DNA of 64,000 nucleotides from Halobium salinum. Lineage in GTDB: Archaea; Halobacteriota; Halobacteria; Halobacteriales; Haloferacaceae. Below, piece by piece: positions 1-64,000 of the stretch. Made by a program: the position numbers and the translations under genes. The stretch's first letter is position 1. Every line of letters begins with the position of its first letter. Where the stretch lies: contig NZ_JAODIW010000010.1 of assembly GCF_026586625.1 (NCBI RefSeq), positions 396,755 through 460,754 of the forward strand. The letters run 5' to 3'. The notes under the pieces were generated by a model. It saw only the letters and a program-made list of their open reading frames with translations. It was not told where the DNA came from and ran no database searches.

Positions 1-381
1 GTGACGATGCAGAGCGGGGTCGCGGTCGTCGCCGAGGGTGGCGACGGGCCGGGCGGGAGCAGGCGGAACGCGGCCCACGCCGACGGCGCGGCGGGCGACC
101 CGCACGAGGCGGACCCGCTCCTCGCCGTCGGCGGCGCCGGACTCGTCTCCGACGGCGGGTCGGCGACGGCGGTCGTCGCGACTGGCTCACCCGAAGCCGT
201 CGACGCCGCGGCCCTCGGAGCGGTGCTCTCGCGGCTCGAAACCGCGGGCGTCGGCGTCGACGCGGCGGCGGCGTGCGGCGGCACGCTCCTCGTCGTCGTC
301 GACCGCCGGGAGGGCGCCACGGCGCTTCGGACGGTAGAGGCGGCCCTCGACGCAGTGCCGGCGCCCGTCGCCGACGCGTAG
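1..381 (+). CDS. C-terminal part of a haloarchaeal ACT-like protein (5' truncated)
   Basis: The frame is open from base 1 to a TAG stop at 379-381, so only the last ~126 residues are visible and the true start lies upstream of the window. The visible part has a Gly/Ala/Asp-rich stretch followed by alternating small-hydrophobic strands and helices (ending around 'RTVEAALDAV') that look like an ACT-type regulatory fold. From memory it resembles a haloarchaeal family annotated as DUF7523; no function is known to me. Truncation and low-complexity composition limit confidence. Confidence 0.5.
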   Translation: MTMQSGVAVVAEGGDGPGGSRRNAAHADGAAGDPHEADPLLAVGGAGLVSDGGSATAVVATGSPEAVDAAALGAVLSRLETAGVGVDAAAACGGTLLVVVDRREGATALRTVEAALDAVPAPVADA

Positions 382-432
382 CCCGGCCTCGCCAGCGCCA
401 ACCAATAAGCCGCTCCGCGGCGAAGGACGGGT

Positions 433-984
433 ATGTCCGGTTCGACGGAGACGACCGCACGGGAGGCTGGAACCCGCCACTCGTCGGTCCCCGACTGGGT
501 TCACCTCGGTGAGGGCGAGCGGGTGGTCTGGCACGGCCGACCGAGCATCCGGGCGGTGTTCCCGGCGTTTCTCCCCGGTACCGCCGTGTTTCTCGCCGGC
601 ATCGCGCTCATCCTCGTCCCGGATTTCGCGGCCGCCGCGCCGCCGTGGCTGGTCCCGCTCGGCGCGGTCGTCGTGCTCGCCGGCCTCGGCCTCGCGCTGC
701 TCAGATACGTCCGCTGGCAGTACGTCCACTACGTCGTCACGACCAACGAGGTGTACAAGAAGCGCGGGCTGGTGAGCCGAGAGGTCGAGCAGCTCCGGCT
801 CGTCCGCGTCGAGAACGTCTCCCACTCGCAGTCGGGCCTCCAGCGCGTGCTGGGGTACGGCGACGTGGTGATATCCACGGAGGGGAGTTCGAGCGAGTTC
901 GTCCTCGACGACGTGCCGAACCCGACGGAGGTCCACAAGCGGCTGAGCGCCCAGTTCGACGGGATGAACCGAGGGTCGACGTAG
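433..984 (+). CDS. PH-domain membrane protein (bacterial PH_2/DUF304-type)
   Basis: 183 residues. A short polar N-terminus is followed by 'GEGERVVWHGRPS', two transmembrane segments (about residues 37-58 and 64-90), then a bacterial PH domain beginning at 'RWQYVHYVVTTNEVYKKRGLVSREVEQLRL'. This order (double TM hairpin, then 'YxxTxxRVxxRxGL...' PH core) is diagnostic of the bPH2 family. The PH part should face the cytoplasm. Members are often linked to membrane stress or envelope functions, but the role of this one is unknown. ATG start chosen because the conserved 'W.G RPS' block follows at a normal distance. Confidence 0.8.
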   Translation: MSGSTETTAREAGTRHSSVPDWVHLGEGERVVWHGRPSIRAVFPAFLPGTAVFLAGIALILVPDFAAAAPPWLVPLGAVVVLAGLGLALLRYVRWQYVHYVVTTNEVYKKRGLVSREVEQLRLVRVENVSHSQSGLQRVLGYGDVVISTEGSSSEFVLDDVPNPTEVHKRLSAQFDGMNRGST

Positions 985-997
985 CGAGGCGGCCCCC

Positions 998-1192
998 TCA
1001 CTCCGCCCGCGTCCGCTGGTAGAGTGTCCATCCGACGGCGAGGGCGGCACAGCCGACGCCGATGGCGATTGGAATGGGGTCGTCGGTCGCGCCGAACTCC
1101 CAGCCGAGGACCGTCGTTCCGACGAGGGCGACGAGCGCGACCGCCGCCGCGAGGTACCGGAGGGACCGGGGAGACGAGGAGCGTCCGGGCAC
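998..1192 (-). CDS. small two-TM membrane protein
   Basis: About 64 residues with two hydrophobic helices, a GATDDP turn between them and a basic/acidic tail ending 'YQRTRAE'. The frame extends up to 1291, but the extra N-terminus is Arg/Pro/Ser-rich and lacks the acidic character of haloarchaeal proteins. I chose the GTG at 1192 because an AT-rich TATA-like stretch (AATCTTTTTG on the minus strand) lies about 27 nt upstream, as expected for a leaderless transcript. Unknown function; convergent with the PH-domain gene. Confidence 0.5.
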   Translation of the reverse strand: MPGRSSSPRSLRYLAAAVALVALVGTTVLGWEFGATDDPIPIAIGVGCAALAVGWTLYQRTRAE

Positions 1193-1334
1193 GGACAGCG
1201 GGACGGGGGCCGGGAGCAAAAAGATTCGTCCGGTCCGACCGTCCACGGGGCGTCGGTTTCGACTCGGCACGGACGACTCGTGTGCTAGCACGATTCTGTA
1301 AGGCCTTTAGGCGCCGGCCGTGAACCGGCGGTCG

Positions 1335-2816
<1,482 letters not shown>

Positions 2817-2921
2817 GTCGGAGGCTGACGCTGCCGGGGGTTGATTGGACGCAGCGGAAAAATCGTGGCCGAGTCGGGAGCCGAATCGCCGCGGGGGGTT
2901 ACCGGGGTGCGGTGGAACCGA

Positions 2922-3710
2922 CTACGACGATTCTTCGGACGACCCGTCTTTGGACTTCATCTCCGGCACGTAGTCGACGGCCGGGATGACCTGGAACGCC
3001 GGCGGGTCCTCGCCGTCCGATTCGTCCTCGTTGCCGGGCGTGAAGAAGCCGGCCGCGAAGGCAGAGTAGGCCTTCCCGCCCTCGACGGAGAGTTCGACGG
3101 TCGCGTAGTCGTACATGTCCTCGTCGTCGGCGGTCTGCACCTCGACGGTGTAGTCGCCGGCGGGTACGTCGACGTACTCGCTGGCAGTGCCGTACTCGAG
3201 GTCGTCCGCGAGCTTCACGCCCGCGGAGGGGACGGTCACGTCGACGTCCGGGGCGTCCGGCGAGGCGTGGACGATGCGGACCCGAGCCATGTCCTCCGGT
3301 ACGGGTTCCATGTTGTCCGTGAGGACGAGCGGCTCGAACGCCTTGGCCTCCTCGGCGGCGCAGTCGGGTGTGAGCTCGCCGATGGCGGCGACGGTGTAGG
3401 GCTTCGCCTCCAGCGTGAGGTCGCCCTCGAAGGCGACCACGTCGGGCTGGCCCGCGGCCGTGACCTTCACGGTGTAGGTGTCGGGCGCCAGACCGGTGAG
3501 GTAGTCGCTGACGGCGCCGAAGGGCACGTCGGAGAGTACTTTCTCTCCGTTCACGTACACGTCGACGTTCGGGGCGTCCGGCGAGAGGTGTGCGACGCGG
3601 AGCGCCGCGTCGCCCGTGTGGTCGTCCGCGGCGGCGGCGCCGACACCGACGGTGAGGGCGGCTCCGGTCGCGGCTACTGTACCGAGGAACTGTCTCCGGC
3701 TGGGGTTCAT
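2922..3710 (-). CDS. Tat-exported protein with two DUF4397 domains
   Basis: 262 residues. N-terminus 'MNPSRRQFLGTVAATGAALTVG' is a twin-arginine signal with an AxA-type end, so the protein is exported folded. The mature part holds two tandem DUF4397 beta domains, each with the hallmark 'VRxxHxSPDAPxVDVxV' (at about 38-55 and 141-158) and a 'YxVxV' strand later. The C-terminus is Asp/Glu/Ser-rich. DUF4397 proteins are extracellular or cell-surface beta-sandwich proteins of unknown biochemical role. Confidence 0.88.
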   Translation of the reverse strand: MNPSRRQFLGTVAATGAALTVGVGAAAADDHTGDAALRVAHLSPDAPNVDVYVNGEKVLSDVPFGAVSDYLTGLAPDTYTVKVTAAGQPDVVAFEGDLTLEAKPYTVAAIGELTPDCAAEEAKAFEPLVLTDNMEPVPEDMARVRIVHASPDAPDVDVTVPSAGVKLADDLEYGTASEYVDVPAGDYTVEVQTADDEDMYDYATVELSVEGGKAYSAFAAGFFTPGNEDESDGEDPPAFQVIPAVDYVPEMKSKDGSSEESS

Positions 3711-3874
3711 GGGGTGGGTGCCTCCGACAGAGAGGGAGGTCGCAGATATATTAGAGGTGTTGGCCTACAGGTAGGGTATCGCTCGATTTCGTCGAGTAAA
3801 GGCGCTGTTGAGCCGCCACAAAGACACCGGACCGGCCGGGACGACCGGGGTTCGGCCGGTCGGGGCGGGCTCGC

Positions 3875-4159
3875 TCAGCGTACCCCCATCTCCTCGAAGA
3901 CCTCTTCGACGGTGTCCCAGTGTCGGCGCACGCGACCGGTCGGGAGATAGACGGCGCCGTATTCGCCGCCGCTGGTCTCGACGATGTCGTGTTCGACGAG
4001 TACGTCGAGGTGGTGACGGACCGTCTTGTAGTCGAGCTCCAGGTCCTCGGCGAGCTGGTTCGCGTTTCGGGGACGCTCGTCGACGGCGTGGAGTAGCCGC
4101 GTCCGGTTCTCCCCGCCGCGAGCGCCGGTGAGGACGTACCAGAGGACCCCTTCCATCAC
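3875..4159 (-). CDS. ArsR-like winged-helix regulator
   Basis: 94 residues forming a single winged HTH: 'NRTRLLHAVDERPRNANQLAEDLELDYKTVRHHLDVLVEHDIVE' carries the typical recognition helix and wing of the ArsR/MarR-type superfamily used in archaea. No metal-binding Cys cluster is present, so metal sensing is not indicated. It is divergent from the peptide-binding lipoprotein gene starting at 4321, with about 160 bp of AT-rich DNA between them, making local regulation of that gene (or autoregulation) a reasonable inference. Confidence 0.85.
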   Translation of the reverse strand: MMEGVLWYVLTGARGGENRTRLLHAVDERPRNANQLAEDLELDYKTVRHHLDVLVEHDIVETSGGEYGAVYLPTGRVRRHWDTVEEVFEEMGVR

Positions 4160-4320
4160 TCACATCCAAGCGTCCGACCTCCGTAAGCCCGTCGCCGGCA
4201 GACAGCGACCTCCGGCGTATCTTCCAAAAAATTACCAGATTCTTTTGCCGGAAATTATCGGAACCTTTCGCCGAGTGCGTCAGATACACACCTCCCAGTT
4301 ACATGCGGTACTGTACACCG
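4160..4320. promoter_or_regulatory. divergent promoter region between regulator and binding-protein gene
   Basis: 161 bp between the ArsR-like gene (minus) and the lipoprotein gene (plus). It is clearly AT-richer than its surroundings at 4216-4265 (A6 and TTTT runs, 'GAAATTATCGG'), as expected for back-to-back archaeal promoters and an operator. I cannot assign exact boxes for either gene. Confidence 0.5.
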
Positions 4321-6171
4321 ATGGATGACAACGGGCAACACAGTACGAGGCGGCAGTTTCTGAAGACGGCCGCCGGCGCCGGCTCCGCGATGGCGATCGC
4401 GGGGTGTGCAGGCTCGAACGAGGGTGGCGGTTCGGGCAACGGGTCGACGAACGCGACGGGCGGGGAGACGACCGGGACGGACGCCGGAACCACCGAACAG
4501 GGGGACGGCGGCGGTGGAGGCGGGTCGGCGACGCTCGACCTCATCAACTCGACGATGAGCTCGCTCGACCCGGTCGGCGCGAGCGACACTGCTTCCGGTT
4601 GGGTGACGTCACAGGTGTTCGACGGGCTGATGACGTACCCCGACGGCGCGATTCCGGTCGAGCCGGTCATCGCGGAGGGGTACGAGACCTCCGACGACTA
4701 CCGGACGTACACGTTCACGCTGAAGGAGGGCGTGACGTTCCACGACGGCTCCGAGGTGACGGCGCAGGACTTCGTCTACTCCTACGAGCGCCTCGCGGGC
4801 TCGGACAACTCACAGCAGAAGGCGGACATCCTCTCGGCCATCAACGTCGTCCACGAGACGACGGGGGAGGGGGCGTACGAGCCCGGGTCGCTGGCCGTCG
4901 AGGCCGTTGACGACTACACCTTCCAGATGGAGATTTCGGAGCCGTTCGCGCCGACCCTGCAGGTGCTGTCGAACAACCAGTTCGCCGCGGTGCCCGAGGG
5001 CATCGTCGGCGACATCGAGGGGTACGACGGGGAGATGTCCTACGAGGAGTTCGCGACGTCGAACCCCATCGGGGCCGGTCCCTTCCAGTTCGAGGTGTGG
5101 GAACAGGGGACCCAGGCGTCCGTGACCGCGTACGACGACTACCACGGCTCGGCGCCGGATATCGACGGGGTTCACTGGCAGATAATCGAGGACTCCAACG
5201 CGATGTACAACTACGCGATGAACGAGAACGCCGACGCCTTCGAGATTCCCACCTCGAAGTTCGACCCGTCGAAGCTCTCCGTCGAAGGGACCGACGACAA
5301 GGGTCGCAAGCGCGGGACGTACGGTCCGCTCCGGAACGGGAAGCAGGCCGACTACATCGGCGTGCCGACGCTGTCGGTGTACTACATGGGGTTCAACATG
5401 GAGGCCGTCGAGAAGCCCGTCCGGCAGGCGGTCGCCTACGCGCTGAACCAGCAGACGGTCGTCGAACAGGTGTTCAAGGACCGCGGCGTGCCGGCGTACC
5501 ACTACACGACGCCGAGTATCTACCCCGGCGGCGCGGAGGCGTACACCCAGCACGCGGAGGAAAACTACCCGTACGGCTACAACGAGACCCAACTCGACGA
5601 GGCGCGCCGGGTGATGGAGGAGGCGGGGTACAGCCAGAGCGACCCGTACGAGCTCGAGTTCCTCATCTACGACTCGAAGACGTGGATGCAGACCGCCCAG
5701 CTCCTTCGCGACCAGCTTCAGAGCGCACACGTCGAGCTGAGCATCACGAGGTCGCCGTTCTCGGCGATGCTCTCGCGGGTCGAGAACATGGACATGGAGA
5801 TGTACTCGCTCGCGTGGATCGTCCCGTGGGCCGCCCCGGACGCGTTCGTCAAGCATCTCAACCCGGCGAAGTCCGGTCCCGAGGCCGACACGTTCGAGGC
5901 GTACAACAACTGGCCGACCGACACCGAGACCGCCCAGCGAGCCATCGACGCGTGGAACCGCATTACGGAGAACCGCGACCCCTCCGACGAGTCCGAGAAC
6001 GTCCGCGCCGAGGCGGCCGTGACGATGGAGGAGGCGAACTGGGAGGCCGTCGCGAACCTGCCGGTGTACCACGAAATCGAGGAGCGGTTCTCGTACCAGA
6101 ACGTGGAGATTCCGCCGTACGGCAGCGGCGGCGCCTACAAACAGAAGCTGAACGACGCGACGATGAACTGA
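4321..6171 (+). CDS. dipeptide/oligopeptide ABC transporter substrate-binding lipoprotein (SBP family 5)
   Basis: 616 residues from ATG 4321. An ATG at 4303 adds six residues; I prefer 4321 because it puts the Tat motif 'TRRQFLK' at normal depth. The signal ends in a lipobox 'IAGC', followed by a Gly/Ser/Thr-rich linker (~50 residues) that tethers the protein outside the cell. The remainder is a full SBP_bac_5 domain ('YTFTLKEGVTFHDGSEVTAQDFVYSYERL' and 'PVRQAVAYALNQQ'). No permease or ATPase gene is adjacent; an OppD/OppF-like pair lies 44 kb away. Ligand unknown. Confidence 0.92.
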   Translation: MDDNGQHSTRRQFLKTAAGAGSAMAIAGCAGSNEGGGSGNGSTNATGGETTGTDAGTTEQGDGGGGGGSATLDLINSTMSSLDPVGASDTASGWVTSQVFDGLMTYPDGAIPVEPVIAEGYETSDDYRTYTFTLKEGVTFHDGSEVTAQDFVYSYERLAGSDNSQQKADILSAINVVHETTGEGAYEPGSLAVEAVDDYTFQMEISEPFAPTLQVLSNNQFAAVPEGIVGDIEGYDGEMSYEEFATSNPIGAGPFQFEVWEQGTQASVTAYDDYHGSAPDIDGVHWQIIEDSNAMYNYAMNENADAFEIPTSKFDPSKLSVEGTDDKGRKRGTYGPLRNGKQADYIGVPTLSVYYMGFNMEAVEKPVRQAVAYALNQQTVVEQVFKDRGVPAYHYTTPSIYPGGAEAYTQHAEENYPYGYNETQLDEARRVMEEAGYSQSDPYELEFLIYDSKTWMQTAQLLRDQLQSAHVELSITRSPFSAMLSRVENMDMEMYSLAWIVPWAAPDAFVKHLNPAKSGPEADTFEAYNNWPTDTETAQRAIDAWNRITENRDPSDESENVRAEAAVTMEEANWEAVANLPVYHEIEERFSYQNVEIPPYGSGGAYKQKLNDATMN

Positions 6172-6276
6172 GCCGGACGACGCAACAACGAGCAGGGCCG
6201 TCGACGTGACGACAACCCGAGCAGGAGCGGCCCGGCGTCGGACGGCCGGCCGCTCGTCTGTTCGCCCCTCGACCGC

Positions 6277-6567
6277 TCACGTCGTGAACAGCTTTCCCTC
6301 CTCCCCGTCCGGAACCGCGAACAGCCCGAGGCGAACGCCCGCGTCCAGCCAGCCGTACCCGTACGAGAAGGAAGCGAGCGCGTTCACCGGGTCGCCGGCT
6401 TCGCGGAAGTGCCGACCGTCGGCGAGGTAGGAGTCGGCCATTTCGTAACACTCCGCGGCGGCCTCGCCCAGGGGCGTCCCCGGCGGGGCGGTCGGCTCGG
6501 CGGCCGCGAGGGCGTCTGCGAGCATCTCCCCGTAGCGGTCGGTCTTCTCCTCTAAGTCGGCGGCCAT
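6277..6567 (-). CDS. DUF357 family protein
   Basis: 96 residues from the ATG at 6567 ('MAADLEEKTDRYGEML'); the open frame continues upstream but becomes Arg-rich and non-acidic there. All-helical archaeal protein with the DUF357 pattern 'M A x x Y ... D ... H F ... G D ... N A L A S F S Y G Y G W L D A G' near the C-terminus. Function is unknown in the literature I know. Confidence 0.85.
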   Translation of the reverse strand: MAADLEEKTDRYGEMLADALAAAEPTAPPGTPLGEAAAECYEMADSYLADGRHFREAGDPVNALASFSYGYGWLDAGVRLGLFAVPDGEEGKLFTT

Positions 6568-6730
6568 CCCTGTCGACGCGGACGCGCTGTCGGTCGGTAA
6601 GGGCTTCGTTCCGGCCTCGAACTCGCGTCCGGCCGGGCCGCGGTAGCGCTCTGCAGACGCCGGGAGAGAGACGTTGCGGACGCCGCGACGAGGCCGCCGA
6701 GATGGTGGCAAGCGCGAGGAACAGCGCAAC

Positions 6731-6740
6731 CTACATACAA
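6731..6740 (+). promoter_or_regulatory. TATA-like box of trxB
   Basis: CTACATACAA lies 23-32 nt upstream of the trxB ATG at 6763, the spacing expected for a leaderless haloarchaeal transcript. Confidence 0.6.
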
Positions 6741-6762
6741 GCTCATCGCAAAGAGTCCGCCA

Positions 6763-7839
6763 ATGAGTTCGGAGCCTACACAGGAGGGGGAGGTCGTCGA
6801 ACATCGCACGCTCATCGTCGCCGGAACGGGCATTTCAGGCCTCACAGCGGCCATCTACGCCGCCCGGTCGAACAACGACCCGCTGGTGTTCGAGGGGGAC
6901 GAACCCGGTGGCCAACTCACGCTCACCACCGAGGTCGACAACTACCCCGGGTTCCCCGAGGGCATCAGTGGGCCCGAACTGGTGAACAACATGAAGGAGC
7001 AGGCGAAGCGCTTCGGCGCCGAGGTGGACCACGGCATCGTCGTCGACGTGGACGACTCGGAGCGTCCGTTCCGCGTGACGATGAAGAACGGCGACGTGTA
7101 CACCGCCGACGCCGTCATCGCCGCCTCGGGTGCCAGCGCCCGCACGCTCGGCGTCCCCGGCGAGGACGAACTGATGGGGTACGGACTGTCGACGTGTGCG
7201 ACCTGTGACGGCGCGTTCTTCCGCGACGAGAAGATCGTCGTGGTCGGCGGCGGCGACGCCGCCTGCGAGGAGGCCGTCTTCCTCACGAAGTTCGCCTCGA
7301 CGGTGTACATGGTCCACCGTCGCGACGAGTTCCGCGCCGAGGACTACTGGATCGAACGGGTGATGGAGAAGGTCGACGCGGGAGACATCGAAGTGAAGTG
7401 GAACACGGAGCTCACCGAAATCCACGGCTCGCCCGAGGCGGGCGTCGACCACGTCACCCTCGTGGAGAACGACGCGGGGTATCCGACGGACAAACTGGAC
7501 GACCCCGACACCCGCGAGTACGACTTCGACGCCGGCGCCGTCTTCTACGCCATCGGCCACACGCCGAACACGAGCTACCTCGAAGACACCGGCGTCCGGA
7601 TGGACCCCGAGGGGTATCTCAAGACCAAGGGCGGCGACGGCGGCGGCCAGACCGAGACGGACGTCCCGGGCATCTTCGGCGCCGGCGACGTGGTGGACTT
7701 CCACTACCAACAGGCCATCACCGCGGGCGGCATGGGCTGCAAGGCCGCCATCGACGCCGACGACTACCTCGAGAACCTGGAACGCGAGGAGTCCCACTCC
7801 GAGGCCGGCGAGCCGATGGCGCCGGAGTCGGACGACTGA
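6763..7839 (+). CDS. trxB: thioredoxin-disulfide reductase (TrxB-type flavoprotein)
   Basis: 358 residues. FAD-dependent reductase of the low-Mr type: first dinucleotide motif 'GTGISG' at 21-26, 'GGQL' at 49-52, redox-active CATC at 145-148, second nucleotide motif 'GGGDAA' at 162-167, the 'HRRDEFRA' block that favours NADPH, and the C-terminal FAD motif 'GIFGAGDV'. The first motif has Ile-Ser where bacteria usually have Pro-Ala. Transfers electrons from NAD(P)H to thioredoxin or glutaredoxin-like partners. The acidic C-terminal tail is typical of halophiles. Confidence 0.95.
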   Translation: MSSEPTQEGEVVEHRTLIVAGTGISGLTAAIYAARSNNDPLVFEGDEPGGQLTLTTEVDNYPGFPEGISGPELVNNMKEQAKRFGAEVDHGIVVDVDDSERPFRVTMKNGDVYTADAVIAASGASARTLGVPGEDELMGYGLSTCATCDGAFFRDEKIVVVGGGDAACEEAVFLTKFASTVYMVHRRDEFRAEDYWIERVMEKVDAGDIEVKWNTELTEIHGSPEAGVDHVTLVENDAGYPTDKLDDPDTREYDFDAGAVFYAIGHTPNTSYLEDTGVRMDPEGYLKTKGGDGGGQTETDVPGIFGAGDVVDFHYQQAITAGGMGCKAAIDADDYLENLEREESHSEAGEPMAPESDD

Positions 7840-7988
7840 TCGGCGCACTGGACGTTCGACCTCCCTTCTTCACCCAACCGGTCGGTTCCGTAGTCGCCGC
7901 CGGTTACCGGAGTATATTGCCGGATAATGGGACTATCTGATGGCTGTAGAATATGTTATTATTATGTCTCAGCGCGTTATGTGTTGTC
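7840..7988. promoter_or_regulatory. AT-rich island with promoter-like sequence
   Basis: In a GC-rich genome this interval contains a strikingly AT-rich patch at 7911-7975, including GTATATTGCCGG and a TTATTATTATG run at about 7956-7967. The latter is placed correctly (about 25-30 nt) to drive a transcript starting near 7989. Confidence 0.45.
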
Positions 7989-8150
7989 GTGAAGCAAACC
8001 TACGCCGAGAAGCGACTGCACCTGCGCGTTCCCGTTGGCGCGACCCCCGTTCCCCGGTACGCCACCTGGGACGAACACCGAGCGGCCATCAGCCGTGACG
8101 CCGCCGAGTCGAGGGCTCGTCACGGCGTCGGCCCGCGTCAGGCGTCGTAG
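7989..8150 (+). CDS. possible small protein upstream of aspS
   Basis: A 53-codon frame starting with GTG at 7989, preceded by the AT-rich TTATTATTATG stretch at leaderless spacing. The peptide is basic (several Arg/Lys/His), contains no recognisable domain and overlaps a 9-bp perfect inverted repeat (8092-8100 with 8118-8126). An equally good reading is a non-coding RNA or 5' regulatory leader. Protein-coding status is not established. Confidence 0.25.
8092..8126. repeat. hairpin-forming inverted repeat upstream of aspS
   Basis: GCCGTGACG (8092-8100) and CGTCACGGC (8118-8126) are perfect complements with a 17-nt loop, inside the 390-nt interval between trxB and aspS. Confidence 0.7.
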
Positions 8151-8194
8151 GGGTCGCCGTCGCACGGAGGGCTCCCGTCGCGCCGAAACGACCG

Positions 8195-8202
8195 TTTTTA
8201 AG
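8195..8202 (+). promoter_or_regulatory. TATA-like box of aspS
   Basis: TTTTTAAG lies 25-32 nt before the aspS ATG at 8227. This supports both the start choice and a leaderless mRNA. Confidence 0.65.
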
Positions 8203-8226
8203 ACCGCCGAGCAGGAACGACCGACC

Positions 8227-9531
8227 ATGCTGGACCGAACCTACACGGCAGACGCCGAACCCGGCGACCACGTGACCGTCGCCGGCTGGGTCCACGAGAT
8301 TCGTGACCTCGGCGGCATCGCCTTCGTCATCCTGCGGGACAAGACCGGCCAGATTCAGGTCAAGTTCGAGAAAGACGAGATGGACGAGGAACTCGTCGAG
8401 ACCGGGCTGGGCGTCCACCGTGAGAGCGTCGTCGCCGTCACCGGCGAAGTGGAGGAGGAGCCCCGCGCGCCGACCGGCGTCGAAGTGACGCCCGAGTCGG
8501 TCGACGTGCTCGCCGAGGCCGACCCCGAACTCCCGCTCGACCCCTCCGGGAAGGTCGATGCCGAACTCCCGACCCGTCTGAACAACCGTACCCTCGACCT
8601 CCGAAAGCCCGAGGTGAAGGCCGTCTTCGAGATTCGCGCGGAGATTCTGCGCTCGGCCCGCGAGGCGTTCCGCGACCTCGGCTGCACCGAGATCAACACG
8701 CCGAAGATCGTCGCCACCGGGACGGAGGGCGGCACGGAGCTGTTCCCCATCACGTACTTCGGCGAGGAGGCGTTCATGAACCAGTCGCCCCAGCTGTTCA
8801 AGCAGCTGATGGTCGGCTCCGGCCTCGAACGGGTGTTCGAAATCGGCCCCATCTTCCGCGCCGAGGAGCACAACACGCCGCGACACCTGAACGAGGCGAC
8901 CTCCATCGACTTCGAGAGCGCGTTCTTCGACCACACCGACGCGATGGACGCCTGCGAGCACGTCGTGAAGGCCGCCTACGAGGGTGTCGCCGAGAACTGC
9001 CAGCAGCAACTCGAAGCGCTCGACCTCGCCGACGAGTTCGAAGTCCCGGAGGGCGAGTTCCCCCGACTCTCCTACGAGGAGGCCATCGAGCGAATCAACG
9101 CGACGGGCGAACTCGACACCCAGCTGGTGTGGGGCGACGACCTGCCGACCGAGGGCGAGAAGGCCCTCGGCGACGACGTGGGCGGGCACTACTTCGTCAC
9201 CGACTGGCCCAGCGAGATCAAGCCGTTCTACATCAAGGACCACGACGACGACGAGCAGCTGTCGACCGGCTTCGACCTGATGCACCCGCGCATGGAACTC
9301 GTCTCCGGCGGCCAGCGTGAACATCGCTTCGACCGGCTCGTCGAAGGGTTCGAGCAGCAGGGCCTCGACCCGGACTCCTTCGACTACTACACGAAGATGT
9401 TCCGCTACGGGATGCCCCCGCACGCAGGCTGGGGGCTCGGCGGCGAGCGCCTCGTCATGACGATGCTCGGCCTCCAGAACATTCGGGAGGCGGTGCTGTT
9501 CCCACGCGACAGGCAGCGTCTGTCGCCGTAG
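8227..9531 (+). CDS. aspS: aspartate--tRNA ligase, archaeal type
   Basis: 434 residues from ATG 8227; the frame is open 64 codons further upstream but that part is Arg/Pro-rich and crosses the promoter. N-terminal OB-fold anticodon domain ('[23 protein letters not shown]'), hinge, then a class II catalytic core with motif 2 '[14 protein letters not shown]' from about 210 and motif 3 '[13 protein letters not shown]'. Haloarchaea make Asn-tRNA by amidation, so it may also charge tRNA-Asn (family knowledge, not visible here). The last ten codons carry synonymous differences from a second copy of the same coding end about 85 bp downstream, and the stop codon sits in a long palindrome. Confidence 0.97.
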
Positions 9532-9555
9532 GCGACGACGCAACAGTCGCGTGGG
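9501..9555. repeat. nested palindrome spanning the aspS stop codon
   Basis: CCCACGCGAC (9501-9510) pairs perfectly with GTCGCGTGGG (9546-9555). Inside it, GCGTC (9516-9520) pairs with GACGC (9537-9541), and GTCGCC (9522-9527) with GGCGAC (9531-9536) around a GTA loop. The stop codon of aspS (9529-9531) lies at the tip. It could act as a terminator or be the core of a small inserted palindromic element. Confidence 0.8.
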
Positions 9556-9583
9556 TGCAGGGAGCAGCTTCGCCGCGACCGTG

Positions 9584-9616
9584 TTCCCGCGGGACCGCCA
9601 GCGCCTGAGCCCGTAA
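9584..9616 (+). pseudogene. displaced second copy of the aspS 3' end
   Basis: This segment translates as [10 protein letters not shown] plus a TAA stop, exactly the last ten residues of AspS encoded at 9499-9531, but five sense codons and the stop codon differ (for example CCG/CCA, CGC/AGG, AGC/TCG). It has no upstream coding context of its own. It looks like the original gene end left behind when another 3' end was placed in front of it. A small GCCC-GTAA-GGGC hairpin also surrounds its stop. Confidence 0.7.
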
Positions 9617-9697
9617 GGGCGAAGACCTGGGAGCCAGCGAGGCTCGCAGGACCGTCCCACCTTCGGGGTTCATTATCTCGGCCGACGTATCGGTTCC

Positions 9698-10213
9698 ATG
9701 CAACCACTCCAGCAGTCACCACTCGGCTTCGGGGGAGAGGACGACGAGGACCACCCGCTCGTCGCCGTCGCGGTCGGCGCCGTCGTGATGACGGTTCTCG
9801 CCGTCGCGTTCGGTCTGATGGCGCTCGGCTTCGACTACTGGTGGGTCGCCTTCCCGGTCGGCTTCGGCGGGTTGATGCCGGCCGCCGTCGGCCTCGCGGA
9901 GTGGTACACGAGACAGCACACCGAGGAGGCGGCCGCCGAGACGGCGAGCGAGACGGAGTCGGCGACCGAACGCGACCCCCGCGAGGACGCGCTCGCGACC
10001 CTGCGTGACCGGTACGCCCGCGGCGCCATCGACGAGGAGGAGTTCGAACGCCGCCTCGGCGCGATTCTGGAGACCGAAGACCTCGACGGGGCACGTCGCT
10101 ACGCCTCCCGCACCCGCCGCGACGACCCGCCCGAGCCCGTCCACCGGGAGGGTGTCGACCCCGAATTCGAACTCGAACTCGAACTCGACCGCGACCGGCG
10201 CCGTCACGCCTGA
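9698..10213 (+). CDS. SHOCT-domain membrane protein
   Basis: 171 residues. Two hydrophobic segments (about 21-42 and 48-66) are followed by an acidic Ala/Glu/Thr linker and a short C-terminal SHOCT domain ('LATLRDRYARGAIDEEEFERRLGAIL'), a small helical oligomerisation module common in haloarchaeal membrane proteins. The tail contains a near-perfect hexanucleotide repeat coding Glu-Leu repeats ('EFELELELELD'). Function unknown. Confidence 0.85.
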   Translation: MQPLQQSPLGFGGEDDEDHPLVAVAVGAVVMTVLAVAFGLMALGFDYWWVAFPVGFGGLMPAAVGLAEWYTRQHTEEAAAETASETESATERDPREDALATLRDRYARGAIDEEEFERRLGAILETEDLDGARRYASRTRRDDPPEPVHREGVDPEFELELELDRDRRRHA

Positions 10214-10268
10214 AGCTCCACTGTTTTCCCCGCCGACAACTCCCGCTCCGTTGTTCCGAGTGGACGAA

Positions 10269-10277
10269 CCCTTATCC
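10269..10277 (+). promoter_or_regulatory. TATA-like box of the penicillin-acylase-family gene
   Basis: CCCTTATCC is located 24-32 nt upstream of the ATG at 10301. Confidence 0.45.
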
Positions 10278-10300
10278 CCGGTCGCGCCGCCGTCTCTGAC

Positions 10301-12871
10301 ATGTCACCGTCCCCCATACGAGTCGCCGTCGCGGTCGGCTGTGCGGCGGCGATTCTCGCGGCCGCCGTCTTCGGTGGCCACTACCTCGGGTTGGCGGCGC
10401 CGGCCTCCGGCAGCCTCTACGACACCGCCGACCGCGACGCCGAGCGAATCGAGAACCCCTATGGCGAGGCGTCGGTGTGGTACGACGACTACGGCGTCCC
10501 GCACGTCGAAGCCGAGAACGAGCGGGCGCTGTACTTCGCCGTCGGCTACCTGCAGGCCCGGGACCGGCTGTTCCAGATGGACCTCCAGCGCCGACTCATC
10601 GGCGGCGAACTGTCGGAGGCGTTCGGCGAACGCGCCGTCTCGACGGACCGGTTCTACCGCTCGATGGACTTCCAGAGCGCCGCCGAGGCGTCGTGGGCCG
10701 AGATTCGGGAGACCGAGGCCGGCCCGGGCGTCGAGGCCTACTCCGACGGCGTGAACCACTACATGACGACCCAGCCGCTCCCGCCGGAGTTCGGCCTCCT
10801 CGAGTACGAACCGGACCCGTGGACCCCGGTCGACACGCTCATCGTCGGCAAGCAGATAGCCTGGTCGCTGTCGGGCAACTTCGCGGACTTGGAGCGCGCG
10901 ACGGTGCGGGAGCGACTCGGCGAGGAGGCCGCACGTGAACTGTATCCCGACCGGCTCCCGCACGACACGCCCGTCATCAGGGACGAAGCCGACTACGAGC
11001 CGTTCGACCCGGCGGTCGCGGCGGGCGTAGCTGAGCCGAGCGGTGGGGCCGATACGGCCGAATCAGCCTCACTCGGCGGCGACCCGACCAGTCTCGCGAA
11101 CTGGGTCGGGCGCTACGACCACCAGCCGGGCATCGGCTCGAACAACTGGGTCGTCTCCGGGGAGCACACCGCCTCGGGGAAGCCCATCCTCGCCAACGAC
11201 CCGCACCTCCAGCTCACCGTGCCGGGCGTCTGGTACGAGATGCATTTGAAGACGCCGAACATGGAGACACGGGGCGTCTCGTTCCCGGGCGTCCCGTTCG
11301 TCGTCATCGGCCGCACCGCGGACGTGGCCTGGGGAGTGACGAACGTCGGCGGCGACTTCACCGACCTCTACCGCTACGAGACCAGAAATCGCTCGGGGAC
11401 CGAACAGTACCGGTACCGTGGCGAGTGGCGCGACGTGGCGACCGAAGAGGAGACCATCCGCGTCGCCGACGGCGAGGACGTGACGGTGACCGTGCGCAAG
11501 ACGGTCCACGGGGCCTTGATTCGCCGCGACGGAGCCCGGGTCGGCGTCGCCTGGCCGGGCTTCTCGGCGACGAACGAGTCCCTCGGCGTCTACCAGTTGA
11601 ACCACGCGGAGGACGTGGACGACGCCCGCGACGCGCTCCGGACGTGGGACGTGCCGGCCCAGAACTTCGTCGTCGCGACGCGCGACGGCGAGACGTTGTA
11701 CTATCCGGCGGGACGCTACCCCCTCCGAGTCGCCGACGGCGAGGTGGTCCGCGGCGACCGAATCTTCGACGGCTCCGCCGGCGAAGGCGAGTGGCGCGGC
11801 TACACCCCCTACGGCACGTCGAACTGGTCCGGCTTCGTCCCGTTCGAGTCGATTCCGCACGTCGAGGACCCCGACCTGCTCGCCACCGCGAACCAGCGGA
11901 CGATGGACGACCCGCCCTACTACGTCGGCAACGGGATGACCTACGCCGACCCCTATCGAGGGGAGCGGATTTACGACGTGCTGGAGCGGGACGCCGAGAG
12001 CGGCGACGGAGCCGACGGAGGTGGCATCACCGCCGCGTCGACGAAAACCCTCCAGCGCGACGTCCGTTCGCTCGCGGCCGCCGAGTTCGTCCCGTACGCC
12101 CGCGCCGGTCGCGCCGGTGCCAACGACAGCGGTCGTGCCCTCGTGACCGAACTCGACGGGTGGGACGGCGAGATGCGCGCCGACTCGCGGGCCGCGCTCG
12201 TCTACGCGCTCTGGCTTGAGGAGTTCCGCACCGCGACGTTCGAAGACGAGTTCGCGGCCGCGAACCTCTCCGCCGACGCCTACCCGAAACACGTCGTCCT
12301 CGCGGACCTCCCGGCCGACAGCCGGTGGTTCGACAGGGCGGGAACCGCTCGCACCGAGACGCGGGCCGACGTGGCCGCGCTCGCGCTGAACCGGACCGCC
12401 GCCCGTCTCGGTCGGACGGACTACGAGACGTACGGCGACTACAACCGGCTCCGACTCACCCACCCGTTCGACCAGGCGTTCCTCAACTACGACACCCGGC
12501 CGATGAACGGCTCCGCGTTCACGGTGTTCAACTTCCGCGCCCAGCGGGCGACGCAGGCCGGCAGTAGCTGGCGGATGGTCGTCGACTTCGGGAACGAGTC
12601 GAACTCGGCCGGCGTGATTCCGGGCGGCCAGTCGGGGCTGTTCTGGTCCGAACACTACGACGACCAACTCCCGCTCTGGGCCGACGGCGAGTACAAGTCG
12701 CTGACGATGGACCGCCCCGACGGCGAACCGGACCTCGTGTTCGTCGACGGCGGGGGTGACTCCGAGGCACGCCGTGGCGGGACCGCCGGCGACGACCCCG
12801 GGAACGGGAGTTCGCGCGTCGTCGCCCCGGTCGGCGTGATTGTCGGCATCCGCGGAGGTGTCGGGGCGTGA
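10301..12871 (+). CDS. penicillin acylase (penicillin amidase) family protein
   Basis: 856 residues. One N-terminal hydrophobic segment (about 9-33) is a signal/anchor, so the enzyme acts at or outside the membrane. The rest is an Ntn-hydrolase of the S45 family: 'WYDDYGVPHVEAENERALYFAVGYLQARDRLFQMDLQRR' is the family opening, and the autoproteolytic site/nucleophile is Ser280 in 'GIGSNNWVVSG'. Cleavage before Ser280 would give alpha and beta chains. The family hydrolyses amides (beta-lactams, acyl-homoserine lactones, cyclic imides); the natural substrate here is unknown. The stop overlaps the next gene by 4 nt. Confidence 0.92.
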   Translation: MSPSPIRVAVAVGCAAAILAAAVFGGHYLGLAAPASGSLYDTADRDAERIENPYGEASVWYDDYGVPHVEAENERALYFAVGYLQARDRLFQMDLQRRLIGGELSEAFGERAVSTDRFYRSMDFQSAAEASWAEIRETEAGPGVEAYSDGVNHYMTTQPLPPEFGLLEYEPDPWTPVDTLIVGKQIAWSLSGNFADLERATVRERLGEEAARELYPDRLPHDTPVIRDEADYEPFDPAVAAGVAEPSGGADTAESASLGGDPTSLANWVGRYDHQPGIGSNNWVVSGEHTASGKPILANDPHLQLTVPGVWYEMHLKTPNMETRGVSFPGVPFVVIGRTADVAWGVTNVGGDFTDLYRYETRNRSGTEQYRYRGEWRDVATEEETIRVADGEDVTVTVRKTVHGALIRRDGARVGVAWPGFSATNESLGVYQLNHAEDVDDARDALRTWDVPAQNFVVATRDGETLYYPAGRYPLRVADGEVVRGDRIFDGSAGEGEWRGYTPYGTSNWSGFVPFESIPHVEDPDLLATANQRTMDDPPYYVGNGMTYADPYRGERIYDVLERDAESGDGADGGGITAASTKTLQRDVRSLAAAEFVPYARAGRAGANDSGRALVTELDGWDGEMRADSRAALVYALWLEEFRTATFEDEFAAANLSADAYPKHVVLADLPADSRWFDRAGTARTETRADVAALALNRTAARLGRTDYETYGDYNRLRLTHPFDQAFLNYDTRPMNGSAFTVFNFRAQRATQAGSSWRMVVDFGNESNSAGVIPGGQSGLFWSEHYDDQLPLWADGEYKSLTMDRPDGEPDLVFVDGGGDSEARRGGTAGDDPGNGSSRVVAPVGVIVGIRGGVGA

Positions 12872-13230
12872 GCGCGGACGCCGTCGACCGGCCTGGCGTC
12901 GCGGGGCGACTCGACCGCTTCCGCGAGAGCCACTACGCGGCCGTGGCGCTCGTCGCCGTCACGCTCCTCGGATTCGTCGCCGTCGCCGTCCACTGGGCCG
13001 GATTCCTCGCCGTCGGCGCCCTGCTCGGCCTGCTCTCCGCGACCCTCTCCCGGGCCGCCGTCCACGGGCTGACGTTCGGCGGACTCGTCCTGCTCGGGTT
13101 CGGCGGCTGGCTCGCGCTCTCGGGCGCGCTGGCGACGTGGACGTCGCTTGGACTCCTGTTCGGGCTCTCGGCGGGCGCCGCACTGGGACTGCCGACGCTC
13201 GCGGCGGTCGGCGTGCGGGCGTTACGCTGA
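12868..13230 (+). CDS. four-TM membrane protein coupled to the acylase gene
   Basis: 120 residues with a short polar N-terminus and about four hydrophobic helices (roughly 25-42, 44-62, 67-88, 92-112). Its GTG start overlaps the stop of the penicillin-acylase-family gene (GTGA), so the two are probably translated together. No family recognised. Confidence 0.7.
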   Translation: MSADAVDRPGVAGRLDRFRESHYAAVALVAVTLLGFVAVAVHWAGFLAVGALLGLLSATLSRAAVHGLTFGGLVLLGFGGWLALSGALATWTSLGLLFGLSAGAALGLPTLAAVGVRALR

Positions 13231-13239
13231 CGCCGACGG

Positions 13240-13968
13240 CTACGTTCCCTCCTCCGAACCGCTGCGCTCCTCGAACCCGCCCCGACTCAGCGACCAGTCC
13301 CAGCCCAGATACCGGAGCGTCGGCGACGCGTCGACCGGAATCGCGTCGTACTCGCGGAGGAAGTCGATGACGCCCGACCGCCCGCCGAAGTCGCCGCGGT
13401 ACCAGAGGAGGAGCCGGGGAACGCGCGCCACGTCGGCCTCGTCGTCGTACTCCACGGTCGCGTCGAGGTAGCCGCCGGCGGCGAGGTCGAGTTGGTTGTC
13501 GACCGCGTCGGCGTCGTAGCTCGCGACGGGCGGACAGCTCGCGGCGCCGCAGTTGAGCGCGAAGTGGATTCGCGGGTCGCGCTCGTCGACGCGGGCGCGG
13601 CGTTCGAACTCGCTCGGACGGAGCCGAGGCAGGTAGCCGAGTCCGAGCGAACTCATCGACCGCCGGAGAACCCCGTGTTCGATATCGTCGAGGCTCAGCG
13701 ACCGGCCGGCGACGGGGACGAGCGACCGCCGGAAGAACAGCCACCGCCGGTCCCAGCGGCCGGGGTCGGCGTCGAGGAGGTGTTGGGCGTACCCGTTGTA
13801 GACGTTGCACCAGAACGCCAGCCGGCGGGCGTCGGTGTCGAGCGCGGCGAGGAGCGCGTCGGTGTCGAGGGCGGCCAGCCGGCGCCGCGAGTCGGCGGTG
13901 TCCGCCCCTCGCTTGACGCCTTCGAGGAGGGTTCGCGAGAGCGAGAGCGGGTCCGGAGACGGGGTCAC
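13240..13968 (-). CDS. DUF547 family protein
   Basis: 242 residues. Contains the DUF547 blocks 'AFWCNVYNGYAQHLL' (about 50-64) and 'DPRIHFALNCGAASCPPV' (about 131-148), with conserved Cys and His residues. No signal peptide or TM segment is evident, so it is probably cytoplasmic. Biochemical role unknown. Convergent with the small membrane-protein gene, separated by 9 nt. Confidence 0.85.
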   Translation of the reverse strand: MTPSPDPLSLSRTLLEGVKRGADTADSRRRLAALDTDALLAALDTDARRLAFWCNVYNGYAQHLLDADPGRWDRRWLFFRRSLVPVAGRSLSLDDIEHGVLRRSMSSLGLGYLPRLRPSEFERRARVDERDPRIHFALNCGAASCPPVASYDADAVDNQLDLAAGGYLDATVEYDDEADVARVPRLLLWYRGDFGGRSGVIDFLREYDAIPVDASPTLRYLGWDWSLSRGGFEERSGSEEGT

Positions 13969-14101
13969 GGGCGACGGTTCGGAGCCGCGGGGGATAAACG
14001 ACGGGTAGCGGTGCGTCCGGGGCGCATCGTCCGTCGAACGGTCCCGTTTCGGGAGACACAGAGCGGAAGTTTCCTACCCCTCCTCCGGGTAGGGTGTCGC
14101 G

Positions 14102-14377
14102 ATGAGCATCGCGGCGGAGCGTATCGACCGACTGCACACTCTCGCCCGGGCGGCCGCGGCGGCCGGCGAAGAGGAGCGCGCCCGCGAGTACGTCCGGCTG
14201 GCGCGGCGCATCGCGGAGCGCAACCGCCTCCGCCTCCCGGACGAGTTCAAACGCTTCACCTGCGCCCGGTGTGACGCCTACCTCCGGCCGGGGGTCAACG
14301 CCCGCGTCCGGACGCGCGACGGCCACGTGGCCATCAGCTGTGACTGCGGCGAGATTGCGCGTTACCCCTACGACTGA
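14102..14377 (+). CDS. rnp4: ribonuclease P protein component 4 (Rpr2/Rpp21)
   Basis: 91 residues. N-terminal helices ('AAERIDRLHTLARAAAAAGEEERAREYVRLARRIAERNRLRLP') are followed by the zinc-binding part 'FTCARCDAYLRPG...RVRT...CDCGEIARYPYD' with Cys pairs in CARC and CDC. This is the archaeal Rpp21 homologue, which pairs with Rpp29 on the RNase P RNA for tRNA 5' maturation. Length and layout are normal. The YhbY-like RNA-binding gene follows 83 nt later, a common haloarchaeal pairing. Confidence 0.93.
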   Translation: MSIAAERIDRLHTLARAAAAAGEEERAREYVRLARRIAERNRLRLPDEFKRFTCARCDAYLRPGVNARVRTRDGHVAISCDCGEIARYPYD

Positions 14378-14429
14378 CTCTCGTCGACGGCCGAACCGGA
14401 GAGCCGCCGCGACGCCCGCGAGAAACAAC

Positions 14430-14437
14430 GTTCAAAC
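14430..14437 (+). promoter_or_regulatory. TATA-like box of the YhbY-family gene
   Basis: GTTCAAAC lies 24-31 nt before the ATG at 14461, so this gene may have its own promoter in addition to read-through from the RNase P gene. Confidence 0.45.
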
Positions 14438-14460
14438 GGGGGCGTCCCAAAGTCGACCGC

Positions 14461-14706
14461 ATGACTGACAAGGACGTTCGACGGCAGATTCACGACCTCG
14501 ACGTGACCGTCTGGGTCGGTAAGTCCGGCCTCGACGCGGTGGTCGACGAACTCTCGGACCAACTCGGCGACCGGAAGCTGGTGAAGGTGAAGTTCCTGCG
14601 GGCGGCCCGCGGGGGAACGACGAGCGAGGAACTGGCCGAAGAGCTCGCCGGGCGAGCGAACGCAGAACTCGTGCAGACCCGCGGCAACACCGCGGTGTAC
14701 CGGTGA
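14461..14706 (+). CDS. YhbY-like (CRM domain) RNA-binding protein
   Basis: 81 residues forming one CRS1/YhbY (CRM) domain: 'VTVWVGKSGLDAVVDELSDQLGDRKLVKVKFL' has the family's 'GK.GL' loop, and the C-terminus 'VQTRGNTAVYR' matches its last strand. In bacteria YhbY associates with pre-50S ribosomes; an archaeal ribosome-assembly role is inferred. Its position next to an RNase P subunit gene fits RNA processing. Confidence 0.9.
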   Translation: MTDKDVRRQIHDLDVTVWVGKSGLDAVVDELSDQLGDRKLVKVKFLRAARGGTTSEELAEELAGRANAELVQTRGNTAVYR

Positions 14707-14716
14707 GGGAAGGCGA

Positions 14717-15619
14717 ATGTCGCTTCTTCTCGTCTTCCTCCAGGCGGGCACCGACCCGGTGACTGGGCTCCTCCAACAGCTCGGCGTCGGCGACGGGCTC
14801 GCGCGGGTGCTCGGCCCCGCCATCACGTTCGTCGTCGCCTTCCTCCTCGTCTACCTCGTCGGCCGACTGGTCGTCATCCCGGTCGTCGACCGACTGCTCG
14901 CGACCCGGGGCCTCAGCGAGCACGGCAAGAAGCCGCTCCGGAAGATTCTGGGGGTCGTGCTCGTGTTCGTCGCCGTCGCCGCGGCGTTCGGGGCGGCTGG
15001 GTACGGCAACTTCCTCACCGCCTTCGCGACCATCGGGGCGGCGGCGACGCTCGCGGTCGGCTTCGCGATGCAGGACGTCATCGCCAACTTCGTCGCCGGC
15101 GTGTTCATCTTCGCCGACCGCCCGTTCCGCATCGGCGACTGGATTCAGTGGCAGGACCACGAGGGCGTCGTCGAGGACATCTCTTTCCGCGTCACGCGGG
15201 TGCGGACGTTCGACAACGAACTCCTGACGGTCCCGAACTCCCAACTCACCGACAACGTCATCAAGAACCCCGTGGCGAAGGACACGCTCCGGATGAAGTT
15301 CCTCTTCGGCATCGGCTACGACGACGACATCGGGCGAGCAACGGAGGTCATCGTCGAGGAGGCAGAGCGCAACGCCGACATCCTCGACGAGCCCGCGCCG
15401 TCGGTCCGGGTGACCGAACTCGGCGACTCCTACGTCGGCCTCCAGTCGCGCTTCTGGATTCGGAACCCGAACCGGTCGGACTTCATCAAGACCCGCGGCG
15501 ACTACGTGACGGCCGTGAAGGAGCGCTTCGACGCCGAGGGCATCGAGATTCCGTTCCCCCAGCGCGACCTCTCCGGGCAGGTCGAGATGGTGTCGCCCGA
15601 CTCGGTACGGGCAGACTGA
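14717..15619 (+). CDS. MscS-family mechanosensitive channel
   Basis: 300 residues. Three to four TM segments in the first 120 residues, the pore-lining helix region 'ATIGAAATLAVGFAMQDVIANFVAGVFIF', then the beta domain ('DRPFRIGDWIQWQDHEGVVEDISFRVTRVRTFDNELLTVPNSQL') and alpha/beta vestibule. Forms a homo-oligomeric, tension-gated channel that releases osmolytes on hypo-osmotic shock, highly relevant for a halophile. 11 nt after the YhbY gene, so possibly co-transcribed. A second, divergent MscS gene lies at 60988-61857. Confidence 0.94.
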   Translation: MSLLLVFLQAGTDPVTGLLQQLGVGDGLARVLGPAITFVVAFLLVYLVGRLVVIPVVDRLLATRGLSEHGKKPLRKILGVVLVFVAVAAAFGAAGYGNFLTAFATIGAAATLAVGFAMQDVIANFVAGVFIFADRPFRIGDWIQWQDHEGVVEDISFRVTRVRTFDNELLTVPNSQLTDNVIKNPVAKDTLRMKFLFGIGYDDDIGRATEVIVEEAERNADILDEPAPSVRVTELGDSYVGLQSRFWIRNPNRSDFIKTRGDYVTAVKERFDAEGIEIPFPQRDLSGQVEMVSPDSVRAD

Positions 15620-15678
15620 GTCGAACGTCGGTTTCGACACACCCATTCCTGCGCGGGCCGAACCGCAACCAGCACCAG

Positions 15679-16566
15679 ATGACACGCTCCAGACGGCACT
15701 TTCTCCGGGCGGTCGGCGCGGCCGGCGGCGTCGGCGCGATGACGAGCCTCACCGGCTGTGGCGCCGACTCGGGACAGTCGACCGACGGCGCGAGCCGGAC
15801 GAACGGGACCGCTCCGGAGACGTCGACCGGCGAGTCCACGACGACCGAGACGACCACGGCGACCCCCGCCCCCGAGCAGGCGGTCGACCGCCGACTTCTC
15901 ATGGAGGGGACGGACGACGAGACGCCGCTCGTGCGAATCGACGCCCCTGAGGCGGGGCCGACGGTCGTGCTCGTCGGCGGGCTTCACGGCGACGAGGTGG
16001 GCGGCTGGAGGGCGGCGACGGCGGCGACCGAGTGGACCATCGACGCCGGCTCACTGGTCGTGATTCCGAAGGCGGCGATTCGAGCCGTCGAGGCGCGTCA
16101 GCGGATGCACCCCGAATGGGGCAACGCGAACCGGATGTTCCCGCTCGACGCGGAGCCGCGCTCGCCGCTCGGGACGGCGCTGTGGGAGGCCGTCGAGGCG
16201 TCCGACCCCGACTACGTCGTCGACCTCCACAGCTCCAAGGGCATCTACTCCGAGTCCGCCTACTACGGCCAGCACGTGTTCCGGACCGAGGGGCTGGCAG
16301 CGGCGACGACCGAGACCATCGAGTACCTCAACGCCGAGGTCGTCCCGGACTCCCGCCCGGCCTACGAGTTCACACAGGCGCCTATCGACGTGGACTACGA
16401 GATGCTCGTCCGGAAGGCCAATCACGAGTTGGGCGCGGAGACGGCGTTGTTCGAGGTGACGGAGAAGAACCTCGACACCGAGACGCAGGTGGCGTGGACG
16501 ACGGCGTACGTGGAGAAGCTGCTGGACGTGCTGGGCGTACGAGCGATGGACCGCAGCGAGGAGTGA
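15679..16566 (+). CDS. Tat lipoprotein of the succinylglutamate desuccinylase/aspartoacylase (M14-like) family
   Basis: 295 residues from ATG 15679. Signal 'RSRRHFLRAVGAAGG' plus lipobox 'LTGC' predicts a Tat-exported lipoprotein, followed by a Ser/Thr-rich linker. The catalytic domain shows the zinc motif 'GGLHGDE' (HxxE, about residue 100), a later His in 'VVDLHSS' and a distal Glu in 'ALFEVTEKN'. These are metal ligands and base of the AstE/AspA-type carboxypeptidase fold. Substrate unknown; acts outside the cell membrane. Confidence 0.88.
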   Translation: MTRSRRHFLRAVGAAGGVGAMTSLTGCGADSGQSTDGASRTNGTAPETSTGESTTTETTTATPAPEQAVDRRLLMEGTDDETPLVRIDAPEAGPTVVLVGGLHGDEVGGWRAATAATEWTIDAGSLVVIPKAAIRAVEARQRMHPEWGNANRMFPLDAEPRSPLGTALWEAVEASDPDYVVDLHSSKGIYSESAYYGQHVFRTEGLAAATTETIEYLNAEVVPDSRPAYEFTQAPIDVDYEMLVRKANHELGAETALFEVTEKNLDTETQVAWTTAYVEKLLDVLGVRAMDRSEE

Positions 16567-16587
16567 CGACCCCGCCGCGCCACCGCC

Positions 16588-17730
16588 TCAGTCGAGTAGC
16601 TGGTTCGCGATGGTGTTGCGGAGAATCTCGCTGGTGCCCTCGTAGATTTCGTTGAGCTTCGCGTCCCGGTAGTAGCGCTCCGCCGCGAAGTCCGTGGTGT
16701 AGCCGTAGCCGCCGTGAATCTGGATGCCTTCGTTGGCGACCTCGCGGGAGATTTCGGAGGCGTACAGCTTCGCCTGCGCGGCCTCCTTGATGAACTTCTC
16801 GCCGCGAATCTTCTTGTCGGCCGCGCGGTGCATCAGCATCTTCGCGGCCTGCAGCTTCGTGTCCATGTCCGCCAGTTTGTGCTGGATGGCCTGGAAGTCG
16901 GAGATGGGCTGGTCGAACTGCTCGCGGTCCTGCGAGTAGGCGAGCGCGTCGTCGAGCGCGGCCTGTGCGATGCCGACGCCGCGGGCGGCGATGGTGATGC
17001 GTCCGCCGTTGAGCGTCTTCAGCGCGTGGACGAACCCGTCGCCCTCCTCGCCGAGCAGGCGGTCTTCGGGGATACGCATGTCGTCGAAGCGGAGTTCGGC
17101 GGTCGGACACCCCTTGTCGCCGAGTTTGTGCTCCGTCCCCTCGACGACGAACCCGTCGTCCTCCTCGGGTCGGACGACGAACGAGGAGATGCCCTTGTTG
17201 TCCGCCTCGGGGTCGGTCTTCGCAAAGAGGGTGACCGTGTCGGCGACGGAACCGTTGGAAATCCACAGTTTGCCGCCGTTGACGACGTACTCGTCGCCCT
17301 CCTTCTCGGCGGTGGTCGTCATCGCGGGCACGTCGCTACCGGCACCGGCCTCCGACAGCGCGAAGGCGCCGATGTCCTCGCCGGTGTTGACGGGCGTGAG
17401 GTACTCCTCCTTCTGGGCCTCGTTCCCGAACTCGTACAGCATGTTCCCCGCCAGGGAGGTGTGGGCCGCGACGATGGTGCCGAGACCTCCCGACCCGCGC
17501 GAGATTTCTGCGAGACCGATGGCGTAGGAGTGGTAGTCGAGGCCGGCGCCGCCGTACTCCTCCGGGAAGGGCATCCCCATGAGGCCGAGTTCGCCCATCT
17601 CGGCGACGAGGTCGGCGGGGAACTCGTCTTCCTCGTCGATCTCCATCGCGCGAGGCTTCACTTCCTCGTCGACGAACTCCGCGACCATGTCGCGAATCTG
17701 CTTCTGCTCCGCGGAGAGGCTGAAGTCCAT
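16588..17730 (-). CDS. acyl-CoA dehydrogenase
   Basis: 380 residues, the normal length. FAD enzyme of beta-oxidation or branched-chain amino-acid breakdown. Family blocks in order: N-terminal helical domain ('EQKQIRDMVAEFVDEEV'), 'GAFALSEAGAGSDVPAMTTTA' (FAD/substrate region), 'KLWISNGSVAD', and the C-terminal 'IQIHGGYGYTTDF' with catalytic-region 'YEGTSEI' carrying the expected Glu. Starts with ATG 17730, 23 nt after a TATA-like box. Substrate chain length cannot be told from sequence by eye. Confidence 0.95.
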   Translation of the reverse strand: MDFSLSAEQKQIRDMVAEFVDEEVKPRAMEIDEEDEFPADLVAEMGELGLMGMPFPEEYGGAGLDYHSYAIGLAEISRGSGGLGTIVAAHTSLAGNMLYEFGNEAQKEEYLTPVNTGEDIGAFALSEAGAGSDVPAMTTTAEKEGDEYVVNGGKLWISNGSVADTVTLFAKTDPEADNKGISSFVVRPEEDDGFVVEGTEHKLGDKGCPTAELRFDDMRIPEDRLLGEEGDGFVHALKTLNGGRITIAARGVGIAQAALDDALAYSQDREQFDQPISDFQAIQHKLADMDTKLQAAKMLMHRAADKKIRGEKFIKEAAQAKLYASEISREVANEGIQIHGGYGYTTDFAAERYYRDAKLNEIYEGTSEILRNTIANQLLD

Positions 17731-17753
17731 ACCGGGGGCTTGGGTCGGTGGGG

Positions 17754-17761
17754 CTAAATGG
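17754..17761 (-). promoter_or_regulatory. TATA-like box of the acyl-CoA dehydrogenase gene
   Basis: CCATTTAG on the minus strand, 24-31 nt upstream of the ATG at 17730. Confidence 0.5.
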
Positions 17762-17857
17762 TTTCTACATGGTCTTTACTGAGCCGTTGGTGCGACTGTC
17801 GTGAGCCGTACCGTAGCGATGGTGCTATCGGTCGGTTCCGTGGTGTCTTCCCTGCCG

Positions 17858-17916
17858 TTCGGAAGCCCCCGCACGCTCGCCGCCGCTCGGCTTACTGCGC
17901 TTCTCGGTCGTTCGCG
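17858..17916 (+). repeat. partial copy of the dispersed haloarchaeal repeat
   Basis: Begins TTCGGAAGCCCCCG, the same left end as the repeat at 31532-31663 (and at 35148-35331 in inverse orientation), followed by the same kind of alternating CTCG/CGCT-rich sequence, but the right end (GGCCCCTTCCGGAGTCCCACCC) is missing. It lies directly upstream of a small gene. Confidence 0.55.
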
Positions 17917-17924
17917 AGTCGAGA

Positions 17925-18146
17925 GTGATTTTCACTGGCTACGACACTCCGTCAGGAGTCACAACGACAGCCACGGACTCGCCGCAGGCGAAAGAGGAGT
18001 TCTCGAAGCGAATACAAGCCCTCATACGAAGCGCCGAGTCGAACGGCGTCGACATCGAGAGAGGATACGTCTTTCAGTCCGAGAGCGGCGACCACGACCA
18101 GGACCCAGGAATCTCCCCTGTCGTGAGAGAGTCGAAAGGACAGTAG
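17925..18146 (+). CDS. small conserved-looking hypothetical protein
   Basis: 73 residues from GTG 17925. The middle part 'FSKRIQALIRSAESNGVDIERGYVFQSESGD' reads like a genuine acidic haloarchaeal protein and reminds me of small (~70 aa) haloarchaeal hypotheticals with a '..RV..LL..A..NGVDVEGG' pattern. The first 15 residues are less convincing, and a partial repeat abuts the gene, so the N-terminus may be damaged or the start may lie further inside. No function. Confidence 0.45.
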   Translation: MIFTGYDTPSGVTTTATDSPQAKEEFSKRIQALIRSAESNGVDIERGYVFQSESGDHDQDPGISPVVRESKGQ

Positions 18147-18160
18147 AATCGCTTAGAACC

Positions 18161-18367
18161 CTACTGTAGGCCGTCATCGAAGAGGTTCTCACGGAGGTAC
18201 TCGTCGAGTGCCCGATTCAGTTCTCGTTTCGCTTCTCTGTCAGTCATCCCGAGTCGTTCGCTCAGTTCGGTTAACGAAACCTCACGTGGAACCGCAAAGT
18301 ACCCTGCCTCGACGGCCTCTCGAATGAGTTCTTTCTGCGTTCGTCGTCGAGGGTCCTCGTCACTCAT
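18161..18367 (-). CDS. stand-alone HTH_10 (Bat-type) DNA-binding protein
   Basis: 68 residues from ATG 18367 (an ATG four codons upstream is not preceded by a well-placed promoter). 'QKELIREAVEAGYFAVPREVSLTELSERLGMTDREAKRELNRALDEYL' is the HTH_10 domain that usually forms the C-terminus of bacterio-opsin activator-like regulators. Here it stands alone without the sensor part, which is unusual. Likely a small transcriptional regulator. Confidence 0.82.
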   Translation of the reverse strand: MSDEDPRRRTQKELIREAVEAGYFAVPREVSLTELSERLGMTDREAKRELNRALDEYLRENLFDDGLQ

Positions 18368-18392
18368 CGGGTAACACAACTCATAGATGTTG

Positions 18393-18403
18393 AATTATTT
18401 AGC
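18393..18403 (-). promoter_or_regulatory. TATA-like box of the HTH_10 gene
   Basis: On the minus strand GCTAAATAATT is located about 26-36 nt upstream of the ATG at 18367. Confidence 0.55.
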
Positions 18404-18534
18404 TCTTCTCCCGAATGATGCTGAAGTTCCAGAACCGCGAAGCAGAGACGCTCTCTCTTCGGGAAAGCAATCGAGTTGGATAGTACGCTCCCTCGACTGT
18501 CTACCCGTCGGGGGTATCCGACACAACTGCCGTC
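18404..18534. other. gene-free, relatively AT-rich interval
   Basis: No credible coding frame. Part of a 520-nt interval between the HTH_10 gene and the next small gene in which base composition departs from the surrounding genes. Confidence 0.5.
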
Positions 18535-18544
18535 ATTTATAATT
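18535..18544 (+). promoter_or_regulatory. strong TATA-like box of unknown transcript
   Basis: ATTTATAATT is the best TATA match in the neighbourhood. Transcription would start near 18561-18566, yet no convincing protein begins there. Confidence 0.5.
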
Positions 18545-18560
18545 TGACCGGGTAAGTAGA

Positions 18561-18660
18561 ATGGAACCGCAATTCAATCGTCCCGGTGAAGGGACCGGAT
18601 GGATTGGATTGCAAAATGGCATTCCGGCAATCCCGACGCCCCTCGAGGCGGGGCGTCTTT
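18561..18660 (+). ncRNA. candidate small RNA with terminator-like hairpin
   Basis: Between the strong TATA box at 18535-18544 and a GC-rich hairpin at 18635-18657 followed by TTT lies about 100 nt with no credible protein. A 66-codon frame starts at 18561, but its product is non-acidic and runs through the hairpin. The layout (promoter, ~100 nt, hairpin plus T's) fits a small RNA, though a leaderless peptide cannot be excluded. Confidence 0.3.
18635..18660 (+). terminator. GC-rich hairpin followed by T's
   Basis: GACGCCCC (18635-18642) pairs perfectly with GGGGCGTC (18650-18657) across a 7-nt loop and is followed by TTT. Resembles an intrinsic terminator. Confidence 0.45.
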
Positions 18661-18860
18661 CCGGTACAGGTTCTTACTACTCACGTTGTATAAGTCAGGT
18701 GCATGTATATACCGGCCCTCATTCGAGTGTGACCGATGTGTGCTCTGCCTCCGGAAGCTGAGTCTCCGACCGGCGTTAGAGGAGACGACCGTTCTTCCGA
18801 CCGGACTCGACGTGAGTCAGCTTCCAGGGTTGTACCGTGAGTCTCGCAACCCATCGAAAA

Positions 18861-18869
18861 GCTTTATTG
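18861..18869 (+). promoter_or_regulatory. TATA-like box of the 18891 gene
   Basis: GCTTTATTG is 22-30 nt before the ATG at 18891, fitting leaderless transcription. Confidence 0.5.
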
Positions 18870-18890
18870 AACGCTATTTTGACACGGAAT

Positions 18891-19052
18891 ATGACGGAGG
18901 CACCTCAGCAAGTCGCTGGGATACAGCTAACGCTCGTCGGAATCGTCGTCATATTGGCTTCCGGCGGCACCGACCAAATTCTCGCGGGAGGCGTGCTGAT
19001 TAGCGCAATCGGGACGCTCTTGACTTTCGGAGCGCTCCTTCACTCAGAGTAG
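18891..19052 (+). CDS. small two-helix membrane protein
   Basis: 53 residues from ATG 18891: 'MTEAPQQVAGIQLTLVGIVVILASGG' then a polar 'TDQ' turn and a second hydrophobic helix 'ILAGGVLISAIGTLLTFGALL'. The frame is open 18 codons upstream, but the TATA box sits right for 18891. Typical haloarchaeal small membrane protein of unknown function. Confidence 0.6.
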   Translation: MTEAPQQVAGIQLTLVGIVVILASGGTDQILAGGVLISAIGTLLTFGALLHSE

Positions 19053-19173
19053 ACGGACCAGCAGAGACGCTCTGTCACCAGAAGCTGACTCGCCACGAAT
19101 CAGAAACAAAGTCGAGTCCGGCCCGACCCCGTTCGTCCCGAGAACCGACCAGGAACCACGCTCCGGTCCCGAC

Positions 19174-19488
19174 TCACTCCACCTTGAAAACCGCCTCCTC
19201 GATGCCCTCGTTCCGACAGTCCGGACAGCGCGAGGGGTAGTTCACGGGGTCGTCGAACGCCGAGAACCCACAGTTCTTGCACTCGGGCGGGGCGACGAGG
19301 AACTGCTCGTCTGTCCCATCCAACGACCGCGCGACGTGCTGGAGGTGACCGTAGACGCTGGAGCGCGGGATGCCGATTTCCCGCGAGAGGTCGCTGGCGG
19401 TCGCCGGCCCCTCGCGGAGGGCGTCGGCGATGCGCTGACGAGTCGTCGCCGCGGTGTTCGAATCCGACCCGGAAGAATCGTCGCTCAT
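19174..19488 (-). CDS. HTH and zinc-ribbon transcriptional regulator
   Basis: 104 residues from ATG 19488. An N-terminal winged HTH ('RQRIADALREGPATASDLSREIGIPRSSVYGHLQHVARSL') is followed by a zinc ribbon with two CxxC knuckles: 'CKNC' at 70-73 and 'CPDC' at 88-91. The architecture matches a conserved archaeal family of predicted regulators combining HTH and Zn-ribbon. Divergent from the sugar nucleotidyltransferase gene (126 bp between starts). Confidence 0.88.
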   Translation of the reverse strand: MSDDSSGSDSNTAATTRQRIADALREGPATASDLSREIGIPRSSVYGHLQHVARSLDGTDEQFLVAPPECKNCGFSAFDDPVNYPSRCPDCRNEGIEEAVFKVE

Positions 19489-19614
19489 TGCTCTACCGTC
19501 GCCAGCGAGGCGGAGGACAAAACGCTTGTGTCCGACGCCGTAGATGGGGCAGCACGGCCCGCAGTACTCTCGTCGGGGGAAAGAACCATACCCTCCCGTG
19601 TGGACGTTCATGAT

Positions 19615-20592
19615 ATGAAAGCCGTAGTCCTGGCAGGTGGTTACGCGACCCGTCTCTGGCCGATCACGCGCAACCGACCGAAGATGCTGTTGCCGGTGGG
19701 CGAGATGACCGTCATCGACATCATCTTCGACGACCTGGAGGCGGACGACCGGATAGACGAGGTGTTCGTCAGCACCAACGAGGCGTTCGCCGAGGACTTC
19801 GAGGAGTACCTCGAGGAGAGCGAGTACGAGAAGCCGACGCTCTCGGTCGAGGAGACGGTCGAGGAGGACGAGAAGTTCGGGGTCGTGGGCGCGCTGGCCC
19901 AGCTCGTCGACCGTGAGGGCGTCGAGGACGACCTGCTCGTCGTCGCCGGCGACAACCTCCTCTCGTTCGACATGAGCGAGTTCGTCGACTACTTTTACGA
20001 GAAGGAGACGACCTCGCTTGCCGCCTACGACGTCGGCTCGAAGGAGAAGGCCAAGTCCTACGGGCTGGTCGAACTCGACGGCGAACGCGTCGTCGACTTC
20101 CAGGAGAAACCGGAGGACCCCAAGTCGACGCTCGTCTCCATCGCCTGCTACGCCTTCCCGGCGGAGACGCTCCCGAAGATCGACGAGTACCTCGCGAGCG
20201 ACAACAACCCCGACGAGCCGGGCTGGCTCATCCAGTGGCTCCAGAGCCGCGAACCGGTCAACGCGTTCACCTTCGACGGCGCGTGGTACGACATCGGCAC
20301 GCCCGCGAGCTACCTCGAAGCCGTCGCCTGGAAACTCGACGGGGAGAACTACATCAACGAGAGCGCGACCATCGAGGACTCCGACCTCGGCGACAACGTC
20401 CACCTGATGGAGGACGTTTCGGTTCGGAACTCCAGTCTCGACAACGTCATCGTCTTCCCGGAGGCCGAAATCGAGGACTCCGACATCCGTCGCTCTATCA
20501 TCGACCGCGAGACCCGCATTCAGGGGCTCGACCTCTCGGGTGCGCTCATCGGCGCCCACTCGAGGCTCGTCGACGAGGACGACGGGCTCTGA
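19615..20592 (+). CDS. sugar-phosphate nucleotidyltransferase
   Basis: 325 residues from ATG 19615; the frame is open further upstream, but 'MKAVVLAGGYATRLWPITRNRPKMLLPVG' is the exact beginning of the NTP-transferase fold (nucleotide-binding G-G-x-T-R-L and the Lys of 'RPKML'). The C-terminus ('ATIEDSDLGDNVHLMEDVSVRNSSLDNVIVFP') forms left-handed beta-helix hexapeptide repeats. Makes an NDP-sugar from sugar-1-phosphate and NTP for glycan or S-layer glycosylation. Which sugar is unknown (glucose-1-phosphate uridylyl/thymidylyl type is likely). Confidence 0.9.
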   Translation: MKAVVLAGGYATRLWPITRNRPKMLLPVGEMTVIDIIFDDLEADDRIDEVFVSTNEAFAEDFEEYLEESEYEKPTLSVEETVEEDEKFGVVGALAQLVDREGVEDDLLVVAGDNLLSFDMSEFVDYFYEKETTSLAAYDVGSKEKAKSYGLVELDGERVVDFQEKPEDPKSTLVSIACYAFPAETLPKIDEYLASDNNPDEPGWLIQWLQSREPVNAFTFDGAWYDIGTPASYLEAVAWKLDGENYINESATIEDSDLGDNVHLMEDVSVRNSSLDNVIVFPEAEIEDSDIRRSIIDRETRIQGLDLSGALIGAHSRLVDEDDGL

Positions 20593-20646
20593 GAGCCGAC
20601 GACGCGTCCTATCCGACTGGTGGCCCGTCCGACCCGCTCGGCGGGT

Positions 20647-21225
20647 TCACCCGCGCTCGTGTCGGTCTGTGTCGGTCGGCGTCGGCGGGCCGCTCCGCTC
20701 GACCGGCTCGGCGGCGCGGACCGCGGCGTTCAGCGCACTCTCGAAGCGTCGGCCGACCCCCTCCAGCCGTTTGACGCCGGCGCAGTCGTGGTTTTCGGGG
20801 AGTTGATGCTCCGCACAGTAGTGGTGTGCACAGTAGGAACACTCCCGGGCCACGGGGAGTTCCGTCTCGCACGTCCTGCAGGTGGCGATACGCCCGGGCG
20901 GGGCACCCCACGCCTCGATCGCGTCGACGACCGACCGGAGCGACTCCCCGTGGCCGGTCACCGAGTACTGGACTCGGAACGGCCGGTCGTCGACGACACG
21001 CCGGGAGACCAGACCCTTCTCCTGCAGGTCCGTCAGCGACTCCGAGAGGACCTTGTTCGACACCCCGTCGACTTCGCGAGCTAGCTCGCTGAACCCGAGT
21101 GGTCCCTCCTCCAGAAGCGTCCGGACGATGTCGAGGTTCCACTTTCGCCCGAGTAGGTTCCCGAAGAGGTCTACGTTCGACCGCTCCCCCTCCGGAGCGG
21201 ACACGGATAGTTCGTCACGACCCAT
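20647..21225 (-). CDS. HxlR-type regulator fused to an AN1-like zinc finger
   Basis: 192 residues. Residues about 20-105 form an HxlR/MarR winged helix ('GRKWNLDIVRTLLEEGPLGFSELAREVDGVSNKVLSESLTDLQEKGLVSR'). From about 115 to 147 there is a zinc finger with CRTC, 'CSYCAHHYCAEHQLPENHDC', the Cys/His spacing of an AN1-type finger. A regulator with an AN1 finger is uncommon outside haloarchaea; the finger may bind protein or sense zinc. The tail is polar and Pro/Arg-rich. Confidence 0.85.
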   Translation of the reverse strand: MGRDELSVSAPEGERSNVDLFGNLLGRKWNLDIVRTLLEEGPLGFSELAREVDGVSNKVLSESLTDLQEKGLVSRRVVDDRPFRVQYSVTGHGESLRSVVDAIEAWGAPPGRIATCRTCETELPVARECSYCAHHYCAEHQLPENHDCAGVKRLEGVGRRFESALNAAVRAAEPVERSGPPTPTDTDRHERG

Positions 21226-21417
21226 GCGAGAGTCTTTCTCTCACGCACCGGTATGCTGTGCCTTCACAGTCGACGGGGAACGACACCCCCCAATCGATAT
21301 CGGTCCAGTCGGGCGTCGGTTCGATGCAGTCGCGGGTCCCTTCCGCACGCACTTTCCGGCTCGGTCGCAGGGCCCCCGTTCAGGGAACGCTGCATCAACC
21401 CACCGCCTGATTTCCCG

Positions 21418-22215
21418 TCACTCCAGTCGCGCGTCGGTCACCTCGACGTAGCCGCGGGTCCCCTCCCACACCGTGTCGTACGCTACGTCGAGGCGTCGGC
21501 TCATGTGGGGTCCGTCGACGACGAGCGTCTCGAACTCCCCGCCTTCACCGAGGACGTGGACACCGTACTCCTCGTGGAGCGCCGTCAGTTCGTCGAGCGC
21601 CTCGCGGTCGAGCGTGCGCCCCAACCAGGACTCGTCGAGGCCGGCGGCGGCGACCTGCACGACCAGAATCTCGAACCCGTCGTCGAGCATCTCCTCGCCC
21701 AACTCACGGGGGTCGCGCTGCCACAGCGGCGCGAACAGGTCGATGTCGAGCCGCTCGCACATCCCCTCGATGCGCGAGGTCTGGAACTCGCTCTCGACGG
21801 CGCCGGCGGTGACGCCCGCGAGGTCGATATCGGGCTCTTCCTGCAGGTCGCGGAGGGCGGCCTCCAGCGGCTCGAGTTCCGCGTCGCCCTGGGCACTCGA
21901 GTCGACGGTCGACTCGGCCTCGAAGTCGTTCGGTTCGACTTCGACCAGCTCGATGCCGACGCTCTCGGCGACGAGACGCGCGAGGCGGGTGTGTGGGACG
22001 TGGTACATGTACGAGTCGCCGTCCGGGTGGACGGTCAGGAGTCGAGAGACGTTCAAGTCGGACTCCAGAGCGCGATACAGTGCCCACGAGGAGTCTTTGC
22101 CGCCCGAGAAGAGGCTGACCCAGTCGCGGCCGGCCCCGCTGGCGTCGTCGGCCGGGGCGTCCGTGTCGCTCATGGTCGTCTCGGCGCCGACGTCGCCGTC
22201 CGTGTTCGCGGTCAT
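21418..22215 (-). CDS. dph6: diphthine--ammonia ligase
   Basis: 265 residues. PP-loop ATPase with 'LFSGGKDSSWALYRAL' near residue 36, then the DUF71/Dph6 blocks 'YMYHVPHTRLARLVAES', 'GAVESEFQTSRIEGMCERL', 'PLWQRDPRELGEEML' and 'GEGGEFETLVVDGP'. Catalyses the ATP-dependent amidation of diphthine to diphthamide on elongation factor 2. The first ~30 residues are an acidic, non-conserved extension; an internal ATG at 22173 is an alternative start. Confidence 0.93.
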   Translation of the reverse strand: MTANTDGDVGAETTMSDTDAPADDASGAGRDWVSLFSGGKDSSWALYRALESDLNVSRLLTVHPDGDSYMYHVPHTRLARLVAESVGIELVEVEPNDFEAESTVDSSAQGDAELEPLEAALRDLQEEPDIDLAGVTAGAVESEFQTSRIEGMCERLDIDLFAPLWQRDPRELGEEMLDDGFEILVVQVAAAGLDESWLGRTLDREALDELTALHEEYGVHVLGEGGEFETLVVDGPHMSRRLDVAYDTVWEGTRGYVEVTDARLE

Positions 22216-22328
22216 GACGCCGAGTAGGCGACGATTCGGTAATAGGGGCTGTGGTTCGACGGCCGCCGGCGACGCGGCCTCGACGTAACGGCCCGGTCGG
22301 TTTTGCCCGGCCCGCCCGACGGTCGGCT

Positions 22329-22979
22329 ATGGACGCAGACCGACACCGCATCCCACCGAAGAGCGGAGCGGCCTTCGCGCTCGCCGCCGGCGACGAGGTG
22401 GCGGTCGTCACCCCCGAACCGCGGCAGGTGGCCGACCTCGTCGCCTTCGACCGCGCCGACCCGGCCGTCCGGTTCGAACAGTCCTACACCCGCGACGTGA
22501 ACGGGAAACTCAGGCTCTCGACGGGCGACCCGCTCTACGCGACCGACGGCGACCCACTTCTGACCATCGTCGCCGACGACTGCGGCGTCCACGACGTCAT
22601 GTTCGGCCCCTGTACCGCGTGGATGCTCACCGACCGCCCCACCGGCGAGGGGGTCCAGAACGAGCCGGGCGGCTGCCGGGAGAACCTCTCGCTCGCTCTC
22701 GACGCGTACGGATTGGACGTCCGGGTGCCCGACACCATGAACCTATTCCAGAAATCGACCGTCACCGACCAGACCTACTTCGACGTCCGGGAGAGCCCGG
22801 CCGAGGCGGGGGACGCCGTCACGTTCCGGGCCGACCGCGACGCCGTCGTCGCGGTCTCGGCGTGCTCCGCCGCGGGCGTCGCGAGCGGACATACGCTCAC
22901 CCCCATCGACCTCCGTGTCCCGGCGGAAACCGACGTGGCACTCGCGTCGGTTCAGGAGGGCCGTCCGGAGGCGGACTAG
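22329..22979 (+). CDS. DUF1989 (urea carboxylase-associated) family protein
   Basis: 216 residues from ATG 22329. Family blocks: 'DLVAFDRAD', 'FGPCTAWMLTDRPTGEG...GCRENL' and 'MNLFQKSTVTDQ', with conserved Cys and His that could bind metal. DUF1989 proteins often accompany urea/allophanate or amine catabolism, but nothing here supports that context. Divergent from dph6, and upstream of the YqcI/YcgG gene (71 nt). Confidence 0.87.
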   Translation: MDADRHRIPPKSGAAFALAAGDEVAVVTPEPRQVADLVAFDRADPAVRFEQSYTRDVNGKLRLSTGDPLYATDGDPLLTIVADDCGVHDVMFGPCTAWMLTDRPTGEGVQNEPGGCRENLSLALDAYGLDVRVPDTMNLFQKSTVTDQTYFDVRESPAEAGDAVTFRADRDAVVAVSACSAAGVASGHTLTPIDLRVPAETDVALASVQEGRPEAD

Positions 22980-23050
22980 CACGCCCGTCACCGGGACGCC
23001 TGTATCCACAGCCCGCGCGCTTTTCCACGTCGGTCCCTGCGTTCCGACGA

Positions 23051-23794
23051 ATGAGTACGCCGCTGACGAGAGCCGAACTCGACTCGGCTATCGCCGACGA
23101 CGCCCTCCCCGACTGGCAGGCGACGCGCTACGGGTCGTTCCACCGGACGATGACCGACGGCGACGTTCCCTTTCCCTGTTACTTCGCGGTCGACGCCCAC
23201 CGCCGCGGCGACCTCCGGTACCTCTTCGCACACGACGCGTCGACGGAGGCGGGCCGGTCGACGGTCGCGGAGGGGCTGGAGGCCTACCTCGACGAGGCTC
23301 CCGCCATCGCCGACGTGACAGCACTGGCGGTCTTCTTCGAGCCGACGGCGGGGGCGTCGACGGTCGAAGGCGTCCGGGACCGAGTGTGGGGGCTCCTCGA
23401 CTACCTCCACCGCCACGACCCGGCGCCGTGGCCCGAGACGGTGCCCGAGGACCCTGCCGACCCCGAGTGGGAGTTCTGTTTCGCGGGCGAGCCGCTGTTC
23501 GTCGTCGCTCGGGCACCCTGTTACGAGCGGCGCCACAGTAGACACACCCCTCACGGGCTGGAGCTGACCGTCCAGCCGCGCTGGGTGTTCGACGGGCTCA
23601 CCGGCGACACCGAGGCCGGACGGGAGGCGCGCCGAGTGATTCGCGAGCGACTGGCCGACTACGACGACGCCCCGCTCCACCCGGACGTAGGCGACTACGG
23701 CGACCCGACGAGTCGGGAGTGGGAACAGTACGTCCTCCCGGACGACGACGAGACGCAGTCGGGGGAGTTCCCGATAGAAGCGTGGGCGGTCTGA
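23051..23794 (+). CDS. YqcI/YcgG family protein
   Basis: 247 residues from ATG 23051. Shows the family's conserved points: 'PFPCYFAVDAHRRGDLRYLF', 'EWEFCFAGEPLFVVARAPCYERRHSRHTPHGLELTVQPRWVFD'. Soluble, without a known reaction. Same strand as the DUF1989 gene and possibly co-transcribed with it. Confidence 0.87.
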   Translation: MSTPLTRAELDSAIADDALPDWQATRYGSFHRTMTDGDVPFPCYFAVDAHRRGDLRYLFAHDASTEAGRSTVAEGLEAYLDEAPAIADVTALAVFFEPTAGASTVEGVRDRVWGLLDYLHRHDPAPWPETVPEDPADPEWEFCFAGEPLFVVARAPCYERRHSRHTPHGLELTVQPRWVFDGLTGDTEAGREARRVIRERLADYDDAPLHPDVGDYGDPTSREWEQYVLPDDDETQSGEFPIEAWAV

Positions 23795-23832
23795 GCGCGG
23801 CGCCGGCGGGTTGGGGGTGACGTCGACCTACG

Positions 23833-24786
23833 TCACATGTAGCCGAGGTCGCGCAGTCGCTCCATCACGCCCTCCTTGTCCTGAGCGCGGCCCGCGCGCT
23901 CGGTCGACCCCTCCAAATCCTGCATCCAGGCGGGCCGGTCCGACGCCTCGCCGGACCCGGACTCGGTGCCCAGCGACCGGAACCCTTCGAAGTACTTGGG
24001 CGAGACGGGGAGGTCCTCGGGGGTGACGCCCTCGGGGAGGTCCCCCACCGTCTCGGGGACGTATCCCTCGGGGTACCCCTCGACGGCGTCGGGGACGACG
24101 AAGTGCCAGAAGGCGTCCCAGACCGCGCGCTCGTCGAACTGGAGGATGGGGTGGACGCGGTCGTGGGGCGGGTACTTCTCGGAGTCGTGGCGCGGCGAGA
24201 AGAACGTCTCCGTCGCGCGGGCCTCCTGTTCGTCCCAGCGCACGCCGGAGAACACGCCGTCGAACCCCGCCTCGGTGAGGAGTTCGTTGAGCGCGACCGT
24301 CTTCAGCAGGTGGTTCCCCTCGAAAGTGTCGGCGTCGAGGACGAGCGTGTCACCCTCGTACTCGAGGCGGTCGAGTTCGCGGCGGTTGACCTCGTCCAGG
24401 TCGGCGACGGGTATCTCGTCGCCGGGCTGGGCGCCCATCTCGACGAAGTCGGCGTTGCGCGCGTACCGCAGGTCGAGGTCCCAGCGGTCGGCCCAGCGTT
24501 CGACGAAGTCGACCGTCTCGTCGAAGTGCTCGAAGTGGTCGATGAACACGACCGGCGGCACCGCGACGCCCTGCTCGCGGGCGACCTCGCGGACGACGTA
24601 GAGGACGAGCGTGGAGTCCTTCCCGCCGGTCCACATGACCGCGGGCCGCTCGTACTGTTCGAGGGCGACGGCGACGACCTGTGCGGCCTTCTCCATCTTG
24701 TCCGCGAGGCTCGGGTAGTCGCTCGCGGAGCCACCCTGACCGTCTTCGTAGTCGACCGTGACGTACTCGGGGAACACGGTGCTCAT
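23833..24786 (-). CDS. PAPS-reductase/CysD-like PP-loop protein, copy 1
   Basis: 317 residues from ATG 24786 (an ATG nine codons upstream is less well placed). PP-loop 'AVMWTGGKDSTLVLYVVRE', then 'VFIDHFEHFDETVDFVERWADRWDL', 'SGVRWDEQEARATETFFSPR' and 'ILQFDERAVWDAFW', the adenylyl-group-handling fold of CysD and PAPS reductases. It lacks the C-terminal catalytic Cys motif of PAPS reductases, so CysD-type chemistry (sulfate or thiolation activation) is more likely. Clearly paralogous to the next gene; both end in the same 'ERAGRAQDKE..MERLRDLGYM' tail. Confidence 0.85.
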   Translation of the reverse strand: MSTVFPEYVTVDYEDGQGGSASDYPSLADKMEKAAQVVAVALEQYERPAVMWTGGKDSTLVLYVVREVAREQGVAVPPVVFIDHFEHFDETVDFVERWADRWDLDLRYARNADFVEMGAQPGDEIPVADLDEVNRRELDRLEYEGDTLVLDADTFEGNHLLKTVALNELLTEAGFDGVFSGVRWDEQEARATETFFSPRHDSEKYPPHDRVHPILQFDERAVWDAFWHFVVPDAVEGYPEGYVPETVGDLPEGVTPEDLPVSPKYFEGFRSLGTESGSGEASDRPAWMQDLEGSTERAGRAQDKEGVMERLRDLGYM

Positions 24787-24922
24787 GGGGCAGTCATCGA
24801 CGGGCGAGGACATATCCCTTTCCGCTGACAGGGCGTGTCAGTGACACGGCTCGCGCACGGACCGGGTGGTGTCGAGTCGAAGAAACGAGGTGCCGAGTGA
24901 GACGGGGGTCGCCCGCCGTTCC

Positions 24923-25894
24923 CTACATGTAGCCGAGGTCGCGCAGGCGCTCCATCAGGTCCTCCTTGTCCTGGGCGCGGCCCGCGCGCTCGGTCGTGTT
25001 GTCGAGGTCCTGCAGCCAGGCGGGCGTGGACTCCGTCTTGTCGGTGGAGACCTCGCTACCCAGCGAGCGGAACCCTTCGAAGTACTTCGGCGAGACGGGG
25101 ATGTCCTCGTGGGTCAGCCCGTTCGGCAGGTCGTCGTAGCTCTGCGGGACGTACCCCTCGTCGGGGTACTCCTCGACGGACTCGGGCACGACGAAGTGCC
25201 AGAACGTCTCCCAGACGTCGGCCTCGTCGAACTGCAGAATCGGCTGGATGCGGTCGTGAGGCGGGTAGATTTCGGGGTCGTGACGCGGCGAGAAGAACGT
25301 CTCGTCGGCGCGGGCCTCCTGTTCGTCCCAGCGGATGCCCGAGATGATGCCGTCGATGTCGTGCTCCTCCAGCGCGTCGTTGAGCGCGACGGTCTTCAGC
25401 AGGTGGTTGCCGACGTAGGTGTCGAGCAGGAACGGGAACGTGTCCTCCTCGTACTCGAGGATGTTCCGGATGTGGTGCTGGTTGTGCTCCGAGAGCTCCG
25501 ACACCGGGATGTCGTCGCCGGGCGTCAGGTCGTTCTCCTCGACGTACTCGCCCACGTTGGTGTTGCGGGCGTACTCGACGTCGAGGTCCCACTCGTCGGC
25601 CCAGCGCTCGACGAAGTCGAACAGCTCGTCGAAGTGCTGGTAGTGGTCGATGAAGACGGTCGTCGGCTTCTCGAGGTCGAAGCGGTCGGCGACCTCGTTC
25701 ACGAAGTAGAGCGTCAGCGTGGAGTCCTTCCCCCCGGTCCACATGACGGCCGGGTTCTCGTACTGTTCGAGCCCCGTCTTGGTGACCTCGATGGCCTTCT
25801 CGATCTTGTGCTCGATGCTCGGGTAATCCTCGGCGCTCTCGCCCTCGCCGTCGGTGTAGTCGACGTCGAGGTAGTCGGGGAAGTTCTCTGGCAT
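24923..25894 (-). CDS. PAPS-reductase/CysD-like PP-loop protein, copy 2
   Basis: 323 residues. Same layout as copy 1: 'AVMWTGGKDSTLTLYFVNE', 'VFIDHYQHFDELFDFVERW', 'SGIRWDEQEARADETFFSPR', 'ILQFDEADVWETFW', and the identical end block. Very low Cys content and no reductase Cys motif. This copy is upstream in transcription; the 136-nt gap before copy 1 makes co-transcription possible. Two retained copies suggest different substrates or a hetero-oligomer; no CysN/CysC/CysH partner is visible nearby. Confidence 0.85.
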   Translation of the reverse strand: MPENFPDYLDVDYTDGEGESAEDYPSIEHKIEKAIEVTKTGLEQYENPAVMWTGGKDSTLTLYFVNEVADRFDLEKPTTVFIDHYQHFDELFDFVERWADEWDLDVEYARNTNVGEYVEENDLTPGDDIPVSELSEHNQHHIRNILEYEEDTFPFLLDTYVGNHLLKTVALNDALEEHDIDGIISGIRWDEQEARADETFFSPRHDPEIYPPHDRIQPILQFDEADVWETFWHFVVPESVEEYPDEGYVPQSYDDLPNGLTHEDIPVSPKYFEGFRSLGSEVSTDKTESTPAWLQDLDNTTERAGRAQDKEDLMERLRDLGYM

Positions 25895-26023
25895 GAGCTG
25901 TAATTACATCTGATTAGGAGAGGGTTGAAATGCCTTGCGGCTATCGCGTGTCGCGTGTGACCGACTCTCGTGGCGCGAGACCGTCGAAAACGTCGGATTC
26001 GCCGGCCCGGAGAGTCGTGCCGA

Positions 26024-26587
26024 TTAGCTGATGAACTTGTTGTTCCGCCAGTCGACGCCGCCGTTCTCGCCGCCGTTCTTCGAGGGGCTCTCGACGACCT
26101 CGACGCTCGCCGGACGCGGCTCGCCCTCGACGATGCGTGTGGCGGTGAGCTCCCCGTCAAGTTCGGTGATGGCCGTCAGCGTCCCCTTCTCGGACTGTCG
26201 GGCGATCTCCTGGAGGACGAGGAACATCGGGTACTGGAGGGCGGTGTTCTGGAGGACGGTCTCGCGGTCGCCCTTGAAGCAGGCGAACTCCACGAGCTCC
26301 GAGGGAATCTCCTCCTCCTCCTCACCCCACTGGGGGCCACCGGCGCGCGGCGGCTCCTCCTCGTACACCCGCGTCTCGGTGACGCTCGCTTTCAGCTGGG
26401 CGGTCGGGGTGTACTTCGAGAGGCTGTCGTCGGCGGCGATGGCCTTGATGATGAGGGTGTTGTTCCGCCGGGTGAGGTCGATGTCGTCGATCTCCGGCGG
26501 GAGGTCGGGGTCGTTCTCGAGGAACGCTTCGAGGTCTTCAAGGGGCAGTTCCAGAGTCGAGTGAAGTCGATATACGCGGCCTGACAT
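26024..26587 (-). CDS. haloarchaeal conserved protein (DUF7110-like)
   Basis: 187 residues, soluble, strongly acidic with an 'EEEEE' run at about 90. Starts 'MSGRVYRLHSTLELPLEDLEAFLENDPDLPPEIDD'. I recall this as a widely conserved haloarchaeal family annotated DUF7110; no function is assigned. The N-terminal alpha/beta pattern and Asn/Arg-rich end ('GGVDWRNNKFIS') carry no catalytic motif I can recognise. Confidence 0.8.
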   Translation of the reverse strand: MSGRVYRLHSTLELPLEDLEAFLENDPDLPPEIDDIDLTRRNNTLIIKAIAADDSLSKYTPTAQLKASVTETRVYEEEPPRAGGPQWGEEEEEIPSELVEFACFKGDRETVLQNTALQYPMFLVLQEIARQSEKGTLTAITELDGELTATRIVEGEPRPASVEVVESPSKNGGENGGVDWRNNKFIS

Positions 26588-26754
26588 GGTGTGTGCGTTG
26601 AGGTGACTGCGACGCCCGCTGTTGTACGGTCCGCTGCTGCGCGGTTCCCTGACCGGGTCTGCGGTACGGTACGGCGCGTAGCCTTATGGGGCTTTCGAGG
26701 CGGTGACGCCTGCCGCTTTCTCCCCGGCTCTCGGGGTCGGTGCGACGCGCCGGT

Positions 26755-27099
26755 TCAGTTTCCGGAGAGGGTCGCCCCGAGTTCGCCGCGCTCGTCGAGT
26801 TCGGCGAGGATGTCGCTCCCGCCGACGAACTCGCCGTTCACGTACGTCTGCGGCGTCGTCTCCCAACCGCTGTGTTCGTTGAGGGCGACGCGGAACTGGT
26901 CCAGCGCCGGGAGCACGTCCACCGTCTCGAACTCCTCGCGGTACTTCGAGACGAGTTCGAGGGCGCGCTGAGAGTAGCCACACTGGGGCATGAGCCGGTT
27001 CCCCTTCATGAACAGCACCACCTCGTTCTCCGCGATGGCCTCGTCGACGCGCTGCTGGACGTCCTCCTGGGTCATGTCGCTCTCGGGCTGGAACGTCAT
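26755..27099 (-). CDS. monothiol glutaredoxin-family protein
   Basis: 114 residues from ATG 27099. Residues about 11-105 are a Grx4/GrxD-like domain: 'VLFMKGNRLMPQCGYSQRALELV' with a single active Cys40 in CGYS, 'TTPQTYVNGEFVGGSDILAEL' providing the cis-Pro and glutathione-site Gly-Gly-Ser-Asp. CGYS replaces the usual CGFS. Such proteins deliver Fe-S clusters rather than reduce disulfides; haloarchaea use gamma-glutamylcysteine instead of glutathione. Confidence 0.92.
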   Translation of the reverse strand: MTFQPESDMTQEDVQQRVDEAIAENEVVLFMKGNRLMPQCGYSQRALELVSKYREEFETVDVLPALDQFRVALNEHSGWETTPQTYVNGEFVGGSDILAELDERGELGATLSGN

Positions 27100-27251
27100 G
27101 GCGTCGGATAGGTGGCCGGCACTCAAAGGGGTTGCGTCGTGGGGTCGAATCCCGAAAGCGACCGGCAAGAGCGACTGCGAGCCGCGGTGACGCGCGGACA
27201 CTCGTCGCGCTCGGTGGCGCCGGGTCGTTCGTCGAACCCCGTGCCGCCGGG

Positions 27252-27908
27252 TTACTCGTCGGACTCGGCGCCGACGCGCACGACGTTGATGAGCGAGTCG
27301 ACGGGGACGCCGTCCACCTCGTCGACGCCCTGCTTGTCCACGAGCACGACGCAGGCGACCGGGTTGCCGCCGGCCTCGCGCACCGCTTCGATGGTCTCGC
27401 GCATCGTCGTCCCGCTCGTGATGGTGTCGTCGACGATGTAGCAGTCCCGCCCGCGCACCTGCGCGAAGTTCCGCGAGAAGCTGCCGCCGAGGTCCTCGAT
27501 GTCCCCCTCCTCCCACTGGTGTTTGCGGGGGGCGTAGGCCGCGAGGTCGGTGTCGAGTTCGTTCGCGACGACGGTGGCGAGCGGGACGCCCGCCTTCTCG
27601 ATGCCGACGGTGAGGTCGACGCTCCGGTCGTCGCCGGCCATCAAGTCCGCGAGCGTCCGCCCGACCGAGGTGAGGCGCTTCGAGTCCCGGCCGATGGCGC
27701 TCCAGTCGACGTGGATGTCGTCGGGGCCGCCGCTCCCGGTGGTCACCGGTTCCTCGCCCGAACTCGGCTCGCTCGTCGCACCCGACCGCTCGACCAGCCA
27801 GCTCGCCGTCTCCCGCGAGACGTTCAACTCGTCGGCTATTTCGCCCTTCGAGAGTCCGCGCTCGGCCAACTCCGCCGCGCTGGCGATCAGGTCGTCAACG
27901 TTCTTCAT
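27252..27908 (-). CDS. gfcR: transcriptional regulator GfcR (OPRT-like)
   Basis: 218 residues from ATG 27908. HTH at about 12-42 ('ELAERGLSKGEIADELNVSRETASWLVER') fused to an orotate-phosphoribosyltransferase-like effector domain with the PRPP loop 'CYIVDDTITSGTT' at 156-168. In Haloferax GfcR activates genes of glucose and fructose breakdown. Its start lies inside the 3' end of gdh (14-nt overlap), so the two are co-transcribed, which matches the known gdh-gfcR neighbourhood. Confidence 0.93.
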   Translation of the reverse strand: MKNVDDLIASAAELAERGLSKGEIADELNVSRETASWLVERSGATSEPSSGEEPVTTGSGGPDDIHVDWSAIGRDSKRLTSVGRTLADLMAGDDRSVDLTVGIEKAGVPLATVVANELDTDLAAYAPRKHQWEEGDIEDLGGSFSRNFAQVRGRDCYIVDDTITSGTTMRETIEAVREAGGNPVACVVLVDKQGVDEVDGVPVDSLINVVRVGAESDE

Positions 27909-28971
27909 ACGTGCCGAATTCGACGGCCGTTTTGATAACGGTGTCCCCATCGTCGAACGCCCGCTCGAACTCGCTCACGTCGTACACTCCGGTGACGAGG
28001 TCGTCGAGGAAGCGGCGCGGGAGTTCGAGCAGCGACCGCGAGGCGGCCTCGAAGTGCCGCCGACCCGAGTTGACGCTCCCGACCATCGCCTTGTTGTGCA
28101 GCACCATCTCGCTGTGGAACGCGCCGGCGTCGACCTCGAACTCACCCGGGCCGGGAACGCCCAGTAGGGCGGCCACGCCGTTGGGCGCGAGCGCCTGTAC
28201 CGACTGGAACGGATGACGCGCGTACCCCGTCGCCTCGTAGACGAAGTCGACGTGCTCGTACACCTCGGGCATCCGGTCGACAGGCGTCTTTCGGGAGTCG
28301 ACGTACGTCGCCCCGAGGTCCTCCATGATGTCGATGGTCGGGTCCGGGCGGTCGCGGCGTCCCAGACAGTAGAGGCGCTCGTAGCGGTCGTCGCGGTCGA
28401 GCATCGCGAGCGTCAACAGGCCCAGACTCCCGTTGCCGAGCACGAGCGCGGACTCGGGTTCCCAGGTGAACGACGAACGCGACGTCTCGGCGAGTTCGAA
28501 CGCCTTCTCCGAGATGGAGATGGGCTCGATGAGGAAGCCGAGGTCGGCCTGCGACGCCGGAATCCTGACCAGGTCTTCGGCCGGGCTGGTGAAGTACTCC
28601 GCCATGAACCCGTGAGCGCCGACGATGCCGCGCTCGTGGTAGCTCCCCTCCGGCGCCATGTCGGCCTCGCCGTGCTCGAAGTACTCGTTGCCGCCGTTGG
28701 GCGGTCGTCGGACGGTCGGAACGACCACGTCGCCCTCGGAGAGGGCGGTTCCGTTGGAGTCGACGACCTGTCCGACGGCCTCGTGGCCGAGCACGAGGTG
28801 GTCGTCGCCCGCGGGCGTCCCGCCGTGGCCGCCAGCGATGACCTCGTGGTCGGTCCCGTCGACACCGACGCGCAGGGTCCGGACGAGCGCCTCCCCGTCG
28901 CTCGGGTCGGGCCGCGGCTTCTCGATGAGGGTGGGCTCGCGTTCCCCCTCTCGAACTCCGATGGTTCTCAT
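27895..28971 (-). CDS. gdh: glucose 1-dehydrogenase, haloarchaeal type
   Basis: 358 residues. Medium-chain zinc dehydrogenase and first enzyme of the semi-phosphorylative Entner-Doudoroff route (glucose to gluconolactone, NADP-preferring in family). Ligand positions agree with the H. mediterranei enzyme: Asp38 replaces the usual Cys in 'GVDGTDHEV', His63-Glu64 in 'GHEAVG', and Glu149 in 'IEPISISEKAFE'. Nucleotide fold 'LVLGNGSLGLL' is clear. Leads the gdh-gfcR transcript. Confidence 0.95.
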   Translation of the reverse strand: MRTIGVREGEREPTLIEKPRPDPSDGEALVRTLRVGVDGTDHEVIAGGHGGTPAGDDHLVLGHEAVGQVVDSNGTALSEGDVVVPTVRRPPNGGNEYFEHGEADMAPEGSYHERGIVGAHGFMAEYFTSPAEDLVRIPASQADLGFLIEPISISEKAFELAETSRSSFTWEPESALVLGNGSLGLLTLAMLDRDDRYERLYCLGRRDRPDPTIDIMEDLGATYVDSRKTPVDRMPEVYEHVDFVYEATGYARHPFQSVQALAPNGVAALLGVPGPGEFEVDAGAFHSEMVLHNKAMVGSVNSGRRHFEAASRSLLELPRRFLDDLVTGVYDVSEFERAFDDGDTVIKTAVEFGTYEER

Positions 28972-28994
28972 ACTCCGTGCTACGGGGCCACCCC

Positions 28995-29005
28995 TCTAAA
29001 GATTT
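28995..29005 (-). promoter_or_regulatory. TATA-like box of gdh-gfcR
   Basis: Minus-strand AAATCTTTAGA, 24-34 nt upstream of the gdh ATG at 28971. Confidence 0.55.
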
Positions 29006-29146
29006 ATTCTGTGCTGAGTAAAGAACTTGTGTCGTCGTTGTCGAGTCCCGGAACGGCTTCAGATGGGTCTCTCCGTCGCTGTAGCTCCCGGACGGGAGAT
29101 GCGAGGACGGGAGAACCGGATGACGCCTCTGGCGTGTCGGGGGCCG

Positions 29147-29458
29147 TCAGTCGAGGTCGACGTCCACGTCGGCGTCGAGGCGTTCGAACACCGCTTGGAG
29201 GTCGAGGTCGGTCTCGATCTCCCGCTTCACCCGTTCGCGTTCGCGGACGGCCGAGGAGTCGGCGTCGTACGCCCTGACGTACTCCGCGCGCGTGTGCTCG
29301 TTGAACGCGTGTCGAATCGCGAAGTACCCCTCCGGGACGACGGTGCCACACACCTTACACTGGTGGCGGTCGTGCTCGTTCGTCTGGTGGACGATGGCGG
29401 CCTCGACGTCCTCGAAGCGACCCTGACAGCCGTCGACGCCACAGACCCAGCGGCTCAT
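29147..29458 (-). CDS. C2H2-like zinc-finger protein
   Basis: 103 residues. 'CGVDGCQGRFEDVEAAIVHQTNEH' is a C2H2-type finger (Cys-x4-Cys...His-x4-His) and 'CKVCGTVVPEGYFAIRHAFNEH' a second CxxC...H-x4-H unit, followed by an acidic helical tail. Small haloarchaeal nucleic-acid or protein-binding factor; from memory a DUF7565-type family. A TATA-like GGTTATACG lies about 30 nt upstream. Confidence 0.82.
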   Translation of the reverse strand: MSRWVCGVDGCQGRFEDVEAAIVHQTNEHDRHQCKVCGTVVPEGYFAIRHAFNEHTRAEYVRAYDADSSAVRERERVKREIETDLDLQAVFERLDADVDVDLD

Positions 29459-29589
29459 GTTCCCCCACTCGTCAGGCGGGTCGTATAACCGTTTTCCTCG
29501 GGTCCCCGACTCTCTCGACGGTCGAGTACCCCACTTCGGCGAACCGTTCGCCGTTCCGAACAGTAACCCCTAAGCGACCGCCTGTCGCA

Positions 29590-30363
29590 GTGCGGAGCGT
29601 GACGAGGTCCACGACGAGCCGCGTCGACGTGCACGTGAAGCTCCTCGACGAGCGCGTCGTCTCGCGTGCGAAGGCCCGCGGTCTCGACGTGCTCGTCTAC
29701 GCGCCGCACTTCGTCCGACTGCCCGACATCCGGGAGGCGGCCGCCCGCTTCACCGACGACGACCTCCTCGTGGTGCCCGCCCGCGAGGTGTTCACCGGCT
29801 CGTGGCGCGACCGCAAGCACGTCCTCGCCGTCGGCCTCGACGACCCGGTGCCGGACTTCATCGAACTGGACGCCGCGCTGGCGGAGTTCGAGCGGCAGGG
29901 CGCCGCGACGCTGGTCCCCCACCCGGAGTTCCTAAACGTGAGCCTCTCGCGCGCGGACGTGGCGGCCCACGCGGACGTCATCGACGCCGTCGAGGTGTAC
30001 AACGCCAAGTGCCAGTTCCGGGCGAACCGCCGCGCGCTGTCGGTCGCCCGCGACGTGGGGCTCCCCGGCTTCGGCTCCTCGTACGCCCACCTCCGCTCGA
30101 CCGTCGGCGAGGCGTGGACCGAGTTCGACCGCGCCATCGACACCGTGGCCGACCTCGTCTCGGCGCTCCGCGAGGGTGCCGACCGTCGCGTCGTCAGGCG
30201 CTCGGGCGCGAGCCACCGTCTCCGGAGTCTCCTCGAGTTCGCCCACCTCGGCTACGAGAACTCGTGGGGGAAGCTCGACCGCCTCTTTCTCTCCGGGATG
30301 GAGCCGACCCACCCGCGCCACGTCGCCTACGAGAACCGCTTCGACGACGTGGCGAGCTACTGA
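29590..30363 (+). CDS. PHP-domain phosphoesterase-like protein
   Basis: 257 residues. 'RVDVHVKLLDERVVSRAKARGLDVLVYAPHF' is the first PHP motif region (HxH of the classical motif appears as DVHV here), followed by 'VVPAREVFT', 'LVPHPEFLN', 'AVEVYNAKCQFRANRRAL' and 'GSSYAHLRSTVGEAWTEF', the usual order of PHP blocks with partly substituted metal ligands. Probably a metal-dependent hydrolase or degenerate relative. Start uncertain: GTG at 29590 or 29599. Confidence 0.8.
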   Translation: MRSVTRSTTSRVDVHVKLLDERVVSRAKARGLDVLVYAPHFVRLPDIREAAARFTDDDLLVVPAREVFTGSWRDRKHVLAVGLDDPVPDFIELDAALAEFERQGAATLVPHPEFLNVSLSRADVAAHADVIDAVEVYNAKCQFRANRRALSVARDVGLPGFGSSYAHLRSTVGEAWTEFDRAIDTVADLVSALREGADRRVVRRSGASHRLRSLLEFAHLGYENSWGKLDRLFLSGMEPTHPRHVAYENRFDDVASY

Positions 30364-30374
30364 CTACCCACTCA

Positions 30375-30869
30375 CTACACGCCGACCGCACCGACCGCCG
30401 CGAGCGCCTGCTGGGTCGCGTCGAGGGGAAGGACGTAGTAGTGGACGAACGCGAAGGCGAGGACCTCGACGACCGTCACGGCGAACGTCACCGCGTCGGC
30501 CCAGTTGCTGCTCACCGGCACCCCGAACGGGAGGCTGTACTCCTTCTCCAGCGGGTAGAACAGGGCGATACCGCGTCTGCTCCCGAGCAGGTCGAGCACG
30601 TAGTGGGTGAGCACGCCGACCCAGACGTACTGGAGGTTGCCGAAGACGACCGGGTACGCGAGGAAGATTCCCAGCACGAGCAGGTTGTGGAGCGTCTTCC
30701 GGTGCTTGCCGAACGCCGTGTCCACGTCCGGGAACAACGCACCGAGGACGATGGGCACCGAAATCTCGGCGATTGTCACGAACGTCGGCGTGTCGCCGCT
30801 CGGCTCCAGCACGTAGCCGATGCCGACCGCCAGGAGCACCGCGTTCAGCACGTGACCGCGCTTGTTCAT
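30375..30869 (-). CDS. YdjM-like metal-dependent hydrolase, membrane-bound
   Basis: 164 residues with four to five TM segments. 'MNKRGHVLNAVLLAV', 'LGALFPDVDTAFGKHRKTLHNLLVLGIF' and 'GVLTHYVLDLLGSRRGIALFYPLE' hold the conserved His/Asp residues (H6, the PDxD block, HRxxxHN, THxxxDL) of the LexA-binding inner-membrane-associated hydrolase family. Substrate unknown. Convergent with the PHP gene, 11 nt apart. Confidence 0.88.
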   Translation of the reverse strand: MNKRGHVLNAVLLAVGIGYVLEPSGDTPTFVTIAEISVPIVLGALFPDVDTAFGKHRKTLHNLLVLGIFLAYPVVFGNLQYVWVGVLTHYVLDLLGSRRGIALFYPLEKEYSLPFGVPVSSNWADAVTFAVTVVEVLAFAFVHYYVLPLDATQQALAAVGAVGV

Positions 30870-30924
30870 CTTCTCGGGACTCTCGGGGGAGGTGGTACAA
30901 ACGTTTCGAGTCGCCGTCCCGCGT

Positions 30925-31443
30925 TCAGGACCGTTTTTCGACCCTCTCCAGCAGGGTCTCGAGCGCCCCGCGCGCTATCCGCTCTTTCACCTCGACCCGC
31001 GAGCCGTCGTGCTCGTGGCGTTCGACGCGCGAGAACGACTCGCCGGACCCCCACGGCGCGGCGTAGGCGACGCCGACGAAGACGGTGCCGACGGGCTTCT
31101 CGCCGCTTCCTCCGTCGGGGCCGGCGATGCCGGTCGTCGCCAACCCCCAGGTCGTATCGGCCACGTCGCGCACGCCGCGCGCCATCGCCCCGGCGACCGG
31201 TTCGCTGACGGCGCCGTGGGCGTCGAGGGCCTCCCGCGGGACCGCGAGTTGCGCGCGCTTGGCGTCGTAGGAGTAGGTGACCAGCGAGCGGTCGAAGTAG
31301 TCGCTGGAGCCGGGGACGTCGGTGAGCAGGGAGCCGACGAGGCCGCCGGTGCAGGACTCGGCGACCGCGACGGTGGCGTTCGATTCTCGTAACGCGTCGC
31401 CGACTCGCTCCTCTATCGGGGGGTCGTCCGCGAACTCTCTCAT
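30925..31443 (-). CDS. CinA-type nicotinamide-nucleotide amidohydrolase
   Basis: 172 residues from ATG 31443. 'VAVAESCTGGLVGSLLTDVPGSSDYF' and 'ATTGIAGPDGGSGEKPVGTVFVG' are the invariant blocks of the CinA C-terminal domain, which deamidates NMN in pyridine-nucleotide recycling. The N-terminal COG1058 part of full CinA is absent, as in many archaea. The open frame continues upstream through the repeat at 31532-31663, but that extension is not a real N-terminus. Confidence 0.92.
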   Translation of the reverse strand: MREFADDPPIEERVGDALRESNATVAVAESCTGGLVGSLLTDVPGSSDYFDRSLVTYSYDAKRAQLAVPREALDAHGAVSEPVAGAMARGVRDVADTTWGLATTGIAGPDGGSGEKPVGTVFVGVAYAAPWGSGESFSRVERHEHDGSRVEVKERIARGALETLLERVEKRS

Positions 31444-31531
31444 GGGTCGTGGTTCGGGTGAGTGGTGTATGAAGGTGCGGCGTGAATCGTGCGAATCCGA
31501 GTCGTCGTGGCGGGGGTCCACGGTCACAGTG

Positions 31532-31663
31532 ACCTTCGGAAGCCCCCGACGTCTCGGCTCCGCTGACTCGCTGCGCGCCTCGCCTCGTTCGCTACGCTCA
31601 CTCGGCTGTGGTGCTTGCGTCGTCGGAGTCGCCGAGACGCCGGCCCCTTCCGGAGTCCCACCC
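31532..31663 (+). repeat. modular dispersed non-coding repeat, short form (132 bp)
   Basis: Left end ACCTTCGGAAGCCCCCG, a central CTCG/CGCT-rich segment, the core GTGCTTGCGTCGTC, and right end CCGGCCCCTTCCGGAGTCCC. The same ends and core, in inverse orientation, bound the 184-bp element at 35148-35331. Located between cinA-like and ABC exporter genes; it contains no transposase or gene. Confidence 0.8.
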
Positions 31664-31731
31664 ACCGGCTGGTCGGCTCGCGTCGTTCGGTGAAAAGCAG
31701 ACCCGTCGAGGCGGCGGCGGACCCCGAAGGC

Positions 31732-33624
31732 TCAGAGACCCGGAATCGTCTCCAACTCGCCCGCCTGCACCCCCCAGAGGTCGGCGTAGAGGCCGTCCTC
31801 CGCCAGCAGTTCGTCGTGGCTCCCGCGCTCGACGACGCGGCCGTCCTCGACGACGAGGATGGTGTCCGCGTCCTTGACCGTGGAGAGGCGGTGGGCGATG
31901 GCGAGCGTCGTGCGGTTCTCGGTGAGACGGTCCAAACTCTCCTGGATGCGCATCTCCGTCTCGGTGTCCACGTCGCTCGTGGCCTCGTCCAGAATCAGGA
32001 GTTCCGGGTCCTGCAGGAGGATGCGCGCGATGCCGACGCGCTGGCGCTGGCCGCCGGAGAGTTTGACGCCGCGCTCGCCGACCTCGGTGTCGTAGCCGTC
32101 GTCGAGGTCGGTGATGAACTCGTGAGCCTGTGCGGCCTTCGCGGCTCGGACGACCTCGTCCTCCGTGGCGTCGAAAGAGCCGTACCGCAGGTTCTCGGCC
32201 ACCGTGCCGGCGAAGAGGAACGTCTCCTGGCTCACGTAGCCGACGTGTCGACGGAGGCTCCCGAGGTTCACCTCGGCGATGTCCTGGCCGTCGACGCGAA
32301 TGCTCCCGTCGTCAACATCGTAGAACCGGAGCAGGAGCTTCAGGAGCGTGGACTTCCCGGCGCCGGTCGGCCCGACGAGCGCCAGGGTGTCGCCGCCGGG
32401 GAGGTCGAAGGACACGTCGTCGACGACGGGGTCCTCGACCTCGGCGGCGTCGCCCTCGTAGGTGAAGCGCACGCCGTCGTACTCCACGCGGCCCTCGTCG
32501 ACGACGAGGTCGGGAGCGTCCTCGTCCTGCGCGAGGTTCCCGGGCTCGTCCATCAGCCCGAAGATTCGCTCCGAGGAGGCCACGGCCTGCTGGTACATGT
32601 TCACCAGTTCGCCGAACTGCGCCAGCGGCCAGATGAACCGCTGGGAGAGGAAGACGAACGCGACGAACTCCCCGGCCGAGAGGTCCCCGGAGAAGAACAG
32701 CGGCGGGCCGCTGAACACCCAGAGACCCCCCAGGGCGTAGGTGAGGACGAACCCGATACCGGCCGTCAGCCGCAGGCCGGGGAAGAAGGTGATACGGGTC
32801 TTGATGGCCTTCCAGTTCGTGTCGTAGTACTCCCCGGAGGAGTCCTCGACGCGGTCGAACTCGTATCCCTCGGCGTTCGACGCCTTGATGACCTCGATGC
32901 CGCCGAGGTTGTTCTCCAGCCTGGAGTTGAGCCGACCGACCGTCGAGCGGACCTCGGCGTACATCGGCTGGATGCGCTGGACGAACTTGTGGGTGAAGAC
33001 GCCGACGACCGGCACCGTCACCATCGTGACGACGGCCAACTGCGGATTCAGGTAGAACAGGAACCCGACGACGCCGACGACGGTCGTGGCAATCATCGAC
33101 GCGACGAACAGCCCGCCGTTGAGGAACTGCTCCAGTCGGTTGACGTCGTTGTTCAGGATACTCATCAGCTCGCCGGTCTGCTTGTCGGCGAAGAAGCCGA
33201 GGTCGAGGCGCTGCATCGCGCCGTAGGTGTCGACGCGCACCTGGTGCTGGATGGACTGGGCGAACTCGTTCAGGCCCCAGCCCTTCACCCACGTAAAAAT
33301 CGCACTGCCGGCGAAGGTCACCGCGATGACGGCCGCGGAGAACCAGAACTGGCCGACGGGGCTCGCCGGGACCAGCCAGTCCGGCACCAGCGGGAGCGAG
33401 AACGGCTGCGGCGGGCCGGTGAAGAACGCGTCGACGGCCGCGCCGAGCACGAACGGCGGCACGAGCGCGAGCACGTGGGCGCCGACGCTGGCGAGCAGCC
33501 CCACCGTGAGCGGGAGCCAATTCTCCCGGCCGTACTCGTCGAACAGCCGGCGCATGGGTTGGTCGACGCGGGCGCGTTGGTCTTCGAACGTGTCGTCGTC
33601 GTCGTCGGGCGTGTGGTGTGACAT
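31732..33624 (-). CDS. ABC exporter, fused TM and ATPase domains
   Basis: 630 residues from ATG 33624. Residues about 35-340 hold six TM helices of an ABC type-IV exporter half ('LGFFADKQTGELMSILNNDVNRLEQFL' is the coupling-helix signature); about 375-610 is the nucleotide-binding domain with Walker A 'GPTGAGKST', signature 'LSGGQRQR', Walker B 'LLILDEATSDVD' and switch His in 'AIAHRLSTV'. Works as a homodimer or heterodimer exporting lipids, drugs or other hydrophobic compounds. Long untranslated-looking stretch upstream. Confidence 0.95.
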   Translation of the reverse strand: MSHHTPDDDDDTFEDQRARVDQPMRRLFDEYGRENWLPLTVGLLASVGAHVLALVPPFVLGAAVDAFFTGPPQPFSLPLVPDWLVPASPVGQFWFSAAVIAVTFAGSAIFTWVKGWGLNEFAQSIQHQVRVDTYGAMQRLDLGFFADKQTGELMSILNNDVNRLEQFLNGGLFVASMIATTVVGVVGFLFYLNPQLAVVTMVTVPVVGVFTHKFVQRIQPMYAEVRSTVGRLNSRLENNLGGIEVIKASNAEGYEFDRVEDSSGEYYDTNWKAIKTRITFFPGLRLTAGIGFVLTYALGGLWVFSGPPLFFSGDLSAGEFVAFVFLSQRFIWPLAQFGELVNMYQQAVASSERIFGLMDEPGNLAQDEDAPDLVVDEGRVEYDGVRFTYEGDAAEVEDPVVDDVSFDLPGGDTLALVGPTGAGKSTLLKLLLRFYDVDDGSIRVDGQDIAEVNLGSLRRHVGYVSQETFLFAGTVAENLRYGSFDATEDEVVRAAKAAQAHEFITDLDDGYDTEVGERGVKLSGGQRQRVGIARILLQDPELLILDEATSDVDTETEMRIQESLDRLTENRTTLAIAHRLSTVKDADTILVVEDGRVVERGSHDELLAEDGLYADLWGVQAGELETIPGL

Positions 33625-33986
33625 CCGTGTCTGTGGTCTGCGTGTCGTGGGCGGTCTGTGGGCGGTCCGCGGTCGTGCCCCCGACGGCTCGGGAGGGACC
33701 GCGGCGGAGCGGCGGCGAGGGTCGGTCGATACGTTCCGACGGGTGCGACCGCGGGCGTCGGCGCTGGTCGGTCGGTGGCGGTCGACGCCCCGGCGCCGCC
33801 GCTCCGGCGGGGGAGACGGCCGACTCGGCCGCGGAGCGGTGCGGGTGACGGCGACAGAAATCAGGCGAGTCGAGTCATCGGTCGTCCTCTCCCGACTCGT
33901 ATCACGGGTAGAACATAACGGTTCCGACGGTGTGACACGGACCCCCGTGGGGAAAGGCACAGGTAGTCGGCGCCAGCAGTCACCAC
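33625..33986. other. intergenic region between divergent ABC exporter and aminotransferase genes
   Basis: 362 bp without a credible gene. Very GC-rich (Arg/Gly-coding if translated) except for an AT-richer patch near 33895-33920 (ATCACGGGTAGAACATAACGG), which probably contains the divergent promoters; that would give the exporter a 5' leader of roughly 250 nt. Confidence 0.5.
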
Positions 33987-35084
33987 ATGGAGTACGACGA
34001 GCCCCTGTTCTTTCGCGTGATGCAGTACGCGGCCCGGGCCGACCGCGACGTCGTCGACATGGTCAGCGGCAACCCCGACTGGGACGCCCCGCCAGCCCTC
34101 CGCGACGGTCTCCACGAGTACGCCGACGCACCGACCGAGGCGTTTCAGTACCCGCCGAGCGAGGGGCTCCGTGGCCTGCGCGAGGAGATCGCCGAGCGCC
34201 GCAACGTCGACGCGGCGCAGGTCGTCGTCACCGTCGGCACCGCCGAGGCGAACTACCTCGCGATGGCTCGCGCGCTCGAACGCGACGCCGGCGACGAGGT
34301 GATTCTGACCGACCCCGTCTACCCCTACTACCCCGGCAAGACCTCGATGCTCGGCGGCCGCGCGACGTTCGTCCCCGTCGACGACCGCGGTCGACTCGAC
34401 GCCGCCGACGTGCGCGAGGTCGCCAGCGAGGACACCGCCTGCATCGTCGTCAACACCCCCAACAACCCGACGGGCGCGGTGTACGGTCCCGACACGATGC
34501 GCGAACTCGCGGACGTCGCAGAGGAGTATGACGCCCTGCTCGTCGCCGACGAGGTGTACGACCACTTCGATTACTCCGGCCGGTTCGAGTCCGCCCTCTC
34601 CGTCGACTCCGACCACCGAGTCGTCACCAGTGGCTTCTCGAAGTCGATGGCGATTACGGGCTTCCGCGTCGGGTACGCTGTCTTCCCCCACGACCTCGTC
34701 GAGGCAGCCAAGACCCGGCACATGCTGGTCAACATCTCGGCCAGCCGCCCGGCTCAGCAGGCCGTGCTCGACGCCCTCCAGGGGACGCCCGCCGAGTACT
34801 ACGAGGAGACCCGCGACATGCTCCGCGAGCGCATCGACGCCTTCACCGACGCGCTCGACGCCGCCGGCGCCGAGTACACCACGCCGGACGGTGCGTTCTA
34901 CGTCATGGCCCGCTTCGACGGGTTCCCCGGCACGATGGAGAACGTACAGCGCCTCATCGACGAGGCGGGCGTCGCCGGCATGCCCGGCGAGGCGTTCGGC
35001 GAATCGCGCTCGGACTGGCTCCGCTTCGCGCTGGTCACCCCCCGCGCCGACGAGGCCGCCGAACGGTTGGCGGACTACTTCTGA
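33987..35084 (+). CDS. PLP-dependent aminotransferase, class I/II
   Basis: 365 residues. Fold-type I aminotransferase: 'VTVGTAEANYLAMARAL', 'VNTPNNPTGAVY', 'LLVADEVYDHFDY' and the Schiff-base Lys in 'SGFSKSMAITGFRVGYA'; the C-terminal Arg region 'SDWLRFALVTP' binds the substrate carboxylate. Resembles aspartate/aromatic aminotransferases; precise substrate unknown. Full length, own promoter. Confidence 0.93.
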   Translation: MEYDEPLFFRVMQYAARADRDVVDMVSGNPDWDAPPALRDGLHEYADAPTEAFQYPPSEGLRGLREEIAERRNVDAAQVVVTVGTAEANYLAMARALERDAGDEVILTDPVYPYYPGKTSMLGGRATFVPVDDRGRLDAADVREVASEDTACIVVNTPNNPTGAVYGPDTMRELADVAEEYDALLVADEVYDHFDYSGRFESALSVDSDHRVVTSGFSKSMAITGFRVGYAVFPHDLVEAAKTRHMLVNISASRPAQQAVLDALQGTPAEYYEETRDMLRERIDAFTDALDAAGAEYTTPDGAFYVMARFDGFPGTMENVQRLIDEAGVAGMPGEAFGESRSDWLRFALVTPRADEAAERLADYF

Positions 35085-35147
35085 ACGGCGGACGAATCGG
35101 CGCGACCCCCGGATTTCCGCCGAACGACGCTCGGTTCGACAGACAAC

Positions 35148-35331
35148 GGGGTGGGACTCCGGAAGGGGCCGGACGCGCCGGGAAGCACGACGTTCACGAG
35201 AGCGTTGCTCTCGTGAGCCAACCAGAACGCGGAGCGTTCTGGTGACGACGCAAGCACCGCAGGCGCGAACGAAGTGAGCGACGAGGAGCACAGCGAGGCG
35301 CGCGACTGGCGCGTCCGGGGGCTTCCGAAGG
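35148..35331 (-). repeat. modular dispersed non-coding repeat, long form (184 bp)
   Basis: Read on the minus strand it starts ACCTTCGGAAGCCCCCG and ends GGCCCCTTCCGGAGTCCCACCC, exactly like the 132-bp form at 31532-31663, and shares the GTGCTTGCGTCGTC core. It differs by an extra module carrying two perfect 10-bp hairpins: 35194-35216 (TCACGAGAGC/GCTCTCGTGA) and 35221-35243 (ACCAGAACGC/GCGTTCTGGT). Confidence 0.82.
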
Positions 35332-35432
35332 TGGTCGTAGCTACACAAATGCTGGACGAGGCCGTCCACACCACCGTTCCGGAAAAGTCGGTACGCTCAA
35401 GCACCGAATACACGACCCACAAACAGAACGCG

Positions 35433-36497
35433 ATGCGCGTCCTGAACTACCTCGAACTCGCCTCGCAGTTGGAGCGAAGCGGCATCGGCACCTCCACCGA
35501 CCAGCAGCGCGCGGCGCTCGCGTCGGTCGAGGGCGTCGAGGTCGTCACCTCGCCGTGGCGCGGCGGCGACCCGGTTCGGGGCGCCGCGACGGGGCTCTTC
35601 GGCGGGGGCGGAGCGGTCGTCGACTACGACGTGGCCCACTGCAACCTCATCGGCCCCGGCTCCCTCACCGTGGCCCGGCACGCCGCCCTCCACGACCGGC
35701 CGCTGGTGCTCCACGCACACGTGACGCGCGAAGACTTCGCCGAGAGTTTCCGCGGGTCGACCCAGGTCGCCCCGGCGCTCGGGAAGTACCTGAAGTGGTT
35801 CTACTCGCAGGCCGACCTCGTGCTCTGTCCGAGCGAGTACACGAAGCGCAACCTCGAAGCGTACCCCGTCGACGCCCCCATCCGCCCGATGAGCAACGGC
35901 GTCGACCTCTCGCGGCTGGAGGGGTTCGAGTCCCTCCGCGAGGAGACTCGCGAGCGCTTCGACCTCGACGGGACGGTCGTGTTCGCCGTGGGGAGCGTCT
36001 TCGAGCGCAAGGGCCTCACACAGTTCTGTGAACTCGCACAGGACGCCGACCACGACTTCGTCTGGTTCGGCCACGTCGACGACGGGCCACACGCCTCTGC
36101 GACCGTCGAGCGCTGGACGGAAAACCCGCCCGAGAACGTCACCTTCTCCGGGTGGATGGACGACCCGCGGGCCGCCTTCGGCGCCGGCGACGTGTTCCTG
36201 TTTCCGACGAAGGACGAGAACCAAGGCCTCGTCGTGCTCGAAGCGATGGCCTGCGGGAAGCCGGTCGTGCTCAGCGACATCCCCGTCTTCCGGGAGTACT
36301 TTACCGACGGCGAGGACTGCATCCTCTGTTCGACCCACGAGGAGTACCTCGACGCCCTCGACCGCCTCTCCGGCGACCCCGACCTGCGCCGGCGAATCGG
36401 CGAGAACGCCCGAGAGACGGCCGCGGAACACTCCCTAGAGCGAGTGGGCGAGCGACTGGTCGAAGCCTACGAGGACGTGCTAGACGGCCGGACGTGA
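35433..36497 (+). CDS. glycosyltransferase family 4-type
   Basis: 354 residues from ATG 35433; the frame is open upstream through the repeat but that part is not protein-like. GT-B fold: N-terminal acceptor half ('VDYDVAHCNLIGPGSLTVARHAALHDRPLVLHAHVTREDFAES'), C-terminal nucleotide-sugar half with 'SNGVDLSRLEGFESLREETRERF', 'FAVGSVFERKGL' and the E-x7-E site 'LFPTKDENQGLVVLEAMACGKPVV'. Probably makes glycolipids or protein glycans at the membrane. No signal or TM. Confidence 0.92.
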   Translation: MRVLNYLELASQLERSGIGTSTDQQRAALASVEGVEVVTSPWRGGDPVRGAATGLFGGGGAVVDYDVAHCNLIGPGSLTVARHAALHDRPLVLHAHVTREDFAESFRGSTQVAPALGKYLKWFYSQADLVLCPSEYTKRNLEAYPVDAPIRPMSNGVDLSRLEGFESLREETRERFDLDGTVVFAVGSVFERKGLTQFCELAQDADHDFVWFGHVDDGPHASATVERWTENPPENVTFSGWMDDPRAAFGAGDVFLFPTKDENQGLVVLEAMACGKPVVLSDIPVFREYFTDGEDCILCSTHEEYLDALDRLSGDPDLRRRIGENARETAAEHSLERVGERLVEAYEDVLDGRT

Positions 36498-36525
36498 CCC
36501 GGCACGGTGACCGTCGCCTCCCGAC

Positions 36526-36795
36526 TCACCCGACCTTCACGAACTCCGCCGCGCCGTCCTGCCCGACCGTCACCCGGTATCCCCGGTAGGTGAACACGAC
36601 TTCCATCTGGGCCTCGGCCTCGGGTGGGTCGGAGAACACGTCGCCGAGAACGCCGTCGATGCGGCTGTATATCGGCGGGAGCGTCCCGGCGTCGACACCC
36701 TCCAGGTCGGCGACGACCTCTGCAATCGCCGCTCCAGGACTCTTCTCCTCGGTCGAGAGGCGCCGGCGGACGATTTCGTCGCTGTGTTCCCCCAT
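36526..36795 (-). CDS. HalOD1 output-domain protein
   Basis: 89 residues from ATG 36795. 'AAIAEVVADLEGVDAGTLPPIYSRIDGVLGDVF...MEVVFTYRGYRVTV' is a stand-alone haloarchaeal output domain 1. HalOD1 is common at the ends of signalling proteins and alone; its molecular action is unknown. A TATA-like TACGCTATTG (36821-36830, minus) is well placed for this start rather than the ATG 14 codons upstream. Confidence 0.85.
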   Translation of the reverse strand: MGEHSDEIVRRRLSTEEKSPGAAIAEVVADLEGVDAGTLPPIYSRIDGVLGDVFSDPPEAEAQMEVVFTYRGYRVTVGQDGAAEFVKVG

Positions 36796-36820
36796 CGTGC
36801 ACCGATACGATAGTGACACA

Positions 36821-36830
36821 CAATAGCGTA
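36821..36830 (-). promoter_or_regulatory. TATA-like box of the HalOD1 gene
   Basis: TACGCTATTG on the minus strand, 26-35 nt before ATG 36795. Confidence 0.5.
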
Positions 36831-36864
36831 TCTTCAATCAGCCGACAAGACGGAAGCCGGCGTC

Positions 36865-37260
36865 TCACTCGACCGGCGAGTCCTCGGCCGTGAGGAGCCG
36901 GGAGAGTTCGACGAGCAGCAACGCCGACGTCGCCCCGGCGACGAGGCTCAGAGCCGGGACGACCGGGGGTTCGAGTGCGAACAAGGCGGTCCAGACTGCG
37001 ACCGCGACCACCGCGATGACGGCCACGCGGCCGACGACGCCGATTCGCTCGAACCCCGACTGGAGGTAGCGACCGAGCGTCGACCGCGCGAGGACCGTCC
37101 CCGAGACGAGGGTTACGGCGGCGCCGACCGCGACGAAGAGCCAGTCGACGCGGCCCACGCCGTAGAGATACACTCCCGCCGAGAGAAGCGTCAGCGGTCC
37201 CGAGAGGGCCGCCGACAGGCGCTGCGGTCTCCACCGTGACCGGTCCGAAGTCGGAGTCAC
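36865..37260 (-). CDS. four-TM membrane protein
   Basis: 131 residues from the GTG at 37260. About four hydrophobic helices (residues ~15-34, 37-54, 71-90, 96-115) separated by short charged loops, ending 'LLTAEDSPVE'. The frame is open up to 37479, but the upstream part lacks acidic residues and overlaps the promoter of the divergent glycosyltransferase; an ATG at 37404 is the alternative start. Function unknown. Confidence 0.6.
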   Translation of the reverse strand: MTPTSDRSRWRPQRLSAALSGPLTLLSAGVYLYGVGRVDWLFVAVGAAVTLVSGTVLARSTLGRYLQSGFERIGVVGRVAVIAVVAVAVWTALFALEPPVVPALSLVAGATSALLLVELSRLLTAEDSPVE

Positions 37261-37400
37261 GTTCGTCGAGTCACTCGGGGAACCTGCTGAGGACACGCCG
37301 GGCAGTCGTCGGACCGCGGGGAAAGCCGTTCCGCCGCCGACCGACCCCCGGAAGCCGGGGACGAACGACAGCGCCCCCGGCCCCGCCCGCGAGACGGAAG

Positions 37401-37408
37401 CCATTAAG
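37401..37408 (+). promoter_or_regulatory. TATA-like box of the second glycosyltransferase gene
   Basis: CCATTAAG, 25-32 nt upstream of ATG 37433. Confidence 0.55.
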
Positions 37409-37432
37409 TCGTTCTCCCAGAACGTAGCGACG

Positions 37433-38539
37433 ATGGACGCGGTCGCGGCATTCACGGACACGTACCTCCCGACGGTCAACGGCGTGTCCTACACGGTACA
37501 GACCTGGCGCGACCGGTGGCGGGCCCGCGGCGGTCGGATGGACGTGGTGTACCCCGACGCCGACGGCCACGAGCCGGTCGACGGCGAGTACCCCGTGCGG
37601 AGCCTCCCCTTCCCCTTCTACGAGGGGTTTCGGTTCGGCGTCCCCTCGGTCCCCCGTGAGGTCGCGGACGTGGACCTCGTCCACGCCCACACGCCGTTCG
37701 CGCTGGGGATGGCGGGGCTCCGGCTCGCCCACCGGGAGGACGTGCCCGTCGTCGCCAACTACCACACGCCGACGGCAGAGTACGCGACGTACCTGACCAG
37801 TCGCGACCGCTTCGAGCAGCGAATCGAGGGGTTGAGCGAGCGCTACGAGCGCTGGTTCTTCGACCGGGCCGACGCCGTCCTCGCGCCGAGTAGCTCGACC
37901 AAGCGCCACCTACGGGAGGTGGTGGGCGTCGACACGCCGGTCACGGTCGTCTCGAACGGCGTGGACACCGACCGGTTCCGCCCCGTGGAGTCGAGCGAGT
38001 TCCGCGCCCGCCACGAGCTCGGATACGGCCCGCTGGTCGGGTACACCGGCCGTCACGGCTACGAGAAGTGTCTCGGCGACGTGGTCGACGCGGTCGCCGA
38101 GGCCGACATCGACGCCACGCTCGTCTTCGGCGGCGACGGACCCGCGCGCGCCGGTCTCGAAGCCCGCGCCGAGAAGCGCGGCGTCGACGCCCGCTTCCTC
38201 GGCTTCCTCGACCGGGAGGAACTCCCGGCGTTCTACGCCGCCCTCGACGCCTTCCTCTTTCCCAGCCCGGTCGAGACCCAGGGCCTCGTCGCGCTGGAGG
38301 CGAACGCCTGCGGGACCCCCGTCGTCGGCGTCGACAGCGGCGCCCTCGCCGACACGGTCGTCGACGGCGTCACCGGCTACCACTACGACCAGGGGGACGT
38401 GGCGGGGTTCGCGGACGCCATCGAGCGCACCCTCGGCGAACGCGAGGCGCTCCGGGAGTCCTGTCTCGCCCGCCGCGAGGAACTCAGCGTCGACCGTGCC
38501 GTGGACGACCTCGCGGCGGTGTACGAGTCGGTTCGGTGA
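37433..38539 (+). CDS. glycosyltransferase family 4 (mannosyltransferase-like)
   Basis: 368 residues. Begins 'MDAVAAFTDTYLPTVNGVSYTVQTW', the classic opening of archaeal/actinobacterial GT4 alpha-mannosyl/glucosyl lipid transferases. 'LVHAHTPFALGMAGLRLA', 'NYHTPTAEY', 'VSNGVDTDRFRP' and the donor site 'LFPSPVETQGLVALEANACGTPVVG' follow in order. Likely glycosylates a membrane lipid. Paralogous in fold to the gene at 35433 but not adjacent to it in an operon. Confidence 0.93.
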   Translation: MDAVAAFTDTYLPTVNGVSYTVQTWRDRWRARGGRMDVVYPDADGHEPVDGEYPVRSLPFPFYEGFRFGVPSVPREVADVDLVHAHTPFALGMAGLRLAHREDVPVVANYHTPTAEYATYLTSRDRFEQRIEGLSERYERWFFDRADAVLAPSSSTKRHLREVVGVDTPVTVVSNGVDTDRFRPVESSEFRARHELGYGPLVGYTGRHGYEKCLGDVVDAVAEADIDATLVFGGDGPARAGLEARAEKRGVDARFLGFLDREELPAFYAALDAFLFPSPVETQGLVALEANACGTPVVGVDSGALADTVVDGVTGYHYDQGDVAGFADAIERTLGEREALRESCLARREELSVDRAVDDLAAVYESVR

Positions 38540-38619
38540 GGGTCACGGCGGGTCCCCGGTTCGCCGAGGGTCACCGCGGAGTCCTCGGTTCGTCGAGGCC
38601 ACGGCGGGCCTGCCGGTTC

Positions 38620-38690
38620 GTTGTCGAGCCGCCGTCCCGCACGCGACGCAGACGACACAGACGACGCAGACGGCTCAGACGACCCACTCC
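38620..38690. repeat. short tandem CAGACGA-like repeat between convergent genes
   Basis: Around 38646-38682 the unit CAGACGAC(A/G) recurs about four times imperfectly, between the ends of the glycosyltransferase and lipoprotein genes. Simple-sequence DNA, no gene. Confidence 0.45.
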
Positions 38691-39652
38691 CGTAGCGAGA
38701 CCCGACGTCGGTCGCCGTCGACGGCGACGTACCACGACCGACCGCCGGAGCGCGGCAGCGCCTTCGACGCCGGGAGCGACTTCCGGAGCGCCGTCGTCTC
38801 CGACTCGGGTTCGTCGCAGTCGCGGTACCCGTCCTCGGCCACGGCGCGCTCGACGGCTCGGCGGGCCGGCGGCGACAGCGCCGATTCGGCGAAGAGATAC
38901 TGTTCCGCCGCCCACGACCGGAACGCGCCGGCGTCGGGGGCGACTTCCCTGGTCGTGAATCGGTAAGTCCGCCGGGTCATCGAGTCCTCGCGACCCACCT
39001 CGACCTCGTACTCGCGACCCTTCCACCGGACCCAGCCACCGCCCTCGGCGACGAGGGTCGAGTCCTCGACGTTCGGGAACGGCGCGGGCGAGTCGGTCGC
39101 CGACAGCCCCTCCCGCGGGTGGCCGCCGGGTCGGCTCCCGACGGGGCCGAACACGAGGTAGTCGAGCGCGACCCGGTCCGGTTCGGGTAACTCGTCGTAC
39201 TCGAACACCGTCGCGTTCGCGGGCGCGGTCCGCTCGCGCGACCAGGAGAGGTCGACCCGACGGGCCGGCACCGTCTCGCTGTCCGTAATCGACCCCGACC
39301 CGCGGTAGAACGCGCCGTCGTGTTCGAACAGCGTCCCGTCCTCGACCGGCTGGCGGCCGTAACTCGACACGTCGTGTCCGCCCGTCTCGACCGCCGCGAC
39401 GAGGATTCGGCGTCGCTCGTCGGTCAGCGGCGTCGGCAGGTCCTCGACCGGGGCGAACGGAGCGATTTCGACGTCGACGCCGCGGGTGCAGTCGTCGGTC
39501 GACCTGCGAGCGGGTTCGTCTTCGGTGGTCTCGGTCCCAGTCGGGTCGGTCTCCGACTCTCGGTCGGTCGGGTCGGCGTTCGTCGCGCCGAGACAGCCGA
39601 CGGAGAGGGCCGACGCGCCGGCGGCGAGGAGGGCTCGTCTGGAGGACGGCAT
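38675..39652 (-). CDS. Tat lipoprotein of unknown function
   Basis: 325 residues from ATG 39652 ('MPSSRRALLAAGASALSVGCLG': twin Arg plus lipobox 'SVGC'). After a Thr/Glu/Asp-rich linker (~30 residues) comes a soluble domain with two repeated-looking 'DGTLFEHDGAFYRGSGSI' / 'VRWKGREYEVEVGRED' beta segments. No family recognised. Probably anchored on the outer face of the membrane. Confidence 0.78.
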   Translation of the reverse strand: MPSSRRALLAAGASALSVGCLGATNADPTDRESETDPTGTETTEDEPARRSTDDCTRGVDVEIAPFAPVEDLPTPLTDERRRILVAAVETGGHDVSSYGRQPVEDGTLFEHDGAFYRGSGSITDSETVPARRVDLSWSRERTAPANATVFEYDELPEPDRVALDYLVFGPVGSRPGGHPREGLSATDSPAPFPNVEDSTLVAEGGGWVRWKGREYEVEVGREDSMTRRTYRFTTREVAPDAGAFRSWAAEQYLFAESALSPPARRAVERAVAEDGYRDCDEPESETTALRKSLPASKALPRSGGRSWYVAVDGDRRRVSLREWVV

Positions 39653-39897
39653 GGCTCGCCGTCGTGACGGACCCGACATATGTCTTGTGCGGAACGGCGT
39701 GGTCGTGTATCGTCACGGAGGACGGCGGTGTCGGGACCGAATCGGTGAATCGGAAGTCCCACTCAACTACGGTCAGTGGGCGGTCGCTCTCACGTCCCAG
39801 CCCGGTGAGACGTCTAACTACACACCACCAACGGCGTGCTGGCGGCTGGACAGAGGTGGAAGCAACAGAAGTCGGGGGTCGGCGACCCCAGGCGTCG
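39653..39897. other. intergenic region without recognised gene
   Basis: 245 bp between a gene starting on the minus strand (lipoprotein) and one ending on it. Nothing convincing apart from a presumed promoter near the ACATATGTCTTG at 39677-39688. Confidence 0.45.
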
Positions 39898-40344
39898 TCA
39901 GTCGCGGTCTTCGAGCGCGTCGGCGATGCGCTTCAGCGCGCGGGTCTGGTCGCGCATCTCGTCGCGCATCTGTCGGACCTCGCGGACGAGTTCCTCGTTG
40001 CTCGCGCTCTCGCTCTCGCCGCGACCGCCGGCCGCACCGGGCGGGCCGCCGGGGCCGGCGCCCGGACCGCCGCCGCCCATCATCCCGCTCATCATCTGTG
40101 CGAAGGGGTTGCCGCCGCCGCCCCCGCCGCCCATGCCGCCGGGCGGGCCGCCGCCCATCCCACCCGGGCCCGGCGGGGCGCCGCCCTCGCCCTCCTCGCG
40201 TTCCTGCTCGCGTCGCTCACGGATTTCCTCCACGCGCTCGCGGAAGGACTTCTCCTCGCCCTCGCTCTCGTCGCCGTTCTCGGCGTCCGCCCCCTCGTCG
40301 GGGGTCGGAATCGAGTCGTCGTTCTCGTCTGCGTCTTCCGGCAT
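39898..40344 (-). CDS. acidic protein with Gly/Met/Pro-rich centre and C-terminal coiled coil
   Basis: 148 residues in three parts: an acidic disordered N-terminus with a charged helix 'FRERVEEIRERREQEREEGE' (about 34-53), a Gly/Pro/Met low-complexity core (about 54-108, with GMMGGGG units), and a helix 'NEELVREVRQMRDEMRDQTRALKRIADALED' (about 115-146) likely to form a coiled coil. No enzyme motif. The layout suggests a scaffolding or condensate-forming protein (inference). Confidence 0.75.
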   Translation of the reverse strand: MPEDADENDDSIPTPDEGADAENGDESEGEEKSFRERVEEIRERREQEREEGEGGAPPGPGGMGGGPPGGMGGGGGGGNPFAQMMSGMMGGGGPGAGPGGPPGAAGGRGESESASNEELVREVRQMRDEMRDQTRALKRIADALEDRD

Positions 40345-40473
40345 GGGTCCCGTTTCGCGGGCCTCGCCGAAAAGGGTTGTTCATCGGAGGGCGAATTCAC
40401 CTCTCGTCCCGCTGCAGCTCTCGGGTCGGGGGCCGGTGTACCTTTGAGCACCCCGCTCGTCATCTCCGGCCGG

Positions 40474-40998
40474 ATGTTCTTCTTGCTCTCGAAGGTCGCG
40501 GTGTGGCTGGTGTTCTGGACGCTCCGGTACGTCCCCATCGTCGGCGTCCGGTTCTCCGACGCCTACGGCGAGCGGGTGTTCAGCCCCGTCGCCGACGACA
40601 TCGAGGTCCTGTCGGTCGAGGCGGTCGACCCCGAGGGGCACGAAGGGACCGAACTCCGCTTCACCATCGAGAACGACTCGTGGGTCGACATCGACGTGGA
40701 CGGTCTCGACGTGCGGGTCGGGCGCTCGGAGGACGGCGCGACGATTCGGAACATCTCGTGGGCGCCCGCCTTCGAGAAGCCGCCGAAGAACGTCGACCCG
40801 GCGCGCGTCCCGGCCGACGGCGAGGGGGTCGTGACGGTCGAGTTCTTCGACTCCGAGGTCGACCGCGCCGCGGCGGACGGGACGGAGCTCTGTGTCGACG
40901 GCTCCTTCGTCTTCGAGTACTCCTTCGAGGTCCGGGGTCACCGCCTCTCCTTCGGCGACCGGAGCCACGACCTGCCGGCGACGACGGTGACGCGGTGA
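40474..40998 (+). CDS. membrane-anchored beta-rich protein
   Basis: 174 residues from ATG 40474 (TTG at 40444 is possible but rare in haloarchaea). One N-terminal TM anchor 'FFLLSKVAVWLVFWTLRYVPIVGV' is followed by an all-beta domain with repeated acidic strands ('ELRFTIENDSWVDIDVDGLDVRV', 'VVTVEFFDSEVDRAAADGTEL'). The domain has a LEA-type-2/immunoglobulin-like feel, not provable by eye. Function unknown. Confidence 0.72.
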   Translation: MFFLLSKVAVWLVFWTLRYVPIVGVRFSDAYGERVFSPVADDIEVLSVEAVDPEGHEGTELRFTIENDSWVDIDVDGLDVRVGRSEDGATIRNISWAPAFEKPPKNVDPARVPADGEGVVTVEFFDSEVDRAAADGTELCVDGSFVFEYSFEVRGHRLSFGDRSHDLPATTVTR

Positions 40999-41018
40999 GC
41001 GTGTGACTGTCGAGTCGA

Positions 41019-41828
41019 CTACCCGAACGCGCCGAGGCTGGACTGGAGGTCGCGCTCGCTCGGCCCCGCCTCGACCTCGTAGCCCACGAGGTCCCGCACG
41101 TCGACGGCGTAGGTGGTCCCGCCGCGGTCGAGTACGAGCAGTCGGCCCTTCGTCCCCCGGACGGTGCCGCTGGCGATGGTCTCCGCGACCGGGCGGTCCG
41201 CGAGGTCGAGACCGTAGTCGAACGTGAACGTCTCGATGGGGTCGAACCCGTCGAGCAGTGACTCCCACGCCGCGTCGTCGACGGTCGAGCCGAGCCCGTC
41301 GCGCTTGGTCGGGACGCGGACGGCGTCCGAAATCGACTCGGCGATGCCGGCCTCGATTTCGCGAGCGATACGGCCGTTGGCGACGGTTCTGACGTGCGCC
41401 CCGCGGTCGGCCCCCTGCTCACGGAGGCGGGTCTCGAGGCGCCACAGCTTCGTCACGCCCACCTTGAACCGGTCGGGCGCGAAAGCGGCGAGGTACACCG
41501 CGTGGTCGTCGTAGCAGTCCATCGTGTCCTTCAGACACGTTCCCGTGCAGCGGGCACACACCCACGTGCTCCGGTGGTCGCGGCAGTACGGCGCGTCCGT
41601 CGCGTCGCAGGCGACGTGGCCGGCGTCGGTGAACGTCCCGGCACAGCGGCGCGTCCCGAGGGAGTAGGCGAGTTCGGCGCCGGGGTCGAGCGGGACGTAG
41701 GCCACGTCGTCGACGCCGGCGGTCCAGTGGTCGGCGGGGGTGTCGCCTCCCTCGTCACTCCCCCCGTCGGCGACGCCGCTCAGCAACAGTCCGGCGTCCG
41801 CCCCGCTGTCGTACCCGACGATTTGCAC
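41019..41828 (-). CDS. DUF2797 family protein
   Basis: 269 residues. Cys-rich central section 'RRCAGTF...HVACDATDAPYCRDHRSTWVCARCTGTCLKDTMDCYDDHAVYLAAFAPDRFKVGVTK' with several Cys/His pairs, the hallmark of DUF2797, followed by 'RLREQGADRGAHV' resembling a GIY-YIG-like nuclease core. Zinc binding is likely; nucleic-acid related function is inferred only. Convergent with the gene at 40474. Confidence 0.88.
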   Translation of the reverse strand: MQIVGYDSGADAGLLLSGVADGGSDEGGDTPADHWTAGVDDVAYVPLDPGAELAYSLGTRRCAGTFTDAGHVACDATDAPYCRDHRSTWVCARCTGTCLKDTMDCYDDHAVYLAAFAPDRFKVGVTKLWRLETRLREQGADRGAHVRTVANGRIAREIEAGIAESISDAVRVPTKRDGLGSTVDDAAWESLLDGFDPIETFTFDYGLDLADRPVAETIASGTVRGTKGRLLVLDRGGTTYAVDVRDLVGYEVEAGPSERDLQSSLGAFG

Positions 41829-41926
41829 GAAGTTCGGTAGTAGGGCGAGCGCGAAAAGGGTGTCCTTCGCGGCGTAGTGAGGCTCCTGAGGAAGCCAAAG
41901 ATATTAAAAATAATTTAATTTGGAAA

Positions 41927-41935
41927 GATTTAAAC
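41927..41935 (+). promoter_or_regulatory. TATA-like box of subtilase gene 1
   Basis: GATTTAAAC, 26-34 nt before ATG 41961, preceded by AATTTGGAAA. The same AATT-GG-AA-GATTTAA block precedes subtilase gene 2. Confidence 0.65.
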
Positions 41936-41937
41936 AC

Positions 41938-41960
41938 GACGTGCCTGATTATCGCACGTC
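41938..41960 (+). promoter_or_regulatory. perfect inverted repeat directly before the subtilase 1 start codon
   Basis: GACGTGC (41938-41944) and GCACGTC (41954-41960) are perfect complements around CTGATTATC; the ATG follows immediately. The repeat lies across the expected transcription start, so it could be an operator bound by a dimeric regulator or, if transcribed, a hairpin at the mRNA 5' end. Confidence 0.6.
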
Positions 41961-43151
41961 ATGGGAGACAAAACCAATGACACGAGTCGGCGTAACGTAC
42001 TTCGAGTCGTCGGTGGCGCCGTCGGGACCGCGGGCGTCTCCGGGTTGGCGTCGGCGAAGCCCTCGGACGAACTCGAGGTGAACGTCGGGTTCTCCACACC
42101 GGCCGGGCGTCGGGCCGCGGAGCAGGCTGCCACCGACGTGAAGCGAACGTTCGCCTTCGACGCGCTGACCATGACGGCCCCCGCAGAGGCGCTGAAGGGA
42201 CTCCGCAAGAACCCGAACGTCAGATACGTCGAGGAGAACGGAACGATGGAAGCGCTCGCGCAGTCGACGCCGTGGGGAGTCGACCGCGTCGACGCCGAGG
42301 TCGCCCACGCCAGCGGCGAGCAGGGGACCGGCGCCGACGTGGCGATTCTCGACAGCGGTATCGACTCCGACCATCCCGACCTCCAATCGAACCTCGGCGC
42401 CGGGAAGGCGTTCGTCGACTGTGGCACCGGCGGGTTCACCGGGTCGTGTGCGTTCTACGGCAACGGCAACGCCTGTAACGAGCCGTGGGACGACGACAAC
42501 GACCACGGCACCCACTGTGCCGGCATCGCGAGCGCCGCCGACAACTCGCAGGGCGTGGTCGGCGTCTCCACCGACAACACGCTCCACGCCGTCAAAGTGC
42601 TCGACTGCGCCGGCTCCGGGTCGTTCTCCGACATCGCCGCCGGCGTCGAGTACACTGCGGACCAGGGGTGGGACGTTGGGAGCATGAGCCTCGGCGGGAG
42701 TTCGAGTTCGCAGGTGCTGAAGGACGCCTGCCAGTACGCCGTCGACAACGGCGTGTTCCTCGTCGCCGCCGCCGGCAACTCCGGGCCCTGTACGGACTGC
42801 GTCGGCTACCCCGCCGCTTACGACACCGTCATGGCCGTCAGCTCCACGAACAGCAGCGACGGCCTCTCGGAGTTCTCCTCGCAGGGGCCGGAAATCGAAA
42901 TCGCCGCGCCGGGGTCGAACATCAACTCCACGGTCCCGGGCGGCTACGCCGAGAAGTCCGGCACCTCGATGGCGTGCCCGCACGTCGCCGGCGCGGCCGG
43001 TCAGCTCGCCGCCGACGGGTACACCAACACGGAGATTCGTTCCCGGCTGAAGAACACGGCCGAGGACATCGGCCTCGCCGAGAACGAGTCCGGTGCGGGC
43101 CTCCTGGACGCGGCCGCCGCGCTCGGCCTCGACTCCAGCGACAGCACGTAA
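41961..43151 (+). CDS. Tat-exported subtilisin-family serine protease 1 (halolysin-like)
   Basis: 396 residues. Tat signal 'SRRNVLRVVGGAVGTAG' with AxA end, an I9-type propeptide inhibitor (about 36-97, 'NPNVRYVEENGTM'), then the S8 catalytic domain with Asp131 (DSGID), His182 (HGTHCAG) and Ser336 (GTSMACPH). A Cys-containing loop (154-172) lies between Asp and His. It lacks the ~120-residue C-terminal extension of classical halolysins. Secreted endopeptidase. Tandem with a close paralogue at 43342. Confidence 0.95.
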   Translation: MGDKTNDTSRRNVLRVVGGAVGTAGVSGLASAKPSDELEVNVGFSTPAGRRAAEQAATDVKRTFAFDALTMTAPAEALKGLRKNPNVRYVEENGTMEALAQSTPWGVDRVDAEVAHASGEQGTGADVAILDSGIDSDHPDLQSNLGAGKAFVDCGTGGFTGSCAFYGNGNACNEPWDDDNDHGTHCAGIASAADNSQGVVGVSTDNTLHAVKVLDCAGSGSFSDIAAGVEYTADQGWDVGSMSLGGSSSSQVLKDACQYAVDNGVFLVAAAGNSGPCTDCVGYPAAYDTVMAVSSTNSSDGLSEFSSQGPEIEIAAPGSNINSTVPGGYAEKSGTSMACPHVAGAAGQLAADGYTNTEIRSRLKNTAEDIGLAENESGAGLLDAAAALGLDSSDST

Positions 43152-43305
43152 CCCGGCCGACCGTCACCTTTCGTCCTCGGGACGCCCCACCGTCGTCCGG
43201 TCTCCTCGACCATCTCGGTCAGTTCTCCGAACTACAGACGTGGAATCTACTGTCTCCCGTAGAGCAACGAATAGCGAACGGGTTTAATCTAAGAACTAAT
43301 TGGGA

Positions 43306-43314
43306 AGATTTAAC
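43306..43314 (+). promoter_or_regulatory. TATA-like box of subtilase gene 2
   Basis: AGATTTAAC upstream of ATG 43342 (-28 to -36), part of ATTGGGAAGATTTAA shared with subtilase gene 1. Overlapped by an inverted repeat AAGATTT (43305-43311)/AAATCTT (43325-43331). Confidence 0.6.
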
Positions 43315-43341
43315 TATTCGTGGCAAATCTTCACGTGCGTC

Positions 43342-44529
43342 ATGGTGCACAACACCACGGGACCATCACGGCGTGACGTACTTCGGGCAACTGGTGGCGC
43401 GGTCGCGGCGACCGGGCTGATGGGTGTCGCGACCGCGAAGGAGGGTGAGACGGTCGAACTCAACGTCGGCTTCTCCGGGTCGGCCGGGCGGAGCGCGGCG
43501 CGCTCGGCCGCGGACTCCGTGATTCGGGAGTTCGCCTTCGACGCCATTACCATCCGGGCGAGCCCGAAGGCGGCGAAGGGCCTCGAGAACAACCCGAACG
43601 TGCGGTACGTCGAGGAGAACGGGACGATGTTCGCGCTGGCGCAGTCGACACCGTGGGGGGTCGACCGCGTCGACGCCGAGGTCGCCCACAGCAACGGGTA
43701 CACGGGCGCCGGTGCCGACGTCGCCATCATCGACACGGGCATCGACTCCGACCACCCCGACCTCCAGGCGAACCTCGGTTCGGGGAAGTCCTTCGTCCAG
43801 TGTAGTACGAAGGGCGGCTGTCGCTACGGGGCGAAGCCGGCCGACAACACCTGCTACCAGTCGTGGGACGACGACAACGACCACGGCACCCACTGCGCCG
43901 GCATCGCGAGCGGCGACGACAACTCACAGGGCGTGGTCGGCGTCTCCACCGAAAACACGCTCCACGCCGTCAAGGTGCTGGACAAGTGCGGGTCGGGGTC
44001 GTTCTCCGACATCGCCGCCGGCGTCGAGTACACTGCGGACCAGGGGTGGGACGTCGGAAGCCTGAGCCTCGGCGGCAGTTCCGGTTCGCAGACGTTGCGA
44101 GACGCGTGTCAGTACGCCGTGAACAACGGCGTGTTCCTCGTGGCCGCCGCCGGCAACTCCGGACCGTGTACGGACTGCGTCGGCTACCCCGCCGCCTACG
44201 ACACCGTGATGGCCGTCAGCTCCACGAACAGTAGCGACGGTCTCTCGAACTTCTCCTCGCAGGGGCCGGAAATCGAAATCGCCGCGCCGGGGACGGACAT
44301 CTACTCGACGGTCCCGGGCGGCTACGCCACATTCTCGGGTACGTCGATGGCGTGCCCGCACGTCGCCGGCGCGGCCGGTCAGCTGGCGGCACAGGGGTAC
44401 ACCAACACGGAGATTCGCTCCCGGCTGAAGAACACGGCCGAGGACATCGGTCTCGCCGCCAACGAGTCCGGCGCGGGCCTGCTCGACGACGCCGCGGCGC
44501 TCGGTCTCGACTCCAGCGACAGCACGTAG
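43342..44529 (+). CDS. Tat-exported subtilisin-family serine protease 2 (halolysin-like)
   Basis: 395 residues from ATG 43342 (an ATG at 43300 lies upstream of the TATA box). Same architecture as subtilase 1: Tat signal 'SRRDVLRATGGAVAATG', propeptide, Asp131 (DTGID), His181 (HGTHCAG) and Ser335 (GTSMACPH), no C-terminal extension. The catalytic domains are nearly identical, while the Cys loop between Asp and His differs (CSTKGGC... versus CGTGGFT...), which may change specificity or stability. 190 nt after its paralogue, with its own promoter. Confidence 0.95.
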   Translation: MVHNTTGPSRRDVLRATGGAVAATGLMGVATAKEGETVELNVGFSGSAGRSAARSAADSVIREFAFDAITIRASPKAAKGLENNPNVRYVEENGTMFALAQSTPWGVDRVDAEVAHSNGYTGAGADVAIIDTGIDSDHPDLQANLGSGKSFVQCSTKGGCRYGAKPADNTCYQSWDDDNDHGTHCAGIASGDDNSQGVVGVSTENTLHAVKVLDKCGSGSFSDIAAGVEYTADQGWDVGSLSLGGSSGSQTLRDACQYAVNNGVFLVAAAGNSGPCTDCVGYPAAYDTVMAVSSTNSSDGLSNFSSQGPEIEIAAPGTDIYSTVPGGYATFSGTSMACPHVAGAAGQLAAQGYTNTEIRSRLKNTAEDIGLAANESGAGLLDDAAALGLDSSDST

Positions 44530-44696
44530 ACCGCGTTCCGACCCGACCCGCTCCGACGCTTTCGACCCACGGCCGGACGGAGACGCGCCCGTTCGCCGAC
44601 GCGGTCGCTCTCGGGGAGCCACACACGTCGAGGAGCGTCGAGCGGGTAGGACGCGACCGGGCGTCGTAGGGGAGACTCCGCGGACCGCCGAGACCC

Positions 44697-44882
44697 CTAT
44701 CGGTCCCCGGCGTCCTTGACGTTTCGCGACCCGCAGTCGGGACAGCGGGCCGCAGTCATCTGTGACTTCGGGAGTTCGAACCGCTCGCCACAGGAGACAC
44801 AGCGGTACGCGAAGGTCTCCTCCGCGGCGGAGGGCGAACGGTCGCCCGATACAGCCTCCGTGACGGTTCCCAGGAGTCCCAT
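44697..44882 (-). CDS. small zinc-ribbon protein
   Basis: 61 residues: 'YRCVSCGERFELPKSQMTAARCPDCGSRNV' contains two CxxC knuckles of a rubredoxin-like zinc ribbon behind a short N-terminal helix. Unknown partner; it lies between the subtilase pair and the proteinase-inhibitor-like gene, on the opposite strand. Confidence 0.8.
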   Translation of the reverse strand: MGLLGTVTEAVSGDRSPSAAEETFAYRCVSCGERFELPKSQMTAARCPDCGSRNVKDAGDR

Positions 44883-44943
44883 CTGTCACGCCTCCGCAGA
44901 GCGCTTGCGTGTCCACCCATTTCAACCTTGTTCAGCGCCCCAG

Positions 44944-44952
44944 AAAATTAAG
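44944..44952 (+). promoter_or_regulatory. TATA-like box of the BsuPI-like gene
   Basis: AAAATTAAG, 25-33 nt before ATG 44977. Confidence 0.6.
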
Positions 44953-44976
44953 TCCGTCCGACCCGTCGCCTCGCGT

Positions 44977-45318
44977 ATGCTCACGGGCAGTCTCTCCGCC
45001 GAACCGGTCGACGACGCGGTCCGCTTCACACTCGCCGTCGAGAACGACGGCGAGGAGGCGGTGACGCTCTCGTTCAGGGACAGCATGCGTGCCGACTTCG
45101 CCGTTCGAGCGGGCGACGACGACGGGGGGACCGAGGTATGGCGCTGGAGCGAGGGACGGATGTTCGCCCAGATGCTCGGTACCGAGACGGTCGGCGCCGG
45201 CGAGACGGTGACCTTCGAGGGGACGTGGGACGACCCCGAACCGGGCGAGTACGTCGCCGTCGCCGACCTCGCCGCGAACGACGCCGACGTGTCGGCGGAG
45301 GCCGAGTTCTCGGTCTGA
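44977..45318 (+). CDS. BsuPI-type intracellular proteinase inhibitor-like protein
   Basis: 113 residues from ATG 44977, well placed behind a TATA box. Single all-beta domain: 'VRFTLAVENDGEEAVTLSFRDSMRADFAVRAGDDDGGTEVWRWSEGRMF...TVTFEGTWD...PGEYVAVADL' matches the BsuPI immunoglobulin-like family, named after the Bacillus inhibitor of the intracellular subtilisin ISP. No signal peptide, so cytoplasmic. It lies 450 nt from two subtilase genes on the same strand; inhibition of these or other subtilisins is inferred. Confidence 0.85.
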   Translation: MLTGSLSAEPVDDAVRFTLAVENDGEEAVTLSFRDSMRADFAVRAGDDDGGTEVWRWSEGRMFAQMLGTETVGAGETVTFEGTWDDPEPGEYVAVADLAANDADVSAEAEFSV

Positions 45319-45330
45319 CGACCCTTCCGC

Positions 45331-46260
45331 CTACACGAGTTCGTCGACGAGGTCGCGCGCCCCGCGGCGAACGGCCTCGTCGCTGGAGGTCGGCGGCTCC
45401 CACCCCAGCGCGGAGAGCTTCTCGACGGAGAGGCGCATCTTCGGTACGTCGCCGGTCCAGCCGCGGTCGCCGCCGGTGTACTCGTACTCCGGACTGAGCC
45501 CCATCTCCTCGGCGACGATGTCGGCGATGCGCGTGACGGAAGTGGTCGTTCTGGTGCCGAGATTGAACGTGTTCATCGGCGCGTCGGCGTGGGAAACGAC
45601 GTGACACATCGCGTCGACGCAGTCCTCGACGTGGAGGTAGGACTTCTCCTGGCGGCCGTCGCCCAGAATCTCCAGCGTCTCGGGGTCCTCCTGCAGCTTC
45701 TGGATGAAGTCGGGGACGACGTTACCGCGCTGGTACGGGCCGACGATGTTGGCGAAGCGGTACATCCAGACGGTGAAGTCGTGGGAGTGGGCGTACACCG
45801 ACACGAGCCCCTCGTCCGCGAGTTTCGAGGCGCCGTAGACGGAGATGGGTTCGAGCGGCGCGTAGTCCTCGGGCGTCGGCATCGGCGCCTCGCCGTACAC
45901 CGTCGAGGAGGAGGTGAACGCGACGTTGTCGACGCCGACCGCCTTCATCCGTTCGAGGACGTTGTACGTCATCTCCGTGTTCTCCTCGAACAGCCGGCGG
46001 GGGTTCGCGTAGTTCGTGTCGGTGTACGCCGCGAAGTGGAAGACTGCGTCGAGGTCTGCCGTGACGACCTCGGCCACGTCGTCGGCGTCGGTCATGTCCG
46101 CCTGCACGAACTCGACGCCGTCGGGGACGCGCTCGCGGTCCCCCTTCGAGAGGTCGTCGGCGACGACCACGTCGTTGTCGGCGGCGAGGCGGCCGGCGAG
46201 ATGCGAGCCGACGAGGCCCGCGCCACCGGTGACGAGGAGCCGCTTGTCGGTGAGTTCCAT
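45331..46260 (-). CDS. NAD-dependent nucleotide-sugar epimerase (SDR extended)
   Basis: 309 residues from ATG 46260. Rossmann motif 'VTGGAGLVGSHLAGRL' at about 10-25 and catalytic 'YGASK' (Tyr-x3-Lys) near 140 with an upstream Ser-Ser-Thr; 'RFANIVGPYQRGNVVPDFI' and 'SYLHVEDCVDA' are typical of UDP-glucose 4-epimerase-like enzymes. Interconverts NDP-sugars for surface glycans. Convergent with the BsuPI-like gene, 12 nt apart. Confidence 0.93.
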   Translation of the reverse strand: MELTDKRLLVTGGAGLVGSHLAGRLAADNDVVVADDLSKGDRERVPDGVEFVQADMTDADDVAEVVTADLDAVFHFAAYTDTNYANPRRLFEENTEMTYNVLERMKAVGVDNVAFTSSSTVYGEAPMPTPEDYAPLEPISVYGASKLADEGLVSVYAHSHDFTVWMYRFANIVGPYQRGNVVPDFIQKLQEDPETLEILGDGRQEKSYLHVEDCVDAMCHVVSHADAPMNTFNLGTRTTTSVTRIADIVAEEMGLSPEYEYTGGDRGWTGDVPKMRLSVEKLSALGWEPPTSSDEAVRRGARDLVDELV

Positions 46261-46406
46261 GCGACCTACTGTTTCGGGCACCGGCAAGTGCGTTCTGGTC
46301 CCCTCCACCGGCCGGACGGCCGTCGATGCCGACCCAAACACCCGTCCGACGAACGCTTTACTCCCTGTGTGTCGTACTGTCACTCACGTCACGGACGGTG
46401 CGTATC

Positions 46407-47168
46407 ATGCCCTTCACCGAACTCATCGCCGACGTGGAATCCCGTCGGAAGAAACTCAGCGTCTTCACCCACCGACCCGAGGTCGACCTCGGCGAACATC
46501 TCGGCTCCCGCCACGTCGAGGTCGAGTTCGAATCGCTCCCCGGCCCCGAGTACGGCGAGTTCGTCGTCGTCAGCGAGGACGGGGAGTACGTCGGGAGCGT
46601 CGACCTCGCCGCGCTCGACCGCCTCGTCGACCCCGAAATTCACGACCCCGGCAGCCGCGAACTCGTCGAGGCGGACTTCCGCTACCTCCTCGACATCCTC
46701 GACGACACCGTCTTCTCCGCGCTCGACCGCCGGCGCCTGCTCGCGGCCTCCCGGGAGATAGAGGACCGCGCCCTCCGGGTCGGGACGGGGACGCTCGTCG
46801 CCGGCTTCCAGCGACTCTCCGTCTTCGAGTCGCAGATGGAGGTGTACCTCAACCTCGCCTCGGCGACGGACCTCGACGTCCACGTCTTCGGCGACGCCGA
46901 CTGGGAGCCGCCGGAACTGCCGGGAATCACGGTCCACGCGTCCGACGACCCCGACGTGACCGAGACGTGGTTCGTCGCCTTCGACGGCGGCGGCGACCCC
47001 TGGTACGAGTGTGCGCTCGTCGCCCGGGAGGTCGGCGACGGCCGCTACGAGGGGTTCTGGACGTACGACCCCTCGCTCGTCGACCGCGTGTTCGAGGAGG
47101 CGGGGTTCACCAAGGCGACGCGGGGGCGCTCCGCCGACAGCACCCCCGACGACGCCCACGACTGCTGA
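46407..47168 (+). CDS. DICT sensory-domain protein
   Basis: 253 residues from ATG 46407. 'SRELVEADFRYLLDILDDTVFSALDRRRLLAASREIEDRALRVGTGTLVAGFQ' and 'YLNLASATDLDVHVFG' correspond to the DICT domain, a sensory module found with diguanylate cyclases, two-component systems and in many stand-alone haloarchaeal proteins. No output domain is present. Ends with Cys-containing polar tail. Confidence 0.87.
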   Translation: MPFTELIADVESRRKKLSVFTHRPEVDLGEHLGSRHVEVEFESLPGPEYGEFVVVSEDGEYVGSVDLAALDRLVDPEIHDPGSRELVEADFRYLLDILDDTVFSALDRRRLLAASREIEDRALRVGTGTLVAGFQRLSVFESQMEVYLNLASATDLDVHVFGDADWEPPELPGITVHASDDPDVTETWFVAFDGGGDPWYECALVAREVGDGRYEGFWTYDPSLVDRVFEEAGFTKATRGRSADSTPDDAHDC

Positions 47169-47234
47169 GCCCCCTCCTTCCCCCGCTGGTACCGAAGCGA
47201 AACCGTCTACCCGGCGCGGGGACGACCGACGCCC

Positions 47235-47810
47235 ATGCAGGACGAACCCGAGGTCGTCGTCCTCCGACTCGGTCACCGGCCGGGCCGGGACGACCGGATG
47301 ACGACCCACATCGGACTCACGGCGCGTGCCCTCGGCGCGGACCGGGCGGTACTCGTCGGCGACACCACGCAGGCCGCGACGACCGTCCGCGACATCACCG
47401 ACCGGTTCGGCGGCCCCTTCGAGGTGGAGGTGACCGACTCCTGGCGGCCGCTCCTCCGCGAGTGGACGGGGTCTGTGGTCCACCTGACGATGTACGGCGA
47501 GCGCGTCCAGGACGTGGAGGCCGAGGTCCGGGAGGCCCACGCCGACCGCGAGGAGCCGCTGCTCGTCGTCGTCGGCTCCCAGAAGGTCCCCTTCGACGTG
47601 TACGAGGCCGCCGACTGGAACGTCGGCGTGACGGGCCAACCTCACTCGGAAGTCGCCGCCCTCGCCGTCTTCCTCGACCGCCTGTTCGAAGGGCGCGAAC
47701 TGGAGCGGGAGTGGGCGGACGCCGACAGACGGGTAATTCCGAAGGAGACCGGGAAGCAGGTCGAGCGACTGGACGAGGACGGGGGCTCGGAGTCGAGCGA
47801 CGATTCCTGA
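47235..47810 (+). CDS. trm56: tRNA (cytidine(56)-2'-O)-methyltransferase
   Basis: 191 residues. SPOUT-class enzyme; 'VVLRLGHRPGRDDRMTTHIGLTARALGADRAVL' is the N-terminal signature of archaeal Trm56, and 'LLVVVGSQKVPFDVYEAADWNVGVTGQPHSEVAALAVFLDRL' builds the knotted SAM site. Methylates C56 in the T-loop of tRNAs, an archaea-specific modification. Follows the DICT gene by 66 nt. Confidence 0.95.
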   Translation: MQDEPEVVVLRLGHRPGRDDRMTTHIGLTARALGADRAVLVGDTTQAATTVRDITDRFGGPFEVEVTDSWRPLLREWTGSVVHLTMYGERVQDVEAEVREAHADREEPLLVVVGSQKVPFDVYEAADWNVGVTGQPHSEVAALAVFLDRLFEGRELEREWADADRRVIPKETGKQVERLDEDGGSESSDDS

Positions 47811-47829
47811 AGGCACCACTCGGCGCGCG

Positions 47830-47855
47830 CCGGCGGCACCTCCGTGTGCCGCCGG
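47830..47855 (+). terminator. strong hairpin after trm56
   Basis: CCGGCGGCAC (47830-47839) pairs perfectly with GTGCCGCCGG (47846-47855), 6-nt loop, 20 nt after the trm56 stop. No T run follows, so it may be a terminator-like or mRNA-stabilising structure. Confidence 0.5.
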
Positions 47856-48095
47856 TCGTGTGAGGGACCGCGACCGACCTCCGTGTTCTCGTGAGCCGAA
47901 GGTGAACGGGAGCCGGCGAGACGAACGGAGCGAGTCCCGCGTTGTCGGCCGGACGGAGGGTGGGGAGGGACGAAGCTGTACGGTGTGGGGCGGGGGCTCT
48001 CCGGGGGTCACGTCGGAGAGAACGATACCGACCGCTCTCGTACCGAAATCGTCGAAAAGAGCCGATACGCCCGGACCGACAGCGACTCGGACCGA
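47856..48095. other. intergenic region without recognised gene
   Basis: 240 bp between two convergent genes; GC-rich, no credible coding frame on either strand. Confidence 0.5.
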
Positions 48096-48779
48096 CTACT
48101 CGACGCCCAGTTCGTCCAGGAGCGTCGTAGCCGCGGCCTCGGAGGATTCTGGGCCACGAGCCGTGATGAGGTCGCCGTCGACCGTCACGCTCTCGTCCGC
48201 GTCGAGTTCGGCGTCCCAGTTCCCGCCGGCGCCGACGACCTCGTCTTCGACCCAGTAGGGGAGCTTCCGCCCGTCGGGCATCCGGTCATACTCGTCGACG
48301 ATGTCCTCCTCCCACTCGTTCGGGAAGCCGGTAACGTCGCGACCGTTGACGAGGTAGCCGCCCTCGTCGCGGTGGGTGAACCCGAGGATGCCGACCGCGT
48401 GACAGACGACCAGCGCCGTCCCCTCGTCGCCGTCGACGGCGTCGGCGAGCAGCTGCCGGGCGTGCGTGTCCTGGTTGATGTCCCACTCGGTGCCGTGACC
48501 GCCGGGGAACACGACCGCGTCGTAGTCGTCGGCCGAGACGGTGGCGACCGGGACGGGGTCGTTGAGGTGTTCGTTCGACTCGTGAATCTCTTTCACGCGC
48601 TCTGCGGTGTCTTCGCCGACCTCGTCGGGGTCGACCGACCGGTCGTCGATGACCGGCTCGCTCCCGGACGGCGTCGCGACCGTGAGGTCGAAGTCGGCGT
48701 CCTCGAGCGCCGTGAGCGGCGTCGTACACTCCTCTCCCCAGTACCCCTCCTCGCTGACGACGAACAGTGCTGATGGCAT
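48096..48779 (-). CDS. type 1 glutamine amidotransferase-like (DJ-1/PfpI superfamily) protein
   Basis: 227 residues from ATG 48779. 'SALFVVSEEGYWGEECTTPLTAL' opening, 'YDAVVFPGGHG' and nucleophile-elbow Cys in 'ALVVCHAVGILGF' are those of the DJ-1/PfpI fold, Hsp31-like branch ('EDIVDEYDRMPDGRKLPYWVEDEVV'). May act as glyoxalase/deglycase or chaperone. Start chosen at the conserved opening; ten residues of acidic extension upstream are possible. Confidence 0.9.
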   Translation of the reverse strand: MPSALFVVSEEGYWGEECTTPLTALEDADFDLTVATPSGSEPVIDDRSVDPDEVGEDTAERVKEIHESNEHLNDPVPVATVSADDYDAVVFPGGHGTEWDINQDTHARQLLADAVDGDEGTALVVCHAVGILGFTHRDEGGYLVNGRDVTGFPNEWEEDIVDEYDRMPDGRKLPYWVEDEVVGAGGNWDAELDADESVTVDGDLITARGPESSEAAATTLLDELGVE

Positions 48780-48832
48780 CGTGGGCGACGATTGGGGCTC
48801 GTCGCTCAAGAGGCGTACGGCCCCGGAACCGC

Positions 48833-50278
48833 TCAGTCCGCCCGCCCTTCGTCCGGGGCCGCCCCGGGCTCCGTCGGCTCCCCGTGGAGGTGACAGGCGG
48901 CCTCGTGGCCCGCCGGCGTCGCATCGAGCGGCGGGTCCACCGTCTCACACACCGTCCCGAACGACTCGGCGAGGCGCTCCCTCGCGGTCTCGACCTCCCC
49001 GTCTACGAGCGCCGACATCGCGTCCGAGAGCACGCGCTCGGCGTCGTCGTCGCCCAACTCGGCGGGGAGGTCGAACTCCTCGCGGACGGCCGCCGCGACC
49101 CGTTCGGGACTCAGCTCCGCGGCCGGGACCCCGTCCGCCTCCGCGGCGGTCTCGCGGACGACCGCGTCGTCGAAGCGTCCGGAGCGGAGTCGGACTCGGA
49201 GGTCCATCACACCCCGCCAGACCGACTGCTCGAACTCGTAACCGTCGGGCTGAATTACCTCGGGACAGCGAGTGTGGAACCGACAGCCTGCGGGCGGGTC
49301 CGAGGGGTCGGGGACGTCCCCCGTGAGTTCGACCGCCGACCCCCGGCGGTGAGGGTCCGGCCGCGGGATGGAGCCCAGCAGGGCCCGTGTGTAGGGGTGC
49401 TGGGGGTCCTCGAACAGCTCGTCGGTCGGAGCGGTCTCGACGATTTCGCCGAGGTACATCACGGCGACGCGGTCACACACCTCGCGGACGACCGCGAGGT
49501 CGTGGCTGATGAGGAGGACGCCCAGCCCGAACGCCTCCTGCACGTCGTCGAGCAGGGAGAGAATCTCGGCCTGAATCGACACGTCGAGCGCCGAGACGGG
49601 TTCGTCGGCGACGACGAGGCTCGGGTCGACCACCAGTCCACGGGCGAGGCCGACGCGCTGTTTCTGGCCGCCCGACAGCTCGTGGGGGTAGCGGTCGGCG
49701 TCGTCCGCCGAGAGGCCGACGCGTTCGAGCACGCCACGGACGATGCGCTCGCGGCGCTCCCCGTCGGTCATCCCGTGGACGACGAGCGGCTCGGCGACCG
49801 ACTCGCCGATGGTCATCCGGGGGTCGAAGCTGGAGGTCGGGTCCTGGAACACCATCTGGGCGCGCCGACGGAACCGTTTCAGCTCGGCCGCGTCGTACTC
49901 GGTGACCTCCTCGCCCTCGAATCGGACCTCGCCGGCCGTCGGCTCTTCGAGCCGCAACAGCGAGGTCGCGGCCGTGGACTTCCCACAGCCGGACTCGCCG
50001 ACCAGGCCGACCGTCTCGCCGCGACGCACCTCGAAGTCGATTCCGTCGACGGCGCGGACCCGGCCCACCTCCCGGGCCAGCAGCCCTTCCGTGATGGGGT
50101 AATGCTTCGTCAGGTTCCGGACCCGGAGGAGCGGGTCGACCGGGCCGGCGGGGTCGGCGAAGTCGGTGGAGTCGGTGTCGGTGGAGTCGGTGGCGCTGGC
50201 GGAGTCGGCGGAGTCGACAGCGTCGTGACCGGCACCGCCCGTGTTCGAGGGCTTCCCCCCACCCACGTCGTCAGCCAT
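48833..50278 (-). CDS. oligopeptide ABC transporter ATPase, OppF-like
   Basis: 481 residues. A Ser/Asp/Thr repeat-rich N-terminus (~45 residues, from simple-sequence DNA at 50145-50225) precedes the nucleotide-binding domain: Walker A 'GESGCGKST', signature 'LSGGQKQR', Walker B 'LVVADEPVSALD'. The C-terminal Opp/Dpp Cys cluster ('GCRFHTRCP ... VCETVD...EAACHLH') is interrupted by an acidic helical insert of ~90 residues, frequent in haloarchaea. Overlaps the upstream OppD-like gene by 8 nt. No permease genes adjoin. Confidence 0.92.
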   Translation of the reverse strand: MADDVGGGKPSNTGGAGHDAVDSADSASATDSTDTDSTDFADPAGPVDPLLRVRNLTKHYPITEGLLAREVGRVRAVDGIDFEVRRGETVGLVGESGCGKSTAATSLLRLEEPTAGEVRFEGEEVTEYDAAELKRFRRRAQMVFQDPTSSFDPRMTIGESVAEPLVVHGMTDGERRERIVRGVLERVGLSADDADRYPHELSGGQKQRVGLARGLVVDPSLVVADEPVSALDVSIQAEILSLLDDVQEAFGLGVLLISHDLAVVREVCDRVAVMYLGEIVETAPTDELFEDPQHPYTRALLGSIPRPDPHRRGSAVELTGDVPDPSDPPAGCRFHTRCPEVIQPDGYEFEQSVWRGVMDLRVRLRSGRFDDAVVRETAAEADGVPAAELSPERVAAAVREEFDLPAELGDDDAERVLSDAMSALVDGEVETARERLAESFGTVCETVDPPLDATPAGHEAACHLHGEPTEPGAAPDEGRAD

Positions 50279-51308
50279 CGACGACCTCCGACCCGTCGTT
50301 CTCCGGGCCGCGACCGTTCGTCACGACCGACTCGTCGTAACCGGGCTGATAGTACACACAGGAGACGGTGTGGTCGGCGTCGCCGGCGGGCACCATCGGC
50401 GGCTGGTCGCCGGTCCGGCAGGCCTCGACGGCGTGGGGACAGCGGGCGTGGAACCGACAGCCGTCCGGCGGGTCCGTGGGGTCCGGCAGTCTCCCCCCGA
50501 TGGCCCGCGCTCCCTCGCCACGGCCGGGGAGACAGTCGAGCAGGGCGCGGGTGTAGGGATGGGAGGGCGAGTCGAACAGTTCGTACACGTCGGCCTCCTC
50601 CATGACCTTCCCGGCGTACATCACGACGACGCGGTCCGCGACCTCGGCGACGACCCCGAGGTCGTGGGTGATGAGCAACAGCGCGGTGTCGAACTCCGCT
50701 TGGACGTCCCGGAGGAGCCGCAGAATCTGCATCTGGATGGTCACGTCGAGCGCCGTCGTCGGCTCGTCGGCGACGAGCAGGTCGGGTTCGGCGGCGAGCG
50801 CCATCGCGATGACGACGCGCTGTTTCATCCCGCCGGAGAACTCGTGGGGGTAGTCGTCGACCCGGACGCTCGCGTCGGGGATGCCGACGCGGTCGAGGAG
50901 GTCGACCGCCCGCGCCCTGGCTTCGGACGTCGACACGTCCCGGTGGAGGGTGACGGCCTCGCGAATCTGCCAGCCGACGGAGTAGACGGGGTCGAGCGCG
51001 TCCTGCGGGTTCTGGAACACGTGTGCGATGCGGTTCCCCCGGACCGACTCGAGTTCCGACTCGGAGAGCCGCCGCAGGTCCCGCCCGTCGAAACGAATCG
51101 TACCGCCGACGACCTCACCAGGTGGCGAGGGGACGAGGCGGGTGAGCGACTCACCGGTGACGGTCTTTCCCGACCCGGACTCGCCGACGACGCAGACGGT
51201 CTCCCCGCGGTCGACGCTGAAGCTCACGCCGTCGACGGCGCGGACCGTGCCGCGGTCGGTACGAAAGCGGGTCTCCAGGTCCTCGACGACGAGCAGCGGG
51301 TCGCTCAT
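50271..51308 (-). CDS. oligopeptide ABC transporter ATPase, OppD-like
   Basis: 345 residues. Walker A 'GESGSGKTV', signature 'FSGGMKQR', Walker B '[12 protein letters not shown]', and the C-terminal Opp/Dpp domain with '[15 protein letters not shown]...HTVSCVYY'. Normally preceded by two permease genes and a binding protein; here the upstream side holds only a short frame of ~56 codons and then the unrelated purine phosphoribosyltransferase gene. Transport partners must be encoded elsewhere. Confidence 0.93.
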
Positions 51309-51475
51309 CGGGCGCCACCCCCTCCGCGTGCGAACGGGTGGCGACGCGTGAACGGGTCGCTCACCGGGCGCACACCCGCGTCCCCGTTCGATTGGTGTGG
51401 TCGGCGGCGGTCGACTCCCTTCGCGCCGGCGGCCGCGACGGGGTCGACGCCACGACGTTCGTGTACATCCAGCAC
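51305..51475 (-). pseudogene. short frame overlapping the start of the OppD-like gene
   Basis: A 56-codon frame from GTG 51475 to TGA 51305 whose stop overlaps the ATG of the OppD-like gene (ATGA). A TATA-like GACTAAGCGG (51499-51508, complement) precedes it at leaderless spacing. The product ('VLDVHERRGVDPVAAAGAKG...') has no domain. It occupies the place where a DppC-type permease would end, so it may be a permease remnant or a leader peptide; both are speculative. Confidence 0.25.
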
Positions 51476-51612
51476 ACGACAGTCGACTGACCGTTCGGAC
51501 TAAGCGGTTTCGATGACTGAAACGCGCACTTCAGACACACGTAGGGCCGGGTCGCGAGGTGGTCCGGTCGGGACGGTCGCCGACCCGACCGGGGTCGCGG
51601 TCGCGGTCGCAG

Positions 51613-52179
51613 TTATCCGTCGCCGTGCTCGTCGACGATGACGACTTCGCCGTCCTCGACTTTCACGTTGATGAGCGTCTTCACGTCGTAGTCGGTGTCG
51701 TCGAGTTCGTTGGGGCCGGCCTTCTTGATGACGGCGACCACGTCGACGAGGTCGGCGCCGATGTGTTCGAGCGCGCCGAGGACGGCCTTCATCGTGCCGC
51801 CGGTCGAGAGCACGTCGTCGAGGACGAGCACGCGGTCGCCCTCGTCCACGTCGTTGATGTACATCTCGTTCTCGGAGTAACCCGTCTCCTGGGAGAGCGG
51901 CATCTCGCCGTCGAGACCGTACTGACGCTTGCGGATGACGACGAGCGGGATGTCCGTCATCAGCGAGACGGCCGTCGAGATGTGGATACCCATCGCGGCG
52001 GGCGTGACGATCTTGTCGACCTCCTCCAACTCGGCCTTGCGGATGATTTTGATGACGATTTCGCGCAGGAGGCCCGGTTCGAGCATGGGGACGCCGTCGC
52101 TGATGGGATGGACGAAGTACTGGTACTCGCCTTTCTCGATGATCGGCGCCTCGAGGAGCGACTGCCGCAACTGGTCCAT
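51613..52179 (-). CDS. hpt: hypoxanthine/guanine-type purine phosphoribosyltransferase
   Basis: 188 residues from ATG 52179. '[31 protein letters not shown]' is the standard opening of the archaeal HPRT (adenine-PRT-like) family, and '[18 protein letters not shown]' is the PRPP-binding loop. Salvages hypoxanthine/guanine to IMP/GMP; in haloarchaea members called hpt or apt are hard to tell apart by sequence. TATA-like TCATTTATCC (52201-52210, minus) precedes it. Confidence 0.92.
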
Positions 52180-52200
52180 GGCGAGAGTTCCTTCGGACGG

Positions 52201-52210
52201 GGATAAATGA
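52201..52210 (-). promoter_or_regulatory. TATA-like box of the phosphoribosyltransferase gene
   Basis: TCATTTATCC on the minus strand, 22-31 nt before ATG 52179. Confidence 0.5.
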
Positions 52211-52299
52211 TGGTGGTTCCGGGAGCGTTCGTGGGCGAGTGACACGCCCCGCGCCGGGTGCGGGCCCCGCGGGCGGGGCGGGTCATCGACCCCCGCTCG

Positions 52300-54060
52300 C
52301 TACGTGAGGAGGAACACGCCGACACCGACGGTGACCACCGCCGTCAGCAGGAGGACGCTCGTGCCGATGTCCGCCCGGAGCGACGTCGGGTTCGCACCGT
52401 CGCCCCCCGCCGCTCCGTACCGTCCGGTCGCTCGCTCCGCCACGTCGGCGGGGTTCTGGACGGCCCACATCACACCGCCGGTGGCGGCGACGGCCGCGCG
52501 GTCGACGGCCGCGTACGTCTCGGTGACCGCGCGGACGACGCCCCGGGTGCCGTAGAAGGCGAGCGGGTTGTAGATAGCGTCGATGTCCGGCACGCGGCCG
52601 AGACGGTCGAGCGGCCGCTTGAGAACGGCGAACGCCACGACGCCGAGGACGAACAGGACGAGTCCCTCCACGACGTGACCGACCGTGTACGTCGTGTAGT
52701 CGAAGCCGCCCTCGTTGCCGGGGAGGATGGCGAACAGCGCGTTCGGGAACAGCCCGTAGACGACACAGAGGGCGGCGACGCCGACCATCGCGACCGTCTG
52801 GAGGCCGTTCGCGTCGCGAACCGGGCCGTCGTAGCTCCCCTCGTAGAAGGCGTACCAGCCCAGTTTGATGAACGAGAGGAACGTCCCGACGCCCCCGGCC
52901 AAGAGGAGATACCAGATGACGTCGAGGTGTTTGTAGTGCGCCTCCGCGAGCACCATCCCCTTGCTGACGAAGCCGTTGAACCCGGGGAAGCCGCCGATGG
53001 AGAGCGCCGCGACGACGAACGCGACGAACGTGACGGGCATCTTCCGCCAGAGGCCGCCGACGTACTTCAGGCTCTCCTCGCCGGTGCGGTAGATGATGAC
53101 GCCGACGGTCATGAACAGCAGGCTCTTGTAGAGGATGTGGTTGAACACGTGACCGAACGCGCCCGCCGTCGCCACCGTCGTCCCGATGCCGACGCCCGCG
53201 ATCATGTAGCCGACCTGCGACTGGATGTGATAGGAGAGGAGTCGTCGCATGTCCTTCTGGAGCACCGCCATCGTCGCCCCGAAGACGGCCATCGCCGCGC
53301 CCATGTAGGCTATCCAGAGGTGGCCCTCCGGGAACGCGCGATACATCGCGTAGACGCCGGTCTTCGTCGTGTAGACACAGAGGAAGACGCTGGCCGCGAC
53401 GTGCGGCCGCGGGTAGGTGTCGGGCAGCCACGCGTGCAGGCCGACGAAGCCGACGTTGACGCCGATGCCGACCGCGGCGAGCGCCAGAATCGCCGGCGCC
53501 CCGGGGGCGATGCCCGTCGCGGCGCCGAAGAGGAACGACCCGACTTCGGCGTAGTGCCAGACGATGGCCGCGAGGACGAGACTGCCGCCGATGCCGTGCA
53601 GCACGGCGTAGCGGAACCCGGCCCGGACGGCCTTCCCGCCGTAGTCCCAGACCAGCAGCGTGCTCGTGACGGCCATCAGCTCCCAGAAGAACACGAGCGT
53701 GAGCCAGTCGCCGGCGAACACCGCGCCGACGCTGGTTCCGGCGTAGGACAGCGCGTAGGCGGTCTGCTTGTTCGACGCGTCGCTCGCGTACGAGTACAGG
53801 ACCGCGACGGCGCCGATGAAGCCGAAGATGATGCCCATCAGCCGGGAGAAGTCGTCGACGTTGAACAGCGCGACCTCGAAGCCGAACAACTGCGTCACCC
53901 AGAAGGTCCCTTCGGGCGCGAGGAACGCGACCGGGACGACGGCGGCCGTCGCCGCGACGCCGAGTGCGTGGCCGGCTCGTCGCGGAACGACCGGCAGCAG
54001 TAACGCGGCGACGAGCACGTAGACGAACGGGGGAACCGTCGTCAGCGCGTCGACCGCCAT
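52300..54060 (-). CDS. Mrp-type antiporter large subunit (MrpD/NuoL-like), last gene of operon
   Basis: 586 residues, about 14 TM helices. Proton-conducting antiporter fold: 'FFWELMAVTSTLLVW' (TM5 Glu), 'GLHAWLPDTYPRPHVAASVFLCVYTTKTGVYAMYR' (TM7/8 region with the channel Lys), and 'VLQKDMRRLLSYHIQSQVGYM'. A C-terminal amphipathic extension (~490-560) resembles the lateral helix zone of NuoL/MrpA, suggesting it substitutes for MrpA. Start overlaps the stop of the preceding gene by 1 nt. Confidence 0.92.
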   Translation of the reverse strand: MAVDALTTVPPFVYVLVAALLLPVVPRRAGHALGVAATAAVVPVAFLAPEGTFWVTQLFGFEVALFNVDDFSRLMGIIFGFIGAVAVLYSYASDASNKQTAYALSYAGTSVGAVFAGDWLTLVFFWELMAVTSTLLVWDYGGKAVRAGFRYAVLHGIGGSLVLAAIVWHYAEVGSFLFGAATGIAPGAPAILALAAVGIGVNVGFVGLHAWLPDTYPRPHVAASVFLCVYTTKTGVYAMYRAFPEGHLWIAYMGAAMAVFGATMAVLQKDMRRLLSYHIQSQVGYMIAGVGIGTTVATAGAFGHVFNHILYKSLLFMTVGVIIYRTGEESLKYVGGLWRKMPVTFVAFVVAALSIGGFPGFNGFVSKGMVLAEAHYKHLDVIWYLLLAGGVGTFLSFIKLGWYAFYEGSYDGPVRDANGLQTVAMVGVAALCVVYGLFPNALFAILPGNEGGFDYTTYTVGHVVEGLVLFVLGVVAFAVLKRPLDRLGRVPDIDAIYNPLAFYGTRGVVRAVTETYAAVDRAAVAATGGVMWAVQNPADVAERATGRYGAAGGDGANPTSLRADIGTSVLLLTAVVTVGVGVFLLT

Positions 54061-55916
54061 CAGAACACCACCCCCGTCGTCGCGACAGCAGTGGCGGCCG
54101 TCGCCGCCCGCACGACCTCCTCGACGATACGGAGGAACACCGCCCGACCGGGGACGACACCGATGGCGATAGAGCCGACGGCGGCGGTCAGAATCGGGCC
54201 GAGCATGAACCAGGTGCTCTCCTGCCCGAGCCAGCCGCGACGCTCCCAGCCACCGGCCGGGGCGCCGCCCTCGTGGTGGTGGTGGGCGTCGTGTTCGTGG
54301 TCCGCGTCGTTCTCGACCATCTCCTCGGCGCCGTCACCGAGTTCGCCGCCCTGGTCGGTGTGGTCGCTCGGGTTGCGGTCGACCGCGTACTCGCTCTCGG
54401 GGTCTGCGGGGCGCTGTGGGCCGCGAGCCTGGACCCCGTCGCCGCTCGCGTGGTCGTCACCGGCGCCGCGGCCGCCGGAGCCGTCGGCGGCGACGTCGGT
54501 ACGGCCCCCGAGGGGGTACTCGACCAGCGGCTTCCGGTCGTGGCCGTCCGGCGTCTCGTCCTCGAAGAACGCCTGGTAGACCACCGGCCAGAAGTAGGCG
54601 ATGTTGAGCACGCCGGAGACGAGCAGCGCGACGGTGAAAGCCACCTCGCCGCCCGACGCGGTGCCGATGAGTAGGTAGAACTTGCTGACGAAGCCGGCGA
54701 CGAGCGGGATTCCGGCCATCCCGGCCGCCGCGACGCCGAAGGCGACCATGGTCAGGGGCATCCGCTTGCCGATGCCGGCCATCTCACTGATGTCGTCGGT
54801 GTGGGTCTCGACGTGGATGATGCCCGCACAGAAGAACAGGGTGAGCTTCATGAACGCGTGTGCGGGGATGTGCAACAGCCCGCCGACGAGCGCGTAGCGC
54901 GCCGCGTCACCGCCCAGCGAGGCCCCGATGCCGAGGCCGAGGACGATGTACGACAGCTGACTCACCGTCGAGTACGCGAGGCGGCGCTTGAGGTTGTCCT
55001 GTCTGAGCGCGATGACGCTCGCCATCAGCAGCGTGAACGCCGCGACGGCCGCCAGCGGGACGCCGACGCCGAGGTTCGAGACGGTCTCGGGGCCGAACAC
55101 GTCGAGGACGACGCGCGCGATGCCGAAGACGCCGGACTTGACGACGGCCACCGCGTGCAGGAGACCGGAGACGGGCGTCGGGGCGACCATCGCGTCCGGG
55201 AGCCAGGAGTGGACGGGCATCAGCGCCGCCTTGACGCCGAAGCCGAGCGCGAGCAGCGCGAACGCTGCGCGGCCGAGCGTCGGGTCCGCGCCGGCCAGTC
55301 CCTCGATGCCGCCGGCGGCGAACGACACGTTGCCCGCGAGCACGTAGACCAGGACGGTTCCGGTGAGCACCGCGACGCCGCCGCCGAAGGTGTACGCGAG
55401 GTACTTTCGGCCGGCGGCGCGGGCCTCGGCCGTCTCGTCGTGGGTGACGAGCGGGTACGTCGCCACCGTCAGTAGCTCGTAGAAGACGAACAGCACGAGC
55501 AGGTTCGAGGCGAACGCGACGCCGACGGCGCTGCTCACGCTGGCGGCGAACGCGGCGAAGTAGCGCGTCTGCGCGTGCTCGTCGAGTCCGCGCATGTACC
55601 CGATACTGTAGAAGCTCGTGACGACCCAGAGGAGGCTCGCGAGCAGACCGAACAGCATGCCGAGCGCGTCCGCCCGGAGCGTGAACTCGACGACGTCGCC
55701 GCCGAGCGGGACGAACGCTCCCAGCGTGGTGACGTAGGCGTCACCCGCGAGCGTGCGCGGCACCATGCTTGCTACGAGAACGAACGTCGACGCGGCGGCG
55801 AGAAGCGTCGCCGCCTCGCGGACGTTCGGTCGCCGGTTCGACGCGTAGATGAACGCGATGGCGACCGCCGGAACGGCGACTGCCGCGAGCGGCCGGAGTG
55901 ATTGGATATCAGCCAT
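54060..55916 (-). CDS. Mrp-type antiporter large subunit with long His/Asp-rich loop
   Basis: 618 residues. Antiporter core with Glu147 ('FYELLT'), Lys229 ('GVKAALMPVHSWLPDAM') and Lys260 ('HAVAVVKSGVFG'), 'LRQDNLKRRLAYSTVSQLSYI'. Between the last two TM blocks is a hydrophilic insert of ~115 residues (about 452-567), Gly/Asp-rich and ending in a His cluster 'DHEHDAHHHHEGG', followed by a final TM helix. The insert could bind metal or sense ions (inference). Confidence 0.92.
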   Translation of the reverse strand: MADIQSLRPLAAVAVPAVAIAFIYASNRRPNVREAATLLAAASTFVLVASMVPRTLAGDAYVTTLGAFVPLGGDVVEFTLRADALGMLFGLLASLLWVVTSFYSIGYMRGLDEHAQTRYFAAFAASVSSAVGVAFASNLLVLFVFYELLTVATYPLVTHDETAEARAAGRKYLAYTFGGGVAVLTGTVLVYVLAGNVSFAAGGIEGLAGADPTLGRAAFALLALGFGVKAALMPVHSWLPDAMVAPTPVSGLLHAVAVVKSGVFGIARVVLDVFGPETVSNLGVGVPLAAVAAFTLLMASVIALRQDNLKRRLAYSTVSQLSYIVLGLGIGASLGGDAARYALVGGLLHIPAHAFMKLTLFFCAGIIHVETHTDDISEMAGIGKRMPLTMVAFGVAAAGMAGIPLVAGFVSKFYLLIGTASGGEVAFTVALLVSGVLNIAYFWPVVYQAFFEDETPDGHDRKPLVEYPLGGRTDVAADGSGGRGAGDDHASGDGVQARGPQRPADPESEYAVDRNPSDHTDQGGELGDGAEEMVENDADHEHDAHHHHEGGAPAGGWERRGWLGQESTWFMLGPILTAAVGSIAIGVVPGRAVFLRIVEEVVRAATAATAVATTGVVF

Positions 55917-55918
55917 TG

Positions 55919-57511
55919 TCAGAGCAGGGTTTCGAGGGTGGGTTCAAGCAGCGGTTCGAACGCCGAGACGAGCGGGCCGAGCACGACTGCCAGCAGCGCC
56001 GCGACGACGACCACCGCGACCATCCCGACGGAGGGACGACCGAAGCGCTCGTCGTCGGCGGCGAAGGCGTCGTCGTCGTCGCGTCCGAGCGTCGGGGTGT
56101 CGTCGCGTCCGAGCGTCGGGTCCTCGTCGTCACCGCCGTCGGCGACGGTGGCCGTGCCCGTCCCGGTCGGCGAGTCGGCGCCGGCGGCCGCACCCGTCCC
56201 CGAGCGGAAGTACATCCGCTCGACCAGCCGCAGGAAGTACGCGAGCGTCAGCAGCGTACTCAGGAGGATGACGGCGGCGATGGGCCACAACTGTGACTGA
56301 ATCGCGCCGAGGGCGATGTACCACTTGCCGACGAAGCCGACCGCCGGCGGCACCCCGACCATCGACAGCGACAGGACGGCGAACGCGGCGCCCAGCAGCG
56401 GCGTCCGGGAGCCGAGCCCGTCGAACTCGCCGACGGTCCGCGCCCCGGTGCGCATCGCGATGGCGCCCGCGGCGAGGAAGAGGCCGCCCTTCATCACGGC
56501 GTGGCCGACGAGGTGGACGACGCCGCCGGTGACGGCCGCCTCGTTGGCGATGGCGAAGGCGGCGACGACGAGGCCGAACTGCGACACCGAGGAGTACGCG
56601 AGCATCCGTTTTATGTCGGTCTGCATCACCGCGAGGAGACTTCCGGCCACGATGCTCACGCCGGCCAGCACGAGCACGAACTCCCGGGCGTAGGCCACCG
56701 ACGAGAGGAACTCGACGGTGTACACGCTGTAGATGACCCGCGCGAGCGCGTAGGCGGACACCGTCGAGACGAGCGCCGAGATGAGGCCGCTGACGCTGTC
56801 GGGGGCGCTCGCGTACGCGTCCGGCTGCCAGGTGTGCAGCGGGTACAGTGCGGTCTTCACGCCCAGACCGACCACGACGAGGGCGAACGACGTCCGCACG
56901 AGCGTGGAGCCGTACCCCACCTCGCCGAGTTTCGTGGCGAGGTCGGCCATGTTGAGCGTCCCCGTCGCCACGAACGCGTATCCGATGCCGGCGAGGAACA
57001 ACGACGCCCCCACGGTGCCGACGAGGAGGTACTTCAGCGCACCGACGGCCGACCGCCCGTCGTCGCCGGTCGCGACCAGGGCGTAGGCGGCGAGACCGGT
57101 AATCTCGAGGAACACGTAGAGGTTGAACATGTCCCCCGTGATGCTCATGCCCGAGAGGCCGGCGACGAGCAGCAGGTACCCCGTGTAGAACGCGACCGAG
57201 TGAGGGCCGGCGCGGCGCGCGTAGACGAGGACGCCCACGGCCACGACCGCGACGAGGCCGACGACGGCCGCGTTGAACCCGTCGACGACGAGTTCGATGC
57301 CGAACGGCGGCCGGAACCCGCCGACGGTGTACCGAAGCGGGTCGGGGGTCGCGTACGCCCGGACGACCAGGTACCCCGTCAGGGCGACGTGGAGGAGGGA
57401 GGACGCGAACGCGAGCGGCCACCCCAGCCGGTCGGCGGCGTAGCCGACGACGAGCGTGAGCAGCGCGCCGGCGATGGGCACCGCGACCAGCAGCGGGAGG
57501 AGGCTACTCAT
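55919..57511 (-). CDS. mrpD: Mrp-type antiporter subunit D
   Basis: 530 residues, ~14 TM helices. 'FLEITGLAAYALVA' (TM5 Glu), 'GVKTALYPLHTWQPDAYASAPDSVSGLISALVSTVSAYALAR' and 'MQTDIKRMLAYSSVSQFGLVV' fit MrpD. In the TM8 region the usual Lys ('..TKVGVYAL..') is replaced by Thr ('STVSAYAL'). An acidic cytoplasmic-type insert (about 450-500) contains a duplicated 'PTLGRDD' unit. Overlaps mrpC by 8 nt. Confidence 0.93.
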   Translation of the reverse strand: MSSLLPLLVAVPIAGALLTLVVGYAADRLGWPLAFASSLLHVALTGYLVVRAYATPDPLRYTVGGFRPPFGIELVVDGFNAAVVGLVAVVAVGVLVYARRAGPHSVAFYTGYLLLVAGLSGMSITGDMFNLYVFLEITGLAAYALVATGDDGRSAVGALKYLLVGTVGASLFLAGIGYAFVATGTLNMADLATKLGEVGYGSTLVRTSFALVVVGLGVKTALYPLHTWQPDAYASAPDSVSGLISALVSTVSAYALARVIYSVYTVEFLSSVAYAREFVLVLAGVSIVAGSLLAVMQTDIKRMLAYSSVSQFGLVVAAFAIANEAAVTGGVVHLVGHAVMKGGLFLAAGAIAMRTGARTVGEFDGLGSRTPLLGAAFAVLSLSMVGVPPAVGFVGKWYIALGAIQSQLWPIAAVILLSTLLTLAYFLRLVERMYFRSGTGAAAGADSPTGTGTATVADGGDDEDPTLGRDDTPTLGRDDDDAFAADDERFGRPSVGMVAVVVVAALLAVVLGPLVSAFEPLLEPTLETLL

Positions 57512-57872
57512 CGGCGTACGCCTCCCGAAGGCGGCGCTCGTCGAGCGTCCCGTACTGCGCGTAGATGCGGACGATGAGCGCCAGCGCCACCGCCGTGAGG
57601 CTCACCCCGACGACGATGGCCGTCAGGATGAGGACGTGCGGTAGCGGGCTGACGTAGGTCACACCGGCCCCGCCGTCGCCGACCAGCGGGGGTGACGCCC
57701 CTTCGCGGTAGGCGGCGGTGATGAAGAACAGGAAGATGCCCGTCTGGAAGACGTTCATACCGATGACCTTCTTCACGAGGTTGCGGTTCTCTATCATCAT
57801 GTACGCACCGACGGGCAGCAGCAGCGCGACGACGACGTAGTTGTAGCGTGTGAGTAGGATGTCGAGTATCAT
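57504..57872 (-). CDS. mrpC: Mrp-type antiporter subunit C (NuoK-like)
   Basis: 122 residues, three TM helices. 'NLVKKVIGMNVFQTGIFLFFITAAY' and 'PLPHVLILTAIVVGVSLTAVALALIVRIYAQYGTLDE' are the MrpC/NuoK signatures (Glu of NuoK replaced by the MrpC pattern). Overlaps mrpB by 4 nt and mrpD by 8 nt, indicating translational coupling. Confidence 0.94.
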   Translation of the reverse strand: MILDILLTRYNYVVVALLLPVGAYMMIENRNLVKKVIGMNVFQTGIFLFFITAAYREGASPPLVGDGGAGVTYVSPLPHVLILTAIVVGVSLTAVALALIVRIYAQYGTLDERRLREAYADE

Positions 57873-58360
57873 GGTTCGTCCTCCAGGGGCTCTCCGGGGT
57901 CGAAACCGACGGCGACGAGGAAGAACAGGCCGACGATGACGCCGGCCACCAGCGCGCCGATGCCGAGTTCGACCAGTTCGATGCCGTACTTGCTCGCGTG
58001 CGGAACGGGGTAGGCGGTGTACTGGAGGAACTCCCCGCTCAACGGGAGCGAGCCGACGGCGACCAGGAGGAAGGTGCCGACCCCCGCCGCGACCAGTCCG
58101 AGGACGGCGGCCGGGTTCAGCCAGTCGCGGACGGCCCGGATGCCGAACGCGAACGCGAGCAGCAACACGACCGTCCCGGCGATGGCGCCGCCCTGAAACC
58201 CGCCCCCCGCGGAGTCGGCGCCGTGGAACATCACGAACAGGCCGAGCGTGAGGATGAACGGCGCCACGGTGCGGACGGTGGTCATGATGATGGTGCTCTC
58301 GACGTACGGCGTGCGGTCCTCGGTGTGGACCAGCCCGTCGTTCGGTTCGTCGGCGCTCAC
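57869..58360 (-). CDS. mrpB: Mrp-type antiporter subunit B (MnhB domain)
   Basis: 163 residues from GTG 58360. Four TM helices with 'TVRTVAPFILTLGLFVMFHGADSAGGGFQGGAIAG', the conserved MnhB block including 'H G...PGGGFQGG' (here AGGGFQGG). A frame open further upstream is Arg-rich and not used. GTG overlaps the stop of the preceding gene by 4 nt. Confidence 0.92.
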   Translation of the reverse strand: MSADEPNDGLVHTEDRTPYVESTIIMTTVRTVAPFILTLGLFVMFHGADSAGGGFQGGAIAGTVVLLLAFAFGIRAVRDWLNPAAVLGLVAAGVGTFLLVAVGSLPLSGEFLQYTAYPVPHASKYGIELVELGIGALVAGVIVGLFFLVAVGFDPGEPLEDEP

Positions 58361-58887
58361 GCCATCACCTCCCGGCGCAGCACCATCAGCACCGCGACCA
58401 CGGCGGAGAACACCACGACGGCCTCCCCGAGGGTGTCGAACCCACGGTACGCTGCCAGCACGGCCGTCACGGCGTTGCCGACCTCGGTCTCCTCGTACGC
58501 GTTCTCGAGGTAGTACGAGGTCACCTCGCCGGTCGTGACGGGCGTCTCGGCGCCGATGGCCGGGAGCGCCGGCACCGTCGCCAGCAGGACGGCGGCGAAG
58601 GCGACGACGACTACCAGCGACCGAGGGCGGACGTCCTCGAAGGAGGCGTCGCTCTCGGGGCGAACCGTCTTCGCGATGGTCAACAGCAACAGGAGGGTCA
58701 TCACGCCCGCCCCGACGGCCGCCTCGGTGAGCGCGACGTCGGGCGCCTGGAGAATTACCCAGATGACCGCGATGCCGAGGCTGTACGCCGCGAAAGCGAT
58801 GATGGCCGAGAGCACGTCGCGCAGCAGCGCCGCGGCCAGCGCACAGCCGATGACGAAGACGAGCACGACCGCCTCGAGGGGGGTCAT
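58357..58887 (-). CDS. DUF4040/MbhD-MbhE-like Mrp subunit
   Basis: 176 residues, about five TM helices. N-terminal part 'LRDVLSAIIAFAAYSLGIAVIWVILQAPDVALTEAAVGAG' is the MbhD/DUF4040 domain, the C-terminal part 'VTSYYLENAYEETEVGNAVTAVLAAYRGFDTLGEAVVVFSAVVAVLMVL' the MbhE-like domain. Both correspond to the C-terminal region of bacterial MrpA, which in this organism is split off. Overlaps neighbours by 4 nt on both sides. Confidence 0.9.
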   Translation of the reverse strand: MTPLEAVVLVFVIGCALAAALLRDVLSAIIAFAAYSLGIAVIWVILQAPDVALTEAAVGAGVMTLLLLLTIAKTVRPESDASFEDVRPRSLVVVVAFAAVLLATVPALPAIGAETPVTTGEVTSYYLENAYEETEVGNAVTAVLAAYRGFDTLGEAVVVFSAVVAVLMVLRREVMA

Positions 58888-59333
58888 CGCTCACCCCCCG
58901 TGTCGGTTCCCGTCTCGCGGGCGGATTCGGTCCCCGACTCGCGGCCGGAGCCGCCGTCGGTCGCGACCGCACCCGATTCGTCGCCGTCGTCCGCGCCGAA
59001 GTCGGAGGGAGACCCCGATTCGCGCTCGGTGTCCTCGACGGTCCACGGCTCGATGCCCTGGTCGAAGGCGGCCCGCGTGATGGCGTGTGCCGCGGTCGGG
59101 TTCGTCACGAACATGAACACGAGCAGGAAGACGACCTTCGCCGTCGCGAAGTCCGCGCCGAACACGAGCGCCACGGCGGCGAAGCTGAGCACCGCGCCGA
59201 GCGTGTCGCTCTTGGACGCGGCGTGGGCCCGGGTGTAGAGGTCCGGAAGCCTGAGGAGGCCGACGACCGCGACCAACCCGAAGAACACGCCGCCGACGAG
59301 CAGGGCGACCACTCCGAGTTCGAGCGGCGTCAT
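58884..59333 (-). CDS. mrpG: Mrp-type antiporter subunit G with long acidic tail
   Basis: 149 residues. Three TM helices; 'GLLRLPDLYTRAHAASKSDTLGAVLSFAAVALVF' is the MrpG/PhaG signature. After residue ~100 comes a hydrophilic Ser/Glu/Asp/Gly-rich tail of about 45 residues, absent from most bacterial MrpG proteins. Overlaps mrpF by 4 nt. Confidence 0.93.
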   Translation of the reverse strand: MTPLELGVVALLVGGVFFGLVAVVGLLRLPDLYTRAHAASKSDTLGAVLSFAAVALVFGADFATAKVVFLLVFMFVTNPTAAHAITRAAFDQGIEPWTVEDTERESGSPSDFGADDGDESGAVATDGGSGRESGTESARETGTDTGGER

Positions 59334-59617
59334 ATGACGTCACCCCGGTCGACGGTGAACTTCGAGATGGCGATGCTCATCAGGAAGTTCAGGAGGGCGT
59401 AGACGAGCGCCACGTCGAGGAAGCCGGACTCGCCGAACGCGGCGGCCAGCAGCGCGAGGATGACGACCGTGTTCGACCCGACGACGTTGACCGCGATGAC
59501 GCGGTCCTGCATCGTCGGCCCCTTCACCACGCGGTAGAGCACGACGACGGCGAACACGACGAACGCCGCGGCGGCGCCGACGAGCGCGTCGGAGAGGAAC
59601 GGCGTGACCTCGGTCAT
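59330..59617 (-). CDS. mrpF: Mrp-type antiporter subunit F
   Basis: 95 residues, three TM helices. 'VVLYRVVKGPTMQDRVIAVNVVGSNTVVILALLAA' and 'FLDVALVYALLNFLMSIAISKF' are the MrpF/PhaF signatures. Start and stop overlap the flanking genes by 4 nt each. Confidence 0.94.
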   Translation of the reverse strand: MTEVTPFLSDALVGAAAAFVVFAVVVLYRVVKGPTMQDRVIAVNVVGSNTVVILALLAAAFGESGFLDVALVYALLNFLMSIAISKFTVDRGDVI

Positions 59618-60744
59618 TCCTCCGCCTCCTCCGCGCTCGACGTGCTGCCGGCGCGGGCTTCCTGCTCCGAGCGGACCTCCTCGGCGCCGGCCGTCGCGTC
59701 GCGCTCCTTCGGGCTGGGGATGCTCGCCGCCTCCCGGCCGTAGAAGACGAAGCGGACGGCGCGTTCGAGCGCGCCGTCGAACAGGTCGTCGCGCGAGGAG
59801 TCGGTGAGCGCGTGGATGTAGAACTCCCGCTGGCTCACCTCGACGGTGAGCGTTCCCGGCGTGAGGGTGATGCTGTTGGCGAGCGTCGTCGCCGGCAGGT
59901 CACCCCACACCGCGGCCTCGAACTGCACCATCTTCGGGTCGATGGGGAGCCGCGGGTGGAGGATGACGTACGCGAGCGAGACGTTCGCCTTCGCGATCTC
60001 CCAGAGGAGGTACGGCGTGTACACGGCCAGCCGGGCCAGTTCGCCCGGGAGCCGGCGGAAGTCCGGCTCCCCCTTCAGCACGACCGTCCCCAACACCGCC
60101 GTGACGACGCCGGCGCTTATCGCCCCGGTCACGACGTCGAACAGCCCGCTGAACCCGCCGAGGGCGAGGTAGAACAGGTACGAGGTGCCGAAGACGAGCA
60201 GGTACTTCGGCAGGCTCTCGCGTCCGACGAGCGCCCCTCGACGGGTTGCCCGCTCGACGGGCGCCTCCTCGACCGCCAGGTCGGACTTCGTCAGTTCGTA
60301 CTCCAGTGGCCGCAGCATCGGCGCGTTCCCGCCGGGCTGGTACTCCGGGTCGACGACGACGCGCTCGAGGTCGTGTTCGCGCGCGTAACCGAGGAGAACC
60401 CGGGCGAAGTCCGCCGGACTGAACAGGTACTCGTCCGCACCGACGACCGCCGTCTCGACCGAGACGGCCGACGTCGCCGGCTCCTCGTCCTCTTCGTCGA
60501 CGCCGAGGTCCTCGGCGGCCCACCGCTCGACGCGGCCGAGCAGCTCCTCGGCCTGTTCGAACTTTTCGACTCGCGTCGGCTCTACCGCCCGCCACAGCGC
60601 CGGATAGACGAAGTGGACGACTGCGTGCTCGCCCGACTCCTCGGCGCTCTCGCGGGCCGACCGAACGGCGTAGGCGACCGTCTTCCGGAGCGTCGACGAC
60701 TCGCCGACCGGAACGAGGACGCGCACGCCCGCGTCAGTTCCCAC
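59614..60744 (-). CDS. mrpE: UspA-like domain fused to Mrp subunit E
   Basis: 376 residues from GTG 60744 (no in-frame ATG before a stop upstream). Residues 1-170 form a Rossmann-like UspA domain ('RVLVPVGESSTLRKTVAYAVRSARESAEESGEHAVVHFVYPA' ... 'EHDLERVVVDPEYQPG'). About 195-340 is MrpE ('YLLVFGTSYLFYLALGGFSGLFDVVTGAISAG', 'GELARLAVYTPYLLWEIAKANVSLAYVILHP', 'LANSITLTPGTLTVEV'). A Ser/Glu/Ala tail follows. First gene of the nine-gene operon. The Usp part may bind a nucleotide and regulate ion transport (inference). Confidence 0.92.
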   Translation of the reverse strand: MGTDAGVRVLVPVGESSTLRKTVAYAVRSARESAEESGEHAVVHFVYPALWRAVEPTRVEKFEQAEELLGRVERWAAEDLGVDEEDEEPATSAVSVETAVVGADEYLFSPADFARVLLGYAREHDLERVVVDPEYQPGGNAPMLRPLEYELTKSDLAVEEAPVERATRRGALVGRESLPKYLLVFGTSYLFYLALGGFSGLFDVVTGAISAGVVTAVLGTVVLKGEPDFRRLPGELARLAVYTPYLLWEIAKANVSLAYVILHPRLPIDPKMVQFEAAVWGDLPATTLANSITLTPGTLTVEVSQREFYIHALTDSSRDDLFDGALERAVRFVFYGREAASIPSPKERDATAGAEEVRSEQEARAGSTSSAEEAEE

Positions 60745-60987
60745 GGTCCTTCCACCCCGTTCGACGACGGGAGGCAGGCCAACAGTCGCTCGTGCGTGTT
60801 CGACCCCTCATGCTAGCAATCGTCTGAAGCGAGTAGCTGTTGACGCAAAACTATTCTTATCTCGTTCGTCCCCGACGTGTCCGGTTCCGACGCCGGATAG
60901 TCGCCGAAAACGGCCGTCAGAGTCCGTTTCGGTTCGACCCCGGCAAATACTGTCGGCGGGTTCGCGTCGCTCGTCACAGAGTTCGTC
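60745..60987. promoter_or_regulatory. leader and promoter region of the mrp operon
   Basis: 243 bp containing an AT-rich AAAACTATTCTTATC at 60848-60862, the likely promoter of the mrp operon read leftward. An ATG at 60811 (minus) opens a 25-codon frame ending 60734 that overlaps the mrpE start, a possible upstream regulatory peptide. Confidence 0.4.
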
Positions 60988-61857
60988 TCACGCGTCGCCG
61001 AGTTCGTCGCCGGTGGCGACCGACCCGGTCAGTTCGAGGTAGTCCGGCGACAGCGACACCTCCTCGCGGTCGACGCGCGCCTTCACGGCCTCGCTGTAGT
61101 CCGAGTACACGTCGAGGTACTTCGGGCGGGTCGGCGAGTCGAGCCAGAACCGCGAGGTGAGCGTCACCCCCGCCGCGGTCACCTCGTCGACCGTGACGGT
61201 CGGCGACGGCTCCCGGAGGATGCGGTCGTCGGTTCGCGTCGCGTCGAGCAGGGCCTCGCGCATCGCGTCCACGTCTCCGGCGAGGTCGACGCTGTAGGGC
61301 ACGTCGATGCGCAGGCGGTCCTTGACCGCGTGGTTCGTCACGACGGTGTTGGCGAGCGTCGAGTTCGGCACCGTGATGAGTTCGTTGCGGAAGGTCCGGA
61401 CCCTCGTCGCCCGGAAGGAGATGTCCTCGATGATTCCCTCCTTCGACCCCCAGGCTATCCAGTCGCCGATGTTGAACTTCGGGTCGGTGATGATGAACAG
61501 CCCGCCGACGAGGTTGCCCACTACGTCCCGGGAGGCGAACCCGACCGCGAGCGTCAGCGCCGCGGCCAGCCCGCCGGTCACCGAGAGCAGCGTCTCCAGT
61601 CGCGCGAAGAACATCGCGGCGAAGAACGCGACGAAGACGACCGCGACGCGTACGGCCTTCGACGCCGGATTGCGAACCGTCGGCGTCACCCGCCGCGCCC
61701 TGAGCGCCCGGTCGGCGACCGGGACCGCGACGAGCCGTCCGACCAGATAGACGAACGTGAAGGCGACCACGAACACCGCGAGTTTCGTGAGGAAGGCGCC
61801 GTAGTCGACGCGAACGAGGAGCTCTTCGGCCGTCGGGACGCCGGAGCCGGTCTGCAT
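60988..61857 (-). CDS. MscS-family mechanosensitive channel
   Basis: 289 residues. Two clear TM helices then the pore helix 'VTGGLAAALTLAVGFASRDVVGNLVGGLFIITDPKFNIGDWIAWGSKEGIIEDISFRATRVRTFRNELITVPNSTL', the MscS beta domain and C-terminal alpha/beta part. Diverged from the MscS at 14717 (different pore residues and N-terminus). Same strand as, and upstream of, the mrp operon, but separated by its promoter. Confidence 0.93.
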   Translation of the reverse strand: MQTGSGVPTAEELLVRVDYGAFLTKLAVFVVAFTFVYLVGRLVAVPVADRALRARRVTPTVRNPASKAVRVAVVFVAFFAAMFFARLETLLSVTGGLAAALTLAVGFASRDVVGNLVGGLFIITDPKFNIGDWIAWGSKEGIIEDISFRATRVRTFRNELITVPNSTLANTVVTNHAVKDRLRIDVPYSVDLAGDVDAMREALLDATRTDDRILREPSPTVTVDEVTAAGVTLTSRFWLDSPTRPKYLDVYSDYSEAVKARVDREEVSLSPDYLELTGSVATGDELGDA

Positions 61858-62078
61858 CAGGCGCCGTCACCTCGTCGTGTCGGAGTCGGCGGGCGGTGGT
61901 GGTGGTCGCACATGCGACCGACTGCGACCGGTCGGGAGGTATCGGTGTCGGCCGCCGCGGACCACCCCTCGACGTCCGGGGCGTGCCCTCACTCCTCCGC
62001 GACCGCCATCAGTCGGTCGGCGGTCGGGAAGCGCCGACGAAACCCGCGTAGACCGCACACCGGGACCGAATCGGGGTC
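61858..62078. other. intergenic region without recognised gene
   Basis: 221 bp between coaBC and the MscS gene, both on the minus strand. No credible gene; a frame continuing from the coaBC stop to 61990 codes a plausible-looking but very short peptide and is not called. Confidence 0.4.
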
Positions 62079-63236
62079 TCAACCCAGTTCGACCGCCAGC
62101 TCCTCGGCCACCCGCCCACCGAGCGCCGCTTTCGACCCCTCGAACTCGCTCGTCGCTCCCGAGCGGACGACCAGCGCCCGGGTGCCGTCGTCGCCCATCA
62201 CGGAGGCGTCGTTGGCGACGACGAACGCGAGTCCCACGCGGGACAGCAGTTCACGAGCTTTTCCGACCATCGCTTCGTCGTCGCCGCCGCTCTCGGCTTT
62301 GAAGCCGACGATGGGGAGGTCGGGGCGGGCCTCCCGAATCGTGTCGACGAGCTTCGGGACGCGTTCGAGTTCGAGGGTGAGTCGGTCCTGTCCGGAGCGA
62401 ATCTTCTCCGGGGCGGCCTCGACGGTGTAGTCGGAGATAGCCGCCGCCGAGACGAGCGCGTCGGCGCCGGCACAGGTCTCCTCGCAGGCGGCGAGCATCT
62501 CGGCGGCGCTCTCGACTCGGCGGGTGTCCGCGTAGTGGACCGCCGGCCCGTCGTGGACCAGCACGACCTCGGCGCCGCGGACGTGACAGGCACGGGCGAC
62601 GGCTCGGCCCGTCTTCCCCGACGCGCGGTTCGAGAGCGTGCGGATGGGGTCGATTCGCTCGCTCGTCGCGCCGCTGGTGACGACGACGCGCCTGCCCGCG
62701 AGGGACTGCTCGGTCGTCGCGCGGGCGACGCCGGTGACGATGGCCGCCTCGGTCGCGATTTTGGCCTTCCCCTCCTCGATGCGCGGGTCGACGAAGTCGA
62801 CCCCCCAGGACTCCACCGTCGCGATGGCCTCCGCGACGCCCGGGTGGTCGTACATCGGCTCGTGCATCGCCGGCGCGACGACGACTGGAATCCCGGCGCC
62901 GAGGGCGGTGGTGGCGCAGGTCGTGACGGGCGTGTCGTCGACTGCGGCGGCGACCTTCCCGACGGTGTTGGCCGTGGCGGGGGCGAGCAGGAGCACGTCC
63001 GCCCACCCCTCCCGACCGCAGAGTTCGACGTGTTCGACGCGACCCGTTATCTCGGTGACCACGTCGTTCTCGGTGGCGAACTCGAGCGACCAGGGGTGGA
63101 CGATGCCCCGCGCGCTCCCGGTCATCACCGCGCGGACCGACGCCCCCTGCCGGCGGAGTTCGTGGGCCAGTTCGACGGTCTTCACCGCCGCGATGGAGCC
63201 GGAGACGCCGAGCGCGACGTTGACACCTTCGAGCAT
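62079..63236 (-). CDS. coaBC: bifunctional phosphopantothenoylcysteine decarboxylase/phosphopantothenate--cysteine ligase
   Basis: 385 residues. CoaC part (1-175): 'VALGVSGSIAAVKTVELAHELRRQG' flavin site, catalytic His in 'GRVEHVELCGREGWAD', 'LAPATANTVGK', 'PAMHEPMYDHP'. CoaB part (185-385): 'VVVTSGATSERIDPIRTLSNRASGKTGRAVARA', 'SAAISDYTVEAAPEKIRSG', 'GFKAES'. Performs two steps of coenzyme A synthesis; archaeal CoaB uses CTP or ATP. Full length. Confidence 0.95.
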   Translation of the reverse strand: MLEGVNVALGVSGSIAAVKTVELAHELRRQGASVRAVMTGSARGIVHPWSLEFATENDVVTEITGRVEHVELCGREGWADVLLLAPATANTVGKVAAAVDDTPVTTCATTALGAGIPVVVAPAMHEPMYDHPGVAEAIATVESWGVDFVDPRIEEGKAKIATEAAIVTGVARATTEQSLAGRRVVVTSGATSERIDPIRTLSNRASGKTGRAVARACHVRGAEVVLVHDGPAVHYADTRRVESAAEMLAACEETCAGADALVSAAAISDYTVEAAPEKIRSGQDRLTLELERVPKLVDTIREARPDLPIVGFKAESGGDDEAMVGKARELLSRVGLAFVVANDASVMGDDGTRALVVRSGATSEFEGSKAALGGRVAEELAVELG

Positions 63237-63328
63237 TGGTCTCTACCCGGGGTTGGGTTCGGTGTGGGTTAAAAGGGTACGTGTGTCGCACGGGGCGGTC
63301 GCTCCGTCGCCGACGACTTCGTCCCGCG

Positions 63329-64000
63329 CTACGCCCGTCGCTGTCGGGTCGTCTCGACCACGTCGACGTTCTCGTCGAAGACGAACGCCAGTTCGTCGCC
63401 GTCCTCGTGACGAAGCGTGGTCCGCACCCGGAGCGGGTCGGTCGAGACGACCGCGTGGTCGTAGTCCATTGACTCCTCGAGTTCCACGAGCCGTTCGAGC
63501 GGTACCTCGTCGGCTCCGAAGCCGCGCTCCAGACCGTGTTCGAGGGCGAAGGACTGGCCCGTCGGATGTGACGCGGCCGCGACGGTCGCGGGCCCTTGCA
63601 TCTCGTTCTTACAGACGGAGCACTCGAACCGCACCAGCACCCGACTCACGCGGCCACAGTTCGGACAGGCCCGGTCGCCGTCGCGGTGGTCGTCACACAC
63701 CTCGAACCGGGAGTCGACGACGCCGGAACACTCCGGACAGACGCCGGCGAGTCGCATGGCGTTTTTCTGGACCTCCTGCGTGCCGTTCGCGCGAACCACT
63801 TCCGCCGCCGTCCGTCCCGCGACTCCGGCCGGGTCGAAGTCCGTCTCCATCAGCGTTAGCTCCTCGCCGTCGGGGCCGCAGTCGGGACAGACCGCCCACA
63901 GCTTCCGGTCCTCGTAGTCGACGACCTCCGGGGAGCCACAGTGAGGACAGGGAATCTCCACGCCCTCGGTGTCGAGTTCGGGGTCGTCGACGCCGACGCC
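63329..64000 (-). CDS. zinc-ribbon transcriptional regulator, C-terminal part (5' end outside window)
   Basis: At least 223 residues; the frame is still open at the window edge, so the N-terminus (expected to be an ArsR-type HTH) is missing. Visible: 'VDDPELDTEGVEIPCPHCG' leading into a first zinc ribbon (CPHC ... CPDC), a mid-region 'PAGVAGRTAAEVVRANGTQEVQKNAMRLAGVCPECSGVVDSRFEVC' with more CxxC pairs, then 'ACPNC' and 'CSVC'. The layout fits a haloarchaeal HTH-zinc-ribbon family I recall as DUF7351. Probably a metal-containing DNA-binding regulator. Confidence 0.75.
   Translation of the reverse strand, partial: GVGVDDPELDTEGVEIPCPHCGSPEVVDYEDRKLWAVCPDCGPDGEELTLMETDFDPAGVAGRTAAEVVRANGTQEVQKNAMRLAGVCPECSGVVDSRFEVCDDHRDGDRACPNCGRVSRVLVRFECSVCKNEMQGPATVAAASHPTGQSFALEHGLERGFGADEVPLERLVELEESMDYDHAVVSTDPLRVRTTLRHEDGDELAFVFDENVDVVETTRQRRA

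Follow-up and report, generated by a model that had tools for sequence, protein, structure and literature searches.

Does the small BsuPI-family gene that lies beyond two subtilase genes in Halobium salinum encode a cytosolic guard for the proteases encoded next to it? Proteins leave through the Tat pathway already folded, and proteases exported by this route must therefore be kept harmless inside the cell. A sequence-only reading of the locus described tandem Tat-type S8 proteases followed by a gene resembling a subtilisin inhibitor, and proposed that the latter provides a Tat-specific safeguard. We examined the locus within the window, a stretch of 64,000 nucleotides, together with its counterparts in other haloarchaea. 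The genes concerned are as follows.

41019 to 41828, minus strand: DUF2797 gene (PF10977, E = 6e-21), left border of the slot
41961 to 43151, plus strand: S8a, subtilase, 396 aa (PF00082, 180.7 bits)
43342 to 44529, plus strand: S8b, paralogue of S8a, 395 aa (PF00082, 182.3 bits)
44697 to 44882, minus strand: zinc-ribbon protein gene, 61 aa (Zn_ribbon_8, E = 4e-8), between S8b and BsuPI
44977 to 45318, plus strand: BsuPI-family (I22/IPI-like) gene, 113 aa, signal peptide absent (PF12690, 101 bits)
45331 to 46383, minus strand: NAD-dependent epimerase/dehydratase gene (PF01370, E = 1e-50), by synteny bordering the slot on its right side in many genomes

The description of S8a and S8b as tandem Tat-type S8 proteases is upheld. 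Both score far above the Pfam S8 cut-off in profile searches (181 and 182 bits for PF00082), are 79% identical to one another, and have ordinary subtilisins as their best relatives among solved structures. The translations contain the D-H-S motifs of the catalytic domain (DSG/DTG, HGTH, and GTSM) and predicted twin-arginine signals (SRRNVLR in S8a and SRRDVLR in S8b), a motif that recurs in the slot paralogues. The start of S8b was taken as 43342; the listed TTG start at 43300 makes the protein too long. S8a comprises a Tat signal, a propeptide, and the catalytic domain. Both reading frames (395-396 aa) stop where the catalytic domain ends and lack an SptA-like C-terminal extension, so we file them as halolysin-like S8 proteases, not as SptA-type halolysins. 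Halolysins already carry an inhibitory propeptide, an observation that counts against the existence of a separate guard.

The BsuPI-like identity of the third gene is confirmed. Its product matches PF12690 over the full length of the family, with profile positions 2-99 of 101 aligned at E = 3e-29 and a score of 101 bits against a cut-off of 22.9. Among solved structures, B. subtilis IPI alone gives a significant match (3ISY; phmmer E = 6.5e-8). An AlphaFold2 model built from 42 haloarchaeal orthologues has a pLDDT of 93 and retrieves 3ISY as its top match (Z = 16.7, rmsd 1.6 over 110 residues), the next fold scoring Z = 9.8. The protein is therefore predicted to adopt the IPI-type Ig-like β-sandwich with its wedge loop, which is conserved.

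45139 to 45177, plus strand: BsuPI loop, residues 55-67 (WRWSEGRMFAQML), equivalent to IPI residues 56-68 with the docked inhibitory stretch 62-68

Conservation across 80 orthologues is highest, for any 11-residue stretch, at residues 55-65 (WRWSEGRMFAQ); W55 and F63 occur in all of them and Q65 in 75. In the AlphaFold2 model this stretch is largely coil and lies close to the local confidence minimum. RMFAQML (61-67) aligns to KMFTQAF of IPI (62-68), the segment that Rigden et al. placed across the Isp1 active site with Gln at P1 in a docking model (PMC3901451). Such conservation within coil is the pattern that a binding loop would show, and falls short of proof. The loop is slightly altered in genomes without a close halolysin, where one of six retains M62 (several of these six represent a single genus), compared with 61 of 74 elsewhere.

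BsuPI starts 447 bp past the S8b stop, in agreement with the distance of less than 450 bp first reported. The order, coordinates, and families of the tandem proteases and BsuPI also stand; what had been overlooked is the opposite-strand zinc-ribbon gene at 44697-44882. BsuPI and the zinc-ribbon gene are thus divergent neighbours with a common intergenic region, and the proteases lie one gene further from BsuPI than had been described. Homologues of the zinc-ribbon gene adjoin DUF2797 in BsuPI-free genomes (L128, L140). The assertion that the proteases and BsuPI form three same-strand genes with separate promoters agrees with our analysis as well: all three lie on the plus strand, and a TATA-like element can be recognized by eye ~26-41 bp 5′ of each ATG. 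The putative elements, assigned from the sequence and the AT profile, are listed below.

41920 to 41933, plus strand: TTGGAAAGATTTAA, putative BRE/TATA of S8a
43300 to 43313, plus strand: TTGGGAAGATTTAA, putative BRE/TATA of S8b
44944 to 44951, plus strand: AAAATTAA, putative TATA of BsuPI (leaderless transcript)

AT content in orthologous loci peaks at −30 to −25 relative to BsuPI, in S8-linked and unlinked loci alike (0.80 and 0.79, respectively, at −27 to −25, versus a background of ~0.35), and 41 S8 genes show a peak at −33 to −28. The presence of the peak in both types of loci indicates that BsuPI is probably driven by a promoter of its own and transcribed without a leader, which would make separate regulation of guard and proteases possible. 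A simple co-transcribed operon was considered for the window and rejected, given the opposite-strand zinc-ribbon gene and the separate TATA elements.

To place the locus in context, 80 BsuPI loci, each with 8 kb of flanking sequence to either side, were drawn from 293 haloarchaeal genomes, giving 81 with the window. The usual order is DUF2797 (minus strand), zero to six S8 genes (plus), BsuPI (plus), and the epimerase (minus); the DUF2797 gene itself is present in 281 of the 293 genomes. S8 genes occur within 8 kb in 25 of the 81 loci (24/80 plus the window), which represent 19 genera and 8 families and include Haloprofundus marisrubri, Halostella pelagica, Halogranum amylolyticum, Haloferax marinum, and Halobacterium sp. 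TGN-42-S1. In these loci S8 usually sits directly upstream of BsuPI. The 23 upstream-linked loci have both genes on the same strand without exception, and in 15 of them the S8 end lies 47-131 bp from the BsuPI start (BLAST boundaries). One genome (G282) departs from the scheme, with three S8 genes downstream of BsuPI. Two slot S8 genes were flagged as inactive by a regular expression; they keep the triad, and the oxyanion-hole Asn is lost. Chance adjacency is rejected, as ~3% would be expected from S8 density against the 24/80 found, with related genomes not being independent; the recurrence of the slot architecture across eight families likewise shows that the association is not due to chance.

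At the DUF2797 border, the slot contained no S8 gene in any of 48 BsuPI-free genomes (two DUF2797-paralogue loci, of a 30-locus batch, were left out of this sample), and in many of the 48 DUF2797 adjoins the epimerase. When only genomes that encode a close S8 are counted, the slot holds an S8 gene in 25 of 75 with BsuPI and in 0 of 28 without (Fisher p = 1.6e-4; such p values overstate the evidence, since related genomes share history). The claim that slot proteases occur only alongside BsuPI is thus sustained (25/81 vs 0/48). An S8 profile search detected no S8-BsuPI linkage in Gemmatimonadota. Rigden et al. stated in 2013 that no IPI homologue lies close to a subtilisin gene in completely sequenced genomes (PMC3901451); the slot found in present genomes contradicts this.

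The majority of loci count against a guard function. The sequence-only reading had singled out BsuPI synteny without subtilases in most relatives as the pattern that would speak against it, and the loci go half way in that direction, because 56 of the 81 share the synteny with S8 absent within 8 kb. In Natrinema and Natrialba, for example, BsuPI adjoins DUF2797 with no S8 there. These loci favor the possibility that BsuPI has an unrelated binding function, the S8 link arising from a tolerant genomic slot and a common protein-degrading lifestyle; Ig-like folds are, moreover, common binding modules. The empty slot in all 48 BsuPI-free genomes argues against such a function, as does the fact that the docked loop is the best-conserved part of the protein. 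The lifestyle component can be gauged from gene content across whole genomes.

With halolysin-like S8 defined as E ≤ 1e-30 to S8b, BsuPI is present in 162 and S8 in 175 of the 293 haloarchaeal genomes; 142 have both, 20 BsuPI only, 33 S8 only, and 98 neither (odds ratio 21). Shuffling BsuPI within genera yields 134.5 ± 1.7 joint genomes versus the 142 observed, and the genus-level table reads 41/6/8/33 in the same order. For the closest S8 subfamily (E ≤ 1e-110), BsuPI is found in 75 of 78 genomes. The co-occurrence of BsuPI-like genes with Tat subtilases that the sequence-only reading had asked about is therefore positive and persists within genera. Two groups of genomes count against a guard: the 33 with S8 and no BsuPI, and the 20 of 162 BsuPI genomes without a close halolysin, although 15 of the latter have other S8 genes; in the remaining five, no S8 was detected at E ≤ 1e-5. 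As a lifestyle control, we used genomes that encode at least two M28 peptidases. M28 is associated with BsuPI at an odds ratio of 7, which holds within families and is not significant within genera (p = 0.12). These metallopeptidases thus co-occur too, less strongly, so the signal is part shared lifestyle and part S8-specific, and an explanation by lifestyle alone is weakened. The five genomes without detectable S8 and the M28 signal fit an unrelated binding function, whereas an S8 association that exceeds that of M28 and survives within genera does not; we regard such a function as unlikely.

The predicted cell locations agree with the proposal of a cytosolic BsuPI and Tat-exported slot proteases. 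No signal peptide was found at the likely start of the 80 BsuPI orthologues (~110 aa), and a readable RRxxL Tat signal is present in nearly all intact slot S8 genes, the two exceptions having uncertain starts. A cytosolic BsuPI could also control a signal-less intracellular subtilase, as reported for IPI and Isp1 in Bacillus, in which case its position beside halolysins would be secondary. The target of the founder, IPI, is intracellular, and Rigden et al. predicted that two haloarchaea have intracellular subtilases (PMC3901451). This explanation is weakened by one genome (G056) in which a Tat-type enzyme in the slot next to BsuPI is the sole S8 found, so that no cytosolic subtilase was detected there as a target. 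In the genome of the window, too, a twin-arginine motif marks the N-terminus of nearly all strong S8 genes, and none clearly lacks a signal. We consider an intracellular target very improbable. Nearly every close haloarchaeal S8 examined looks Tat-type, so Tat and non-Tat targets are inseparable, and we infer the Tat-specific part of the proposal.

The most likely reading, and one that we judge reasonably probable, is that BsuPI acts as a cytosolic guard of Tat halolysins; we infer the binding, the inhibition, its site, and the release on export. BsuPI would bind folded halolysin precursors, or halolysins that have prematurely self-activated, while they await Tat export. Blockage of the active-site cleft by the conserved loop (WRWSxGRMFAQxL) would probably be reversible, with the protease escaping upon export. 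One separately transcribed guard gene would serve the adjacent tandem array of Tat proteases as the array grows and shrinks, and in many genomes may also serve halolysins encoded elsewhere. We favor this reading because slot proteases are found only with BsuPI, and because of the genome-level co-occurrence, the tight same-strand spacing, the location signals, the G056 genome, the loop conservation, and the toxicity of SptA.

SptA of Natrinema sp. J7-2 is, like the slot enzymes, a Tat-type haloarchaeal S8 protease, and it can self-activate inside the cell, to its harm. According to the SptA paper (PMC6085418, citing Du et al. 2015), the Tat-exported enzyme can mature inside the cell, SptA with a mutated signal kills Hfx. 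volcanii, and active intracellular SptA hastens the death of Natrinema. In line with a guard, our control search gave no BsuPI match in Hfx. volcanii, whereas N. gari has one. The danger that Tat proteases pose inside the cell is therefore real. SptA differs in having a C-terminal extension, which is absent from most slot enzymes (~380-410 aa). The word "inhibitor" does not occur in the same paper, which also reports that active SptA still builds up intracellularly in the death phase of J7-2 (PMC6085418). N. gari, a species relative of J7-2, has BsuPI (L198) with no S8 beside it; that J7-2 accumulates active SptA although BsuPI is present in N. gari counts against a guard. Further doubt comes from the family itself, as I22 was removed from MEROPS because true inhibition by its members is unclear, and subtilisin inhibition is disputed even for IPI.

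The same synteny, co-occurrence, and location data would also fit an export escort, which would pick up the proprotease once folded and either hand it to Tat or maintain its competence for export, like the redox-enzyme maturation proteins of other Tat substrates. Such a role is unlikely, given the 33 genomes with S8 and no BsuPI, some of them with close halolysins (G260, G267, G284). Hfx. volcanii, moreover, secretes SptA (PMC6085418) despite the lack of a BsuPI match in our control search. Returning to a cytosolic guard, the proposal of a Tat-specific safeguard gains partial support, with all the genomic predictions examined, on synteny, co-occurrence, and cell location, in its favor and the 56 of 81 loci without S8 against it. 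It is plausible and now better supported, short of demonstration.

Among known systems, the closest is IPI, a reported subtilisin inhibitor of the same Pfam family and fold (Z = 16.7), with a similar loop (KMFTQAF vs RMFAQML) and likewise no signal peptide of the classical form. The setting is different: Isp1 is intracellular and ipi does not lie beside its gene, whereas BsuPI neighbors arrays of Tat-type halolysins. Staphostatins are cytosolic, and staphopains are Sec-exported. The staphostatins ScpB and SspC (scpAB, sspABC) are encoded beside a secreted protease and protect the producer from staphopain (PMC8443034), so inhibitors encoded next to secreted proteases are already known. The haloarchaeal pair shares with them a protease with a predicted export signal and an inhibitor candidate without one. 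Staphostatins, however, have an unrelated fold, act on cysteine proteases, and belong to bacterial operons; here the substrates are Tat-type and no single operon is apparent, since BsuPI has a putative TATA of its own whether or not S8 is linked, and in the window an opposite-strand gene intervenes. Our search of the freely available literature found nothing on haloarchaeal BsuPI, on protease inhibitors together with halolysins, or on a cytosolic guard for Tat-exported proteases. As far as the papers searched show, the haloarchaeal S8-BsuPI pairing, the fixed slot with expanding arrays, and the fit to folded export are new.

We suggest, tentatively and at somewhat less than even confidence, that haloarchaea have a dedicated cytosolic safeguard, in which one shared BsuPI gene allows subtilases that are exported folded to expand repeatedly in tandem within a fixed slot, where proteases do not settle without it. 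The recurrent S8-BsuPI pairing is a natural candidate enzyme-inhibitor pair, and it bears on whether the BsuPI/IPI family inhibits proteases.

In two BsuPI-free relatives, at loci L128 and L140, DUF2797, the left border gene of the conserved slot (41019-41828, minus strand, in the window), has a same-strand zinc-ribbon gene as its immediate upstream neighbour. The window's zinc-ribbon gene (44697-44882, minus strand) is separated from DUF2797 by both S8 subtilase genes (41961-43151 and 43342-44529, plus strand). Because the S8 pair thus lies between genes that are neighbours in L128 and L140, S8 and BsuPI occupy different junctions.

The AlphaFold2 model of the window's BsuPI protein (44977-45318, plus strand) also resembles AsaP1, a zinc protease, in that enzyme's N-terminal region (2x3a residues 23-151), with a Z score of 9.2 and 23% identity across 103 residues. 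This modeled likeness may hint that the BsuPI fold and protease prodomains are akin.

BsuPI proteins approximately 35-42% identical to the haloarchaeal one occur at L217, L227-L235, L238, L239, L241, and L242, mostly in Gemmatimonadota; around BsuPI at these loci, the halolysin profile picked up no S8 gene. Within the window's family, one genus (g2; L111, L112, and other genomes) has BsuPI genes that have diverged (E values of about 1e-10 to 1e-22), mostly in genomes lacking close halolysins. Loop residue M62 is replaced by Ala in L053, L061, L071, and L077, all from one genus that lacks close halolysins; this may reflect relaxed or shifted BsuPI specificity.

The BsuPI-adjoining S8 genes L084:8368-9483 and L104:6832-7941, from two genomes of the same genus, encode AAGGSG in place of AAGNSG. 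They retain D, H, and S despite loss of the oxyanion-hole Asn, and their products are possibly weak or decoy proteases. The arrays in L078, L092, L203, and L222 contain truncated or broken S8 copies, a sign of fast turnover of S8 genes through both gain and loss.
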